A stretch of 64,000 bases of DNA from positions 3,100,001 through 3,164,000 of the forward strand of contig NZ_CP116383.1 of assembly GCF_028201475.1 (NCBI RefSeq). The letters run 5' to 3'. The notes beneath the pieces were generated by a model. It had not been told where the DNA came from. It saw only the letters and a program-made list of their open reading frames with translations, and did no database searches. A program made the position numbers and the translations under genes. The DNA comes from Vibrio sp. SCSIO 43137. Its GTDB lineage: Bacteria; Pseudomonadota; Gammaproteobacteria; Enterobacterales; Vibrionaceae. Below, piece by piece: positions 1-64,000 of this stretch (positions are counted from its first letter, which is position 1; each line of letters starts with the position of its first letter).

Positions 1-20
1 AGCTTATCCTGTAAACAGTG

Positions 21-45
21 TGCACGGCTCCGGCCGTGCATTTTT
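21..45 (+). terminator. Rho-independent terminator of an upstream gene outside the window
   Basis: An 8-bp perfect stem (TGCACGGC/GCCGTGCA) with a TCCG loop is followed directly by five T. It must end a plus-strand transcript entering from the left, because the next gene starts only at 199. Confidence 0.85.
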
Positions 46-121
46 CCCCTCTTCAACGCAAAACTGCTAACTTAAATCTAAGCTTGCCTTCAGCTTCTCT
101 CTCGACCCGATAAATCAAGAA

Positions 122-174
122 TTTACTTTATTAATTACATTGGTCATAATGTCTGTTTTCGATATAAAGAAAAC
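122..174 (+). promoter_or_regulatory. Promoter and operator-like inverted repeat of the SufR-like regulator
   Basis: A -35-like TTTACT (122-127) and a -10-like CATAAT (145-150) are 17 bp apart. Just downstream is the inverted repeat GTTTTC-N8-GAAAAC (155-174), placed where the transcript would start. Such a position suits autorepression by the winged-helix protein encoded at 199. The repeat is directly visible; the operator role is inferred. Confidence 0.5.
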
Positions 175-198
175 GAATAAAACTCTCAGGGTAACCAA

Positions 199-816
199 GT
201 GAAAACGGCTGACATCATTCTGGAAAAACTTAAACGTGAAGGGGCTATTACAGCGAAAAAGCTGTCTGAAGATCTCAGCATGACCAGTATGGGCGCCCGT
301 CAACACCTTCAGGCACTTCAGGATTCCGGGCTGGTTGAGTTTTTTGATGTAAAGGTCAAGGTGGGCCGCCCCACCAGAAACTGGAAACTGACCACCGAGG
401 GGCACCAACAGTTTTCAGATCGCCACAGTGATCTCTCTGTTCAGGTTATTGAAGCTGTACACGCCATTTACGGAGAAGAAGGCGTTCAGCAGGTAACCCT
501 TGAGCGGGAAAAAGCGACACTACAACGCTACAAAAAGGCTCTTGCGACAAGCCGCACTTTTGAATCCAAACTTTCCAAACTGGCTCAGCTCAGGGAGCAA
601 GACGGATATATGGCGGAAACCGGTCAGACAGAACAAGGCTACCTGCTGATTGAAAACCATTGCCCTATCTGCAAAGCCGCAAACAGTTGTCCGGCTCTCT
701 GCCAGTCAGAACTCAATGTTTTCAGAGCCTTATTTGAAGAGAACATTGAAATCACCCGCACAGAACATATCGTCAACGACGAACGCCGTTGCGTCTACCT
801 TTTCCGTCAAATCTGA
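199..816 (+). CDS. SufR-like winged-helix metalloregulator with a C-terminal cysteine cluster
   Basis: This 205-residue protein has an N-terminal winged helix-turn-helix of the ArsR/DeoR type (about residues 5-60: LKREGAITAKKLSEDL, then the recognition segment around GARQHLQAL and the wing GRPTRNWKL). Its C-terminal half carries cysteines at 155, 158, 164, 168 and 198 (HCPIC-x5-CPALC...RRC). That is the general plan of SufR-type repressors, which bind an Fe-S cluster and control Fe-S assembly genes. The start codon is GTG behind an AGGGTAA ribosome site. An inverted repeat at 155-174 overlaps its own promoter. The direct target genes are not visible here. The family assignment is good; the cluster type and physiological signal are inferred. 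Confidence 0.72.
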   Translation: MKTADIILEKLKREGAITAKKLSEDLSMTSMGARQHLQALQDSGLVEFFDVKVKVGRPTRNWKLTTEGHQQFSDRHSDLSVQVIEAVHAIYGEEGVQQVTLEREKATLQRYKKALATSRTFESKLSKLAQLREQDGYMAETGQTEQGYLLIENHCPICKAANSCPALCQSELNVFRALFEENIEITRTEHIVNDERRCVYLFRQI

Positions 817-944
817 CTATCTGCCGTCAATTTTAAAAAGGCCGGAAAGGTATCAAATAGCCAACCTTGAGCAAAAACTAAGGCAATTCCTCATTATTGA
901 CTAAACTAATAGTAGTTTCCCCGGTTACAAATGAGGAAAAATCC

Positions 945-1280
945 ATGGAAAACGAGGCCATTTATGACCCTGAACTTCCCTCTTTTGATGAGTTGGTTGA
1001 ACTGGCAGAAAGCAATCCTGCTGCATTCGACGAATTTAAACAGGAGATGTGTGAAAAGGTAATCACTTTCGCATCCGTTGAAATGCAGCCGAGGCTGAGA
1101 GCCCAGCAGAGCCACATAGACAGAGTGATTAAAAGATGCAAAAACCCCTATCAGACAAATGTTGTTCTGGCTCAGGAGCTCAGTGCTCAGGTCTGGAAAT
1201 TTAAAGATGTTCTGGAGGGTGACATTGAAGCGGAAAACAGTGCAGAGATTATCCCTTTCTCCCCCAGAACCAATCATTAG
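945..1280 (+). CDS. DUF3135 family protein
   Basis: A small acidic protein of 111 residues, mostly helical in appearance, with no signal peptide or membrane segment. Its FDELVELAESNPAAFDEFKQ segment is typical of the DUF3135 family of Vibrio and related bacteria. I chose the ATG at 945 because GAGGAAAA precedes it at proper spacing; an upstream in-frame start at 897 lacks a convincing ribosome site. It follows the SufR-like gene by about 130 bp in the same direction and may share its transcript. A short hairpin (1278-1297) follows its stop. The function is unknown. Confidence 0.7.
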   Translation: MENEAIYDPELPSFDELVELAESNPAAFDEFKQEMCEKVITFASVEMQPRLRAQQSHIDRVIKRCKNPYQTNVVLAQELSAQVWKFKDVLEGDIEAENSAEIIPFSPRTNH

Positions 1281-1309
1281 CCAGTCAGGGCTGGCTATAT
1301 AAAACACGC

Positions 1310-1657
1310 TTAGTTAATTACCTTACGAAAGCTGTCGCGATCCATATCCCGCACGTTCACCGTCAGGCTCTTTACTTCAGAAGCCTGCTGCTGTAACACC
1401 GCCATAAGCGCATCACTCAACTGCTGCTTCTGTTCTGTACTTCTTCCTTCCAGCAGCTCAAAGGTGATATGAATAAAGTCCTCACTATCTTCCAGCTCGC
1501 CAATGAGCCAGTGATGACAGCGCAATGCCCGCGATTTGACATCATTGACCTGAAACAGTCTACACTCCAGAGTCACCTGATGCAGATCCTCCAGCAACCC
1601 CTGAATATTCACCCTTTCATCAACTGAGTTTGTATACTCCAATACCAAGTTAGGCAT
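1310..1657 (-). CDS. 5-carboxymethyl-2-hydroxymuconate delta-isomerase family protein (CHMI/tautomerase fold)
   Basis: The 115-residue protein starts Met-Pro-Asn-Leu-Val-Leu-Glu-Tyr. Removal of Met would expose the catalytic N-terminal proline used by the tautomerase superfamily, and the length fits the homotrimeric CHMI family (HpaF-like). The domain sequence includes HITFELLEGRS, where family members carry the beta-strand and conserved Arg. In homoprotocatechuate degraders this enzyme isomerises an aromatic ring-cleavage product. No other hpa genes are nearby, so the true substrate is uncertain. It is convergent with the DUF3135 gene and divergent from tpiA. Confidence 0.78.
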   Translation of the reverse strand: MPNLVLEYTNSVDERVNIQGLLEDLHQVTLECRLFQVNDVKSRALRCHHWLIGELEDSEDFIHITFELLEGRSTEQKQQLSDALMAVLQQQASEVKSLTVNVRDMDRDSFRKVIN

Positions 1658-1822
1658 AAATCTCCTTTTTCAGACCCGCGATCTGTCTCTGCCATCGGCA
1701 GTTTTCAATTAATTCATATTTCAGCAACATTTAACATACATTAATCCATGCAGTATCAGGAAAATTAGCTATTATTTTGCATACCGGATCACTTCTGCCT
1801 GACACCAAACGTTTAACTAATC

Positions 1823-1890
1823 GCGAAAGAAGGGCAAAAGACATGATTCCCGTCATGATCTGGCAACAGAGATCTGTTATATTCTTTCGC
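1823..1890 (+). other. Predicted multi-stem structure upstream of tpiA
   Basis: Arms GCGAAAGAA (1823-1831) and TTCTTTCGC (1882-1890) are perfectly complementary. They enclose two smaller stems, CATGA/TCATG (1842-1857) and AACAG/CTGTT (1865-1878). The unit ends 42 bp before the tpiA start and could be a structured leader or paired binding sites. The remaining part of the 1658-1932 gap holds nothing else I can name. Confidence 0.4.
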
Positions 1891-1932
1891 AATCTTGTTT
1901 ATTTTTTACATTAATTATTTTGGAGATATCCT

Positions 1933-2703
1933 ATGCGTCATCCTGTAGTTATGGGTAACTGGAAACTAAACGGCAGCAAAACAATGGTTACTGAGCTGCT
2001 AAACGGACTTAACACTGCACTTGAAGGCGTAACTGGTGTTGACGTTGCTGTTGCTCCACCGGCACTTTACATCGATCTGGCAGAGCACCTAATCAAGAAA
2101 GGCGGCAGCAAAATCATTCTTGGTGCACAAAACACTGACGTAAACAACAGCGGTGCATTCACAGGTGACCTTTCTCCTGAAATGCTGAAAGATTTTGATG
2201 CTTCACACATCATCATCGGTCACTCTGAGCGTCGTGAATACCACGCTGAGTCTGATGAGTTTGTTGCTCAGAAGTTTGCTTTCCTTAAAGAGAACGGCCT
2301 GACTCCTGTACTATGTATTGGTGAATCAGAAGCACAAAACGAAGCTGGTGAAACTGTTGCAGTTTGTGCACGTCAGCTTGATGCTGTAATCAAAACTCAG
2401 GGTGTTGAAGCACTAAACGGCGCTATCATCGCTTACGAACCAATCTGGGCTATCGGTACTGGTAAAGCTGCTACTGCTGAACAAGCACAAGAAATCCACG
2501 CTGCTATCCGTGCTCACATTGCTGAGTCTAGTGAAGAAGTAGCTAAGAACGTTGTTATCCAGTACGGCGGTTCTGTTAAAGCGGGTAACGCAGCAGAGCT
2601 ATTTGCTATGCCTGATATTGACGGTGCGCTAGTTGGTGGTGCAGCTCTTGATGCAGAAGGTTTTGCAGCCATTGCTAAAGCAGCCGCTGAAGCAAAAGCT
2701 TAA
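1933..2703 (+). CDS. tpiA: Triosephosphate isomerase
   Basis: TpiA interconverts dihydroxyacetone phosphate and glyceraldehyde-3-phosphate in glycolysis and gluconeogenesis, as a cytosolic dimer. The protein has 256 residues, the usual length. It shows the N-terminal substrate Lys in GNWKLNG, the catalytic His in IIIGHSERR, the catalytic Glu with flexible loop in [11 protein letters not shown], and the phosphate-binding YGGSVK and GALVGGA segments. The ATG follows GGAGATATCC. Codon use is strongly biased (many GCT, GTT and CGT codons), as expected for a highly expressed enzyme. It is convergent with pfkA, another glycolytic gene. Confidence 0.98.
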
Positions 2704-2724
2704 CTACTGATTATTCAGAATAAA

Positions 2725-2748
2725 AAGTCAGCTGCGGCTGGCTTTTTT
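2725..2748 (+). terminator. tpiA terminator
   Basis: An 8-bp stem AAGTCAGC/GCTGGCTT (one G-T pair) with a TGCG loop runs into TTTTTT, 21 bp after the tpiA stop. Confidence 0.75.
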
Positions 2749-2765
2749 GTTTTAAAGCAACAAAA

Positions 2766-2790
2766 AAAGACCACCGCTCGGGTGGTCTTT
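2766..2790. terminator. Bidirectional terminator between tpiA and pfkA
   Basis: A perfect 10-bp stem AAAGACCACC/GGTGGTCTTT with a GCTCG loop. It is flanked by an A-run on the left and T's on the right, so it can end pfkA from the right and tpiA from the left. Confidence 0.9.
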
Positions 2791-2815
2791 TCACAATTTC
2801 GCTTTGTATTAAAGC

Positions 2816-3814
<999 letters not shown>

Positions 3815-4040
3815 CTAAACGCCATTTAAGGCCAAAAACAGAAAAGTGCTGTACTTGTTATATTTTTTTCAAGTATCTCTTCTATAGTACAACACTGAAA
3901 TTTTTTTACTTATGAAAGAGTATTACAATTTTGCTAAAAAATTGAGTTGATTCATATCAGAATCGAACGGACTTTCATTCTTTTGTTCAAAAGATAGTCA
4001 ATAGTCGCTGTTTTGTCGCTGAATTCTGTAACTGCAAACA

Positions 4041-4949
4041 TTACCAACCCAGCTCTTTCTGTCCTTTTTCGCTACCATAAACCACAGAATATGGGTCCTG
4101 ATGAATAAGAACATCCGATTCGGGGAAACGTTCCATCAGATCCGCTTCCACCTGATCTGAAATCCGGTGGGCTTCAATCAGGGTTATTTCGTCATTTAGT
4201 TCCAGATGTAACTGAATAAAGCGAACCGGCCCGGACATGCGCGTTCTGAGCTGGTGTACGCCAAGTACACCATCAACGTCAATGGCTATTTTACGAATCT
4301 CATTCAGCTCCTCTTCCGGCAACTGACGATCTAGCAGGGACTGAACTGCCTGGCTAACCATTTTGAAAGCACTGAACAGAATAAACAGGCCGATACCAAT
4401 GGCAAATACAGCATCAGCCTGACCGAATCCGAAATAACTCAGTCCGAGCGCCAGAGCGATGGCTAAGTTCATATACAAGTCAGTTTGATAGTGCAGAGAG
4501 TCAGCTGCAATGGCCTGACTGCCGGTTTTTCTCACCACGTACTTCTGAAAAGTGACCAGACCCAGAGTCAGTACGAAGGCAAACAGGCTGACATAGACAC
4601 CAAGTTGTGGTGACTCCAATGCCTCAGGACGGAAGAAGCGATCAACCCCGTTCAGGATAAGAAAGCAAGCGGAGCCGGAAATAAACATGGATTGCGCAAG
4701 GGCAGCAAGGGATTCGGCCTTACCATGACCAAAGGTGTGTTCTTTATCTGCCGGTTGCAGGGCATAACGGATAACCACCAGATTGATGCCGGATGCAGCA
4801 ATATCGAGAACAGAATCGATAAGAGATGCCAGCAGGCTGACAGAACCAGTGACCCACCAGACAATGATCTTAACAATCAAAAGCAGTGTTGCGATTATCG
4901 TAGCGGCCCAGGCCGCCATAGTAACCAGTCGGTTATAATCCTTTTTCAT
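4041..4949 (-). CDS. fieF: Cation-efflux pump FieF (YiiP), zinc/iron exporter
   Basis: FieF is an inner-membrane cation diffusion facilitator that exports Zn(II), Fe(II) or Cd(II) in exchange for protons. The 302-residue protein has six predicted membrane segments and a cytoplasmic C-terminal domain. The transport-site residues are in place: Asp45 and Asp49 in LIDSVLD, and the His-x3-Asp pair in SLHYQTD. The HGKAESLAAL loop and the C-terminal metal-binding HLELNDE...HRISDQVE region are also present. It sits between cpxP and pfkA, as in E. coli. It may share transcription with cpxP, but a terminator lies after cpxP. Confidence 0.96.
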   Translation of the reverse strand: MKKDYNRLVTMAAWAATIIATLLLIVKIIVWWVTGSVSLLASLIDSVLDIAASGINLVVIRYALQPADKEHTFGHGKAESLAALAQSMFISGSACFLILNGVDRFFRPEALESPQLGVYVSLFAFVLTLGLVTFQKYVVRKTGSQAIAADSLHYQTDLYMNLAIALALGLSYFGFGQADAVFAIGIGLFILFSAFKMVSQAVQSLLDRQLPEEELNEIRKIAIDVDGVLGVHQLRTRMSGPVRFIQLHLELNDEITLIEAHRISDQVEADLMERFPESDVLIHQDPYSVVYGSEKGQKELGW

Positions 4950-5034
4950 ACTCAGTCAGATCAAACGCATTTGGCCTTGATTATAGCCAGCATAATCCTA
5001 CTTGAATATAACTCTCTGGCATTTTCAACAGGAT

Positions 5035-5062
5035 AAAAAAGAAGCAGCCTTAAGGCTGCTTC
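5035..5062 (-). terminator. cpxP terminator
   Basis: A perfect 9-bp stem GAAGCAGCC/GGCTGCTTC with a TTAA loop. Reading on the minus strand, it is followed by six T (AAAAAA at 5035-5040), about 27 bp after the cpxP stop. Confidence 0.88.
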
Positions 5063-5088
5063 ATTCAGAAAAGGGAAGTCGGTGCGGA

Positions 5089-5628
5089 TTAGTTAGAGTT
5101 TGCTCCACTAAACTTATCCATTTTACGCTGCATTCTTTCTGAACATTCACCCATTCTCTCTTGCTGAAGCGTTTTCAGTTTTGCTTTCTGCTCATCGGTC
5201 AGAATGCTCAGCATTTCGTGACGAGCCTGAAGCATCTGAACTTTACGCTCGGTCTGCTTCTCTACCATAGTTTTAGCAAGCAGCTCTGCTTTTTGCTGAT
5301 CAAAATCTGCTGCCAGAACCAGATCCTGAACCTGAGTCTGATAGGCCTGCATTTCTGCCTGCCAGTCTGCTGCATTTTCAGAAAACTTTGAGCGCATCTG
5401 GTCACGCTTAGCGTCTTTCAGATCGCGGAACTGATCTTTCTGCTCATCGGTCAAGTCAAGGTCACGAAACATTCCGCGATCCATTCCGCCACACTTGCCG
5501 CCAAAGTCGCCTCTGTCCATACCGTGACCGCCATGGCCACCTTTACCACCAAATGCATAAGCACTTGCAGTAGCAAACATCATAGGAAGAACAGCAGCGG
5601 CGATGACTAGTTTTTTAGTTTTGTTCAT
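5089..5628 (-). CDS. cpxP: Periplasmic Cpx regulator CpxP (LTxxQ family)
   Basis: CpxP is a periplasmic adaptor that restrains the CpxA kinase and delivers misfolded proteins to proteolysis. The 179-residue precursor begins with a clear signal peptide (KKLVIAAAVLPMMFATASAYA). A Gly/His-rich stretch follows, then a long helical region with two LTDEQK motifs, the hallmark LTxxQ repeats, near residues 79 and 142. The Gly/His/Cys-rich segment (GGKGGHGGHG, KCGG) could bind metal, which is suggestive beside fieF. The gene is divergent from cpxRA across a region with two CpxR boxes, as expected for the most strongly Cpx-induced gene. Confidence 0.93.
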   Translation of the reverse strand: MNKTKKLVIAAAVLPMMFATASAYAFGGKGGHGGHGMDRGDFGGKCGGMDRGMFRDLDLTDEQKDQFRDLKDAKRDQMRSKFSENAADWQAEMQAYQTQVQDLVLAADFDQQKAELLAKTMVEKQTERKVQMLQARHEMLSILTDEQKAKLKTLQQERMGECSERMQRKMDKFSGANSN

Positions 5629-5701
5629 AATCTTATTCCTTACTTAACTTTCGTTTATCTGCTGTCTTCACAGCGGTTGAGTATAGAATAATCCGGCCAA
5701 A

Positions 5702-5737
5702 GTAAAGCAACGTATAGGCAACGTAAAGAATCGTAAA
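5702..5737 (+). promoter_or_regulatory. Two CpxR-binding boxes in the cpxP-cpxR divergent promoter
   Basis: A perfect match to the CpxR consensus, GTAAA-N5-GTAAA, lies at 5723-5737. A near match, GTAAA-N5-GTATA, lies at 5702-5716. They are about 21 bp apart, on the same helical face, and sit between the divergent starts of cpxP (5628) and cpxR (5814). The boxes are seen directly; the regulation is known for this family. Confidence 0.85.
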
Positions 5738-5813
5738 TAGAGAAGCAGTGGTTATTTTTCTTTGTAAGATCAACAATAGAAACAATAGATAGCCGAACGC
5801 AGAGGTAACAGAG

Positions 5814-6500
5814 ATGGCCAACATACTATTAGTCGATGACGACACTGAACTGACATCGCTATTAAAAGAAGTTCTGACCTATGAGGGATTCAATGTTACC
5901 GAGGCAAACGACGGAGAAGCCGGGCTGGCTGCTGTTAACGAAACAACGGATCTGATTCTGCTCGACGTTATGATGCCAAAGATGAATGGTATGGATATGT
6001 TAAAAAAACTCCGCGAGCACTGGGAAGTTCCGGTATTAATGCTTACCGCCAAAGGTGAGGAGATAGACAGGGTCATCGGGCTGGAACTAGGGGCTGATGA
6101 CTACCTTCCGAAACCCTTCAGTGACAGAGAGCTACTTGCCCGTATTAAGGCCATATTGCGCCGCACCCACTCTTCATCACCGGCAAAGGCCGGCGATTGT
6201 ATCCAGTATCAGGGCATCAAGGTCTATCCCGGCAAACAGGAAGCCTTTTGCAACTCAGAACCTCTGGATCTGACCACGACTGAGTTTGCCCTGTTAAGTT
6301 ACTTTGTTCAGCATCCGGGAGAAGGCATCACCAAGGAGTCACTAAGTCTGGATGTACTGGGAAAACGTCTGGCGCCTTTTGACAGAGCCATAGATATGCA
6401 TGTTTCTAATCTGCGCAAAAAACTGCCTGAACGCAGCGACGGTAAGCCACGTATAAAAACCCTCAGAGGCAGAGGTTATCTTCTGGTTGAGGAGGGCTGA
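5814..6500 (+). CDS. cpxR: Envelope-stress response regulator CpxR
   Basis: CpxR is an OmpR-family response regulator that, when phosphorylated by CpxA, activates envelope protein-folding and degradation genes. Its 228 residues comprise a receiver domain (about 1-115) and a winged-helix DNA-binding domain (about 130-226). The receiver shows the acidic pocket VDDD, phospho-acceptor Asp51 in LLDVMMP, the switch Thr in MLTAKG and Lys in PKPFSDREL. The ATG at 5814 follows an AGAG ribosome site. The stop codon TGA overlaps the cpxA ATG at 6500, so the two are translationally coupled. Autoregulation is indicated by the CpxR boxes upstream. Confidence 0.97.
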   Translation: MANILLVDDDTELTSLLKEVLTYEGFNVTEANDGEAGLAAVNETTDLILLDVMMPKMNGMDMLKKLREHWEVPVLMLTAKGEEIDRVIGLELGADDYLPKPFSDRELLARIKAILRRTHSSSPAKAGDCIQYQGIKVYPGKQEAFCNSEPLDLTTTEFALLSYFVQHPGEGITKESLSLDVLGKRLAPFDRAIDMHVSNLRKKLPERSDGKPRIKTLRGRGYLLVEEG

Positions 6501-7885
6501 TGCGGATTCCCAAAATTTCCAACCTGTATGGCAGGATTTTCGCCATATTCTGGTTCACAATGTTTCTGGTTCTTATCGGTGTTTTGATTGCCCAGCAATA
6601 TGACCCGAGACAGACTCATATGGCACCTAAAGCCAATATTAATAAACTTGAACGTATTGCCGAATATATTACAGACGAGTACGGCGATGCTTTTTCATTG
6701 GTCGGTTCGTTAAGGGAGCTGGAACGCCACAGTCAGCATAGAAAAAGAGACCGGGATGACAGAAAGCCCACAATCTACCTGACGGATACCAACGGTGCCT
6801 TAATCAGTCAACACCCGCCTATGCAGCGTAAAGCGATTCAGAACTTTATTACCGGCCTGGACAGTTTTGAACGTCCTCAACAAAGGCTGTATGGCAGCTT
6901 TATGGTGGTAGGGCCGGTTCCGGTTGTCATTGCCCGTACACCTATGTACCTCTATCTGGGAGAGCGCTGGGACAGAACGCCGCCATTCCTTTTACAACTG
7001 TTTGATAAGCCGTTTCAGCTACTTATTGTTGTTATGCTGATCAGTACGCCCCTGCTGATGTGGCTGGCCTATGCCCTGAGTAAACCAGCCAGAAGGTTAC
7101 AACAAGCCGCCCTTCGTGTTGCCAACGGCGAGTTTGTTGCAGACCCTGATCTTGAAAAAGGCAGCTCTGAATTCAGGGAAGCCGGTGCTGCGTTTAACCA
7201 GATGGTTGAAGCCATTAATCAGATGATGTCCGGCCACCAAAGGCTGCTGTCTGATATTTCCCATGAGCTCCGCTCCCCGTTAACCCGCCTTCGTATGGCG
7301 AACGCCCTTGCAACCAGAAAACAGGGAGAGAGTGACGAGCTAAAACGTATAGATACAGAAGCAGAACGGCTGGAAAAAATGATCGGTGAGCTGCTGGAAC
7401 TCTCGCGTATGCAGATGAACAGCCACCAGCAGCGGGAACAGCATAGCGCTGAGACACTATGGTCAGATTTAGTGGACGATGCACAGTTTGAAGCAGAGCA
7501 GGTAAGTAAATCACTCACCTACAGCAAGATACCGCAGTGTACCGTCACAGGTAACCCAAGCCTGCTGATGAGTGCTGTTGAGAATATTGTCCGTAACGCT
7601 ATTCACTACTCAGAAAGCGAAATCAGTGTCAGCTTTACACTCAATAATCAGAAACTGAGTATTACGGTTTCAGACGATGGTAACGGTGTTCCGGAATCAG
7701 AGCTGAAAGATATCTTCCGTCCCTTCTACCGCGTTTCCACAGCAAGAGACAGAAACTCCGGCGGAGCTGGCCTCGGACTGGCGATTACTGAGAGTGCCGT
7801 AAGGCAGCACAACGGAACCATTGTTGCTGAAAAGAGTGATAAAGGAGGCCTGAAGGTCACCATAACCCTACCGGTACAAGCTTAA
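6500..7885 (+). CDS. cpxA: Envelope-stress sensor histidine kinase CpxA
   Basis: CpxA senses misfolded periplasmic protein and phosphorylates or dephosphorylates CpxR. The 461-residue protein has a first membrane helix (about 12-32), a periplasmic sensor region (to about 165), a second membrane helix and HAMP linker (LAYALSKPARRLQQAA). The kinase core has the H-box SDISHELRSPLTRLRMA, the N-box NIVRNAIHYS, DDGNGVPE, and AGLGLAIT. The phosphatase position after HE is Ser rather than Thr (HELRS). It is the second gene of the cpxRA operon, overlapping cpxR by 1 bp. Confidence 0.96.
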   Translation: MRIPKISNLYGRIFAIFWFTMFLVLIGVLIAQQYDPRQTHMAPKANINKLERIAEYITDEYGDAFSLVGSLRELERHSQHRKRDRDDRKPTIYLTDTNGALISQHPPMQRKAIQNFITGLDSFERPQQRLYGSFMVVGPVPVVIARTPMYLYLGERWDRTPPFLLQLFDKPFQLLIVVMLISTPLLMWLAYALSKPARRLQQAALRVANGEFVADPDLEKGSSEFREAGAAFNQMVEAINQMMSGHQRLLSDISHELRSPLTRLRMANALATRKQGESDELKRIDTEAERLEKMIGELLELSRMQMNSHQQREQHSAETLWSDLVDDAQFEAEQVSKSLTYSKIPQCTVTGNPSLLMSAVENIVRNAIHYSESEISVSFTLNNQKLSITVSDDGNGVPESELKDIFRPFYRVSTARDRNSGGAGLGLAITESAVRQHNGTIVAEKSDKGGLKVTITLPVQA

Positions 7886-7892
7886 AAAACAG

Positions 7893-7921
7893 GTCGTGAT
7901 ACTGGTTTGTATCACGACTTT
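7893..7921 (+). terminator. Hairpin after cpxA, probable terminator
   Basis: A perfect 10-bp stem GTCGTGATAC/GTATCACGAC with a TGGTTT loop begins 8 bp after the cpxA stop. Only TTT-GG-TT follows, so termination may be partial. It lies 45 bp before trmL. Confidence 0.6.
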
Positions 7922-7963
7922 GGTTATACTCTCGCCCATCACTTTCACAATCACAACAGAACT

Positions 7964-8443
7964 ATGCTGGATATCGCTCTATACGAACCTGAGATCGCAC
8001 CAAATACAGGTAATATTATTCGTCTCTGCGCAAACTGCGGCGCTAATCTTCACCTTATTGAACCGCTGGGATTTGATCTTGATGAGAAAAAGGTTCGCAG
8101 AGCCGGACTGGACTATCATGATCTGGCAAGGGTAAAGCGGCATAAAAATCTGGATGCTTTTGTTCAATATCTGGAAAAGGAAAGAGAAGGAAGCTATCGC
8201 CTGTTTGCCTGTACCACCAAAACAACAGGCCATCATGTTGATGCAAAATTCCGTCAGGGTGACGTTTTGCTGTTTGGTCCGGAAACCCGTGGACTACCGG
8301 CTGAGCTGATTGAAAGCCTGCCGATGGAGCAACGCATCCGCATTCCTATGATGCCGGACAGCCGTAGCCTGAACTTGTCCAACGCTGTTGCTATTATCGC
8401 TTTTGAAGCCTGGCGTCAGTTTGATTTTAACGGTGCTATCTAA
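7964..8443 (+). CDS. trmL: tRNA (cytidine/uridine-2'-O)-methyltransferase TrmL
   Basis: TrmL (YibK) is a SPOUT-class enzyme that methylates the 2'-O of the wobble nucleotide 34 of tRNA-Leu isoacceptors, using S-adenosylmethionine. The 159-residue product shows the N-terminal [19 protein letters not shown] and the SAM-binding knot segments [11 protein letters not shown] and [18 protein letters not shown], all diagnostic. I chose the ATG at 7964 since it aligns with family starts ([17 protein letters not shown]); an upstream GTG-type extension encodes no conserved sequence. The ribosome site is weak. It is convergent with fxsA over a shared terminator. Confidence 0.94.
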
Positions 8444-8477
8444 ACCACACTTGAGAATAATACCGGTTAAGAAAAAC

Positions 8478-8506
8478 GAAAGGGAGCTACTTCATAGCTC
8501 CCTTTC
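8478..8506. terminator. Bidirectional terminator between trmL and fxsA
   Basis: A perfect 12-bp stem GAAAGGGAGCTA/TAGCTCCCTTTC with a CTTCA loop between converging genes. The flanks are only moderately T-rich (TTCTTC to the right, AAAAAC to the left). Confidence 0.8.
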
Positions 8507-8522
8507 TTCTATTCAGGTTAAC

Positions 8523-9041
8523 CTAGTTTAAGCGGTTATTATCATCGTTTGGTTTATTCTCATCCTTACGCTCAAACTCACCTTCAAAAGTATTATTCTC
8601 ATCGCCACGCTGCTGGAAAGGATCTTGTCCAAACGGCGACTGACCAAAGCCACCATGAGCATGAAAGCCTCCGGCAGACATAGAGTTAACCTTTACTCTT
8701 TTCATCAGCTCTTTTGCAATCCGGGCTCTCGGGGCAGGAAGTAACACCAACATGCCTAAAGCATCGGTCATAAACCCGGGTGTTAACAGAAGCACACCAG
8801 CCACAGCCAGCATTACCCCTTCCAGAATCTGCTGGGCAGGAATTTCCCCCTGCTGAAGGCGACCTTGTACAGACATCAGTGTCTGTAAACCCTGACTTCT
8901 TACCAGTGAAGCACCAACAAAAGCGGTCACCAGCACCAGAGCAATAGTAGGCCAGAGGCCAAGAAAACCTCCAACCTGAATAAACAGACCTATCTCGATA
9001 ATAGGAACACAAATAAACAGCAACAGTAGTATCGGAAACAC
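8523..9041 (-). CDS. fxsA: Membrane protein FxsA
   Basis: FxsA is a small cytoplasmic-membrane protein, known in E. coli for suppressing F exclusion of phage T7; its normal job is unclear. The product has 172 residues from the GTG at 9041. It contains hydrophobic segments (FPILLLLFICVPIIEIGLFI; TIALVLVTAFVGASLV; LEGVMLAVAGVLLLTPGFMTD), the conserved RSQGLQTL loop and LLPAPRARIAKEL. A hydrophilic Gly/Asp/Asn-rich tail ends with FEGEFERKDE, also a family feature. A longer reading from a TTG at 9098 adds 19 poorly conserved residues, so the GTG start is preferred but not certain. Confidence 0.88.
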   Translation of the reverse strand: MFPILLLLFICVPIIEIGLFIQVGGFLGLWPTIALVLVTAFVGASLVRSQGLQTLMSVQGRLQQGEIPAQQILEGVMLAVAGVLLLTPGFMTDALGMLVLLPAPRARIAKELMKRVKVNSMSAGGFHAHGGFGQSPFGQDPFQQRGDENNTFEGEFERKDENKPNDDNNRLN

Positions 9042-9375
9042 ACTCGCACCCGTCAGTTCAGGTTTCCCGGTACGGGAAACATTTATAATTTGTAGCAAAT
9101 ACCAGAGTATTGCCTAAGCGTTGCTATACCCTACCAATGTGCAGGTTAATTATCTAGCATCAGCAGGAGATAACAGAGGTTTTGCCACTCATTATTAACT
9201 GACTTATAAGAAGTGAGCCTGTAGCTGATACACATTCCCCTGAAGTAAAACACTTGTGAAAGCCTTCTTTTCCGGCTTAATCGGTTTTGCATCTAGCTAA
9301 ATAAGGATAAGATGAAACTAATTGTTTGAATGGTGGGTCTTATCTCCTACATGTATCTAGGGTTTACAACATTCT
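9042..9375. other. Intergenic region between fxsA and dsbD
   Basis: This 334-bp gap between divergent genes holds no credible gene. The only structure I note is a possible stem GATAAGA (9306-9312) with TCTTATC (9338-9344) in the expected dsbD leader. Promoters for both genes must lie here, but no clear -35/-10 pair stands out. Confidence 0.5.
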
Positions 9376-11172
9376 ATGCGCGCTTTTTTATATAGCCTGA
9401 TGATCGGGCTGCTGTCGGTCTCATTTTCCGCCTCTGCTCTGTTCGGTAATAACGAGCAACAGAGCTCAACTTCATCATTTGATAACAGCAACTCCCGTTT
9501 CGTCACTGTCGATAAGGCTTTCCCTTTCAGCGGAAACCAGATTAACAATACTGTCTACCTTGAATGGGATGTCACTCCCGGCTATTACCTTTATCAGCAT
9601 CAGTTTTCCGTCAGTATAGAAAACGGTGAAATAGGCCCAGTTGAACAGAGAGATGGTAAGCCTTATAAAGATCAGTTCTTTGGCGCGGTTCAGATCTACA
9701 AGCAACCCCTGACCATCAAAGTGCCGCTGTTCTCTGTCGCCGACAACGCCAGACTTATCGTGAAGTATCAGGGCTGTGCCGAAGCGGGCTTCTGCTATCC
9801 GCCGGAAACCCTTGTTATTAACCTGACACCGATATCTTCCGCTAATAACTCAACTGCAATCCCGGCCGCCTCTGCACCGTCACCGGCTGAACCTTCTGCT
9901 CCTGCCAGCCGTGAATCTCAATTGGCCGGCAACCTTAGTGATAATTGGTGGACACCGTTTCTGTTTCTGGCTCTGGGGGTAGGTCTGGCCTTTACTCCTT
10001 GTGTATTCCCTATGTACCCGATACTGACAGGCATTGTGCTGGGTAGCGGCAAGCTTTCTCATTCGCGCGCGCTGGGCTTGTCATTTATCTATGTTCAGGG
10101 AATGGCACTCACTTATACTCTGCTGGGTCTGGTTGTCGCTTCTGCCGGCCTGCAGTTTCAGGCTGCCCTGCAACACCCGTACGTATTGATCGGCCTCAGC
10201 ATTATGTTTGTATTGCTGGCGCTCTCTATGTTTGGCCTGTATACCATTCAGTTGCCTTCTTCTGTGCAGACATGGCTGAACGACCAAAGTAACAAACAGC
10301 AGGGCGGTAAAGTCTGGGGCGTGTTCCTGATGGGGGCAATTTCAGGTCTGGTCTGCTCCCCTTGCACTACTGCACCACTTTCCGGTGCCCTGCTCTATGT
10401 GGCTCAGAGTGGTGATCTGCTAACCGGTGGTGTCGCCCTTTACGCTCTGGGGCTGGGTATGGGTATTCCGCTGATGATTGTAGCCGTATTTGGTAACAAG
10501 CTACTGCCTAAAGCCGGAGCATGGATGGACAGAGTCAAAATTCTGTTTGGCTTTATTCTGCTTGCCGCACCGGTTTACCTGATTGAAAGAATTATCCCTG
10601 AAACGTGGGCAGTCACCTTATGGGGTGTTCTGGGTGTGTCTGCCTTTAGCTGGCTCTATCACCTGAAAAACCAGTTAGAATTTGGCGGATGGAAGCAGAG
10701 CCTGATCGGCATCCTTGCTATGTTGGGGATTCTCGGTTCTGCGTTACCTGTCTATAACCACTGGATGGGAGAAACCGGAACTTCAGCCTATCAGCCAAAA
10801 CTAAGCTTTACCCGCATCAGCTCCGTTGATGAACTGGAGCAACAACTGGTACTGGCCAATCAGGCCAATAAGCCTGTGATGCTGGACTTCTATGCTGACT
10901 GGTGTGTTGCCTGTAAAGAGTTTGAGAAATTTACTTTCCACACACCAGAAGTTGAACAGAAGCTAAAAGATTTTGTGTTACTTCAGGCTGATGTCACCAA
11001 AAACAGCCCTCAGGATATTGAACTATTTAAACGACTGAAAATAATGGGGTTACCGACCATCGACTTCTGGGATGCACAAGGCAACTATCAATCCAATGCC
11101 CGCTTAACCGGCTTTCTGGAATCTGAGCCCTTTATCTCTCACCTTCAGGCTCAGGGTATCATCAACAATTAG
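9376..11172 (+). CDS. dsbD: Thiol:disulfide interchange protein DsbD
   Basis: DsbD carries electrons from cytoplasmic thioredoxin across the inner membrane to periplasmic DsbC, DsbG and cytochrome c maturation proteins. The 598-residue protein has a signal peptide, an N-terminal periplasmic domain with the redox pair in [14 protein letters not shown], eight membrane segments holding the transmembrane cysteines ([12 protein letters not shown] and [14 protein letters not shown]), and a C-terminal thioredoxin-like domain with active site [11 protein letters not shown] and cis-Pro loop IMGLPTIDF. All six functional cysteines are present. E. coli has cutA just upstream; it is absent here. Confidence 0.97.
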
Positions 11173-11273
11173 TGCGTTTTTATTTCCAGTATGAATTACA
11201 TTTCAACTGTAATTCATACTGAATGCGCAACTAAATTCACTTAAAAGTCGATACTGTTCAGAAATTTAGCGTA

Positions 11274-11286
11274 TGAACATTGTTCA
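11274..11286. promoter_or_regulatory. Operator-like 13-bp palindrome upstream of crbR
   Basis: TGAACA-T-TGTTCA is a perfect inverted repeat located 68 bp before the crbR start codon. The regulator binding it is unknown. It is not a CRP site (no TGTGA/TCACA). Confidence 0.4.
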
Positions 11287-11353
11287 ATGACGCAAAGCGT
11301 ACAATACTTGAGTCGGTAAAATATTAACTAAATTGCAAAGAGTGTATAACGTC

Positions 11354-11989
11354 ATGGATTCGACCTACACAATTATTATCGCTGATGATCACCCTCTGTT
11401 CAGAAATGCTCTGTTTCAGTCCGTCCATATGGCGATTAGTGGTGCAAATTTACTGGAAGCTGATTCCCTTGATGCCCTGCTGCAGTTATTGCAGAAAGAA
11501 GCAGAACCGGATTTATTGCTGTTAGATCTGAAAATGCCGGGCGCCAATGGTATGTCAGGCCTGATTCAGCTAAGGGCTGAGTATCCGGATCTACCTATTG
11601 TCGTCATATCAGCAAGTGAAGAACCAAGTGTTGTCGCACAGGTTAAAACTCACGGCGCGTTCGGCTTTATTCCTAAATCCAGTGATATGCGGGCACTGGT
11701 TAGTGCACTTAACCAAGTACTGAACGGCGACCCCTTCTTCCCTGAAGCCTTACTGAAAAATAGTCAGGTAAATACTGATCTGGCAGATAAAATCGCCTCT
11801 CTTACCCCGCAACAATACCGGGTTCTCGGAATGTTGTCTGACGGCCTGCTAAATAAGCAGATTGCTTACGAACTGAATGTGTCAGAAGCCACCATCAAAG
11901 CACATATGACCGCCATATTCCGCAAACTGGGCGTACAAAACCGTACTCAGGCTGTGATTCTTCTTCAGCAACTTGAGCCAGAAAGTTAG
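11354..11989 (+). CDS. crbR: LuxR-type response regulator, CrbR-like
   Basis: This NarL/LuxR-family regulator has a receiver domain (DDH acidic pocket at 11-13, phospho-acceptor Asp58 in LLDLKMPG, Lys in FIPKSSD) and a LuxR helix-turn-helix at about residues 148-205 (LTPQQYRVLGMLSDGLLNKQIAYELNVSE..., split here only for brevity). The length is 211 residues. Given the sodium-solute-symporter-fused kinase and acs in the same block, it is best named CrbR, which in Vibrio cholerae activates acs and drives the acetate switch. The start is the ATG at 11354, matching the usual DDH position; a TTG 21 bp upstream is less likely. The assignment to CrbR is by family plus context. Confidence 0.82.
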   Translation: MDSTYTIIIADDHPLFRNALFQSVHMAISGANLLEADSLDALLQLLQKEAEPDLLLLDLKMPGANGMSGLIQLRAEYPDLPIVVISASEEPSVVAQVKTHGAFGFIPKSSDMRALVSALNQVLNGDPFFPEALLKNSQVNTDLADKIASLTPQQYRVLGMLSDGLLNKQIAYELNVSEATIKAHMTAIFRKLGVQNRTQAVILLQQLEPES

Positions 11990-12044
11990 ACTTTAGGCTA
12001 AGTTAACAATTAATTAACATCTCCATTTTTCAACCCAGATATCA

Positions 12045-12069
12045 AAAACGCCCGTTTCACGGGCGTTTT
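12045..12069 (+). terminator. crbR terminator
   Basis: A perfect 10-bp stem AAAACGCCCG/CGGGCGTTTT with a TTTCA loop lies 56 bp after the crbR stop. It is followed by GCTATTTTTTC. Confidence 0.88.
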
Positions 12070-12086
12070 GCTATTTTTTCCCCCGA

Positions 12087-12093
12087 CTAAAGT
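12087..12093 (+). promoter_or_regulatory. CTAAAGT element upstream of the symporter operon
   Basis: The heptamer CTAAAGT lies 92 bp upstream of the DUF4212 start and recurs in the same orientation upstream of acs (21708-21714). It may be a half-site for CrbR, since both operons are expected targets. The evidence is only the shared short word. Confidence 0.25.
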
Positions 12094-12178
12094 TGCACTG
12101 AGATCTTTATATAAGGCTGCTAATCTAAATTCCGTAACAGTTTGTTAACACCCAATAACGAAATGGAAGGAGAAGGCC

Positions 12179-12445
12179 ATGGCATTCGAATCATCGGATC
12201 ACGCTCAAGCCTACTGGAAGGAAAACTTGACCATCATGGGGTCGCTACTTGCAATCTGGTTCTTAGTCTCTTACGGAGCAGGAATCTTGTTTGTGGATGC
12301 CCTGAACGCAATTCAATTTGGCGGCTTTAAACTAGGTTTCTGGTTTGCTCAACAAGGTTCAATATATACCTTTGTGGCGCTGATTTTTGTTTATGTTGCG
12401 CGAATGAACTCGCTCGATAAAAAATACAACGTACAGGAAGACTAA
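12179..12445 (+). CDS. DUF4212 small membrane subunit of a sodium:solute symporter
   Basis: This is an 88-residue protein with two membrane helices (WFLVSYGAGILFV and FVALIFVYVARMN). It belongs to the DUF4212 family, whose genes almost always precede a sodium:solute symporter of the acetate/lactate type and probably encode an accessory subunit. AAGGAGAAGGCC precedes the ATG, a strong ribosome site. The symporter gene begins 12 bp after the stop, so the two form an operon. Its single known hallmark is the N-terminal YWKENL segment. Confidence 0.9.
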   Translation: MAFESSDHAQAYWKENLTIMGSLLAIWFLVSYGAGILFVDALNAIQFGGFKLGFWFAQQGSIYTFVALIFVYVARMNSLDKKYNVQED

Positions 12446-12457
12446 GAGGCTTTGGAA

Positions 12458-14161
12458 ATGGATATTCAAACTTGGACCTTTATTTTAGTCGGTATTACAT
12501 TTGCGCTATATATCGGCATCGCAATTTGGGCTCGCGCAGGCTCGACAAGTGAATTCTATGTTGCCGGTGGTGGTGTTCACCCTGTGGCAAATGGTATGGC
12601 GACCGCAGCGGACTGGATGTCTGCAGCATCGTTTATCTCAATGGCGGGTATCATCTCTTTCATCGGTTACGATGGTGGTGTTTACCTGATGGGCTGGACC
12701 GGCGGTTATGTACTTCTGGCACTTTGTCTTGCACCTTACCTGCGTAAGTTTGGTAAGTTTACTGTGCCAGACTTTATCGGTGACCGTTACTACTCCAAAA
12801 CAGCACGTATGGTTGCGGTATTCTGTGCCATCTTCGTCTCGTTTACTTATGTAGCGGGTCAGATGCGTGGTGTAGGTGTGGTATTTGCCCGCTTCCTGGA
12901 AGTAGACATTAACATGGGTATCGTTATCGGTATGGGTGTTGTGTTCTTCTACGCCGTACTTGGCGGCATGAAAGGTATCACCTATACGCAGGTTGCACAG
13001 TACTGTGTTCTGATTTTTGCCTTTATGGTTCCTGCAATCTTTACCTCACTGATGATGACTGGCACGCCAGTTCCACAAATCGGCTTCGGTTCAACCATGG
13101 CCGGTAGTGATGTTTACCTGCTGGATAAACTGGATGGCCTGACACAGGAGCTCGGCTTTACCGCCTATACAGACGGCTCTAAGAGTATGGTTGACGTATT
13201 CTTTATCTGTGCCGCACTGATGGTTGGTACTGCGGGTCTGCCTCACGTAATCATCCGTTTCTTCACTGTACCTAAAGTATCTGATGCACGTATCTCTGCT
13301 GGTTGGGCTTTGGTATTTATCGCATTCCTGTACACAACTGCTCCTGCAGTAGCAGCGTTCGCTCGTGTAAACATGATCGATACTATCAATGGTCCGGACA
13401 TGAAAGGTGTTGCGGCAACTGAAGCACCTAGCTGGTATAAGAACTGGGAAAGCACTGGTCTGGTAGCCTGGGAAGATAAGAACGGCGACGGCAAGATGTT
13501 CTACTCCGGCGATGAGCGTAACGAGATGAAGATCAACCGCGATATCATCGTACTGGCTTCACCTGAGCTTGCTAAACTACCTAACTGGGTTGTAGCCCTA
13601 CTGGCAGCCGGTGGTCTGGCGGCAGCGTTATCCACAGCAGCAGGTCTGCTACTGGTAATCTCTACCTCCATATCCCACGACTTGCTGAAGAAAGGCTTTA
13701 AACCGGATATGACGGATAAACAGGAGCTGCTCGCCGCCCGTTTCGCAGCCTTCTTTGCCATAGTTTGTGCGGGCTATCTGGGTATTAACCCGCCAGGATT
13801 CGTGGCACAGGTGGTGGCATTCGCCTTCGGTCTGGCAGCGTCATCCTTCTTCCCTGCCATTATTCTGGGTATCTTCTATAAGAAGATGAATAAAGAAGGT
13901 GCAATTGCAGGTATGCTTTCAGGTATCGCGTTTACTGCGGCTTACATCATCTACTTCAAGTTTGTAAACCCGGCAGCTAATACACCTGATAACTGGTGGT
14001 TCGGTATCAGCCCTGAGGGTATCGGTACTCTGGGTATGTGTGTGAACTTCATTGTCTCTATCGTAGTCAACAAGTTTACTGCTGAAGTACCAAAAGATGT
14101 ACAGGAGATGGTTGAATCTATCCGTTACCCTAAGGGTGCGGGCGCAGCTCACGACCATTAA
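12458..14161 (+). CDS. Sodium:solute symporter, probable acetate/monocarboxylate uptake (ActP/VC_2705-type)
   Basis: The 567-residue inner-membrane protein of the SSSF (SLC5) family has about 13 membrane segments. Family signatures are visible: FYVAGGGVHPVANGMATAADWMSAASF near the N-terminus (quoted parts are contiguous pieces of the Na+-site helix), GGMKGITYTQVAQY and GLAAALSTAAGLLLVIS. A hydrophilic insert near residue 330 contains DKNGDGKMF, an EF-hand-like acidic loop. Pairing with DUF4212 and placement between crbR and crbS suggest uptake of acetate or a similar short-chain acid. The ATG at 12458 follows AGAGG at good spacing and is preferred over a TTG 6 bp earlier. Confidence 0.88.
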   Translation: MDIQTWTFILVGITFALYIGIAIWARAGSTSEFYVAGGGVHPVANGMATAADWMSAASFISMAGIISFIGYDGGVYLMGWTGGYVLLALCLAPYLRKFGKFTVPDFIGDRYYSKTARMVAVFCAIFVSFTYVAGQMRGVGVVFARFLEVDINMGIVIGMGVVFFYAVLGGMKGITYTQVAQYCVLIFAFMVPAIFTSLMMTGTPVPQIGFGSTMAGSDVYLLDKLDGLTQELGFTAYTDGSKSMVDVFFICAALMVGTAGLPHVIIRFFTVPKVSDARISAGWALVFIAFLYTTAPAVAAFARVNMIDTINGPDMKGVAATEAPSWYKNWESTGLVAWEDKNGDGKMFYSGDERNEMKINRDIIVLASPELAKLPNWVVALLAAGGLAAALSTAAGLLLVISTSISHDLLKKGFKPDMTDKQELLAARFAAFFAIVCAGYLGINPPGFVAQVVAFAFGLAASSFFPAIILGIFYKKMNKEGAIAGMLSGIAFTAAYIIYFKFVNPAANTPDNWWFGISPEGIGTLGMCVNFIVSIVVNKFTAEVPKDVQEMVESIRYPKGAGAAHDH

Positions 14162-14189
14162 TCCTAACTAGCTAAACAGCTATATACAG

Positions 14190-14223
14190 AAAGGGCTCAG
14201 ATTTAAATCTGAGCCCTTTTTCT
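14190..14223. terminator. Bidirectional terminator between the symporter and crbS
   Basis: A 30-bp perfect palindrome (14190-14219; AAAGGGCTCAGATTT and its complement) is followed by TTTTTCTTT. It serves the converging symporter and crbS genes. Confidence 0.92.
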
Positions 14224-14249
14224 TTCCTGCTGATATTTTTTAACGGCTA

Positions 14250-17200
14250 TTAACTCACCCTGTTTAATACTGCTCTTAGCTTTAATGGTTTAACCGGCTT
14301 AGCGATAAAACTGAAACCGTTAGACTTAATGGCACTTAACATATCGTCTGTTCGGTCTGCGCTGATAATTACCCCTTCAAAACTATCGCCCAGTCTTAAC
14401 CTGCACTGCTGCAATACTTCAAGGCCGGTTCTTCCGTAGTCGAGACGATAATCGGAGAAAATCACATCAGGTACCCAGCCGTTTTCTAACGTCTTCATGC
14501 TCTCAACCAGATCCTTAGCGGTTTTGACCTGACAGCCCCAACGCTCAAGCAGATTGCGCATTCCTGCAAGGATCTCAGATTCATTATCAACACATAGCAC
14601 TCTGATATGCTGAAGCGGTGAACTTTCCTGTTGCTGGCTGGGTTCTCTTTTCTCTTCTTCTACCATCTTCCCTCTGTCTAAGCTGATGGAGAAAACCGTT
14701 CCCTCTTCAGGCCATGAGCGCAAACCAATATCATGTTGCAGAACTCTGGCAATGCCTCGGGAGATGGCCAGCCCAATCCCCAGCCCCTGTGACACATGGC
14801 TGGCATCACCGCGGGTAAACTCCTCAAAAATTTCTGACTGCTTCTCAGGAACGATCCCCATTCCGTTGTCCCACACCTCGATTCTCACATCACCTTTGAC
14901 CCTTCTCGCCCCCAGCAGCACTTTGCCTTTAGGATTATAGCGAAACGCATTGGTTAGGAAGTTCTGTAGTACCCGACGCAACAACTTAGGATCAGAACGG
15001 ACAATCAACTCCGACGGCACCAGATGAAAATCTATCTGCTGCTGTTTTGCCAGTGCAGAGAATTCCGCATTCAGGTTATCCAGCACTTCATTCAGCTTAA
15101 AGTAGCGTACATTGGTCTCCAGCTTGCCCGACTCCAGCCGTGAAATATCCAGCAGATCGCCTATCAGCTCTTCCGCCGCCCCCAGCGCACTCTCAATATG
15201 ACCTGACAACTGTTTGGTTTCGCCATCTTTAGCGGTTTCTGACAACGATGATGCAAACAGACGGGCAGCATTGAGGGGCTGCATCAGATCATGACTCACT
15301 GCCGCCAAGAAACGGGTTTTGGACTGAGATTCGGTATTGGCGCTCTGGGTTGCTGAAACCAGCCTTTTGTTTAGCTCTTCCAGCTCTTTGGTTCGCTCTT
15401 TTACCCGGCTCTCCAGATTCTCATTCACCTCTTTTAAGGTCTTTTCTGCCTCACGGAACACGGTAATGTCACTAAAACTCATAACAAATCCGCCTCCCGG
15501 CATAGGGTTTCCCTGCACCTCAATCACCCTGCCGTCAGGGTACGTTCGTGAAGAGGTGTGCTGAGTTCCGCACTCAAGGTGGTAGACACGCTTGCGTACA
15601 TGCTCTTCAGGATCACCGGGGCCGCAAAGCCCTTGTTCTGCATTATGGCGGATCACATCGGCTATCGGTCTTCCTACCTGAACCAATCCCGGCGGAAACT
15701 CGAACATCTCAAGGTAGCGCTGATTCCACGCCACCATTCTCAGCTGTTTATCGACAACAGTAATACCCTGACTGATATGCTCAATTGCCCCTTGCAGCAA
15801 GCCACGGCTGAAGTCGTACAGTTCAGAGGCTTCATCCACAATAGTGGCAACCTCTTCCAGTTGCATGTTTTTACCCTTAAGGGCAGAGGTAAGTACCAAC
15901 TTCGCCGAAGAAGCACCAAATACACCCGCCAACAATCGTTCTGTATGACGAATTAGACCAGAGGGTGCTTGCTGATTGGGCATCAGGGTTTTACTGTGCT
16001 GTCGCCAGAAATTGTTAAAAGAGGATCGTGCACGGGCACGGCCGACAAAACGGGACGCCAGCATCTCCAGCTCAGCAACGGTTACCCGGCTCTGATACAG
16101 GCTGACATTCTCACTCTCAGGCAGAGGGGTTCCGACAAATGCCGCTGACTGTAGCCGCTCACTCAGACTCGCTCTGGTGACCAGAGAAATAGAGATATAA
16201 CAGAGGGTATTGACCAGTAAACTGAGCATCATTCCCCAGTCTGAACCACTCATATTCCAGTCAGAAAGTAACGCCGGTGGTTCAATCAGCCATAGCAATA
16301 CATTCGATCTGTAATCCCCGGCCAGCATATCGGTCTGGCTCATCAGGGTAACCAGCCAGATGGTGAAACCAAACAGTAGCCCGACATACACCCCTTTACG
16401 GTTACCTAACCGCCAGTACATGCCCCCGACAAGTGCAGGAGCGAACTGAGCGATAGCAGCAAAAGAGAGCAGCCCGATCACCGAAAGTGAACGAATGCTG
16501 TCCAGTGCCATATAAAAGCCCCATGCCCCCAACAGAATCAGCATAATAAGGGTTCGCCGAATGTTCAGCAGCAAACCGGAGAAGTGCAGATGGGTTCTTT
16601 GCGAAAGGCGCATCCGGCGCAATAACAGAGGCAGCACCAGATCGTTGGATACCATAATTGCCAGTGCAATGGTTGAGACTATCACCATGCCGCTGGCCGC
16701 AGAGGTGCCGCCAAGAAAGGCCAGCAAAGCAATATCCGTAGCGCCAAACGCCAGCGGCAGGCTGATAACATAGGTATCCGCAGAGCTGCCGGACAAGATG
16801 CTCTGGCCGACCCATGCAATAGGCAGTACAAATAAGCCCATTAAAATCAGATAGGCAGGAAATACTTTACGGGCAACATGCAGATCCTGAGCCCTTTCGT
16901 TCTCCACCACCATGGTATGAAACTGGCGCGGAAGACAGATAATCGCCGCCATAGTCAGCAGGGTATGAACCACCAGCCCGGGAACATTTGGAGCCTGATA
17001 ACTGGCCACTGCCATATCAATAAGGTGAACTTCTGAACGGCTCATGGCCAGATAGAGAATAAACAGACCAACCACCAGAAACGCCGCCAGCTTAACCAGA
17101 GACTCAAAGGCGACAGCCATCATCATGCCGCGGTGATGCTCTGTATTATCAATATGACGAGTACCAAATAGCATAGTAAACACCGCCAAAGCACCGACAA

Positions 17201-17684
17201 CAAACCAGGAAATATGGCTGTCCTGATAACCTAAATGGGTACCAAGATCCGGAGCCAGAATATCCAGTCCCATGGTAATACCACGCAATTGCAGGGCGAT
17301 ATAAGGAAGAATCCCGGCGACAGCAATAAGAGTAACAGTGACCGCCAGCCCCTGAGATTTTCCGTAGCGGGCCGCAATAAAGTCAGCAATGGAGGTGATA
17401 TGTTCCCTTTTGGCAATCAGGATCAGACGGGCCAGAATCCTCCAGCCAAAAGCAAACACAATAATAGGGGCGATATAAATAGGCAGAAAAGACCATGGGT
17501 TGCTGCTTGCCTGCCCTACCGTTCCGTAAAACGTCCACGAGGTACAGTAAACAGCAATGGATAAGCTATAAATCCACGGACGCCAGTTCGACAGCCATTT
17601 TGTCTGCCGGTCTCCATACCAGGCAATAAGAAAAAGCACTCCCAGATAGGTGAGTGTTACCGGAACGACGAGCCAACCCTGCAT
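14250..17684 (-). CDS. crbS: Transporter-fused hybrid sensor kinase, CrbS-like
   Basis: This 1144-residue protein joins an N-terminal sodium:solute-symporter domain (about 13 helices, residues 1-500) to a STAC-like linker, a PAS domain (about 610-720: GITVVDKQLRMVAWN), a coiled coil (LESRVKERTKELEEL), a histidine kinase (AVSHDLMQPLNAARLF; N-box NFLTNAFRYN; WDNGMGI; GLGIGLAIS) and a C-terminal receiver (VDNES; FSDYRLD; AKPVKPLKL). The layout is that of CrbS/MxtR, which with CrbR activates acetyl-CoA synthetase in Vibrio and Pseudomonas. The ATG at 17684 follows AAGGGAT. The kinase probably couples substrate flux or binding to phosphorylation of CrbR; that step is inferred. Confidence 0.88.
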   Translation of the reverse strand: MQGWLVVPVTLTYLGVLFLIAWYGDRQTKWLSNWRPWIYSLSIAVYCTSWTFYGTVGQASSNPWSFLPIYIAPIIVFAFGWRILARLILIAKREHITSIADFIAARYGKSQGLAVTVTLIAVAGILPYIALQLRGITMGLDILAPDLGTHLGYQDSHISWFVVGALAVFTMLFGTRHIDNTEHHRGMMMAVAFESLVKLAAFLVVGLFILYLAMSRSEVHLIDMAVASYQAPNVPGLVVHTLLTMAAIICLPRQFHTMVVENERAQDLHVARKVFPAYLILMGLFVLPIAWVGQSILSGSSADTYVISLPLAFGATDIALLAFLGGTSAASGMVIVSTIALAIMVSNDLVLPLLLRRMRLSQRTHLHFSGLLLNIRRTLIMLILLGAWGFYMALDSIRSLSVIGLLSFAAIAQFAPALVGGMYWRLGNRKGVYVGLLFGFTIWLVTLMSQTDMLAGDYRSNVLLWLIEPPALLSDWNMSGSDWGMMLSLLVNTLCYISISLVTRASLSERLQSAAFVGTPLPESENVSLYQSRVTVAELEMLASRFVGRARARSSFNNFWRQHSKTLMPNQQAPSGLIRHTERLLAGVFGASSAKLVLTSALKGKNMQLEEVATIVDEASELYDFSRGLLQGAIEHISQGITVVDKQLRMVAWNQRYLEMFEFPPGLVQVGRPIADVIRHNAEQGLCGPGDPEEHVRKRVYHLECGTQHTSSRTYPDGRVIEVQGNPMPGGGFVMSFSDITVFREAEKTLKEVNENLESRVKERTKELEELNKRLVSATQSANTESQSKTRFLAAVSHDLMQPLNAARLFASSLSETAKDGETKQLSGHIESALGAAEELIGDLLDISRLESGKLETNVRYFKLNEVLDNLNAEFSALAKQQQIDFHLVPSELIVRSDPKLLRRVLQNFLTNAFRYNPKGKVLLGARRVKGDVRIEVWDNGMGIVPEKQSEIFEEFTRGDASHVSQGLGIGLAISRGIARVLQHDIGLRSWPEEGTVFSISLDRGKMVEEEKREPSQQQESSPLQHIRVLCVDNESEILAGMRNLLERWGCQVKTAKDLVESMKTLENGWVPDVIFSDYRLDYGRTGLEVLQQCRLRLGDSFEGVIISADRTDDMLSAIKSNGFSFIAKPVKPLKLRAVLNRVS

Positions 17685-17701
17685 TGTAATATCCCTTATA
17701 C

Positions 17702-17729
17702 AAAAAAACCGGGATGAACTCACCCCGGT
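17702..17729 (-). terminator. Terminator after the MFS gene, just before crbS
   Basis: On the minus strand, ACCGGGGTGA pairs with TCATCCCGGT (one mismatch), followed by seven T. The T-run ends only 17 bp before the crbS start codon, leaving no space for a separate crbS promoter downstream of it. Confidence 0.75.
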
Positions 17730-17776
17730 GTTAGTGTAGTCAAAGATGTTTTTTTAACTCAATCAGTTACAAGCTA

Positions 17777-18943
17777 TTAACTTTGAATCTGTGCTTCAGG
17801 TACGGTTTTCTTTTGTTCAACTTTTACAAACAGAGCCATCACACCCATAACGGCCATGGCCCAGAATACATTGGCACCATAAAGCTCGTAGCCCCAGCCG
17901 GTCAGCGCCATCATCAGAGCCGTAAAGGCGCCCATAGGGATAGCATTATAAATGGCCTGAAGAGGCACAATTTCATTCTCTCTGGCGCGTTGAATATACT
18001 GAATGGCCGCGATATGCGCAGTAGCAAAGGTAATGCCGTGCAGCGTCTGGACCAGTGCAATCACCCAGAGTTCTGTGGTCATGGCTGTTAAGCTCCAGCG
18101 CACAACCGCACCAACAGAGGCAATAACAAACAGAGTTCTCAGGCTAAGACCGGCAAACACCCTTTTGCTGACGGCAAATACCGTTATCTCTGCGATAACC
18201 CCTAAACTCCAAAGATAGCCAATGGTGCTCTCTGCATAACCGGCCGATTTCCAGTAAATCGAACTAAAGCTGTAGTAGGCAGCGTGGCTTCCGTGCAGCA
18301 GTGACAGAAGAATAACAAAGCGCATAATCTCTTTGTCAGCCAACAGTGCCAGCACTTTTGGTCGTTCCGAATCTGATGCACTCTCAGAGACCGGAGCAGG
18401 ATTCGGTGTGCGCATAGCCAGCAGTAAACCAACTGCGGTACCTGCCAGTGCGGTATGAACAATCATATCCGTACCATAAAGTGATACCAGATAGCCCACC
18501 ACTGTCGAGCCGGCAATAAAGGCGATTGAACCCCATAAACGGGTACGGCCGTAGTCGAGTAGCTTCAGTCTGGAGTAGTAGTTTGCCATGGCATCAGACA
18601 GAGGAATGGCAGGGCCGCAACAGGCGTTAAATAGCACGGTTGCCAATGCCATCAGCCAGAAATTACCACCGGTAAAGAAGTGGAACCAGATAAACAGAAC
18701 AGAAAGGAAGCTTAACCAGCGAATGGCCGGGATCATATGTTCAACTTTGTGTAAACGCGGAGTTAACACTAAGTTCGCTACACATCGTGCGCCAAAGGCA
18801 ATCCCCATAAGCAAACCGATATCTGCGGCTGAAACACCCTGATCCTCAAACCAGAGCGCCCAAAACGGGATATAGACACCGTAGGCAAAAAAGAAGCCGA
18901 TAAAATACTGGGATATCCAGCCGTATGGGGTCGGAGACAACAT
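17777..18943 (-). CDS. MFS permease of the HcaT (3-phenylpropionate transporter-like) family
   Basis: This 388-residue protein has 12 predicted membrane helices and the N-terminal YGVYIPFWALWFEDQG that marks the HcaT/MFS_1-like group. The central loop is soluble (about 185-205, Ser/Asp-rich). Other conserved features are the YGRTRLWGS motif after helix 4 and HGITFATAHIAAIQYIQR. E. coli HcaT is a putative phenylpropionate carrier; the true substrate here is unknown. It lies upstream of crbS on the same strand with a terminator between, and may or may not belong functionally to the acetate block. Confidence 0.85.
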   Translation of the reverse strand: MLSPTPYGWISQYFIGFFFAYGVYIPFWALWFEDQGVSAADIGLLMGIAFGARCVANLVLTPRLHKVEHMIPAIRWLSFLSVLFIWFHFFTGGNFWLMALATVLFNACCGPAIPLSDAMANYYSRLKLLDYGRTRLWGSIAFIAGSTVVGYLVSLYGTDMIVHTALAGTAVGLLLAMRTPNPAPVSESASDSERPKVLALLADKEIMRFVILLSLLHGSHAAYYSFSSIYWKSAGYAESTIGYLWSLGVIAEITVFAVSKRVFAGLSLRTLFVIASVGAVVRWSLTAMTTELWVIALVQTLHGITFATAHIAAIQYIQRARENEIVPLQAIYNAIPMGAFTALMMALTGWGYELYGANVFWAMAVMGVMALFVKVEQKKTVPEAQIQS

Positions 18944-19158
18944 AGAACAACCTGAAGTTATATATCAATAATCGCGCATATTATGCAGCCAATACCCTTT
19001 TCAAAAAAGGGAATTGTTTTGTACATTTATTTCCCCAAAAAACGGAGGACTTCTCAGTTCTGACTAGCAGCAGAGCTGCATTAGACCAAAGTCGTCTGGA
19101 GGATTAGGGTAAATTTGTCAGACTTAGATTAGGTTCCTTCACTGGTGGCGATCTCATT

Positions 19159-20985
19159 ATGCCTGATAAGTTTAATACCCAATCTCCCCCTTTTGACCGA
19201 CTTTCAGAAGATCAGCAAGAGTTACTTCGTTCATCTCTGGATGTGGCTTACTATCGGGAGAAAGAACCTCTGCTCAAGCCCGGGGAGAGTAGTGAGCAGC
19301 TATTTATACTTATTAAAGGTGCTGTGGAAGAGCGTTCCGCAGACGACAGCGAGATTTTTGCCCATTACGCTAATGATGATCTGTTTGATGTCCGCTCCCA
19401 GTTTGAAGGTACGGTAAAACACAAATATATTGCACTGGAAGATACCCTAGCCTACCTGTTACCTAAACATATATTCTTAAAACTTTATAACGGCAATGCC
19501 GAGTTTGCCGCTTACTTTGATAACAACCTGGCTAAGCGACAGGAGCTGATTGAAGCAGCGCAGCAACAGCAGAATCTGGCCGAGTTTATCCTGACCAAAG
19601 TCGACAGCACCATTTATCATCCGCCACTCATTTTGCAACCGGAACTTTCACTGCAATCAGTAACGGAAATGCTGAAAGAGAAACGACTGGATGCAGCTCT
19701 GGTGAAGTTAAATGAAGATGACCCAAGAGTCTCAGAAAACCCGCATCAGCTTCCCTACGGTATAGTCACCCGTACCAATATGCTGCATGCCGTTATGCTT
19801 GAGGGACACCCGCTGGATACAGAGATCGGCGTTATCTCAACCTTCCCGGTATTCCATGTTGAAGATGGCGACTTTCTGTTTAATGCCATGATCTCCATGA
19901 CTAAAAACAGAATGAAACGAGTGATGGTGTGTGACGGCAGTGAAGCTGTCGGTATGCTGGATATGACTCAGATATTGAGTGCCTTCTCAACCCACTCTCA
20001 TGTGCTCACCCTGAGTATCGCCAGAGCCACCACCATTGAAGAATTGGCACTGGCGGCAAACCGGCAGAGAAATCTGGTAGACAGCCTGCTGAACAATGGT
20101 ATCCGTACTCGTTTTATTATGGAGCTGATTTCTGCCGTTAATGAGCAGATCATTGAAAAGGCCTTTGAGCTTACCGTTCCCCCTGCATTGAGAGAGGATA
20201 TCTGCCTGATGGTACTTGGCTCTGAAGGCAGAGGAGAGCAGATCCTGAAAACCGATCAGGACAACGCCCTTATTATCAGAGACGGAGCAGACTTACCTCA
20301 GCTTCAGCCAACCATGGATACACTTACTCATACCTTGCAACAGCTCGGTTATCCGCTCTGCCCCGGTAAGGTAATGGTAAACAACCCTGAGTGGGTAAAA
20401 ACTCAGGATAGCTGGCAAAAGACCCTTTCCGGCTGGGTTAAAAAAGCCAACGCAGAACAGGTAATGAAGCTGGCTATTGTTGCCGATGCTCATCCTGTAG
20501 CCGGCAATAAATCTCTGCTGACACCGGTAAAACAGCACCTGACTAACCTGATGGCCGATCAAGAGCTGATACTGACTGAATTTACCCGTCCGGCGCTTAA
20601 TTTCTCTATCCCGCTCACCCTGTTCGGTAATGTGAAGAGCTCTAAGTCAGGTGTCGATCTAAAACAGGGCGGAATATTTCCTATTGTGCACGGAATCAGG
20701 GCGCTGACGCTGGAAAACAGCATCAATGAAAATAATACCTTCGATCGTATAGAAGCCCTGCAGAAGAAAAAAGTACTGGAGCAGGAGACCGCAGATAACC
20801 TCAGTGAAGCCCTGAAGCTGTTTTTTAAGCTGCGATTATCCCAGCAACTTTCCCTTCAGCACACTCACAACAAGGTCGACTTAAAACTGCTGGATCGTAC
20901 TGAGCGGGATCTGCTCAGGCACAGCCTGCATGTGGTGAAAAAGTTTAAGCAGTGGCTGGGTTATCACTATCAGATCCGGGAATAG
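19159..20985 (+). CDS. Cyclic-nucleotide-binding / CBS / DUF294 putative nucleotidyltransferase
   Basis: This soluble protein of 608 residues has four modules. They are a cyclic-nucleotide-binding-like fold (about 10-140), a CBS pair (about 155-275, with GIVTRTNML and MKRVMVCDG), a nucleotidyltransferase-like DUF294 domain (about 300-430, with LGSEGRGEQILKTDQDNALI showing the GS...D-x-D pattern) and the DUF294 C-terminal helical domain (FGNVKSSKSGVDLKQGGIFPIVHGIR). This architecture recurs next to acs or actP in many proteobacteria, together with a DnaQ-like exonuclease, as is true here. The catalytic product is not known. The exonuclease follows after 41 bp, likely in one operon. Confidence 0.85.
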   Translation: MPDKFNTQSPPFDRLSEDQQELLRSSLDVAYYREKEPLLKPGESSEQLFILIKGAVEERSADDSEIFAHYANDDLFDVRSQFEGTVKHKYIALEDTLAYLLPKHIFLKLYNGNAEFAAYFDNNLAKRQELIEAAQQQQNLAEFILTKVDSTIYHPPLILQPELSLQSVTEMLKEKRLDAALVKLNEDDPRVSENPHQLPYGIVTRTNMLHAVMLEGHPLDTEIGVISTFPVFHVEDGDFLFNAMISMTKNRMKRVMVCDGSEAVGMLDMTQILSAFSTHSHVLTLSIARATTIEELALAANRQRNLVDSLLNNGIRTRFIMELISAVNEQIIEKAFELTVPPALREDICLMVLGSEGRGEQILKTDQDNALIIRDGADLPQLQPTMDTLTHTLQQLGYPLCPGKVMVNNPEWVKTQDSWQKTLSGWVKKANAEQVMKLAIVADAHPVAGNKSLLTPVKQHLTNLMADQELILTEFTRPALNFSIPLTLFGNVKSSKSGVDLKQGGIFPIVHGIRALTLENSINENNTFDRIEALQKKKVLEQETADNLSEALKLFFKLRLSQQLSLQHTHNKVDLKLLDRTERDLLRHSLHVVKKFKQWLGYHYQIRE

Positions 20986-21026
20986 CTCCGCATAAACGGA
21001 GTAACATAATCAGCTAGGCGGTAGAT

Positions 21027-21662
21027 ATGAATTGGTTATTAAGGCGTTGGTGGAACTACAAACTGAAAGGCTCCCCTTATCAGGGGCTTTTTACCGCGCC
21101 TGACAACAAAGAGTATGTGTCTCTGGACTGTGAAACCACCAGCCTTGATCCTCACAGAGCCGAATTGGTTACCATTGCTGCGACCAAGATAATCAACAAC
21201 CGGATTATCACCAGCGAGCCTTTTTACGTGCGTCTCAGGGCTCCGCAATCCCTTGACTCAGGTTCTGTTAGAATCCATAGAATCCGCCATCAGGATTTAA
21301 TTGACGGCATGAGTGAGAAAGAGGCTATTTCAGCCTTGCTGGAGTTTATCGGCAACCGCCCTCTGGTTGGTTACCATATCCGTTATGACAAGACTATTCT
21401 GGATATCGCCTGCCAGAAACACCTTGGCTTTCCCCTGCCCAACCAGCTGATAGAAGTGAGCCATATCTATCACGAAAAGCTTGAGCGTCACCTGCCAAAT
21501 GCCTACTTCGACCTCAGTCTGGATGCCATCTGCAAACACTTAGATCTTCCTGAGCAAGACAATAAGCACGATGCCCTGCAGGACGCTATCTCTGCAGCCC
21601 TTGTCTATGTGCGGCTCAGATATGGTGATCTGCCCGCTCTTACCTCGGCTTACCTGAGATAA
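21027..21662 (+). CDS. DnaQ-like 3'-5' exonuclease domain protein
   Basis: This 211-residue protein has a DEDDh exonuclease fold resembling the DNA polymerase III epsilon proofreading subunit. Exo I is visible in SLDCETTSLDP, Exo II in VGYHIRYDKTILD, and Exo III as NKHDALQDAISAAL, supplying the His and Asp. It is a stand-alone paralogue and not the replicative DnaQ. TAGGCGG precedes the ATG. It lies directly after the DUF294 gene and before acs, an association seen in many genomes. The substrate is unknown. Confidence 0.85.
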   Translation: MNWLLRRWWNYKLKGSPYQGLFTAPDNKEYVSLDCETTSLDPHRAELVTIAATKIINNRIITSEPFYVRLRAPQSLDSGSVRIHRIRHQDLIDGMSEKEAISALLEFIGNRPLVGYHIRYDKTILDIACQKHLGFPLPNQLIEVSHIYHEKLERHLPNAYFDLSLDAICKHLDLPEQDNKHDALQDAISAALVYVRLRYGDLPALTSAYLR

Positions 21663-21707
21663 CGACGAAAATTCAGGTTCCGCATATATAACCGATTCAT
21701 ATATATC

Positions 21708-21794
21708 CTAAAGTCTAATTGAGAAAAGTACTCTTATAACCGACAGTTACATCAATAAAAAGCGACTATGCTTAAGTATTAACTCTAAGTATTA
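21708..21794 (+). promoter_or_regulatory. acs upstream region: CTAAAGT element and TAAGTATTA direct repeat
   Basis: CTAAAGT at 21708-21714 matches the element before the symporter operon. Further down, the 9-mer TAAGTATTA occurs twice (21773-21781 and 21786-21794) with a 13-bp period, 103-124 bp before the acs start. Both may serve in acs regulation; the regulator is inferred, not shown. Confidence 0.3.
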
Positions 21795-21896
21795 CCGCTT
21801 AGATCTGAAATGGCTGAAGGGAGAAAACCGCGACATTTCAGACAGCCCTAACAATAAACTCAACGGAAGTTTGCTTAAATCACAAGGAGAGAAGCA

Positions 21897-23837
21897 ATGA
21901 GTGTGTATCCGGTCAAAGAAAATATCAAAGCTCAGACCCACGTTGACAACGACACCTACCTGGCTATGTATCAGCAGTCTGTCAGCGATCCTGAAGGATT
22001 CTGGAGTGAACACGGCAAAATTGTCGATTGGATTAAGCCTTTTACTCAGGTCAAGAGCACCTCATTTGACACCGGTCATGTTGACATTAAGTGGTTTGAA
22101 GACGGCACTCTGAATGTCTCAGCTAACTGTATCGACCGTCACCTTGCCACTAAAGGTGATGAAGTTGCCATCATCTGGGAAGGGGACGATCCTAAAGATG
22201 ACAAAACTCTGACCTTTAACGAACTGCACAAAGAAGTGTGTCGTTTCTCTAATGCCCTGAAAGAAGCTGGTGTTAACAAAGGTGATGTGGTTTGTCTCTA
22301 TATGCCAATGGTTCCTGAAGCCGCCGTTGCCATGCTGGCCTGTACCCGTATTGGTGCCGTTCATACCGTTGTATTTGGCGGATTCTCCCCTGAAGCACTT
22401 TCAGGCCGTATTATCGACTCCGATGCCAAAGTGGTTATCACTGCCGATGAAGGTGTGCGTGGTGGCCGTGCTGTTCCACTGAAAAAGAACGTTGATGAAG
22501 CACTAACAAACCCTGAAGTAAAAACCATTGAAAAAGTTCTGGTTCTTAAACGTACCGGTGGTGATGTTGAATGGCATAGTCACAGAGATATCTGGTGGCA
22601 TGAAGCCGTTGCTAATGTATCTGATAACTGCCCGCCGGAAGAGATGAAAGCGGAAGATCCCCTGTTTATCCTCTACACATCCGGTTCAACCGGTAAGCCG
22701 AAAGGTGTGCTGCACACCACTGGTGGTTATCTGGTTTACGCTACCATGACCTTTAAGTACGTATTTGACTACCATGATGATGACACTTTCTGGTGTACTG
22801 CCGATGTAGGCTGGATTACCGGCCACACCTATCTGGTTTACGGCCCTCTTTCCAACGGTGCCAAAACCATTCTGTTTGAAGGCGTGCCAAACTACCCCGA
22901 CACCAGCCGTATGAGTGAAGTAGTCGACAAACATCAGGTTTCTATTCTTTATACTGCTCCGACGGCTATCCGTGCACTGATGGCCAAAGGTGATGAAGCC
23001 GTTCAGGGTACCAGCCGTGAAAGCCTGCGTATTATGGGCTCAGTAGGCGAACCTATTAACCCTGAGGCATGGGAGTGGTACTACAAAACTATAGGTAACG
23101 AAAAATCACCGATTGTTGATACATGGTGGCAGACTGAAACCGGCGGCATTCTGATCACTCCGCTTCCGGGTGCGACAGAGCTGAAACCGGGTTCAGCAAC
23201 CCGTCCTTTCTTTGGTGTACAACCTGCTCTGGTCGACAATATGGGCAACATCGTTGACGGTGCGACTGAGGGTAACTTGGTGATTCTTGATTCATGGCCG
23301 GGCCAGATGCGTACCGTATATGGCGACCATGATCGTTTTGAGCAAACCTACTTCTCAACCTTTAAAGGCATGTACTTTACCGGTGACGGTGCCCGCCGTG
23401 ACGAAGACGGCTACTACTGGATTACCGGCCGTGTGGATGATGTTCTTAACGTCTCAGGACACAGAATGGGTACAGCGGAAATTGAATCTGCACTGGTTGC
23501 CTTTGAGAAGATCGCTGAAGCAGCAATCGTAGGTGTGCCGCACGATATTAAAGGTCAGGCAATTTATGCCTACATCACCCTGAATGACGGAGAGTACCCG
23601 AGTGCCGAGTTACACAAAGAGGTGAAAGACTGGGTACGTAAAGAGATTGGCCCGATTGCCACACCAGATGTGCTGCACTGGACAGACTCTCTGCCGAAAA
23701 CCCGTTCCGGTAAGATTATGCGTCGCATTCTGCGTAAGATTGCAACGGGTGATACCGGCAACCTTGGTGATACTTCTACCCTTGCCGATCCAAGTGTCGT
23801 TGATAAGTTGATCGCAGAAAAAGCCGAAATGTCTTAA
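21897..23837 (+). CDS. acs: Acetyl-coenzyme A synthetase
   Basis: Acs converts acetate, ATP and CoA to acetyl-CoA through an acetyl-AMP intermediate, scavenging low acetate. The 646-residue length is normal. It shows the P-loop-like [18 protein letters not shown], the acetate-pocket segment [10 protein letters not shown], the hinge/ATP motif [20 protein letters not shown] and the C-terminal regulatory Lys in [16 protein letters not shown], the site of acetylation in homologues. AAGGAGA gives a strong ribosome site. It is the expected main target of the CrbS/CrbR pair located 4-10 kb upstream, and ends at a strong terminator. Confidence 0.98.
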
Positions 23838-23859
23838 TCTCATCAAAGCTTTACTCTTT

Positions 23860-23889
23860 AAACCGCCTCCTTTTCGAGGCGGTTTTTTT
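23860..23889 (+). terminator. acs terminator
   Basis: A perfect 10-bp stem AAACCGCCTC/GAGGCGGTTT with a CTTTTC loop, followed by a run of T. Confidence 0.93.
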
Positions 23890-23992
23890 GTTTCCGGCCA
23901 GTTGTTTGTTTTTGGATCAAACGCTCAAAAATCAGACTCTTATTATTAAAAGTGTTAACCCGCTTGCAAATAATGCTGCTACGGCAATGTGA

Positions 23993-24046
23993 TTAGACCA
24001 GTAAATTGCTGCTATTTGCTGTGAATTAACTATAATCTTGGTCTAA
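23993..24046 (+). promoter_or_regulatory. aroQ-accBC promoter flanked by an inverted repeat
   Basis: A perfect -10 TATAAT (24031-24036) has a -35-like TTGCTG at 24006-24011 (19-bp spacer). The inverted repeat TTAGACCA (23993-24000) and TGGTCTAA (24039-24046) brackets this promoter, one arm upstream of -35 and one at the start point. TGGTC resembles a FadR half-site core. The repeat is seen; the regulator is inferred. The rest of the 309-bp gap 23838-24146 holds only the acs terminator and AT-rich DNA. Confidence 0.5.
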
Positions 24047-24146
24047 AATGATGAGTGTTCAATTTTTTGCAAAAAATTTGCCCACTATCATCAGATAATC
24101 CGAGGCATTTTGACTTAAAACCACGTTAAAGGAAGATAACCTCAAG

Positions 24147-24596
24147 ATGGCAGCAAAGTTTCGCATTCTACTTCTAAACGGACCAAACCTTAACCTGTTG
24201 GGTACACGTGAACCCGGACATTACGGTTCGCAGACACTGGAGCAGATTGTCTCCGGTTTAAAACAGCAGGCGGGCAACATGGATGTCGAACTGGATCATC
24301 TCCAGTCCAACCGTGAATATGAAATCATTGAAGCCATCCACAAAGCACAAGATGATATTGATTTTGTCATTATCAATCCGGCGGCATTTACTCACACCAG
24401 TGTGGCAATAAGAGACGCACTATTAGGAGTAGCCATTCCGTATATTGAGGTTCACCTGTCAAACGTGCATGCCCGCGAACCATTCCGCCACCACTCCTAC
24501 CTTGCAGACAAAGCGGTCGGGGTGATTTGTGGTCTGGGCGCGCAAGGATACCAATTCGCATTGACTGCTGCTGTCGAACACCTGCGGTCAAAATAA
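24147..24596 (+). CDS. aroQ: Type II 3-dehydroquinate dehydratase
   Basis: AroQ dehydrates 3-dehydroquinate to 3-dehydroshikimate in the shikimate pathway, as a cytosolic dodecamer. The 149-residue protein has the signature [21 protein letters not shown] (read in two parts), with the catalytic Tyr in GHYGS, Arg in [22 protein letters not shown] and the catalytic His region [17 protein letters not shown]. Placement before accB-accC is a standard gammaproteobacterial arrangement, so it probably heads a three-gene operon. Confidence 0.97.
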
Positions 24597-24668
24597 TAAA
24601 GAACTTATAACGTTTCACTCTGTCGTATAGAAGCCAGAAACGTTTAACAGATAAAAGAGAAAGATAAG

Positions 24669-25112
24669 ATGGATATTCGTAAGATTAAAAAACTGATTGA
24701 ACTGGTTGAAGAGTCAGGCATTGCTGAGCTGGAGATCTCTGAAGGTGAAGAGTCTGTACGCATCAACCGTCACGGTAGTGCACCAGTAGCCGCACCTGTT
24801 CAATATGCAGCGGCACCTGCTCCGGCAGCTGAAGCATCTGCGGCACCAGCAGCGGCTGAAGCACCAGCAGCACCTGCGGGTCACAAGGTTCTTTCTCCTA
24901 TGGTTGGTACTTTCTACCGCTCTCCAAGCCCTGAAGCAAAAGCCTTCGTTGAAGTAGGCCAGTCTGTTTCAGCTGGCGATACTCTTTGTATCGTTGAAGC
25001 GATGAAGATGATGAACCAGATTGAAGCAGATAAATCCGGTGTTGTTACTGCTATTCTGGTAGATGACGGTGCTCCGGTAGAATTCGATCAACCACTTGTT
25101 GTTATCGAATAA
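24669..25112 (+). CDS. accB: Biotin carboxyl carrier protein of acetyl-CoA carboxylase
   Basis: AccB carries the biotin that shuttles carboxyl groups between AccC and the AccAD transferase in fatty-acid synthesis. Of its 147 residues, the first 35 form the N-terminal dimerisation/docking segment, an Ala/Pro-rich linker runs about 36-78, and the biotinyl domain follows. The biotinylated Lys is in [16 protein letters not shown], and the protruding-thumb loop in [13 protein letters not shown]. It is 15 bp upstream of accC in an operon. Confidence 0.97.
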
Positions 25113-25127
25113 TAGAGGTTAGCCAAC

Positions 25128-26471
25128 ATGCTAGATAAATTAGTCATCGCGAACCGGGGTGAAATCGCACTTCGTATTCTTCGCGCATGTAAAGAACTGG
25201 GCATTAAAACTGTTGCAGTTCACTCGACAGCTGACCGTGATTTGAAACACGTACTGCTGGCGGATGAAGCTATCTGTATCGGTCCTGCCCGCGGTATCGA
25301 CAGTTACCTGAATATCCCGCGTATTATCTCTGCGGCAGAAGTGACCGGTGCGATCGCTATTCACCCGGGTTACGGCTTCCTGTCTGAGAATGCTGACTTT
25401 GCCGAACAGGTAGAGCGCAGTGGCTTTATCTTTGTCGGTCCTAAAGCAGAAACCATCCGTATTATGGGTGACAAAGTGTCTGCTATCACGGCAATGAAGA
25501 AAGCAGGGGTTCCTTGTGTACCAGGTTCCGATGGTCCGCTAAACGACGACACTGAAACCAACAAAGCACACGCTAAACGTATCGGTTATCCGGTCATCAT
25601 CAAAGCATCAGGTGGCGGTGGCGGCCGTGGTATGCGTGTTGTGCGTAGCGAAGGTGAACTGATCGAAGCTATCGCAATGACCCGTGCTGAAGCGAAAGCA
25701 GCCTTTAACAACGACATGGTGTACATGGAGAAATTCCTTGAAAACCCTCGTCACGTTGAAGTTCAGGTTATTGCTGATGGTCAGGGTGGTGCTATCCACC
25801 TTGGTGAGCGTGACTGTTCAATGCAGCGTCGTCACCAGAAAGTAGTTGAAGAAGCGCCTGCACCGGGAATTACCGAGCAGATGCGTAAGTACATCGGTGA
25901 ACGTTGTACCCGTGCCTGTCTTGAAATCGGCTATCGCGGTGCCGGTACCTTTGAATTCCTGTATGAAAATGGTGAGTTCTACTTTATCGAGATGAACACC
26001 CGTATTCAGGTAGAGCATCCGGTAACAGAGATGGTAACAGGCGTGGACCTGATTAAAGAGCAGCTGCGTGTTGCCGCTGGTCAGCCACTTTCATTCACTC
26101 AGGACGATATTAAGATCCGCGGCCACGCCGTAGAGTGTCGTATCAACGCGGAAGATCCAGAGAGATTCCTGCCATGTCCGGGTACCATCAACCGCTTCCA
26201 TGCGCCGGGTGGTATGGGTGTTCGCTGGGAATCACACATCTACACGGGTTATACAGTACCGCCACATTATGACTCCATGATTGGTAAGCTGATCACCTTT
26301 GGTGAGAACCGTGATGTTGCTATTGCCCGCATGAAAAACGCACTGGGTGAAATGATTGTAGAAGGTATTAAAACTAACGTACCTCTGCAGCAAGACATTA
26401 TGAACGATGAAAACTTCCAGCACGGTGGTGCAAATATCCACTATCTTGAGAAGAAGCTGGGTCTGCAGTAA
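25128..26471 (+). CDS. accC: Biotin carboxylase subunit of acetyl-CoA carboxylase
   Basis: AccC carboxylates the biotin on AccB using ATP and bicarbonate. The 447-residue length equals the usual 447-449. The ATP-grasp signature is clear: the glycine-rich loop [58 protein letters not shown] and [15 protein letters not shown]. The start at 25128 follows AGAGG. The last gene of the aroQ-accB-accC operon, it ends at a terminator. Confidence 0.98.
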
Positions 26472-26495
26472 ATTGTTCTGACTATCAGATACAAA

Positions 26496-26521
26496 AACGG
26501 CTTCAACTGAAGCCGTTTTTT
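26496..26521 (+). terminator. accC terminator
   Basis: A perfect 9-bp stem AACGGCTTC/GAAGCCGTT with an AACT loop, followed by TTTTTAT. The A-rich left flank suggests it may also serve queE from the other side. Confidence 0.92.
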
Positions 26522-26547
26522 ATTGCTGACTTTAATATACTTAGCGG

Positions 26548-27243
26548 CTACACCCCTGTGGCATTGCCCCACAGATAAACATGTAACTGAGGCAGCACTT
26601 TTACGTCATACCAGCGTCGCCTGATCACTTCATCAACCAGATCGCGGATATTCTTCGCCAGAATCGCCTGATCCGGCTCCCCTTCCAGTTGTTCATTGCA
26701 AGGTTGCAGATAGAGAGGGATATCAGCATACCGGTCGCGGATGTCGTTCACCCATTGCAGATCTTCATCACCGGAAATAACAATCTTGATGCTCTTATCA
26801 ATCTCTCCGGCACTAATCAGACAGTGCTCAAAGCGTTCACGGATAAACTTCATTTTGCTGGATGGCGGTTTCGGACTGAAAGTAATCTGATCCAACATAG
26901 AAAACCAAGGGGCTGCAACACTGCCTTGTGTTTCCATAGCAAAGCGATAGCCTTTTGCCTTACCCAGTTTAATCAGCTCACTCAAATCCTGAGTAGCAGG
27001 GTTGCCGCCAGATAAAGTAATTAACAGGGGCACACCACCACTCAGCTCTTCTACCCTACTTAAAACCTGCGCGGCACTCATCTCATACCAGTCACTACGG
27101 TACTTTTTATCTACCGCATGCAGGGTATCGCACCAGCTACAACGGAAATCGCATCCGGCGGTTCTGACAAACACCGTAGGCATGCCAATGCCAACCCCTT
27201 CCCCCTGAATGGTGGGGCCGAAAATTTCGGATATCAGAATCAT
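26548..27243 (-). CDS. queE: 7-carboxy-7-deazaguanine synthase (radical SAM)
   Basis: QueE converts 6-carboxytetrahydropterin to 7-carboxy-7-deazaguanine in queuosine biosynthesis. The 231-residue protein shows an N-terminal FGPTIQGEG and the radical-SAM cluster motif CDFRCSWCDTLHAV (Cys-x3-Cys-x2-Cys), then TLSGGNPA, METQG and ISGDEDL, with a C-terminal LPQLHVYLWG. Length and motifs fit the gammaproteobacterial QueE. Its ATG overlaps the queD stop (ATGA), so the pair is translationally coupled. Confidence 0.95.
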   Translation of the reverse strand: MILISEIFGPTIQGEGVGIGMPTVFVRTAGCDFRCSWCDTLHAVDKKYRSDWYEMSAAQVLSRVEELSGGVPLLITLSGGNPATQDLSELIKLGKAKGYRFAMETQGSVAAPWFSMLDQITFSPKPPSSKMKFIRERFEHCLISAGEIDKSIKIVISGDEDLQWVNDIRDRYADIPLYLQPCNEQLEGEPDQAILAKNIRDLVDEVIRRRWYDVKVLPQLHVYLWGNATGV

Positions 27244-27596
27244 GGGCGGTACTCAGCCCAGGTTTTTGGCGTTTCAGACACACTGACAGCACATACTTCC
27301 GGCCAGCGGTCAGAACACCATTGATAAAGGTGTTTAGCCAGACGTTCAGCCGTCGTATTGTCATCGCCAAGCACATCGTTCAGGTGACGGTGGTCAAGGT
27401 TGTCATCAATATAATTTTTAAAAGCAGACAGTTCGCGGTAATCACGCACAAAACCGGCCTGATTAAGGGTGTCTGAGGCCAGCTCTACCATCACTTCATA
27501 GTTATGACCGTGCAAACGGGTACATGGATGATCATCGGGTAGATTTCTCAACTGGTGAGAGGCGCAAAACTGAAAAGATTTTCGGATTCGGTACAT
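27240..27596 (-). CDS. queD: 6-carboxy-5,6,7,8-tetrahydropterin synthase
   Basis: QueD makes 6-carboxytetrahydropterin from dihydroneopterin triphosphate, the step before QueE. The 118-residue protein has the zinc-binding His residues in FCASHQLRN and RLHGHNYEVMVEL, the catalytic Cys in HPCTRLHGH and the LDHRHLND motif. I chose the internal ATG at 27596, which gives the family N-terminus (MYRIRKSFQFCASHQL) in place of a 13-residue longer reading. The gene is first in the queDE operon and divergent from recG. Confidence 0.95.
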   Translation of the reverse strand: MYRIRKSFQFCASHQLRNLPDDHPCTRLHGHNYEVMVELASDTLNQAGFVRDYRELSAFKNYIDDNLDHRHLNDVLGDDNTTAERLAKHLYQWCSDRWPEVCAVSVSETPKTWAEYRP

Positions 27597-27877
27597 AGAT
27601 GCATTGTCCTGATTATAAATAACAATGCAGCACAAAAAGCTCTCTGCCGCAAAGCGGAGAAAGGCTTGTTTTTAACCTGGTGCTACGACAGGGCGCAATC
27701 GGCGCGCGGCACAGTCTATCACTTCAGTTACAGAGAGCAATGAAAACCGCCTTTACTGTGTGGATAAGCAGGCTGTTTTACCCGCAAATCAGCCATCTTT
27801 ATCGGCTACAAACCTGTACAAATAGACAGTTAAATGCTTGAATATCTCACAACTCATATATGGAGCTTTGCCAGCTT

Positions 27878-29952
27878 ATGCCACAACTATTATCTGCTAT
27901 TCCAGTGATGTCATTGACCGGCGTCGGCGCCAAGGTAGCCGAAACTGGTTAAGGTAGGCATAAGCAGTGTTCAGGATCTGCTGTTTCACCTTCCGCTGCG
28001 TTATGAAGACAGAACCCGTATCTATCCGGTTGCTCAGTTGCACCACGGTTTGTGGGCTGCGGTACAGGGTAAAGTGATGAGTGTTGACACCATTTTCGGT
28101 CGCCGCAAAATGCTGACGGTAAAGATCAGTGACGGAAACGGTACGGTTACCCTGAGGTTCTTTAATTTCACTGCCGGTATGAAAAACCATTTTAGTCAGG
28201 ATCGGCTGGTGCACGCCTACGGCGAAGTAAAACGTGGCAGCTACGGGCTGGAGATCGTGCATCCTGATTATAAGTTTGTTACCGGTTCCCGGCAGGAAGT
28301 CAGTGAACAGTCACTTACTCCCGTTTACCCGACCACGGATGGGTTACGACAAATCACTCTGCGTAACTTAACCGAACAGGCTCTGGAACTACTGACTCAG
28401 TCAGCTGTTGAAGAGCTGTTACCGGCAGGGCTTTATGATCGCCAGCTAACCCTTGAGCAAGCATTGCTGTTTATTCATCGCCCGCCACCGGATACCGATC
28501 TAACCGCGTTCGATGAGGGAGAAACTCCAGCACAGAAAAGGCTGATTATCGAAGAGCTGCTGGCGCAGAACTTATCTATGCTGGCTGTACGTAGTAAAGG
28601 GCAGCAAGATCATGCTCTGGCACTTCCATCAGCCAGTAACTACAAAAACCAGCTCCTGTCTCAATTGCCTTTCTCTCCGACCGGAGCACAATCGCGTGTT
28701 TGTCGCTGAAATTGAAGCGGATCTGCTTAAGCCTCACCCTATGATGAGACTGGTGCAGGGCGATGTCGGCTCAGGAAAAACTCTGGTTGCCGCACTGGCA
28801 GCACTACAGGCTATAGAACACGGCTATCAGGTCGCCCTGATGGCACCCACTGAACTATTGGCAGAACAACACAGTAAAAACTTTGCAGACTGGCTGGAAC
28901 CAATGGGAATACCCGTCGGCTGGCTTGCCGGTAAACTAAAAGGGAAAGCCAAAGAAAAAGAGCTTGAGCGAATCGCCGGCGGTGAGGCAAAAATGGTAGG
29001 CACTCACGCCCTGTTTCAGGAGCATGTCTCTTTCCATAATCTGGCCTTAGTTATTATTGATGAACAGCATAGGTTTGGGGTTCATCAGAGGCTGAAGCTG
29101 CGGGAAAAAGGGGAAGCTCAGGGCGCATTCCCCCACCAGTTGATTATGACTGCCACACCGATCCCGAGAACCTTAGCCATGACGGCATATGCCGATCTGG
29201 AGACCTCTGTTATTGATGAACTGCCTCCGGGCAGAACGCCGATTCAGACCGTCGCCATTCCGGACACCAAGCGCGCAGATATTATCGAACGGGTTAAAAA
29301 TGCCTGCCTTAATGAAGGCAAACAGGCTTACTGGGTCTGTACCCTTATTGATGAATCAGAGGTGCTGGAAGCTCAGGCCGCCGCAGACACAGCACTTGAA
29401 CTACAGCAGCAGTTACCCGAACTGAAAATAGGACTGGTACACGGCCGGATGAAGCCTGATGAGAAACAGGCTGTCATGCAGCAATTTAAAAATAATGAAC
29501 TTCATCTGCTGGTTGCCACTACCGTTATTGAAGTGGGCGTTGATGTTCCCAATGCCAGCCTGATGATTATTGAAAACCCGGAACGTCTCGGACTGGCACA
29601 ATTACATCAGCTGAGAGGCCGTGTAGGGCGCGGACAAGTAGCCAGTCACTGCGTGCTTCTCTACCATTCACCTTTATCAAAAACCGCCCAGAAGCGTTTA
29701 GGCGTTCTCAGAGAGAGTAATGACGGATTTGTTATAGCACAGAAGGATCTGGAGATCCGTGGCCCCGGCGAGCTATTAGGCACCAAACAGACGGGGCTGG
29801 CGGACTTTAAAATAGCCGACCTGATCCGCGATCAGAAACTCATTCCGGAAGTTCAGAAAATAGCCCGCTATATTCATGAAAATCACCCACAAAATGCTCA
29901 TGCCATCATTCAACGCTGGCTGGGCGACAGAGATGTGTTTGCCAAGGCTTAG
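27878..29952 (+). pseudogene. recG: ATP-dependent DNA helicase RecG, interrupted by two frameshifts
   Basis: RecG remodels stalled replication forks and Holliday junctions. All domains are recognisable: wedge/OB fold, the Walker A motif RLVQGDVGSGKTLVAALAAL, the DEQH box (IIDEQHRFGVHQRL), TATPIPRTLAMTAYADL, and the C-terminal GRVGRG and RGPGELLGTKQTG. The reading frame breaks twice. Near 27942-27944 two bases appear lost from an A-run (GAAACTG where GAAAAACTG is expected), stopping after 24 codons. Near 28698-28701 one T is extra (GTTTGTC), giving a stop at 28709. The gene is either a recent pseudogene or carries local sequence errors. Its stop overlaps the envZ-like stop by 4 bp. Confidence 0.9.
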
Positions 29953-30599
29953 GCATCATTCGCTTTGGTATACGGGATAGTGAGGCGGGCTTTAAGCCCG
30001 CCTTCCGCTCTGTTACAGACAGAAAAACTGCCTGAGTGCTGCTTCGCAACACGACAGACAATGGCCAGCCCTAACCCGGTTCCGCTGGTGGCTTCTTCTC
30101 CGCGCTGAAAAGGTTGCATCAGCCGCTCAACTTGAGACGCCTGGATTCCCGGACCGTTATCCTCAACACAAAACCAGATAGAGTCGCGCTTGCGGCTAAT
30201 GCCAGTGGAGAGTTTTATCCATCCTTTACCGTAACGGAAGGCATTAGTAATTAAATTGGATAGTGCTCTGCGTATCGCAATAGGATCAACAAAAACAGCG
30301 ACGATATGCTCATCTAAATCGGTTTCTATCTGGCCGGGCTCACTGCCCTGAAATAAACTAACTACATCTCTGATTAACGGATTGATACTCACACAGACGG
30401 GCAAGCTTTTATCAGCAGAACGAGCAAATTCCGTTAGCTGATTAATGATCAAGTGGCAATCTTCTGTGTCCTGCACAATGCCCTTAGCGAGCTGTCTTTC
30501 ACTATCGGATAGCAGCTCGGCAGCAAGCCGGATTCTGGCTAATGGAGCACGTAGATCATGACAAACCTGCGCAATAACTATCTCTCTGTCTTTGCCCAT
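29949..30599 (-). CDS. envZ: Sensor-less EnvZ-like histidine kinase
   Basis: The 216-residue product contains only the catalytic core of EnvZ. It has the H-box (QVCHDLRAPLARIRLAAELL, His14), the N-box NLITNAFRYGKGW, the G1 motif VEDNGPGI and the G2 motif GTGLGLAIVCRVAK. E. coli EnvZ has about 220 further N-terminal residues (two membrane helices, periplasmic domain, HAMP); none are present, and a TAG stop lies two codons before the ATG. The conserved Thr of HDLRT, needed for phosphatase activity, is Ala here (codon GCT). It follows ompR by 48 bp containing a hairpin. The protein should be cytosolic. It could be an intact minimal kinase or a decaying remnant. Confidence 0.88.
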   Translation of the reverse strand: MGKDREIVIAQVCHDLRAPLARIRLAAELLSDSERQLAKGIVQDTEDCHLIINQLTEFARSADKSLPVCVSINPLIRDVVSLFQGSEPGQIETDLDEHIVAVFVDPIAIRRALSNLITNAFRYGKGWIKLSTGISRKRDSIWFCVEDNGPGIQASQVERLMQPFQRGEEATSGTGLGLAIVCRVAKQHSGSFSVCNRAEGGLKARLTIPYTKANDA

Positions 30600-30623
30600 T
30601 TAACTATACTTCACCCTTGCACA

Positions 30624-30641
30624 ATATTGGCTGACCAATAT
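30624..30641. other. Hairpin in the ompR-envZ gap
   Basis: A perfect 7-bp stem ATATTGG/CCAATAT with a four-base loop fills much of the 48-bp gap. There is no T-run, so it is not a terminator; it could modulate envZ translation or mRNA stability. Confidence 0.5.
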
Positions 30642-30647
30642 CACGAG

Positions 30648-31367
30648 TCAGATTTTTTCACCATCTGGTACAAAAACATAACCTAGCCCCCACACAGTCT
30701 GGATATACCTTGGGCGGGTATGATCTATTTCAATCAGACGCCTTAATCTTGATACCTGAACATCAATGGATCGCTCAAGGGCAGAATACTCCCGCCCCCG
30801 CGCAACATGCATAAGCTTGTCTCTGGACATAGACTCTCGGGGATGTGTAACCAAAGCCTTTAATACTGCAAACTCACCCGAAGTAAGCGGGATTCTTTTT
30901 TCTCCCTTAAATATCTCTCTGGAACCCAGACTGAAACGAAAACCGCCGAACTCTATATATTTGTCTATCGGGCTTGGCGCTCCTGGTGGCTCAGCAACCT
31001 GACGGCGCAAAACCGTCTTAATCCGGGCATGAAGTTCCCGCGGGTTAAATGGTTTACAAAGATAATCATCCGCTCCTGCTTCCAGCCCTCTTATCCGCTC
31101 ATCTTCACTTCCGAGCGCCGACAAAAAAATAATCGGAATATCGTTCCCACAGGCCCGGATACGCCGGCACGCGGATAAACCATCCTCTCCGGGCAAAATC
31201 AGATCCAAAATAACAAGATTGTACGACTCCCGTGTCATCATACGATCCATCTGTTCAGTGTTGACCACGCAGCGGATCTGAAACCCTTTATCTGCCAGAT
31301 AACGCTCGAGCAATGAGCGTAACCGTGGATCATCATCAACAATCAGTAATCTCTGATAGTCTTGCAT
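30648..31367 (-). CDS. ompR: Response regulator OmpR
   Basis: OmpR controls porin and osmotic/acid-response genes. The 239-residue length equals E. coli OmpR and similarity is high throughout: acidic pocket VDDD (10-13), phospho-acceptor Asp55 in LILDLILPGEDGLS, Lys105 in CKPFNPREL, and the winged helix with LTSGEFAVLKALVTHPRE, LERSIDVQVSRLRR and QTVWGLGYVFVPDG. The switch residue at 83 is Ser instead of the usual Thr, and residue 85 is Leu where E. coli has Lys. I chose the ATG at 31367, preceded by GGGAGGGG. The envZ-like gene follows. Confidence 0.95.
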   Translation of the reverse strand: MQDYQRLLIVDDDPRLRSLLERYLADKGFQIRCVVNTEQMDRMMTRESYNLVILDLILPGEDGLSACRRIRACGNDIPIIFLSALGSEDERIRGLEAGADDYLCKPFNPRELHARIKTVLRRQVAEPPGAPSPIDKYIEFGGFRFSLGSREIFKGEKRIPLTSGEFAVLKALVTHPRESMSRDKLMHVARGREYSALERSIDVQVSRLRRLIEIDHTRPRYIQTVWGLGYVFVPDGEKI

Positions 31368-31585
31368 CCGCCCCTCCCAACTGCCGCCTGCTAACTGCAA
31401 AACACGGTACCCGAGTATCAAACCGGGCACGGAAAATTAATAGCAAGTTTTGTAAAAAATTGTTACACGACACTTTAAGTATCAGTTACACCACAAATGA
31501 ACTGAAACTGAACAAACAGATCAGATATAGTTCAATCGCTTACCGATAAGATTTCACCTATCTACTATTAAAAAAACGCTGCTGC

Positions 31586-32173
31586 ATGACATCACTGCCG
31601 TTACTTTTTCTGGGCGCTTTTCTTGATGCTCTTATTGGTCCCAACTTATTTGTTCCCGGCGAACCTTTTTTACTGGCAGCCGGTTATCAACTACATCAGG
31701 GAGTCTATCTGGCCGCTTTTGCGGTATTGCTGGGCAGCTTTGCCGGCGATCAGTTAAGTTACTTTATCGGTCTCAGATACGGCCAGAAACTGACAAAAGC
31801 TTTAGTTCGTCATCACCCCAGAGTCCGTCGCTCAGTAGCACGCTGCAGGCTTCTCATGTACCACAAAGGCAATTATGTTCTCACCTTCTCACGTCTGCTT
31901 GGCCCTGTTGCATGGTTTGTTCCTTGTATGGCCGGTATCAGTCAAATCAGTTGGGCACGCTTTACTTTCTACTCTGTTATCGGCCTTATTCTTGGGGTAG
32001 GACAGTTTCTGATCTGGGGGTATCTGCTCGCTTACGGCCTGAACAGCACTATTCTGTTAGAGAGCGCAAAACTGTTTATCGCAGAACATAAAACGACTGT
32101 GTTGATTCTGACTTTTGCCGGCATATTGCTGTTTTTCCGTTTACTAACCAGAAAACCGCATTGCAGAAGCTAA
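31586..32173 (+). CDS. DedA family membrane protein
   Basis: A 195-residue inner-membrane protein with 4-5 hydrophobic segments. It has DedA signatures: GEPFLLAAGYQL near the N-terminus, GSFAGDQLSYFIGLRYG, and FSRLLGPVAWFVPCMAGIS. DedA proteins act in membrane homeostasis, some as undecaprenyl-phosphate or phospholipid translocases. No strong ribosome site precedes the ATG. It stands between ompR and greB, which are adjacent in many relatives, so it looks like a lineage-specific insertion at this spot. Confidence 0.88.
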   Translation: MTSLPLLFLGAFLDALIGPNLFVPGEPFLLAAGYQLHQGVYLAAFAVLLGSFAGDQLSYFIGLRYGQKLTKALVRHHPRVRRSVARCRLLMYHKGNYVLTFSRLLGPVAWFVPCMAGISQISWARFTFYSVIGLILGVGQFLIWGYLLAYGLNSTILLESAKLFIAEHKTTVLILTFAGILLFFRLLTRKPHCRS

Positions 32174-32259
32174 GGCGGACAAGCCAGGTAAGACAAAACA
32201 GTTAACCTTTAATCTGTTTTTCGTTACTGTAACGGTTCCGGACATATCAGAAACAAGCT

Positions 32260-32733
32260 ATGAAAACGAACCTGATTACCCGTGAGGGGTACAACAAACT
32301 AAAGAACGAACTGGATTTTCTCTGGCGCGAAGAGCGTCCGGAAGTGACCAAGAAGGTTACCTGGGCAGCCAGCCTCGGCGACAGAAGTGAAAATGCCGAC
32401 TACCAGTACAATAAAAAACGCCTCAGGGAGATAGACCGCAGGGTTCGCTACCTGAGAAAACGTCTTGAACAGGTTAAAGTTGTTGACTACTCACCTCAGC
32501 AGGAAGGTAAAGTTTTCTTTGGTGCCAGCGTCGAAGTTGAAAATGAAGCCGGAGAGAGCCTTAAGTTTAAGATTGTCGGCCCTGACGAGATCTATGGCGA
32601 TGCCAAGGGCTATATCTCCATTGACTCTCCTATGGCACGCGCACTACTGAAAAAAGAAGTGGATGACGAAGTAGAGGTGAGAACGCCGGAAGGCATCAAA
32701 ACCTGGTTTGTTAACAGCATCGACTACCTTTAA
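32260..32733 (+). CDS. greB: Transcription elongation factor GreB
   Basis: GreB rescues backtracked RNA polymerase by stimulating transcript cleavage. The 157-residue protein has an N-terminal coiled coil whose tip carries the acidic pair in [22 protein letters not shown] and a C-terminal FKBP-like domain ([27 protein letters not shown], cited as landmarks). Basic residues along the coiled coil favour GreB over GreA. Synteny with ompR agrees. Confidence 0.96.
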
Positions 32734-32800
32734 ACACTGACTTCAGCGAAAATTCTGCTACACTCCCTGCCAATTTCAATCGACAAATTGGTGTTTTCCC

Positions 32801-33685
32801 ATGCCTTGGATTCAGATAAAACTAAACGCTACCAGTGAAAACGCGTTACCTATCAGTGATATGCTGATGGAAGAGACAGGTGCTCTGTCGGTCACTTTTT
32901 TGGATGCCAAAGATAACCCTATCTTTGAACCTATGCCGGGAGAGACCCGTTTATGGGGTGAAACAGACATTGTTGCCCTATACGATGCAGAAGCCGATAC
33001 CACTCTAATCATTGAGCAGATCAAAGCCTCAGGCATGTTTGAATCCGGTTTCGCCTATAAAGTCGAGCAGTTGGAAGACAAAGACTGGGAGCGGGAGTGG
33101 ATGGATAACTTCCACCCGATGAAGTTTGGTGAGCGCCTGTGGATCTGCCCAAGCTGGAAAGAAGTTCCCGAGCCTGACGCCATCAACGTAATGCTGGATC
33201 CCGGCCTTGCTTTCGGTACCGGTACTCACCCGACAACCTCACTCTGCCTTGAATGGCTGGAAAGCATTGACCTGAAAGGCAAGACCGTTATCGATTTTGG
33301 TTGTGGCTCAGGCATTCTGGCCATTGCCGCCATTAAACTGGGTGCTGAAAAAGTTATCGGTATCGATATTGATCCTCAGGCCATTGTGGCCTCAAAAGAT
33401 AATGCTGAGCGTAATGGCGTTGCAGATCAACTGGAGCTCTTCCTTCCTCAGGATCAGCCAGAGGGGCTGATTGCTGATGTTGTCGTGGCCAATATACTTG
33501 CAGCCCCACTGCGTGAGCTTTCTCCAGTGATTAAAAGTCTGGTTAAAAGCGAAGGTTTAATTGCTATGTCCGGCGTACTGGATACACAGGCAGAAGACGT
33601 TGCCAACTACTACAGAGATGAGTTTGCCATTGAGCCGATTGCAGAAATGCAGGAGTGGTGCCGTATCTCAGGTAAAAAAAATTAG
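32801..33685 (+). CDS. prmA: Ribosomal protein L11 methyltransferase
   Basis: PrmA trimethylates ribosomal protein L11 with S-adenosylmethionine. The 294-residue protein has an N-terminal substrate-recognition domain ([35 protein letters not shown]) and a Rossmann methyltransferase domain with [27 protein letters not shown] and ANILAAPL. The size matches E. coli PrmA (293). It lies upstream of dusB-fis, as in other gammaproteobacteria. Confidence 0.97.
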
Positions 33686-33757
33686 CCACATCTGTGATTA
33701 ATTGATTGAATTTTGGGCAATTTACAAAACAAAAAGGTAAATGCTCAAAATTTAGTC

Positions 33758-33797
33758 TTTTCACGCATCAAAAAAATGCGTAAAATGCGCGCCCTTG
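33758..33797 (+). promoter_or_regulatory. dusB-fis promoter with a GC-rich discriminator
   Basis: A -35-like TTTTCA (33758-33763) lies 17 bp from the -10 TAAAAT (33781-33786), which is followed by the very GC-rich GCGCGCCC. Such a discriminator is the mark of stringently controlled promoters repressed by ppGpp/DksA, as at E. coli fis. The elements are seen; the regulation is inferred from the family. Confidence 0.7.
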
Positions 33798-33821
33798 CTG
33801 GTACAGAACTGTGAAGACGTT

Positions 33822-34790
33822 TTGAAAATCGGAAATCACCAACTTAAGAACAATCTGATTGTTGCTCCTATGGCAGGTGTAACCGACAGACCTTTTCGAG
33901 AGTTATGCCTTCGTTACGGCGCGGGAATGGCAGTCAGCGAAATGATGTCATCCAATCCGCGTTTATGGAAAACGTCTAAATCCCAACAGCGCATGGTACA
34001 TGAAGGCGAATCGGGCATTCGCAGTGTACAAATTGCCGGGGCAGATCCTCAGCAAATGGCAGAAGCAGCTCAGTTTAGTGTTGAAAACGGTGCTCAGATT
34101 ATCGATATCAACATGGGTTGCCCTGCAAAAAAAGTGAACAAGAAGCTTGCGGGCTCGGCGCTTTTACAACACCCGGAAATGATCAAGAAGATCCTTCAGG
34201 CAGTAGTAAATGCGGTAGATGTGCCAGTCACACTAAAAACCCGTACAGGCTGGGACACAGAAAATAAAAACTGTGTAGAGATCGCTAAAATGGCCGAAGA
34301 CTGCGGCATACAGGCGTTGGCACTACACGGAAGAACACGCGCCTGCATGTATAAAGGCGAGGCAGAATACAACAGCATCAGAGCGGTTAAACAGGCTATC
34401 TCAATACCCGTTATTGCCAATGGCGATATCGACAGTGCGGAGAAAGCCAGATATGTACTGGATTATACCGGTGCAGACGCTTTGATGATTGGCCGGCCTG
34501 CCCAGGGCCGACCTTGGATTTTTCAGGAAATCCAACATTTTTTGGAAAACGGCACCACACTGCCAGAGCTTCCTCCTGAGGAGGTAAAGGCAATACTACT
34601 TGGTCATGTTCAGGAGCTTCATCAGTTTTATGGTGAATATCTTGGCCCCCGCATTGCCCGAAAGCATGTGGGTTGGTATCTGAAAGAACATGAACAGGCA
34701 GGTGAGTTTCGCCGTACCTTCAATGCTATTGAGGCTGCTAACCAGCAACTCGATGCGTTAGAAGGTTACTTTGTAAAATTTGCATCATAA
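33822..34790 (+). CDS. dusB: tRNA-dihydrouridine synthase B
   Basis: DusB reduces uridine 17 in the tRNA D-loop with FMN and NADPH. The 322-residue protein contains the FMN-binding [33 protein letters not shown] with the catalytic Cys, the RTGW segment, [18 protein letters not shown] and [14 protein letters not shown]. The best start is the TTG at 33822, giving [11 protein letters not shown] as in E. coli DusB (MRIGQYQL). Another in-frame TTG at 33795 would lie in the promoter discriminator and is unlikely. It is the first gene of the dusB-fis operon. Confidence 0.94.
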
Positions 34791-34813
34791 ATACGAGAAG
34801 AGCTAGACATAAT

Positions 34814-35110
34814 ATGTTCGAACAAAATTTGACTTCCGAACCACTAACAGTAACGACTGTAACTTCACAAGATCAAATCACTCAGAAGCCACTACGTGAC
34901 TCTGTAAAAGCATCTTTGAAAAACTACCTTGCTCAATTAAATGGTCAGGATGTCAACGACCTGTACGAATTAGTATTGGCAGAAGTTGAACAGCCTCTAC
35001 TGGACACTATCATGCAGTACACTCGCGGTAACCAGACTCGCGCTGCAAACATGATGGGCATTAACCGTGGCACTCTTCGTAAGAAGCTGAAAAAATACGG
35101 CATGAACTAA
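34814..35110 (+). CDS. fis: Nucleoid protein Fis
   Basis: Fis is a small dimeric DNA-bending protein that activates rRNA promoters and shapes the nucleoid in fast growth. The 98-residue protein has the flexible N-terminal arm and the nearly invariant C-terminal helix-turn-helix [24 protein letters not shown]. It follows dusB by 23 bp, the classic operon, driven by the promoter with the GC-rich discriminator upstream of dusB. Confidence 0.98.
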
Positions 35111-35136
35111 TTAATATTAGTTAATTGATTGATTTT

Positions 35137-35171
35137 AAAAGCCTGACTGGATTTTCCTCTCGGGCTTTTTT
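35137..35171 (+). terminator. fis terminator
   Basis: A 10-bp stem AAAAGCCTGA/TCGGGCTTTT (one G-T pair), with a 13-nt loop, runs into TTTTTT. The remainder of the 358-bp gap 35111-35468 contains the promoter and Fur box described next and no gene. Confidence 0.88.
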
Positions 35172-35362
35172 ACAATTTATCAGTTAGAAACATCCCTTGC
35201 TTATCTCACTTTCTGCTAAAGCCCCTATAGCCAAAGTCTACTGTCCGTTCAGGCTTATCTGACAACAAAGCCAACAAACACACTGTCTACTTTTTCGGCT
35301 CTTTCCATCAAGCTGTCTTTGTTAATAACCTCATAGTTTTAAGGTTTTTTTGAATCAACAAG

Positions 35363-35424
35363 TTGCAATAAAGTTAGATTTTTGTATCATGCCTTATCAA
35401 TATTACGAATGATAACAATTCGCA
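35363..35424 (+). promoter_or_regulatory. Promoter and Fur box of the imelysin cluster
   Basis: A -35 TTGCAA (35363-35368) and -10 TATCAT (35385-35390) are 16 bp apart. At 35410-35424 is TGATAAC-A-ATTCGCA, matching 11 of 14 positions of the 7-1-7 Fur consensus (TGATAAT-N-ATTATCA). It lies just after the expected start point, a repressing position. Iron repression through Fur is inferred. Confidence 0.6.
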
Positions 35425-35468
35425 ATGACATTAAAATAAAAACATCACGCTCAACAAGGATACTTCAG

Positions 35469-36731
35469 ATGAATGCAAAAAAAGTCGCGCTGCACTCCGT
35501 AGCTGCTTCACTTCTTATTGCCAGTGGTAGCACCATGGCTGCACAAGTAACAAAACAACAAGTGGTTGAACACTATGCCGATGTTGCTCACGCCGTTTTC
35601 GCCGACTCTCTGACCACAGCTAAAACGTTAGAGACGAAGATTGATCAGTTTCTGGCTGCTCCTTCAGAAAAGAAACTTGAACAAGTAAAACAAGCCTGGC
35701 TTGACTCTCGTGTACCGTACCAACAGTCTGAAGTATTCCGTTTCGGTAACACCATTGTTGATGACTGGGAAGGACAACTAAACGCATGGCCACTAGATGA
35801 AGGCCTGATTGACTACGTAGCCAAAGATTATCAACACGAACTAGGTAACGAAGGTGCAACTGCGAATATCGTTGCTAACACAAGCCTGACTATCGGTGCT
35901 TCAAAACTAGACGTAGCAAAAATCACTCCTGAGCTGATTGCTGATCTGAACGAAGTTGGCGGTTCAGAAGCGAACGTAGCATCAGGTTACCACGCTATTG
36001 AGTTCCTTCTTTGGGGACAAGATCTGAACGGTACTAACGCTGGTGCAGGACAACGTGCCTACACTGACTTTGTAGTAGGTTCTGCATGTACAAATGGTAA
36101 CTGTGAACGTCGTGGTGAGTACCTGCGTGCCGCTGCTGATCTTCTGGTTGAAGATCTGGCGTGGATGGAAAAGCAGTGGTCTGCTGATGTGAAAGGCAAC
36201 TACCGTGAAGAGCTGCTTTCTGACTCTGCTGACAACGGTCTGCGTAAAATGCTGTTCGGTATGGGCTCTCTGTCACTGGGCGAACTTGCCGGTGAGCGCA
36301 TGAAGGTTGCTCTGGAAGCAAACTCAACTGAAGATGAGCACGACTGCTTCTCTGACAACACTCATAACTCTCACTACTACAACGAACAAGGCATCTACAA
36401 CGTCTACACCGGCTTGTATAAGCGTGCAGACGGCACACTGCTTTCAGGAAAGAGCCTTGCTGATCTGGTTGCCCAGAAAGACCAGAAAGCTGCTAAAGAG
36501 ATCCAGAAGCAGTTTGATATGACCCGTAGTCAGGTTGGCCAGTTGGTTACTTCTGCTGAGAAAAACAATGTTTACTTTGATCAGCTAATTGCTAACGGTA
36601 ACGTACAGGGCAACAAGCTAGTAAACACGACAATTAAGGCACTGGTAGACCAGACAGCAGCCATTGAACGTGCAGCAGGTATTGTTGGTATCAGCAGCCT
36701 GAACCCTGATACCGCTGACCACGAGTTTTAA
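35469..36731 (+). CDS. Imelysin family periplasmic protein (IrpA-like, peptidase M75 fold)
   Basis: The 420-residue precursor has a signal peptide (KKVALHSVAASLLIASGSTMA). The imelysin (M75) domain includes the GxHxxE motif in GYHAIEFLLWGQDL, proposed to bind metal, plus DDWEGQLNAWPLDEG and a pair of Cys in GSACTNGNCERRGEYL. Members are iron-regulated, periplasmic or surface proteins; a protease role has been questioned and iron or haem handling is favoured. I placed the start at 35469, after CAAGGATACTTCAG; a longer reading from 35382 would overlap the Fur box. It leads the four-gene cluster. Confidence 0.88.
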   Translation: MNAKKVALHSVAASLLIASGSTMAAQVTKQQVVEHYADVAHAVFADSLTTAKTLETKIDQFLAAPSEKKLEQVKQAWLDSRVPYQQSEVFRFGNTIVDDWEGQLNAWPLDEGLIDYVAKDYQHELGNEGATANIVANTSLTIGASKLDVAKITPELIADLNEVGGSEANVASGYHAIEFLLWGQDLNGTNAGAGQRAYTDFVVGSACTNGNCERRGEYLRAAADLLVEDLAWMEKQWSADVKGNYREELLSDSADNGLRKMLFGMGSLSLGELAGERMKVALEANSTEDEHDCFSDNTHNSHYYNEQGIYNVYTGLYKRADGTLLSGKSLADLVAQKDQKAAKEIQKQFDMTRSQVGQLVTSAEKNNVYFDQLIANGNVQGNKLVNTTIKALVDQTAAIERAAGIVGISSLNPDTADHEF

Positions 36732-36757
36732 TTGGCTACTCCTATAATATAAATTTT

Positions 36758-36779
36758 AGGGCTCTTAAAGAGCCCTTTT
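36758..36779 (+). terminator. Terminator or attenuator between the imelysin and the di-haem gene
   Basis: A perfect 8-bp stem AGGGCTCT/AGAGCCCT with a TAA-type loop runs into TTTT, 27 bp after the imelysin stop. It would lower expression of the downstream genes relative to the first, unless they have their own promoter. Confidence 0.8.
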
Positions 36780-36823
36780 GCCATTTAAGCTCCTTCACTT
36801 GTCGTATTTTTTAGAGCAATGCT

Positions 36824-38206
36824 ATGAAGTCATATTTTATTCCCTTAATCGCAACTATTTTCTCTGTTTCAACTCACGCTTACGGGGTTAAATCCGGCGG
36901 CAATACCAGTGTTAAGAAAAACGGTGCTAATGCCTATTCCCTGCCGGCAGCCAACCTTCCCCTGAGCAAACGCCTCGATTTTAGTGTTGGTAACAGCTTC
37001 TTTAAAAACCCGTGGGTTCAGGCTCCCGCCTCAACAGACGCACGGGACGGACTTGGTCCGCTATTTAACACTAACGGCTGTCAGAACTGTCATATTAAAG
37101 ACGGCCGCGGCCACCCACCAGAACAGGGCGATATTCACGCTGTATCAATGCTGGTACGACTTAGCATTCCGGCAATGACAGCAGAGCAGAAAAAAGCCTA
37201 TATCCTCGACGGAGCAATACCTGAACCGACCTATGGCGGCCAACTACAAGATTTCGCCCTTCAGGATCAGACACCAGAAGGGAAAATTAACATCAGCTAT
37301 AGCGATGTTAAGGTTCAGTTTACAGACGGAAGCGAAGTTACCCTCAGAAAACCACACCTAAAAATTACCGATTTAGGCTACGGTGAAATGCATCCGGATA
37401 CTCAGTTTTCTGCCCGTGTTGCACCGCCAATGATAGGGCTCGGCTTACTGGAAAGTATTGCTGATGAGACTCTTCAGGCCTGGGCTGACGAACAAGACAC
37501 AAACAAAGATGGCATCTCAGGCAAGCTAAACAAGGTCTGGGATGTCGAAAAGAAAGATTTTTCCATCGGCCGCTTTGGCTGGAAAGCCGGTCAGCCGACA
37601 CTGATGCAGCAAAATGCCGCCGCATTTAATGGTGATGTCGGTTTAACAAGTCACCTGTTCCCTAATGAAAACTGCACGGTAAATCAGTCTATCTGTAGTG
37701 ATCTGCCCAATGGCGGCTCACCGGAAGTCAGTGAAAATATTCTCGACTTTGTAGAGTTCTACAGCCAGCATCTGGCGGTGCCAATCCGCCGCAACAGTAA
37801 AGATGAACAGGTTAAACTCGGGCAGCAGCTGTTCGCCTCTTCAGGCTGTGAAAGCTGCCATAAAACCAATGTGAAAACGGCTAAACGTTCAGAATTACCG
37901 GCCTTATCAGAGCAGACCATTCACCCCTATACCGACCTGTTGCTGCACGATATGGGAGAAGGTCTGGCTGACAACCGTCCTGAGTATCTGGCAAACGGCC
38001 GGGAGTGGCGTACTGCTCCACTATGGGGTATTGGTTATACAAAAGAAGTTAATGGTCACACCTATTTCCTTCATGACGGCAGAGCGCGCAACCTGATGGA
38101 AGCCGTGCTCTGGCATGGCGGTGAAGCTGAGACAGCCAAACAAAAAGTATTAACGCTTAATCAAAAAGAACGTGATGCGCTCATTGCTTTCTTAAACTCA
38201 CTATAA
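36824..38206 (+). CDS. Di-haem c-type cytochrome-like oxidoreductase (DUF1111)
   Basis: The 460-residue exported protein has an N-terminal signal peptide and two haem c motifs, CQNCH (residues 86-90) and CESCH (342-346). It belongs to the DUF1111 / di-haem 'thiol oxidoreductase' family, distantly like bacterial di-haem peroxidases (MauG/CcpA). Landmarks include the calcium-like DTNKDGISGKLN loop and LHDGRARNLMEAVLWHGGEA near the C-terminus. A possible role is periplasmic redox chemistry on iron, linked to the imelysins on both sides. Substrate unknown. Confidence 0.88.
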   Translation: MKSYFIPLIATIFSVSTHAYGVKSGGNTSVKKNGANAYSLPAANLPLSKRLDFSVGNSFFKNPWVQAPASTDARDGLGPLFNTNGCQNCHIKDGRGHPPEQGDIHAVSMLVRLSIPAMTAEQKKAYILDGAIPEPTYGGQLQDFALQDQTPEGKINISYSDVKVQFTDGSEVTLRKPHLKITDLGYGEMHPDTQFSARVAPPMIGLGLLESIADETLQAWADEQDTNKDGISGKLNKVWDVEKKDFSIGRFGWKAGQPTLMQQNAAAFNGDVGLTSHLFPNENCTVNQSICSDLPNGGSPEVSENILDFVEFYSQHLAVPIRRNSKDEQVKLGQQLFASSGCESCHKTNVKTAKRSELPALSEQTIHPYTDLLLHDMGEGLADNRPEYLANGREWRTAPLWGIGYTKEVNGHTYFLHDGRARNLMEAVLWHGGEAETAKQKVLTLNQKERDALIAFLNSL

Positions 38207-38216
38207 GGGGGCTGTA

Positions 38217-39248
38217 ATGAATAAAACTCTTCTGGCCGGGCTGACACTTACTATAGGCATAGCAGGATGTCAGTCTAACTCAACCCCTGAGAAGGTTCAG
38301 GCGGAACAAACCAACTCTGTCTCTCAGCCGGTGTATGAGATTGAACATCATTATGCTCAGCAGTTTCTCGGGCAGACCGCAATGTTGGAGAGCGCTCTGC
38401 AACAGTTCTGTGCAGAGACGACAGATAAAAAGGCCGTAAAACAGCAGTGGCATCAGACCATGCAAGCCTGGATGAAGCTGCAGGGGCAGGAGCGCGGGCC
38501 TGAAGCTGCACTGGAACAGAGCTGGAATATTCAGTTCTGGCCGGACAAAAAGAATACCACCGGCAGAAAAATGGCTGCACTTACCAATAGTGACAAACAG
38601 TGGACTCAACAACAGATAGCAACACAGAGCGTTACTGTTCAGGGGCTTGGTGCACTGGAGTGGCTGCTTTACGACAGTAAATCTCCCCTAAAGAGAGGAG
38701 AGGAAAGCTGCTCAACAGCAACGGCCATTGCCGGCAATCTGCATAATAACGCCAAGATCATTGCTTCAGCATGGTCAGAGAACCCGTGGAAAGCTCTGAG
38801 CGATAAAGAGTGGACTTCCGAGTATCTGTCGCTTCTTTCCAACCAGCTTGAATACAGTATGAAGAAGCTGAGCCGGCCTCTGGCTAAGATTGGTCAGCCA
38901 CGGCCTTACTTTGCTGAATCGTGGCGCTCAGAAAGCTCATATGCCAACCTGAAATCTAACCTACAGGGGATGCAGGCACTCTATTTTGCTGACGGAAAAG
39001 GGCTTGATGCCCGGCTTCGCAGTATAGATAAAGCCGAACTTGCAGACCGGATAGCAAACCAGTTCAGCACTGCACTGGAGACATGGCCGGAAGAGCAAAG
39101 CTTGTTTGCCTCACTCAAAGGGAAGGAAGGCTACCGCAACGCATTAGCGCAGTACAATAAGCTGGAGTACCTCAAACACCTGATACACGAAGAAGTGGCC
39201 ATTGAGCTTGGTGTAGTAATAGGATTTAACGCAACTGATGGTGACTGA
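38217..39248 (+). CDS. Second imelysin family protein, lipoprotein
   Basis: This 343-residue protein is a predicted lipoprotein (lipobox IAG-Cys near residue 19). Its imelysin-like domain includes WNIQFWPDKKNTTGRKM and VQGLGALEWLLYDS. That second segment aligns with the GxHxxE motif of the first imelysin, but has Gly in place of His (GLGALE), so metal binding must differ. AAGGGGGCT precedes the ATG, 10 bp after the di-haem gene. Its end overlaps the next gene by 11 bp, showing a tight operon. Confidence 0.85.
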   Translation: MNKTLLAGLTLTIGIAGCQSNSTPEKVQAEQTNSVSQPVYEIEHHYAQQFLGQTAMLESALQQFCAETTDKKAVKQQWHQTMQAWMKLQGQERGPEAALEQSWNIQFWPDKKNTTGRKMAALTNSDKQWTQQQIATQSVTVQGLGALEWLLYDSKSPLKRGEESCSTATAIAGNLHNNAKIIASAWSENPWKALSDKEWTSEYLSLLSNQLEYSMKKLSRPLAKIGQPRPYFAESWRSESSYANLKSNLQGMQALYFADGKGLDARLRSIDKAELADRIANQFSTALETWPEEQSLFASLKGKEGYRNALAQYNKLEYLKHLIHEEVAIELGVVIGFNATDGD

Positions 39249-40314
39249 TAATAACCGCAGGAGACTGCTTAAAGCAGCGCTTTTTGGCGCTGCTGCTCCC
39301 GTACTGCCGTTTGGCTGTGCTGCTGTAGCTGATGAGAAAAAACCAGCCTTGATTGGCTGTGCTATTAATGGCCGTGATAAATTCTCTGCCGTAGTGGCAG
39401 ATGAACACGGCTTACCCATTGCTACACTGCCCATTCCGGATCGCGGTCATGGCGTTGCTACTAATCCTCAGGGACATGCAGCGGTTATCGCGCGGCGGCC
39501 GGGTACCTTCTTTATGGTGTTTGATTACAATACTCAACAGATAATCAAACTACAGCCTGCCGCTGCAAACCGTCACTTCTATGGTCACGCTGTCTACTCT
39601 CAGGATGGCAACTATCTGTTTACCACTGAAGGGGAAGAAGGCACCAGTCGCGGAATTATAGGGGTTTATGACGTCGCCAATCAGTACCGTAAAGTCAATG
39701 AGCTGAGCGGATTTGGTATCGGCCCCCATGAAGTGATTATGATGCCCGATAACACCTTGGTTGTCGGAGTCGGCGGTGTACATACCAATGGTCGTCAGCC
39801 TCTGAATCTGGATAGCATGCAACCCAGCCTGAGTTATCTTTCCATCAATGGGGAGCTGCTTGATCAGGTCTCTCTTTCAGACCATAAACTCAGTATCCGC
39901 CATCTGGCTCACGACGGCTCAGAGACTGTACTTTGTGGTCAGCAGTATCGCGGAGAACCGGATGAATATCCGTCCCTTCTTGCTATGCATACCCGCGGAA
40001 GTGAAATGAAGCAACTTAAAGCTGAACCTGAGCAGTGGGCGCGTTTTAATCACTATATTGCCAGCATTGCCGCAACAGATGAGTGGATTCTGGCCACCTC
40101 GCCTCCTGGTAACTGCTATGGCATATGGTCAAAGGAAAGCGGTGAACTGGTTGAGCTTAACGCACTTCCTGACGCCTCTGGCGTGGTGGTTTATGATGAC
40201 GAGTTCCGTATCAGCTCAGGGGCAGGAAAAGTTGTTAAGCAGATTGCGGGAAGATCAAAGCAAAGTTTTTCCAGCACCATTCAGTGGGATAATCACTGGT
40301 CGAAAATAATTTAA
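39238..40314 (+). CDS. Tat-exported DUF1513 family protein
   Basis: The 358-residue protein starts with a twin-arginine signal (NRRRLLKAALFGAAAP), which implies folding or cofactor insertion before export. The remainder fits the DUF1513 family, a predicted beta-propeller (repeats of G/H...V...D pattern, e.g. HGVATNPQGHAAVIARRPG and YGHAVYSQDGNYLFTTEGE). Conserved His residues (GHG, YGHA, GPHEV, IRHLAHDG) could bind metal. The gene is last in the imelysin cluster and overlaps its neighbour by 11 bp. Function unknown; iron handling is inferred from the cluster. Confidence 0.85.
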   Translation: MVTDNNRRRLLKAALFGAAAPVLPFGCAAVADEKKPALIGCAINGRDKFSAVVADEHGLPIATLPIPDRGHGVATNPQGHAAVIARRPGTFFMVFDYNTQQIIKLQPAAANRHFYGHAVYSQDGNYLFTTEGEEGTSRGIIGVYDVANQYRKVNELSGFGIGPHEVIMMPDNTLVVGVGGVHTNGRQPLNLDSMQPSLSYLSINGELLDQVSLSDHKLSIRHLAHDGSETVLCGQQYRGEPDEYPSLLAMHTRGSEMKQLKAEPEQWARFNHYIASIAATDEWILATSPPGNCYGIWSKESGELVELNALPDASGVVVYDDEFRISSGAGKVVKQIAGRSKQSFSSTIQWDNHWSKII

Positions 40315-40386
40315 AAATAAATAACCCCGTTTCTCGACTTAGCCGTTTATAGAGATAACCCAATTGAAAAGGATAAGGTTATCTCT

Positions 40387-42060
40387 ATGACGACAACTAA
40401 AAACGCCATCACCTGCGCCATTATTCTCGCCCTGCTTTCTGCCTGTTCAAAACAGGAGAGCCAGCCGCCACAACAAACAGGAAAAACCAAACAACCGGCG
40501 AATGTGCAACAACCTGCCAGCGGCATCCAAAACGCGGTGAAAGAGAGAGTCACAATGGAGGCGGATGCCTTGGTGCAACATGCTGCTGTACAGTACAAGC
40601 GATCTGCTCAGTTTCACTCGCTACCTGTAACAGATGGATACTATCAGGCAGAAAACCGGGATAACTATCTTCCCTCGCAAAGCAACGGCGTGGTTCAGGT
40701 AAAAAACGCTCCCCTGTCTACCTTTTCCATTGATGTGGACACAGGAAGCTATAGCAACAGCCGTAGCTATCTCAATATGGGTAAGCTTCCGCCTGCCGAT
40801 GCCATCAGGGAAGAAGCCTTTATTAACTACTTTGACTACCAATATCAGGTTCCTGAAAGTAAGGCACAGCCTTTCTCCCTCAACAGTGAAATTTCAGCAG
40901 CTCCGTGGAATAGCCAGCGCCACCTGCTACGTATTGCCATGAAGGGTTATGATATTCCGGCCTCGCAGCGTAAACCCTCTAATCTGGTTTTTCTGGTGGA
41001 TGTATCCGGCTCTATGAATGAAGCCAATAAACTGCCTCTGTTGGTAAGAAGCCTCTCCCTGCTTACCGCTAACCTGACGGAACAAGACAGTGTCAGTCTG
41101 GTCACTTATGCAGGAAACTCATCTGTGGTTCTGAAACCCACCAAAGGCGATCAGCAGCAGGCTATCCTCAATGCGCTTAAGAGCCTGACATCCGGTGGTG
41201 GTACTTATGGTGAAAGTGGTATCAGACTCGCCTACCAGCAAGCAAAATCTGCCTATATCGAAGACGGGGTAAACCGTATTATTCTGGCAACCGATGGCGA
41301 CTTTAATGTCGGCACCACCAACATTGATGCCTTAAAGCAGCTGGTAGAAAAAGAGAAGCGTAACGGTATTTCTCTCACGACCCTAGGCTTTGGCAGAGGA
41401 AACTATAATGATGCCATGATGGAGCAACTGGCGAACATCGGCGACGGCAATCACGCCTATATTGATACCCTTCACGAAGCCAAAAAAGTACTTTCCAGAC
41501 AAATGAGTGGCACTTTGCAGAGTATTGCTTCAGACGTAAAAGTTCAGATTGAGTTTAACCCTGATGCAGTAAAAGAGTACCGGTTGATTGGCTACCAGAA
41601 CCGCCAGCTAAAAGATGAAGATTTTAATAACGATGCCGTGGATGCCGGAGAAATTGGCGCAGGACATACGGTCACCGCACTGTATGAACTGACGCTGACT
41701 GGAAACACGGGGCAAGTTGATAACCTTAAGTATCAGCAGAATGCAGTGCTAACTCACAGTTACCCTGAAGAGCTGGCTGAAATCAAAGTCCGCTATAAAC
41801 TTCCCGGAGAGAAGAACAGCCAACGTACCTCTGTAACGGTAAAAAGAGAGCAGCTTAAATCTAATTTCAGCAACACCAGTTCAGACTTTCAGTTTGCCTC
41901 AGCAGTCGCTGCCTTTGCGCAGAAGCTCAAAGACAATAAGCATATGGATGGATTATCCTACCGGCAGATAGCGGATATTGCCCGCAGTAACAGAGGAAAT
42001 GACCCGTATAATTATCGTGGTGAATTTATCACTCTGGTGGAGATAGCAGAGAGCCTTTAA
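40387..42060 (+). CDS. von Willebrand factor A domain lipoprotein (YfbK family)
   Basis: This 557-residue predicted lipoprotein (lipobox LLSAC near residue 19) has a central vWA domain. The metal-ion-dependent adhesion site is complete: FLVDVSGSMNE (DxSxS), the Thr loop in SGGGTYGESG and ATDGDFNVG. The N-terminal SIDVDTGSYSNSRSYLNMGKLPP and the C-terminal FQFASAVAAFAQKLK segments define the YfbK group. It overlaps the sigma-factor gene by 1 bp (TAATG), so the two are translationally coupled. Its role is unknown; binding of a surface or envelope ligand is inferred. Confidence 0.88.
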   Translation: MTTTKNAITCAIILALLSACSKQESQPPQQTGKTKQPANVQQPASGIQNAVKERVTMEADALVQHAAVQYKRSAQFHSLPVTDGYYQAENRDNYLPSQSNGVVQVKNAPLSTFSIDVDTGSYSNSRSYLNMGKLPPADAIREEAFINYFDYQYQVPESKAQPFSLNSEISAAPWNSQRHLLRIAMKGYDIPASQRKPSNLVFLVDVSGSMNEANKLPLLVRSLSLLTANLTEQDSVSLVTYAGNSSVVLKPTKGDQQQAILNALKSLTSGGGTYGESGIRLAYQQAKSAYIEDGVNRIILATDGDFNVGTTNIDALKQLVEKEKRNGISLTTLGFGRGNYNDAMMEQLANIGDGNHAYIDTLHEAKKVLSRQMSGTLQSIASDVKVQIEFNPDAVKEYRLIGYQNRQLKDEDFNNDAVDAGEIGAGHTVTALYELTLTGNTGQVDNLKYQQNAVLTHSYPEELAEIKVRYKLPGEKNSQRTSVTVKREQLKSNFSNTSSDFQFASAVAAFAQKLKDNKHMDGLSYRQIADIARSNRGNDPYNYRGEFITLVEIAESL

Positions 42061-42605
42061 TGGAAAAACTGAGCGATGAACAGTTAATGGAAGCCTTTGG
42101 CAAAGGTGATCAAAACGCCTTTGCCCTACTCTATTCCCGTCACAAAGATGCCCTGTATCGTTATTTTCTTCGGCAGGGCAACAACACCAGCCCTGCAAGG
42201 GCGGAAGAGATGTATCAGGAAGTCTGGTTTAAAGTGATTGATCAGGCTAAGCGTTACAAGCCAGAGGCGAAATTTACCACCTGGCTGTATCGCATAGCCC
42301 ATAATTTGCTTATTGATGAGTATCGTAAACAGATGTCCGAAAGCAGCTTTCAGCAGCAGACAGAAGAGCCGGAAATCCTGCACAGTGATTCCGGTGAGCA
42401 GGAGTCACAGGCCTTAAGCTATTGTCTGTCTAAATTGCCACTGCATCAGAAAGAAGCCTTTATGTTGCGCCATAACTCTGATTTCAGTCCCGTACAAATA
42501 AGCGACATAGTCGGCGCCAAACCAGAAGCCGTAAAAACCCGGCTAAGGTACGCCATGCAACAGTTGCGTGACTGCCTGACAAGGAAACTCGGAGCAGAAA
42601 TATGA
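42060..42605 (+). CDS. ECF-type RNA polymerase sigma factor
   Basis: The 181-residue protein has sigma region 2 (about 25-95: AFALLYSRHKDALYRYFLR, EEMYQEVWFKVI, FTTWLYRIAHNLLIDEYRK) and region 4 (about 125-178: LSKLPLHQKEAFMLRHNSDFSPVQIS, then AVKTRLRYAMQQLRD). It lacks regions 1 and 3, as expected for group-4 factors. It overlaps the vWA gene by 1 bp and the next gene by 4 bp (ATGA). The membrane protein that follows is the probable anti-sigma factor. Confidence 0.92.
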   Translation: MEKLSDEQLMEAFGKGDQNAFALLYSRHKDALYRYFLRQGNNTSPARAEEMYQEVWFKVIDQAKRYKPEAKFTTWLYRIAHNLLIDEYRKQMSESSFQQQTEEPEILHSDSGEQESQALSYCLSKLPLHQKEAFMLRHNSDFSPVQISDIVGAKPEAVKTRLRYAMQQLRDCLTRKLGAEI

Positions 42606-43165
42606 AAAAGCCTATTGATGATCAAAAGCTGCTTGAGCTTTTCCGTAAGGAAGTAAATGAGTCACCTTCTGAAGAACTGGATAAGAAAATCCTTAGCTAT
42701 GCAGCATCACAAAGCAAACAAACAGACCGTTATAGATGGTGGCCTTATTTAGGTCTGGCTGCCTCTCTCTGTTTTATTGCGCTACTCTCTCCCTGGCAAT
42801 GGCAAGAGGCAGGTATTGAGCCCCTGTCAGATTCGGTTGAACTGATGCAGCAGGATATGGCTTCTCCTCAGCCTAAAGCTCTGATGAAAAAGTCACGTGA
42901 AGCGCTGACAGAAAATGAGCAGCTTTCCAGCCCGGCAATGCCACAGTTCGAATACAAAGCCATTCCGGCGGCTGAGTCTGTAACTCCGCAAGCTATAGTA
43001 CCAAACAGCAATGCTCAGGAAGAAGAACGATGGCAAGAGGTTTATAAACTTCTGGATAGCGGCGAGACTGAGAAGGCAAAAGCCTTGTTAGATAAGATAC
43101 TTTCTGAACAACCGGAACTAAAGACTAAGCTCCCGCAGAGGTTAATAGAACTTCAGCAGAAGTAG
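42602..43165 (+). CDS. Single-pass membrane protein, candidate anti-sigma factor
   Basis: This protein of 187 residues has a cytoplasmic N-terminal segment of about 45 residues (KLLELFRKEVNESPSEELDKKIL), one membrane helix (WPYLGLAASLCFIALLSPW, about 48-66), and a periplasmic tail ending in a helical, TPR-like stretch (VYKLLDSGETEKAKALLDKIL). Gene position directly after an ECF sigma gene and this topology fit an anti-sigma factor, but no zinc HxxxCxxC motif is seen. The identification is therefore by context. Confidence 0.65.
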   Translation: MKKPIDDQKLLELFRKEVNESPSEELDKKILSYAASQSKQTDRYRWWPYLGLAASLCFIALLSPWQWQEAGIEPLSDSVELMQQDMASPQPKALMKKSREALTENEQLSSPAMPQFEYKAIPAAESVTPQAIVPNSNAQEEERWQEVYKLLDSGETEKAKALLDKILSEQPELKTKLPQRLIELQQK

Positions 43166-43180
43166 CCATTTGAACAACTT

Positions 43181-43213
43181 AGCCTTGTCTGATTACAGAC
43201 AAGGCTGAAATTT
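43181..43213 (+). terminator. Hairpin after the vWA-sigma operon
   Basis: A perfect 11-bp stem AGCCTTGTCTG/CAGACAAGGCT with an ATTA loop lies between convergent genes. The following GAAATTT has a weak T-run, so efficiency is uncertain. Confidence 0.65.
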
Positions 43214-43227
43214 ACGCTGATACAAGA

Positions 43228-44004
43228 TTATTTTTTACTATCTAGAATCTTCTGAATTCTCGGGTTTAGCGCGGAGCCATGACTTTGGATATACTCTTCA
43301 CGTTTCAGATCATTCATATTTTTAACTGAATGCTGTGCCAGCAAATTGTCCTGAAACTCAGTAACCAGCATTCCCCTCTCCTGTAAGCTCTTCGCTTCCA
43401 GATAGTAACGCTTAAACAGCTCATCCAGCTTATACTCCGGCACCCTTTTTAGTTCATAGAGCTTATTCTGTACCAGCCATTTTTCAATCTCATTGGCAGG
43501 CGAACGGCTCAATACCCGGACGCGGCTATCCATACGCTCTTCGGTAGTCAGCTCTTTGCTTAAAACCTGCAACTCACCCGTTGACGGAGGCCAGTACTCT
43601 CCGCGCTGAATCCTCTCACGGCAGTGACGTAACAGCCTGTCAAAATCGGCCTGAGTCAAATTCTCAGTAAACAGAATAAACTTAGTATTAGGCTCGCTGC
43701 CGTGGACATGTTCCCATTTAGATTCATAAATGGAGAAGAGAGTACCAAACACACTGATGCACCAGTCCGTCAGTTCACCGGTGACCTCTACAACAGGCAT
43801 GGCTTCTGCCTGCACGGTTGCTACCATAGATCCTGCCGGTTCATTCACCGGCGCGGCAACAACTTCCTCAGAACCTTGGTTTGTGTCCTTTCTGGATGAC
43901 TTGCTGCCTGAAACGCTCAGATGGGCTAAGCTTCTGTTGATACCCAGTTGCTTTAGCTTTTCCTCCATCTCCCGGAGCTGTTGATCTGCTGGTTTGCCTT
44001 TCAT
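43228..44004 (-). CDS. Protein resembling phage replication protein P / helicase loader
   Basis: The 258-residue product has an N-terminal helical segment (MEEKLKQLGINRSLAHLS), a low-complexity linker, and a central domain (about 85-160: ISVFGTLFSIYESKWEH, LTQADFDRLLRHCRERI, YWPPSTGEL). The spacing of aromatic and WPP residues recalls the lambda P / replication-loader family. The C-terminal half is charged and helical. The first 137 bp overlap the end of the upstream DnaT-like gene in another frame. The ATG follows GAGAAGAG. The assignment is by resemblance only; it may be a chromosomal primosome accessory protein. Confidence 0.55.
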   Translation of the reverse strand: MKGKPADQQLREMEEKLKQLGINRSLAHLSVSGSKSSRKDTNQGSEEVVAAPVNEPAGSMVATVQAEAMPVVEVTGELTDWCISVFGTLFSIYESKWEHVHGSEPNTKFILFTENLTQADFDRLLRHCRERIQRGEYWPPSTGELQVLSKELTTEERMDSRVRVLSRSPANEIEKWLVQNKLYELKRVPEYKLDELFKRYYLEAKSLQERGMLVTEFQDNLLAQHSVKNMNDLKREEYIQSHGSALNPRIQKILDSKK

Positions 44005-44647
44005 ATCTCTTCTCGTTAGTTAGCCAGTTTTGAAGCTTGGACTCAATTCTTGATATTGTCATTAACTCATTGGCCCGGGCTTTATGATGCATAACAAAAT
44101 TACGCCACACTACAGCGTGGTCATTGGCGATACCGGAAAAACGGAATGCCCGCTCTGCCCAGTCGGGAATGCTATTTTCATCCAAATCATAAGTCGAGAT
44201 AGCATTGCCTTCGCTACGCTTTCCGGCGACATACTGTGAACCGGAAGGGAACGGTGCGTTACCCTGCTCTCTCATACTATAAACCGGTATAGAACGATTC
44301 ACTTCCGCTTCCGCCGGCTGGGAGTAACTCTGCTCAGCAGGCAGCATATCAGACACCTGATTCACCGCCTGAGGCACAGGCTGAGTAAACAGCAGGCGAA
44401 AAGTGAATACTTCCTGCTGACCATTCCCGTCTCTGCGCACTCTTTCGATATAGCCCTGCTCAGCTAAAGCGGTAAGGTGATTCGCCATACCAAACTCTGT
44501 CAGGGAACACATCTGACACACCTCTTGCAGGCAGACAGAACTGATGCCGTTCTCATTGGCATAATCTGACAAAAGCAACAGAATCAGTTTTTCTGTCGGA
44601 TTGGAAAGCTGGGTTTGCCACGCAAAATAGGTGTATTTAGCACTCAA
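43868..44647 (-). CDS. DnaT-like replication-restart protein with an N-terminal winged helix
   Basis: The 259-residue protein starts with a winged-helix domain (about 1-90: TEKLILLLLSDYANENG, VCQMCSLTEFGMANHLTALAEQGYIERV), as in phage and plasmid initiator proteins. Near 165-220 is a DnaT-like single-stranded-DNA-binding segment (IPDWAERAFRFSGI, VVWRNFVMHHKAR, SKLQNWLTNEKRY). A basic tail follows. The start is a TTG behind AGAGG. DnaT works with PriA/PriB to reload DnaB at stalled forks in enterobacteria. The tail overlaps the next gene by 137 bp, so the two are probably made together. Confidence 0.68.
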   Translation of the reverse strand: MSAKYTYFAWQTQLSNPTEKLILLLLSDYANENGISSVCLQEVCQMCSLTEFGMANHLTALAEQGYIERVRRDGNGQQEVFTFRLLFTQPVPQAVNQVSDMLPAEQSYSQPAEAEVNRSIPVYSMREQGNAPFPSGSQYVAGKRSEGNAISTYDLDENSIPDWAERAFRFSGIANDHAVVWRNFVMHHKARANELMTISRIESKLQNWLTNEKRYERQTSRSTAPGDGGKAKATGYQQKLSPSERFRQQVIQKGHKPRF

Positions 44648-44747
44648 TGTCAGCGCCTCTGTTGTGGATTAAAAAATTAGCCTGATCTTATGTGAACCGC
44701 TAACTAAATTATAGTCACTTGTCTCAATTTCCTGAGCTTGTGTGACT

Positions 44748-45146
44748 TTATTTCAGGGCTTCGAGTATAGAGCAGTGGCTGGCGTTATCTTCACTATGCC
44801 CACAGCAGGCATCGTTCAGCTTTTTAAGGGCATTTCGGATCTTGGTCAATTCAGCAATTTTCTCATCAATCATGCTCAGTTTCGCACTGGTAATCGCTTT
44901 TACTTCAGCACAACTGTGCTGGGTGGCTTCAAGACGAATCTCAAGCAGTTCTTTTATTTCATCAAGAGAAAGTCCTAACTGCTTTGCATTTAAGATGAAC
45001 TTAACCTGCTCCACACTATTCTGGTCATAAATACGATATCCCGACTCACTACGCCCCTTTGGCACAATAAGTCCATTTTTCTCATAAAACCGCAGCGTAT
45101 CAACACTGATCCCGGCCAGTTTGGCCAGTTCACCTATTAAGTACAT
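44748..45146 (-). CDS. zntR: Zn(II)-responsive MerR-family regulator ZntR
   Basis: ZntR activates the zinc-exporting ATPase gene zntA by distorting its promoter. The 132-residue protein begins MYLIGELAKLAGISVDTLRFYEKNGLI, the MerR winged helix, then has the long dimer helix. Metal ligands are present: Cys in HSCAEVKAI and the C-terminal CCGHSEDNASHC loop, a pattern specific to ZntR. The chosen ATG (45146) follows GGGAG and fits the E. coli start. No zntA is nearby. It is divergent from purH. Confidence 0.92.
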   Translation of the reverse strand: MYLIGELAKLAGISVDTLRFYEKNGLIVPKGRSESGYRIYDQNSVEQVKFILNAKQLGLSLDEIKELLEIRLEATQHSCAEVKAITSAKLSMIDEKIAELTKIRNALKKLNDACCGHSEDNASHCSILEALK

Positions 45147-45204
45147 TGCTTCTCCCATTAATATGAGTTAGCTACAAACATGCAAAATTGAATTATTTTT
45201 GCGA

Positions 45205-45220
45205 TAGCAATCGATTGCGC
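45205..45220. promoter_or_regulatory. PurR operator upstream of purHD
   Basis: The 16-mer TAGCAATCGATTGCGC contains the perfect PurR core GCAA-T-CG-A-TTGC (45207-45218). A -10-like TAGAAT follows at 45244-45249. Purine repression of purHD is established for the family. Confidence 0.8.
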
Positions 45221-45410
45221 GAGCATTTTGCAAACAATTTAGTTAGAATGTGCGCCAGAAAAAACAACCTCTATTGGGGTACACATCATAAGGTCTTTGC
45301 CAAAAGCTCTTTTCTTCTACATGATGTGAGCTTAACGTCAATTAATAAAGTAAGTAAGACCTGTTTGGCAAAAATCTTTATCTACCCGGAACTTAAGGAA
45401 AATGGAAGTA

Positions 45411-47003
45411 ATGAATAACGCCCGCCCTATTCGCCGCGCATTGATTAGCGTCTCAGATAAAACTGGAATTGTTGAGTTTGCTCAGTCTCTTTCTGAGCGA
45501 GGTGTTGATATTCTCTCTACCGGAGGCACGGCCCGCCTTCTGGCTGAGCAGGGAATCCCGGTAACAGAAGTTTCTGACTATACCGGATTTCCTGAGATGA
45601 TGGATGGCCGGGTAAAAACATTACATCCAAAAGTTCATGGCGGGGTACTTGGCCGCAGAGGTCAGGATGATAGTGTAATGGAACAGCATGGCATTAACCC
45701 AATTGACATGGTTGTCGTCAACCTCTACCCGTTTGCTGAAACCGTAGCAAAAGAAGGTTGCACACTGGAAGATGCGGTAGAAAACATCGATATCGGTGGC
45801 CCGACAATGGTTCGTAGTGCAGCTAAAAACCACAAAGATGTAACTATTGTGGTCAACGCTTCAGACTATGGCCGGGTGTTGGAAGAGATGAACAACAATC
45901 AGAACTCTCTTAGCCTGAAAACCCGCTTTGACCTTGCTATCTCTGCTTTTGAGCACACCGCGGCTTATGACGGCATGATTGCCAACTACTTCGGCACCAT
46001 GGTTCCATCTTACGGCGAGAACAAAGAAGGCGATGAAGAGTCCAAGTTCCCGCGTACTTTCAATCAGCAGTTCGAGAAAAAGCAGGATATGCGCTACGGC
46101 GAGAACAGCCATCAGGCTGCCGCTTTTTATGTTGAGTCAAATCCTGAGGAAGCATCAGTTGCCACAGCACGTCAGCTTCAGGGTAAAGCCCTCTCTTATA
46201 ACAACATCGCTGATACCGATGCTGCCCTTGAGTGCGTAAAAGAGTTTTCAGAGCCAGCCTGTGTCATCGTTAAACACGCTAACCCATGTGGAGTGGCTTT
46301 AGGAAAAGACACTCTGGAAGCCTATAACCGCGCTTACCAGACAGACCCGACTTCCGCTTTCGGCGGTATTATCGCCTTTAACCGCGAGCTGGATGCTGAA
46401 ACGGCACAAGCTATTGTTGAAAGACAGTTTGTTGAGGTCATTATCGCACCATCTGTTGCCGAAGAAGCTCTTGCCATCGTTGCTGCAAAGAAAAACGTTC
46501 GCCTGCTAGAGTGTGGCCAGTGGTCAGAAAAGACATCCGGCTTTGACGTTAAACGCGTGAACGGCGGACTACTGGTTCAGGATCGCGATCAGGGCATGGT
46601 TTCACTGTCGGATCTGAAAGTGGTTTCTAAGCGTCAGCCAAGTGAAGAGGAGCTGAAAGACGCCCTATTCTGCTGGAAGGTGGCTAAGTTTGTGAAATCC
46701 AATGCCATTGTATACGCCAAAAATGATATGACAATCGGCGTAGGTGCCGGCCAGATGAGTCGGGTTTACTCAGCCAAAATCGCTGGTATTAAAGCCGCAG
46801 ACGAAGGGTTGGAAGTGGCTGGCTGTGTTATGGCATCTGATGCATTCTTCCCGTTCCGTGATGGTATTGATGCCGCTGCCGAAGCGGGTATTAAATGTGT
46901 TATTCAGCCGGGCGGTTCCATGCGGGATCAGGAAGTGATTAATGCAGCCGATGAGCACGGTATGGCAATGATCTTTACCGGAATGCGTCATTTCCGTCAC
47001 TAA
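45411..47003 (+). CDS. purH: Bifunctional AICAR formyltransferase/IMP cyclohydrolase
   Basis: PurH carries out the last two steps of IMP synthesis. Of 530 residues, the N-terminal third is the cyclohydrolase ([44 protein letters not shown]) and the rest the transformylase ([39 protein letters not shown] with the catalytic Lys-His, [14 protein letters not shown], and FFPFRDGID). I chose the ATG at 45411, which aligns with E. coli PurH, over an ATG 9 bp earlier; both have GGAA-type ribosome sites nearby. It leads the purHD operon. Confidence 0.97.
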
Positions 47004-47009
47004 CTTTTG

Positions 47010-47034
47010 AGAGGTGCTAAGGCACCTCTTTTTT
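47010..47034 (+). terminator. Hairpin between purH and purD
   Basis: A perfect 8-bp stem AGAGGTGC/GCACCTCT with a TAAG loop is followed by TTTTTT. As purD begins at 47054, this likely acts as a partial terminator within the operon. Confidence 0.85.
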
Positions 47035-47053
47035 ATGTATTAAGGAACTTACT

Positions 47054-48340
47054 ATGCAAGTGTTAATTATCGGTTCTGGTGGTCGTGAACACGCATTGGC
47101 CTGGAAGGCCGCACAAAACCCTGAAGTTGAAACCGTTTATGTTGCGCCAGGTAATGCCGGTACAGCAATAGAACCCGGTGTCCGCAATGTCGCTATTGAG
47201 GTAGAAGATATTTCCTCTCTGGTTGAGTTCGCCAAAAACAATCAGATCGAACTGACCATTGTCGGCCCTGAAGCCCCTCTGGTGATTGGTGTGGTCGATG
47301 CTTTCCGTGATGCCGGACTAGCCATCTTTGGCCCGACAAAAGCCGCAGCACAACTGGAAGGCTCTAAGGCCTTTACCAAGGACTTTCTTGACCGCCACAA
47401 TATCCCTACCGGAAGCTACGCTAATTTCACCGAGATTGAGCCGGCTCTTGCCTATGTCCGGCAGCAAGGCGCACCTATTGTAGTTAAAGCAGATGGTCTA
47501 GCCGCAGGTAAAGGCGTTATCGTCGCAATGACGCTGGAAGAAGCTGAAGCCGCTATCAAAGACATGCTGGCCGATAACGCCTTTGGTGATGCCGGCAGCC
47601 GTGTGGTGATAGAAGAGTTTCTTAGTGGAGAAGAGGCCAGCTTTATTGTTATGGTAGACGGTAAAAATGTTCTGCCTATGGCCACCAGTCAGGATCACAA
47701 ACGTGTAGGTGATGGTGACAGCGGGCCGAATACCGGAGGTATGGGCGCCTACTCTCCTGCTCCTGTCGTTACCGCCGAGATCCATGACAGAATCATGAAT
47801 GAAGTGATTTATCCGACCGTTGAAGGAATGGCAGCCGAGGGCGCTCCTTATACCGGCTTTCTCTATGCAGGCCTGATGATTGATGAGTCCGGCACTCCTA
47901 AAGTGATTGAGTACAACTGCCGCTTTGGTGATCCGGAAACTCAGCCAATTATGATGCGAATGAAATCTGACTTGGTTGATCTCTGCCTCAGTGCTGTCAG
48001 ACAAGAGCTGGATCAATGCTCGTCTGACTGGGACTCAAGAGCAGCCGTAGGTGTTGTTCTCGCAGCCGGCGGCTACCCGGCGTCTTACCAGAAAGGCGAT
48101 ACTATCTCAGGGCTTGCTGAAACAGGCTCAGCAGATAAGCAGGTGTTTCATGCAGGAACAACCATTAAGGATAACCAGGTTGTGACTAACGGTGGCCGGG
48201 TACTTTGTGCAACCGCCCTAGGAAATAGCGTCTCAGAAGCTCAGAGAAGCGCCTACCAGCTTGCAGAAGCAATTAACTGGAATGGTATGTTCTATCGTAA
48301 AGATATTGGTTACAGAGCCATAGAGCGCGAAAATAGCTAA
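47054..48340 (+). CDS. purD: Phosphoribosylamine-glycine ligase (GAR synthetase)
   Basis: PurD joins phosphoribosylamine and glycine with ATP in the second step of purine synthesis. The 428-residue ATP-grasp protein has the N-terminal [25 protein letters not shown], the ATP-binding [43 protein letters not shown] and [12 protein letters not shown]. Length is normal. It has TAAGGAA as ribosome site and follows purH. Confidence 0.97.
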
Positions 48341-48363
48341 CCGCAACATTGCGTGGCAGACAA

Positions 48364-48388
48364 AAAAGGCACTACTACAGTGCCTTTT
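48364..48388 (+). terminator. purD terminator
   Basis: A perfect 10-bp stem AAAAGGCACT/AGTGCCTTTT with an ACTAC loop. The T-run is short (TTTTCTC), and the A-run on the left could serve the opposing yjaH gene. Confidence 0.8.
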
Positions 48389-48432
48389 CTCATTGACTCT
48401 TTGTCTGTTTAACAACTTGATCGCGCAGCCAG

Positions 48433-49131
48433 TTATTCTTCCGTGATCAGCAACGGACGATTAACACAATCCACACTATCCTCTTCAAGCATATAGAGAT
48501 CCTGCACCACCAGCTTAGAAGGCGATGTGGTCCCTAAAAAAGCGGCATAACTGTCGAGGTTAGCTAAACGGTTCACGACAAAGTCAGGCAAAATCTGATT
48601 AAATTCGACATTCTGGTAAGTTTCTCCTGAACAGGTTCTGAATCCTTTACCATCCCAATAGCCCTGAATCAATCGCTGCCCTTTAGCGTGTTGTTTTTTA
48701 ACCGTATTTTTTATGGACTCAGCACTATTTTGCACCATAGTAATCTGCTGAGGCTGCATAGGAAGCACCTTACCATCAAGCCGGTATTGTTGGTAAACTG
48801 CCTCTCCACTCTGATTAAACCTCAGGTGGATTTTAAACGGAACTAAGCCATTTTTTTCTTCTAGTTGCTCGCCCTGACGAACAATTTCCCGCACCACACC
48901 ATCACGCCAACGATAATCAGAAAAATACCAGCCATGCTTGCCTGAATCGACATAATCGGCAGCTGAATATGGGTATTCCAACTCCTCGCTATACCAGTAG
49001 AAGCTGGTCGCGTCACCTACGGACTGGCCGCCACTCATATTCTGAAAACGATTGTCAGCATCTGTAGAGGGTTGAGAGGAACAACCGAATAGAAGGGCGC
49101 TAAGCAGGAGGGTAAGTGTTTTTGTTTTCAT
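48433..49131 (-). CDS. DUF1481 lipoprotein (YjaH-like)
   Basis: This 232-residue predicted lipoprotein (signal TLLLSALLFGC with lipobox Cys) belongs to the DUF1481 family, represented by E. coli YjaH, which also sits beside hupA. Conserved-looking stretches are SFYWYSEELEYPYSAADYV and GWYFSDYRWRDG. Two Cys near the end (RTCSGE, DCVNRP) may form a disulfide. Function unknown. It follows hupA by 41 bp containing a GC-rich hairpin. Confidence 0.85.
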   Translation of the reverse strand: MKTKTLTLLLSALLFGCSSQPSTDADNRFQNMSGGQSVGDATSFYWYSEELEYPYSAADYVDSGKHGWYFSDYRWRDGVVREIVRQGEQLEEKNGLVPFKIHLRFNQSGEAVYQQYRLDGKVLPMQPQQITMVQNSAESIKNTVKKQHAKGQRLIQGYWDGKGFRTCSGETYQNVEFNQILPDFVVNRLANLDSYAAFLGTTSPSKLVVQDLYMLEEDSVDCVNRPLLITEE

Positions 49132-49142
49132 TGTCAGGAACC

Positions 49143-49166
49143 ACGCCGGACGGTAAAGTCCGGCGT
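49143..49166. other. GC-rich hairpin between hupA and yjaH
   Basis: A perfect 9-bp stem ACGCCGGAC/GTCCGGCGT with a 6-base loop. No T-run follows on the minus strand, so it is probably an mRNA stability or processing element after hupA instead of a rho-independent terminator. Confidence 0.6.
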
Positions 49167-49172
49167 ACTATA

Positions 49173-49445
49173 TTACTTCACTGAATCTTTCAGTGCTTTA
49201 CCTGCAACAAATGCTGGTACGTTTGCTGCTGCAATTTGGATCTCTTCGCCTGTTTTAGGGTTACGACCTGTGCGAGCTGCGCGATGGTTTACTTTAAAAG
49301 TACCAAAACCAATTAGTTGAACTTGGTCACCCTCTTTTAGTGTCTCAGTAACACTCTCAAGAGTCGCTTCAAGTGCAGATTTAGCCTGAGCTTTAGATAG
49401 ATCCGCCTTCTCAGCGATAAAGTCGATTAATTGGGTCTTGTTCAT
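49173..49445 (-). CDS. hupA: DNA-binding protein HU-alpha
   Basis: HU is a small nucleoid protein that bends DNA. The 90-residue length and the sequence [43 protein letters not shown] (arm region with the DNA-intercalating Pro) and [14 protein letters not shown] are nearly identical to HU-alpha. Codon bias is strong. Location between yjaH and yjaG-side genes agrees with hupA. Confidence 0.98.
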
Positions 49446-49704
49446 TAGGTTTCCCTTCTCATGTGTTATCGAAATCTAACCCACTCTAATGCATAAACCC
49501 CCCGTCTGGCAAAGGTTTGACTGGCATCTTTCCGTTAAAAGAACAACTTTTACACTGATTATGGGCATTAACTCACAATTTGCTGTTAATATCAGTAGAT
49601 ATAGGGGGGCTTTAAAACGCTGAAATCCAGTAAATACAGTGGATAAGGCAGGAGTTATCGCTCCAATATGTGTTTATTTAACCGACTATCTTAGTAAAAA
49701 TTTT

Positions 49705-50754
49705 ATGCTGCTATTAACTTTCTATATCTCCTTATCCATCGGGGTGTCATTTATCTGCTCGGTTCTGGAAGCCGTTTTGTTGAGTATTACCCCCAGCTAT
49801 CTGGCTCAGTTAAGGCAGAATAATCACCCTTCGGCGGCGAAACTATCACGCCTTAAAGAAGATATCGACAGGCCACTGGCATCGATTCTTACCCTGAATA
49901 CCATTGCCCATACTATCGGCGCAGCCGGAGCCGGCGCACAAGCCGCACATGTTTTTGGCAGCCAGTGGCTGGGGCTGTTTTCAGCCCTACTCACTTTAGG
50001 CATTTTGCTGCTCTCAGAAATTGTGCCTAAAACCATTGGGGCAACCTACTGGCGTCAGTTAGCACCAGCCGCTGCGGCGGTTCTGAAGTGGATGATCTGG
50101 GCACTGACACCATTTGTATGGGCATCTGAACAGATTACTAAGCGTCTGGCTCACGGACACACGCCGCCAAAGCTCAGGGATGAGATCTCGGCTATGGCCA
50201 TGCTGGCTCATGAGAGTGGCGAAATTAATGAAGAAGAGTCCCGTATTCTGAGTAACCTGCTGAGTATCAGAAATGTTCCTGTTACTCAGGTCATGACACC
50301 ACGCCCTGTAGTATTCAGGGTGGAAGCGGAACAGACCATCAACCAATTTCTTCAGGACAACCATGATATTCCGTTCTCCAGACCACTAATTTATAGTCAG
50401 CAGAAAGACAATATTATCGGCTTTGTTCACCGCCTTGAGCTGTTTAAATTGCAACAGTCTGGCTGTGGCGAAAAGCAACTTGGGGCGGTTATGCGCCCTA
50501 TCAATGTGCTGCTAAACAACATTAATCTGCCTAAAGCCTTTGACCATATGATGAAAAATCGCCTGCAGTTGGTGCTGATCGTCGACGAATACGGCACCAT
50601 TCAGGGAATAGTCACACTGGAAGATATTTTCGAATATTTGCTGGGAGAAGAGATAGTGGACGAAGCCGACCACGCTACGGATATGCAGCAGTTGGCTTAC
50701 CAGCGATGGGAGCGCTGGAAGCAGACCCATGATGTAAAAGAAAGTAAGGAGTAG
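49705..50754 (+). CDS. CNNM/CorC-family membrane protein with CBS pair (DUF21 domain)
   Basis: This 349-residue inner-membrane protein has a DUF21/CNNM domain (residues about 1-170: ISLSIGVSFICSVLEAVLLS, NTIAHTIGAAGAGAQA, LLLSEIVPKTIGATYW) and a CBS pair (VPVTQVMTPRPVVF and VDEYGTIQGIVTLEDIFEYLLGEEIVDE). The family is linked to Mg2+/Co2+ transport or resistance; the transport-related GxxxA and E(I/V)xPK motifs are present. The start is uncertain: I chose the ATG at 49705 at the beginning of conserved sequence, though its ribosome site is weak; a GTG at 49639 is possible. Confidence 0.85.
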   Translation: MLLLTFYISLSIGVSFICSVLEAVLLSITPSYLAQLRQNNHPSAAKLSRLKEDIDRPLASILTLNTIAHTIGAAGAGAQAAHVFGSQWLGLFSALLTLGILLLSEIVPKTIGATYWRQLAPAAAAVLKWMIWALTPFVWASEQITKRLAHGHTPPKLRDEISAMAMLAHESGEINEEESRILSNLLSIRNVPVTQVMTPRPVVFRVEAEQTINQFLQDNHDIPFSRPLIYSQQKDNIIGFVHRLELFKLQQSGCGEKQLGAVMRPINVLLNNINLPKAFDHMMKNRLQLVLIVDEYGTIQGIVTLEDIFEYLLGEEIVDEADHATDMQQLAYQRWERWKQTHDVKESKE

Positions 50755-50791
50755 GCGCTTCCGTTTACAGGGCGGAACTTGCTGAGAGTTT

Positions 50792-50828
50792 ACGCTGAGG
50801 CAACTTATGTCGCCTCAGTGTTTTTTTA
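50792..50828. terminator. Terminator between the CNNM gene and yjaG
   Basis: A 10-bp stem ACGCTGAGGC/GCCTCAGTGT (one G-T pair) is followed by seven T on the plus strand. Confidence 0.88.
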
Positions 50829-50832
50829 ACGG

Positions 50833-51420
50833 CTAGATTTCAACACCAATATTGCTGATAGCCTCATCTCGAAGCTCTGCACGCAGATCTTTGATAAGAT
50901 CTATATCTCTTTCTGTTGCTTCTCTTAACGGGCGGAATATCGCCCACTGAACATCCCACTCAGCGCAAACTGCTTCATTCTCTTTCTGATTGTCGTTGGT
51001 AATCTCTGCTCCTGTCTGCGCTTCTTCCAGTTGAGCAACCGTCAGCACTGACTGCTGGCTTATTTTAATCATATTTTCAAACAAGTAGTCTCTGTCCAAC
51101 AGACCGTGCAGCAGAGTTGAAAGAGCAATACAGGCATCAATGGCAGGATAAACAGCATAAAAGTCATAATCTTCTGAGCTTGGAATAATCTCTTCCAGCT
51201 TTTCAAGCTGACGCTCAAAGTTAATCTTGGCGTTTTTTACCGTCAGAAGTTCCCAGATGCTGTCCAGAATATCTCTGTAAATACGGGATTCTGCAAAGTC
51301 CGTCGCATCACAGAACATAGCGTAATTTGGATACATGCGCTCACACAGTGATGCCATAAAAGTGATTTGCTGCCACGGCTCAAATTTCTCAAGGCGAACT
51401 TGAAGAGGATTCTGTAACAT
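50833..51420 (-). CDS. yjaG: DUF416 family protein YjaG
   Basis: This 195-residue soluble helical protein is of the DUF416 (YjaG) family and matches its usual length (196 in E. coli). Conserved features are FEPWQQITFMASLCERMYPNY, FEDYDFYAVYPA-like acidic residues (SSEDYDFYAVYPAIDACIAL) and ECAEWDVQW-like Trp. The ATG at 51420 starts the conserved sequence; an upstream reading to 51525 has none. No function is established. Synteny (hupA-yjaG-hemE side) supports it. Confidence 0.9.
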   Translation of the reverse strand: MLQNPLQVRLEKFEPWQQITFMASLCERMYPNYAMFCDATDFAESRIYRDILDSIWELLTVKNAKINFERQLEKLEEIIPSSEDYDFYAVYPAIDACIALSTLLHGLLDRDYLFENMIKISQQSVLTVAQLEEAQTGAEITNDNQKENEAVCAEWDVQWAIFRPLREATERDIDLIKDLRAELRDEAISNIGVEI

Positions 51421-51490
51421 AGGGACTCTGAGGTTGATGATTAAGACAGCGGAAGTGTACTTGATTCGAGCACGGGAAAAAAGAAAGCAT

Positions 51491-52417
51491 ATGGATAATT
51501 TCACCAATAAAGTAAAAATAATCACCGAATATGATGAGGAGTTTCATCAGCTGATTAATCAGGCAGGACTGCCGGATTTGCAACTGACAGAAAACAGCCA
51601 TGAAGCCAATATACTGCTCGCCTCGCCACCGAAAGTAGCCGGTATTCTGGACTCTTTTACTCAACTGGAGTGGGTACAATCCATGTATGCCGGAGTGGAT
51701 GCCCTGATGGAACCGGGGCTCAATCAGGATTATGAGCTGACCAATGTAAAAGGTATTTTCGGCCCTCAGATCGCAGAGTATGTGCTCGGCTACACCATAG
51801 AACATTTCCGCCACTGGAGCCGCTATAAGTCTCAACAGCAGGACAAGATCTGGCAACCTCACAGATACCGCACTATCAATAATAAATGCATGTTTATTAT
51901 GGGGACCGGCTCTATCGGAAATTATCTGGCAAAAACAGCGGCGGCATTCGGAGTACATACTGTCGGCGTCAACCGCACAGGTATCCCCCCTAAGCAGAGT
52001 GCTTTTAGCGAAGTTCTGCATATTGAACAGCTTCACTCTCAGCTTTCCCGCGCTGACATACTGGTTTCAACCCTGCCGAAAACCGATCTGACGACCGGCA
52101 TCTATAATCAACAACTGTTTTCTCACTGTCGTGAGGTGCTGTTTTTTAACGTCGGCAGAGGCGATGCCGTGGTTACGGATGATCTGCTGGAAGCTCTTAG
52201 AAATGGCTCAGTAAAACACGCCTATCTGGATGTGTTTATCAATGAGCCTATTTCTCAGCAGTGTCCATACTGGCATAACCCAAATGTAACGGTTACCCCG
52301 CATATTGCTGCCAACAGTTTTCCTGAACTGGTGTTTGATATTTTCAGAGAGAACTACCTGTTGTGGCGTGATGGCTTTCAATTAAAAAACCGTATCGATT
52401 TCGATAAGGGCTATTGA
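51491..52417 (+). CDS. D-2-hydroxyacid dehydrogenase family protein
   Basis: This 308-residue NAD(P)-dependent enzyme probably reduces 2-oxoacids, similar to glyoxylate/hydroxypyruvate reductase. It shows the nucleotide-binding GTGSIGNYLAKTA, the catalytic Arg in FNVGRGDAV, Glu in DVFINEP and His in VTPHIAANS. The substrate loop YAGVDAL is also present. The start at 51491 follows AAGAAAG; a longer reading has no conserved residues. It is divergent from yjaG and overlaps the next gene by 1 bp. The exact substrate is unknown. Confidence 0.88.
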   Translation: MDNFTNKVKIITEYDEEFHQLINQAGLPDLQLTENSHEANILLASPPKVAGILDSFTQLEWVQSMYAGVDALMEPGLNQDYELTNVKGIFGPQIAEYVLGYTIEHFRHWSRYKSQQQDKIWQPHRYRTINNKCMFIMGTGSIGNYLAKTAAAFGVHTVGVNRTGIPPKQSAFSEVLHIEQLHSQLSRADILVSTLPKTDLTTGIYNQQLFSHCREVLFFNVGRGDAVVTDDLLEALRNGSVKHAYLDVFINEPISQQCPYWHNPNVTVTPHIAANSFPELVFDIFRENYLLWRDGFQLKNRIDFDKGY

Positions 52418-52998
52418 TGCTGTCCGATCTGCTTAGCTCAATAGGTCAGTGCCGTGTTTGTGAGCCTGAATTAGAACTAGGGGCTAACCCTGTGGTCCAG
52501 GCCCATTCAGATGCCCGGTTATTAATCATAGGGCAGGCTCCCGGAAGGCGGGTACATGAAACCTCAGTACCGTGGAATGATCCGAGCGGTGACAGGCTAC
52601 GCCAGTGGCTGGCCATTGATAAACAGACTTTCTATGACCAGAAGCAAATTGCCATTATGCCGATGGGCTTTTGTTATCCCGGAAAAGGCAAAAGCGGTGA
52701 CCTGCCGCCCAGAAAAGAGTGTGCCCCCTTATGGCATAAAGCTCTGCTTGAGGCCATGCCCAATATTGAGCTGACACTATTAATCGGCCAGTATTCGCAG
52801 AACTACTACCTTAAGGATAAACCTTCTACCCTGACTGAAACCGTTCAAAACTGGCAAAACTGGGCGCCGGGCTATATCCCTTTACCTCACCCTTCACCTC
52901 GCAATACTTTGTGGCTGAGAAGAAACCCATGGTTTGAACAACAGGCGGTTCCCTATATTCAAAACCAAGTACAAAAACTGCTAAATAACGGTTCCTGA
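52417..52998 (+). CDS. Uracil-DNA-glycosylase-superfamily protein
   Basis: The 193-residue protein has the uracil-DNA-glycosylase fold signatures of the family-4-like group: GQAPGRRVHETSVPWNDPSGDRLRQWL (motif 1, read in parts) and the His loop PLPHPSPRNTLW (motif 2). The N-terminal CRVCEPELELGANPVV carries two Cys but not the full four-Cys iron-sulfur set. It starts at TGATG, overlapping the dehydrogenase stop. E. coli has nfi (endonuclease V, another deaminated-base repair enzyme) at this place beside hemE. The lesion specificity is unknown. Confidence 0.85.
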   Translation: MLSDLLSSIGQCRVCEPELELGANPVVQAHSDARLLIIGQAPGRRVHETSVPWNDPSGDRLRQWLAIDKQTFYDQKQIAIMPMGFCYPGKGKSGDLPPRKECAPLWHKALLEAMPNIELTLLIGQYSQNYYLKDKPSTLTETVQNWQNWAPGYIPLPHPSPRNTLWLRRNPWFEQQAVPYIQNQVQKLLNNGS

Positions 52999-53026
52999 TA
53001 ACAAAAGCGGTTATTTAGCCAATAAA

Positions 53027-53058
53027 AAAACGCCGAAGCTTTTCAACTCCGGCGTTTT
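53027..53058. terminator. Bidirectional terminator between the glycosylase-like gene and hemE
   Basis: A 9-bp stem AAAACGCCG/CGGCGTTTT, extended by two more pairs past one mismatch, with flanking A-run and T-run, lies between converging genes. Confidence 0.9.
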
Positions 53059-53078
53059 CATAATTTTATGGCGAATGT

Positions 53079-54146
53079 TTACTTATGGTATGGCTTTGAC
53101 AGCTCATGTACCGCTTCAACAAACACACCAGCATTCTCAGGCGGCACATCCAGATGGATACCGTGGCCCAGGTTAAATACATGACCAGTTCCTGCATCAC
53201 CAAAGCCTTCAAGGATAGTGGCTACCTCTTCACGAATACGTTCTGGAGACGCATATAGCATTGACGGATCCATATTACCCTGCAGGGCAACTTTATCGCC
53301 TACGCGCTTCACTGCATCCTGAATATTGATAGTCCAGTCCAGACCAACAGCATCACAACCTGTCGCAGCAATCTGCTCAAGCCACATTCCGCCATTCTTA
53401 GTGAACAGAGTAACAGGTACACGACGGCCATCGTTTTCACGGATTAATCCATCAACGATTTTGTGCATATATTGCAGGGAGAACAGGTTGTAATCACGCG
53501 GAGTAAGTACACCACCCCATGTATCGAACACCATTACAGACTGAGCACCGGCTTTAATCTGTGCGTTAAGATATTCAATAACACTGTCCGCCAGTTTATC
53601 CAGCAGTGCGTGTAGCGTTGCCGGTTCTGCGTACATCATCTTTTTGATTTTAGTGAAGGCTTTTGAGCTACCACCTTCAACCATATAGGTTGCCAGTGTC
53701 CAAGGGCTGCCGGAGAAACCGATAAGAGGCACTTCACCCTTAAGATCTTTGCGAATCTGACGTACAGCATTCATTACATATTGCAGTTCACCTTCAGGAT
53801 CCGGCAGGCCAATCTTATCAACATCAGCTTTACAGGTGATTGGGCGGTCAAACTTAGGACCCTCGCCAGCTTCGAAACGCAGGCCAAGTCCCATCGCATC
53901 CGGGATGGTTAAAATATCAGAAAACAGAATGGCAGCATCCAGAGGAAAACGACGTAAAGGCTGAATGGTGACTTCAGAAGCAAGTTCAGCATTTTTGCAC
54001 AGAGACATAAAGTCACCAGCCTGACTTCTGGTCTCTCTGTACTCTGGCAGATAGCGGCCAGCCTGACGCATCATCCAAACCGGTGTGTAGTCCACGGGTT
54101 GTTTTAATAGGGCACGTAAATAGCGATCATTCTTTAATTCGGTCAT
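53079..54146 (-). CDS. hemE: Uroporphyrinogen decarboxylase
   Basis: HemE removes four carboxyl groups from uroporphyrinogen III to form coproporphyrinogen III in haem synthesis. The 355-residue protein shows [16 protein letters not shown], the catalytic Asp region [40 protein letters not shown] and [23 protein letters not shown]. The length is as expected. The 229-bp gap to nudC holds a candidate small RNA on the opposite strand (see below), so hemE may have its own promoter. Confidence 0.98.
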
Positions 54147-54263
54147 TCCGTTTTTCCATTGTTACTTTCTGGAGAGGGCTAGTAGTTTAACACTCTTTCA
54201 ACACTTCGTTAGCCGTGCTTTGAGCCCTAGATCATGTTCTCAAGTTTTTAATTCGTATTATTT

Positions 54264-54292
54264 TTGCCTCGCACAGCTCAGCTGTGTAAAAA
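54264..54292 (+). promoter_or_regulatory. Promoter of the candidate small RNA, with a palindrome in the spacer
   Basis: A -35 TTGCCT (54264-54269) and -10 TAAAAA (54287-54292) are spaced by 17 bp. The spacer contains the palindrome CACAGC-TCA-GCTGTG (54272-54286), an apparent operator site. All elements are seen directly; activity is predicted. Confidence 0.5.
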
Positions 54293-54298
54293 TTTGTC

Positions 54299-54394
54299 CC
54301 GCTAGCGAAAACAATAATAATTCGGGTAAAAGATTACCCGGACATCTCATAACGACATCTTACTTACCCCCTCCCTTACCGGAGGGTTTTTTTT
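54299..54394 (+). ncRNA. Candidate Hfq-dependent small RNA
   Basis: The region, about 96 nt, lies opposite the hemE-nudC spacer. After the predicted start come an A/T-rich stretch (54308-54322, ACAATAATAA-like, suited to Hfq), a 7-bp hairpin CGGGTAA/TTACCCG (54323-54340), an unstructured linker with GACATCT repeated at 54341 and 54354, then a C-rich terminator stem CCCTCC/GGAGGG (54369-54386) and eight T. The terminator has no minus-strand T-run, so it serves a plus-strand transcript; no plus-strand gene is credible here. The C-rich stem side could mask ribosome sites. Prediction only. Confidence 0.55.
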
Positions 54395-55170
54395 GCCCTG
54401 ATTTCCGCCACCAGCTGGTCGATAATGGATCTGGCAATGGTTCCCTCAGGTGCAACTTCCGGTAATTCATCAACATCAAACCATCTGGCGTCATTCAGCT
54501 CCGTTGGATCAACTTTGATTTCACCTGAATCATACTCAGCCAGATAACCCACCATCATGCTGGACGGAAATGCCCATGGCTGGCTGGCAAAGTAACGGAT
54601 ATTCTTTATCTCTATTCCCGTCTCTTCCTTCACTTCCCTTGCCACGCACTGCTCCAGCGTTTCTCCCACCTCCATAAAACCGGCAATCACCGTATACATG
54701 CCCGTTTTATGTTTAGGGTGCTGCGCCAGCAAAATCTTGTCGCGTTTATGTACCCCGACAATGGTGCATGGGTATATACGCGGGTAATGTATCGCCCTGC
54801 ACTCACCGCACTGCATGGCTATTTCAATATGGTTGAGAAAATTACGCCCGCCACACTGGGGGCAAAAACGCAGCGTCTGGCTCATATGACCATACTGCAC
54901 CGCTTTGCTAAGCAGCAAGAACAGTTCATTATCGATTAGCAGAAGCTGACGAAGAGAAACCAGTTCAAGCTCTTGTTCAATATCAGCATCGTTTAACCAC
55001 ATCACTGGTTTGTTGTCATAGCTTCCGACACAAATGGCTTTGTCTGCCGGAAGTTCAAACTGCTCTGCGTAGCCGAAAGGTATCTGGCCTTCAGGACACC
55101 AGACATCACTTCCGTTAACGATTACCCAGTAAGCTTGCTGGCTTTTTTTCTTGTCACTATTTTTTAACAT
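54376..55170 (-). CDS. nudC: NADH pyrophosphatase / RNA deNADding enzyme NudC
   Basis: NudC hydrolyses NAD(H) and removes 5' NAD caps from RNA. The 264-residue protein has an N-terminal domain, a zinc ribbon ([10 protein letters not shown]...CGECRA), and the Nudix box [25 protein letters not shown] (read in parts) followed by the NudC-specific [11 protein letters not shown]. The ATG at 55170, after AAAGG, gives the conserved start; a 14-residue longer reading is less likely. Its last codons (KKTLR) and stop are encoded by the complement of the small-RNA terminator. It is divergent from rsd. Confidence 0.95.
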
Positions 55171-55267
55171 CCTTTGATCTCTTCTCTTGATGTTAACCAG
55201 ATTTACTGGCAATCTAAAAAATATACTAGAGTGTGAGCATACACAATTTCAATATGTTAACCTCAGG

Positions 55268-55338
55268 TATAATAAAAACAATGCGTTATTTGGACTCCTG
55301 ATTTTTCAGGGAATTTCGATTGCTAACGATTAGCAATC
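55268..55338 (+). promoter_or_regulatory. rsd promoter and structured leader
   Basis: A perfect -10 TATAAT (55268-55273) is followed by two tandem hairpins in the leader: CCTGA/TCAGG (55297-55310) and the stronger GATTGCTA/TAGCAATC with a 5-nt loop (55318-55338). The second ends 7 bp before the GAGGG ribosome site of rsd and could limit its access. Confidence 0.5.
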
Positions 55339-55358
55339 TGATCATGAGGGACATGGTC

Positions 55359-55847
55359 ATGTTAAATAAATTCAAACAAGTACAAGAACAGTGGGGCGGC
55401 TCCAGTGAGGTGATCGATCACTGGTTAGATACACGCCAGATTTTAATCGTAGAGTTTTGCAAGCTGGCTTCTTTGCAGCCTGGTGCGGCTAATAAGCCTA
55501 TTAGCAAGCTGCCCTCCCCCGAAGAGCTTCAGTCATTTTGCCAGCATCTGGTCGACTACATATCCGAAGGTCATTTTAAAATTTATGAAATGGTGATGGA
55601 TAAGTGGAAGTCTACCGGTTTTTCTCCAACAGATGATATTAATCAGACCTATGGCCGAATCGTTTTAACCACAGATCCGCTGCTTAATTTTACCGATAAG
55701 TACGCCGGTGTCAGTGCAGACGACAGACTGGAAGGGTTTGATAGCGATCTTTCTCTGATTGGCGAGATAATTGAAACGCGCTTTGAAGTAGAAGACCAGC
55801 TAATCCAGTTAATCGCTGATAGTCTGGCGGTTCCGCCCGGAGCGTAA
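55359..55847 (+). CDS. rsd: Anti-sigma-70 factor Rsd
   Basis: Rsd binds region 4 of sigma-70 and frees core polymerase for other sigma factors in stationary phase. The 162-residue helical protein fits the Rsd/AlgQ family (MLNKFKQVQEQWGGSSEVIDHWLDTRQ, VEFCKLASLQP, LVDYISEGHFKIYE). I chose the ATG at 55359, spaced 8 bp from GAGGG. Genes for rpoC and rpoB lie immediately to the right in the convergent direction, as in related genomes. Confidence 0.93.
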   Translation: MLNKFKQVQEQWGGSSEVIDHWLDTRQILIVEFCKLASLQPGAANKPISKLPSPEELQSFCQHLVDYISEGHFKIYEMVMDKWKSTGFSPTDDINQTYGRIVLTTDPLLNFTDKYAGVSADDRLEGFDSDLSLIGEIIETRFEVEDQLIQLIADSLAVPPGA

Positions 55848-55873
55848 GCTGCCATCTGACATAGATTTTACCG

Positions 55874-55911
55874 CGAGCTTCTCTCTTGAAACACAGAGAG
55901 GGGCTCGTTTT
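55874..55911 (+). terminator. rsd terminator
   Basis: A 13-bp stem CGAGCTTCTCTCT/AGAGAGGGGCTCG, with two internal T-G pairs and a loop of TGAAACAC, runs into TTTTAGTTTT. Confidence 0.8.
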
Positions 55912-55974
55912 AGTTTTAGCCGCTGATAACTCACTGGCTGAAGCTCATAAAGCTTTGTCTATATTGCAGGCATT

Positions 55975-55999
55975 AAAAAAGCACCCGAAGGTGCTTTTT
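55975..55999. terminator. rpoC (rpoBC operon) terminator
   Basis: A 5-bp GC-rich stem GCACC/GGTGC with a CGAA tetraloop is flanked by a six-A run on the left and five T on the right. On the minus strand it ends the rpoBC operon 20 bp after rpoC. Confidence 0.92.
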
Positions 56000-56019
56000 A
56001 TTTAGTCTGTATCTGATGC

Positions 56020-60222
<4,203 letters not shown>

Positions 60223-60244
60223 AATCAGCTCCTGTGAGGAGTTA

Positions 60245-60270
60245 AAAGGTACCCGGCTTCGAGTACCTTT
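60245..60270. other. Hairpin in the rpoB-rpoC spacer
   Basis: An 8-bp stem AAAGGTAC/GTACCTTT encloses a ten-base loop with a further C-G/C-G pair. It lacks a T-run and so is not a terminator; E. coli also has a structured RNase III site near this operon, though in the rplL-rpoB gap. Confidence 0.5.
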
Positions 60271-60290
60271 CTACCGATAATCCGTCAGGA

Positions 60291-63200
60291 TTACTCTTCG
60301 TCTTCTAGCTCGATGTTGATACCTAGCGAGCGGATCTCTTTCAACAGTACGTTGAAGGATTCTGGCATACCAGGTTCCATGCTATGGTTACCGTCTACGA
60401 TGTTCTTATACATCTTAGTACGACCATTCACGTCATCGGACTTAACTGTTAGCATCTCTTGTAGAGTGTAAGCAGCACCGTATGCTTCCAGTGCCCATAC
60501 TTCCATCTCACCAAAGCGCTGACCACCGAACTGAGCTTTACCACCAAGTGGCTGCTGAGTTACCAGGCTATAAGAACCAGTTGAACGTGCGTGCATCTTG
60601 TCATCAACAAGGTGGTTCAGTTTCAGCATGTACATGTAACCTACAGTTACAGGACGCTCAAACTCATCACCAGTACGACCATCAAACAGGCGTAGCTGAC
60701 CAGATTCTGGCAGATCACCCAGTTTCAATAGCTCTTTGATTGATGACTCTGGTGCACCATCAAATACCGGAGTAGCGATCGGCAGACCACCACGTAGGTT
60801 CTTGATCAGTGTACGTACTTCATCATCAGACAGTGCAGCGATATCAACTTTCTGACGGGTATCACCAAGGCTGTAAACCTTCTGTAAGAACTCACGGAAC
60901 TTAGCCAGTTCCTGCTGCTCTTTAACCATCTGGTTAATCTTGTCACCGATACCTTTCGCCGCCAGACCCATATGAACTTCAAGGATCTGACCGATGTTCA
61001 TACGAGACGGTACACCCAGTGGGTTCAGTACGATATCAACCGGCTGGCCTTTCTCATCGTATGGCATGTCTTCAACAGGGTTGATCTTAGAGATTACACC
61101 CTTGTTACCGTGACGACCGGCCATCTTATCACCAGGCTGGATACGACGTTTAACCGCAAGGTAAACCTTAACGATCTTCAGTACGCCAGGTGCCAGATCA
61201 TCACCTTGAGTGATCTTACGACGCTTGTTGTCAAACTTCTTATCGAAGTCTGCTTTCAGCTCGTCCCACTGCTCAGCAAGTTGCTCAAGCTGGGTTTGTA
61301 GATCATCATCTTCAAGAGTCTGTTCCAGCCATCTCTTACGACCGATAGTCTCAAGCTTAGCTTCAGAGTAACCACCTGCGATAAGTACAGCTTTAACACG
61401 TGCAAGAAGACCACCTTCCAGAATTTCAAACTCTTCAGTAAGGTCTTTCTTCGCTTCTTTAAGCTGCATCTGCTCAATTTCAAGAGCACGCTTATCTTTT
61501 TCAACGCCGTCACGAGTGAAGACCTGAACGTCGATAATCGTACCTGACACTGAGTTAGGAACACGCAGAGAAGTATCTTTAACATCAGATGCTTTTTCAC
61601 CGAAGATGGCACGTAGCAGTTTCTCTTCAGGAGTAAGCTGGGTTTCACCTTTAGGGGTTACTTTACCAACCAGGATGTCACCACCCTTAACCTCAGCACC
61701 GATGTAAACAATACCGGACTCATCCAGTTTAGACAGAGCCGACTCACCAACGTTTGGAATATCAGCTGTGATCTCTTCACTACCCAGCTTAGTATCACGA
61801 GCAACACAAGATAGCTCCTGAATGTGGATAGTTGTGAAACGGTCTTCCTGAACGACACGCTCAGAAACAAGGATTGAATCCTCAAAGTTGTAACCATTCC
61901 AAGGCATGAATGCCAGACGGATGTTCTGACCAAGAGCCAGTTCACCAAGGTCCGTAGAAGGACCATCTGCCAGTACATCACCTTTAGCCACTGGTTCACC
62001 AGGCAGTACAGTCGGACGCTGGTTGATACAAGTGTTCTGGTTAGAACGGGTGTACTTAGTCAGGTTATAGATATCGATACCCGCTTCGCCTGGTACCAAC
62101 TCATCTTCATTAACCTTAACTACGATACGTGATGCATCCACAGACTGGATCATACCGCCACGTTTCGCTACTGCAGTAACACCGGAGTCAACCGCTACGT
62201 TACGCTCAATACCAGTACCTACAAGAGGCTTGTCTGCGCGTAGTGTCGGAACCGCCTGACGTTGCATGTTCGCACCCATCAATGCACGGTTCGCATCATC
62301 GTGTTCCAGGAATGGGATCAGAGATGCCGCCACAGATACAACCTGGTTGGTTGCAACGTCCATATAGTTAACCTGATCGCGTGGGTGCAGACCGGATTCA
62401 CCTTTCTGACGTGCTGTAACCAGCTCTTCCTCGAAAGAACCTTCTTCAGTCAGGGCAGAGTTTGCCTGAGCAATGATGAACTGACCTTCTTCGATAGCAG
62501 ACAGGTAATCTACTTCGTCAGTTACAATGCCATCTACAACACGACGGTATGGAGTCTCTAGGAAACCATAGTCATTACAACGTGCAAATGCAGATAGTGA
62601 GTTGATCAGACCGATGTTCGGACCTTCAGGTGTTTCGATAGGACACAGACGTCCGTAGTGCGTAACGTGTACGTCACGTACTTCAAAACCAGCACGCTCA
62701 CGAGTCAGACCACCCGGACCAAGTGCAGAAATACGACGCTTGTGCGTTACTTCTGACAGCGGGTTGTTCTGGTCCATAAACTGAGAAAGCTGTGAAGAGC
62801 CAAAGAATTCTTTAACAGCCGCTGAAATAGGCTTAGCGTTGATCAGATCCTGAGGCATGATTGCATCAAGGTCACCAAGGCTCAGACGCTCTTTAACAGC
62901 ACGTTCTACACGAACAAGACCAACACGGAATTGGTTTTCTGCCATTTCACCTACGCTACGGATACGACGGTTACCAAGGTGGTCGATATCATCAACTTCA
63001 CCGATACCGTTACGTATAGCGATAAGCTTCTTCATTACTTCGATGATGTCAGTTTCATCAAGGATACCTTGATCACCAGCATCTTCGCGCATGATAGAGC
63101 TGTTAAACTTCATACGACCAACTGTTGACAGATCATAGCGCTCTTCAGAGAAGAACAGGCTGTCAAACAGAGCTTCAGCAGCTTCTTTTGTTGGTGGCTC

Positions 63201-64000
63201 ACCCGGGCGCATCATGCGGTAGATTTCTACCAGAGCAGACAGACGGTCAACAGTACTGTCGATACGTAGCGTATCAGACATGAACGGACCATGGTCTAGG
63301 TCATTGGTGAACAGCACCTGTAGATTTTTGTGACCAGCCTGAGACAAGTTCGCCAGAACTTCCAGACTAATCTCTTGGTTCGCAGCTACAATAATCTCGC
63401 CGGTATCTTCATTGATGTAATCTTTAGAAGATACTTTACCAACGATGTACTCAACTGGTACTTCGATGAACTCAACGCCATCTTTTTCAAGCTGACGGAT
63501 ATGACGAGCAGTAACGCGACGACCAGTCTCTACGTAAGTCTTGCCATTAGCTTCAATATCAAATGTTGCCGTTTCACCACGTAGGCGATCCGGTACCAGC
63601 TCCATCATCAGAGTCTGGTCTTTCACTTCGAAGTTCACTTTCTCGAAGAAGATGTCCAGAATCTCTTCTGTAGTCTTGTTCAGTGCGCGAAGGATGATAG
63701 AAGCAGGCAGTTTACGACGACGGTCGATACGTACGTACAGGTTATCCTTAGGATCGAACTCAAAGTCCAGCCATGAGCCACGGTAAGGGATAACACGTGC
63801 GTTATATAAAACTTTACCTGATGAGTGGGTTTTACCTTTGTCGCTGTCGAAGAACACGCCTGGGCTTCGGTGCAGCTGGGATACGATAACCCTCTCGGTA
63901 CCATTAATTACAAAGGTACCATTGTCAGTCATCAGTGGGATTTCACCCATGTAGACTTCTTGTTCTTTAATGTCTTTTACAGTACCGGCCGGTGCATCTT
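60291..64000 (-). CDS. rpoB: DNA-directed RNA polymerase subunit beta, partial (5' end outside window)
   Basis: The gene runs off the right edge: about 1235 C-terminal residues are present out of the usual 1342, so roughly 107 N-terminal residues are missing. Visible landmarks are the rifampicin-pocket region [20 protein letters not shown] and [11 protein letters not shown], wild-type at the classic positions, the [19 protein letters not shown] motif, and the C-terminal [20 protein letters not shown]. It is the gene upstream of rpoC in the operon. Reading continues open to base 64000, as expected. Confidence 0.98.

Follow-up and report, generated by a model that had tools for sequence, protein, structure and literature searches.

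A natural EnvZ shortened to its catalytic core next to ompR in Vibrio sp. SCSIO 43137

EnvZ is a textbook membrane sensor of osmotic stress, and its sensing by membrane and cytoplasmic parts has been studied through engineered fragments (PMC8320348). Can an EnvZ do without its membrane parts in nature? This question is raised by Vibrio sp. SCSIO 43137, in which the kinase gene next to ompR encodes the bare enzyme and thus offers a natural test of the need for those parts. The gene lies in a stretch of 64,000 nucleotides of contig NZ_CP116383.1 (positions 3,100,001 to 3,164,000), below called the window, and all coordinates refer to this window.

Structure of the short envZ gene and its product

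The envZ gene (29949..30599, minus strand) encodes 216 amino acids, beginning at the equivalent of residue 230 of E. coli EnvZ. A preliminary description of the locus had claimed an open reading frame that starts 13 residues before the phosphorylated His and lacks membrane parts. The frame itself, Pfam and hydropathy confirmed this: translation starts with ATG, and the phospho-accepting His is residue 14 (E. coli His243; codon 30558..30560, minus strand), in the motif HDLRAPL. The in-frame stop codon described upstream of envZ is also present (TAA), but it directly abuts the ATG instead of lying two triplets away. Pfam matches above cutoff are HisKA (residues 7–61) and HATPase_c (residues 105–211), with no HAMP among them. 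A 19-residue hydropathy scan indicated no transmembrane (TM) helix (largest mean 1.47). By Pfam and hydropathy, the 216-aa protein thus lacks the HAMP and both TM helices of EnvZ, and its periplasmic domain as well. The NCBIfam EnvZ model NF007004 scored 236.6 bits over model positions 230–437 of 440. Its cutoff is 415, and a protein without the front half would be expected to fall short of it; the runner-up NCBIfam model reached 107.2 bits.

The top three PDB sequences found by sequence search are EnvZ. The AlphaFold2 model (alignment A1, 50 rows; mean pLDDT 81.3, pTM 0.63) consists of helices 2–28 and 32–61 followed by an alpha/beta ATP-binding domain, with lid residues 165–174 at pLDDT below 50. 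In a Foldseek search with this model, the best two matches were to EnvZ 4kp4, followed by CpxA and EnvZ 4cti. We assign the helical hairpin for dimerisation and His phosphotransfer (DHp) to residues 2–61 (30417..30596, minus strand), using HisKA 7–61 and the AlphaFold2 helices, and the ATP-binding (CA) domain to residues 105–211 (29967..30287, minus strand), where the N, G1, F and G2 boxes are present. These boxes, the phospho-His and the acidic residue at H+1 are invariant columns of A1 and are all kept, and the claim that the kinase boxes are intact was right.

The spacer between ompR and envZ is 48 bp long (30600..30647, minus strand), as had been described. In five congener loci it measures 54–73 bp; thus, the front of envZ is missing and not hidden in the spacer. 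An in-frame reading of the spacer, LVILVSQYC, resembles the first TM helix (TM1) of Vibrio EnvZ. We rejected it as a fossil of TM1, since between 6% and 93% of shuffled spacers scored as well, the share varying among the six targets tried. A second full-length envZ, which the preliminary description had suggested looking for, was not found in the genome; the next kinase has 27% identity (E 5.6e-25). We also compared the sensor half of EnvZ from the genus-mate G203 with this genome, which gave four matches up to E 10. The best (E 3.3e-8) covers residues 132–224, part of the TM/HAMP end, and lies inside the frame of a different kinase; no stray sensor half was found.

Locus, relatives and distribution

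The gene order acs-aroQ-accB-accC-queE-queD-recG-envZ-ompR-dedA-greB-prmA-dusB-fis is the same in the window and in G203, apart from an inverted greB in G203. The window envZ is directly downstream of ompR, within the ancestral neighbourhood, and G203 has a 454-aa envZ frame at the equivalent locus. Identity between the two genomes ranges from 65% (DedA) to 98% (Fis) for the flanking proteins, and is 47% for the EnvZ core and 67% for OmpR. Among 12 genes compared with G203, the envZ core has the highest pN (0.375), with 0.253 for dedA, 0.215 for ompR and 0.072 for prmA. For 7 of the 12, including envZ and ompR, there is no finite dS, and hence no clean dN/dS.

Judged by sequence and position, the window gene is an in-place, vertically inherited EnvZ orthologue. 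Its best named non-reduced protein relatives are EnvZs of Vibrio, which, like the shared gene order, speaks against replacement of the ancestral pair by a divergent ompR-envZ pair from elsewhere. Such a replacement would account for the low identity to genus-mates of the EnvZ core (40–51%) and OmpR (67–70%) beside PrmA (82–88%; OmpR and PrmA among the matches listed). However, no OmpR other than its own is more than 70% identical to that of the window among the matches listed, and G203 itself is partly diverged, with means to the others of 63.5% for the EnvZ core and 82.0% for OmpR. We give replacement next to no weight.

The recG gene (27875–29952, plus strand), which adjoins envZ, contains two reading-frame changes, near 27943 and near 28704; in G203 recG is one 709-aa frame. 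The only further recG match in the genome, 42% identical, is a 1156-aa frame that looks to us like Mfd. The breaks in recG are either real decay or sequence error. The gene between ompR and greB (31586–32173, plus strand) is presumably DedA-like. Its G203 counterpart is 65% identical, and the regions retrieved from G022, G065, G118 and G220 gave no match to it. In the window greB (32260–32733, plus strand) is co-directional with prmA, but its orientation is opposite in the G203, G022 and G065 regions, which means that greB was turned round or replaced. Further on, at 35382–40314 (plus strand), there is a run of four genes that we take to include imelysin-like and dihaem-cytochrome-like members, possibly an iron-related cluster.

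Three proteins from short contigs, apparently metagenomic, are close to the window EnvZ and are shortened as well. P0002 has 216 aa, 78% identity and the same start, length and architecture. P0003 (302 aa, 64% identity) has a Pfam HAMP and two hydrophobic segments, with a loop that by eye is a few residues long. P0004 (276 aa, 60% identity) likewise has two hydrophobic segments, but Pfam shows no HAMP in it. In the trees, a long branch with support 100/100 splits the four reduced EnvZs from all other rows. P0002 is joined to P0003 in one tree (93/80). A smaller tree leaves the placement of P0002 open and does not reject grouping it with the window protein (p-AU 0.284). G203 appears as sister of the reduced EnvZs with support of only 40/11. 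Their identity makes it likely that the membrane part was lost once, with the internal order unsettled by the trees.

These relatives also bear on whether an assembly or sequence error deleted about 660 bp, which the preliminary description had named among the findings that would overturn its reading. The broken recG next door belongs to the same record and fits such an error. But P0002, a protein of another species, has the identical start and length, P0003 and P0004 are shortened too, the genome is in 2 contigs and 99.98% complete, and elsewhere in the window large genes, rpoB and rpoC among them, have long uninterrupted frames. We consider an artefact highly improbable.

In the genus, we searched 227 genomes including the window's own; 220 matched at 1e-35, and frame lengths were collated by hand for all 219 matching congeners. 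It turned out that none of the 219 has the short form. A frame of at least 424 aa, with room enough for the sensor judging by length, is found in 212. The other seven (G084, G087, G133, G134, G144, G146 and G246) have frames of less than 400 aa. As candidate soluble forms they were rejected: the sensor-coding sequence is in place in all seven, and they carry disrupted full-length envZ genes with frame changes or gaps. Either EnvZ loss is tolerated in these genomes, or there may be sequence errors; the assemblies of G084, G087 and G144 consist of 2–3 contigs. G109 and G125, missed at 1e-35, gave 471- and 478-aa frames in a looser search. Also outside the 219 are G026 (no match in the looser search), G079 (a single weak match to a kinase, E 7e-16), and G130, G191 and G218 (no match at 1e-35). 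On the question posed earlier of whether the short form is conserved in a clade, it recurs in P0002 and in none of the 219 matching genus-mates.

At the order level, 176 of 295 genomes (own genome included) matched. Among the matches listed, frames below 300 aa occur only in the window and in G057, and 341-aa frames are found in G493 and G393 of genus g77. G057, a genome of 1.66 Mb from another family of the order, has ompR followed directly by a 231-aa EnvZ-core frame (within G057:C1:670000-684000) with no hydrophobic segment (largest hydropathy mean 1.09). It is a separate loss of the sensor in another lineage. A scan of genome contigs with the window EnvZ gave six loci, the best at 39% and none a near relative. 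A scan of viral sequences with the window EnvZ gave nothing, and a plasmid scan gave 3598 matching records, all below 60% identity. Among the papers listed from the CC-licensed PMC literature, none described a naturally occurring EnvZ that lacks its membrane parts, which is weak evidence of absence. That a natural membrane-free EnvZ core exists, in at least one other lineage as well, is well supported by these sequences.

Changes beside the phospho-accepting histidine and in OmpR

The HDLRT motif of EnvZ reads HDLRA in the window, as had been described: codon 18 (30546..30548, minus strand) is GCT, and position H+4, the equivalent of E. coli Thr247, is Ala18 and not the Thr/Asn of E/DxxT/N. 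Thr stands at H+4 in 78 of 78 congener locus frames (fetched loci, several genomes twice, which do not cover all 219) and in all 114 non-reduced EnvZs among 120 proteins listed. Among the reduced EnvZs, P0004 shares the Ala with the window, and P0002 and P0003 keep Thr; hence, the Ala is not tied to sensor loss. Three distant kinases from the protein search also have Ala at H+4.

Other changes are common to all four reduced EnvZs. The equivalent of Gly240, which is Gly in 46 of 46 non-reduced rows, is Gln or Glu (Gln at codon 11 in the window, 30567..30569, minus strand), Ser13 (E. coli 242) is Cys, both positions lying beside the His, and the Thr250 equivalent is Ala. Forty-one columns are invariant in the 46 non-reduced rows of A1; ten of them are altered in at least one reduced protein, and three (Gly11, Ser13 and Phe55) in all four. 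Ala10 (239), His14 (243) and Asp15 (244) are retained in the window EnvZ, and their E. coli counterparts Ala239, His243 and Asp244 are the residues named by the cytoplasmic-osmosensing model of EnvZ (PMC8320348).

What can be expected of an EnvZ with these changes? Thr247 of EnvZ is reportedly a subject of Dutta et al. 2000. The Thr/Asn at H+4 is described as the general phosphatase residue of HisKA kinases (PMC3510030, PMC11502775), and one natural kinase has Val there (PMC11502775). The importance of Thr247 for phosphatase activity in E. coli EnvZ, stated in the preliminary description, agrees with the published T247A protein, which transfers phosphate to OmpR but has lost the dephosphorylation of OmpR~P (PMC2991266). 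T247R favours the kinase state (PMC12742742). In the alanine scan of E. coli EnvZ, G240 and T247 are among the residues that strongly affect autophosphorylation (PMC2991266). The forecast of a kinase-biased enzyme is therefore sustained only in part: low phosphatase activity is predicted by analogy with T247A, but changes at both positions also hit autophosphorylation, so that the bias towards kinase may amount to slow kinase activity beside little phosphatase activity. By this analogy, we predict for the window EnvZ low phosphatase and possibly slow kinase activity, and not simply a stronger kinase.

The partner gene ompR (30648..31364, minus strand; stop codon at 30648–30650) is complete and encodes 238 aa. 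Asp55 and Lys105 are kept. We compared OmpR with 48 distinct congener-locus sequences, from which identical ones and those outside 225–250 aa had been dropped. The window OmpR has a mean identity of 67.6% to this set (one outlier, 41%), and the 48 average 89.9% among themselves. Of the 167 positions with at least 97% invariance, 26 are changed in the window OmpR, including M57I, T83S, K85L and P104C. Ile57, Ser83 and Leu85 are found in the window alone among the 118 readable of 120 OmpR-like proteins listed. The D+2 (M57I) and T+2 (K85L) residues are thus both altered. That these changes are linked to the lost phosphatase of the kinase is a guess. The OmpR partners of P0002–P0004 were not recognised among the best 120 OmpR matches, from a search that scored the 7998 candidates sharing most words with the query. 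The window combines a lost sensor with an OmpR at about 68% identity within one genus.

Selection, predicted activity and comparison with known systems

Divergence is far greater in the EnvZ core and in OmpR than in most of the genes around them. This also fits relaxed constraint, and 45 of the 100 positions with at least 97% invariance among congeners have changed in one or more reduced EnvZs, which indicates a weaker constraint than the genus shows as a whole. The main rival explanation is that EnvZ/OmpR osmotic control is no longer needed and the kinase is decaying, its boxes unhit so far. The faster evolution of the two proteins, the loss of otherwise invariant residues beside the His, the doubly broken recG and the disrupted envZ frames of 7 of the 219 matching genus-mates are all compatible with decay. 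Against decay, the open frame with its catalytic boxes persists across four diverged proteins, and OmpR is present and complete. In addition, the window EnvZ and P0002 have diverged at 47 of their 216 residues without acquiring a stop, but at only 3 of the 41 invariant positions, where 8.7 changes are expected under unconstrained change to equal identity. Three changes or fewer at these positions (chosen from the 46 non-reduced rows, with the window and P0002 excluded) arose in 0.95% of 4000 simulations, and jointly with no stop in 0.15%; the simulation ignores indels and takes P0002 as derived from the same short form. This gives moderate support, from sequence comparison, for purifying selection on the short EnvZ shared by the window and P0002, and we regard decay as rather unlikely.

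We therefore lean, with somewhat better than even confidence, to a functional cytosolic OmpR kinase that arose from a vertically inherited EnvZ by 5' shortening to the DHp-CA core. The shortening has removed the periplasmic domain, TM helices and HAMP and left only the core, which would form a soluble dimer, autophosphorylate on His14 and pass the phosphate to Asp55 of OmpR. With Ala at H+4, it would dephosphorylate OmpR~P poorly. The level of OmpR~P would then be set by the kinase activity, by the lability of the OmpR phosphate, which we count as a factor because the D+2 and T+2 residues are changed, and by any cytoplasmic influence on the His14 helix. As a speculation, the shared Gly-to-Gln/Glu change may stabilise this helix and fix a basal kinase state. 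From its sequence, the protein likely works as a kinase and, with the published mutants in mind, is probably phosphatase-poor; perhaps it is also tuned by the cytoplasm.

It is also conceivable that the core is kept mainly as a scaffold that binds OmpR, acting by contact and not by phosphotransfer. In Salmonella, the D55A variant of OmpR remains active under acid stress but depends on contact with EnvZ (PMC5686162), and the H-box of the window EnvZ is altered at residues that matter for autophosphorylation in E. coli. But contact alone would not need His14, Asp15, the N, G1, F and G2 boxes and Asp55 of OmpR, all of which are kept, and we find the scaffold improbable.

The cytosolic kinase that we prefer need not be blind to signals. 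The preliminary description had called the protein cytosolic and signal-independent. The membrane-free core bears out the first half; the second does not follow, since the fragment EnvZc (180–450) is reported to osmosense without the membrane and to drive an ompC reporter (PMC8320348). Signal-independence is unproven and runs against the EnvZc reports, and this comparison is an extrapolation, the window protein being shorter. A bolder version of our reading, possible although doubtful, is that the periplasmic domain, HAMP and the membrane anchor were lost stepwise in this order, and that the core was selected as a cytoplasmic sensor-kinase with its osmotic or pH input at the His helix, a dispensable phosphatase and co-evolved OmpR dephosphorylation (M57I, K85L). 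If true, it would be a natural proof of wholly cytoplasmic EnvZ input.

Among known systems, EnvZ of E. coli and Vibrio (NF007004) is the best family by sequence and fold. The window protein shares with it the DHp-CA core, the HDLR motif and ompR directly upstream, and differs by the absence of the periplasmic domain, TM helices and HAMP, by the Ala at H+4, and by changed Gly240 and Ser242 equivalents. The 341-aa EnvZ of G493 has likewise lost the periplasmic sensor and kept the kinase, but it retains what by eye is a HAMP region, along with an extended hydrophobic stretch that can be read as two TM segments. This protein and that of G393 may resemble the shortened EnvZ of Xenorhabdus. The G057 EnvZ is also a membrane-free core directly after ompR; in contrast to the window protein, to which it is 37% identical, it belongs to a separate lineage, and its H-box, HDLQTLLARIRL, has Thr at H+4 and has lost the next Pro. 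Full-length G203, P0003, P0004, P0002, the window and G057 form a graded natural set for testing membrane versus cytoplasmic sensing. Within it, the 216-aa proteins of the window and P0002, otherwise similar, differ naturally at the phosphatase residue, with Ala in the former and Thr in the latter. The laboratory fragment EnvZc of E. coli is a membrane-free core too, but it is engineered and has 50 more upstream residues (180–229), whereas the window EnvZ is natural and begins at the equivalent of 230. Finally, CpxA engineered to lack its periplasmic domain (29–163 removed) is a constitutive kinase (PMC3904827); it resembles the window EnvZ in the loss of the sensor and differs in being another kinase from which only the sensor was removed.
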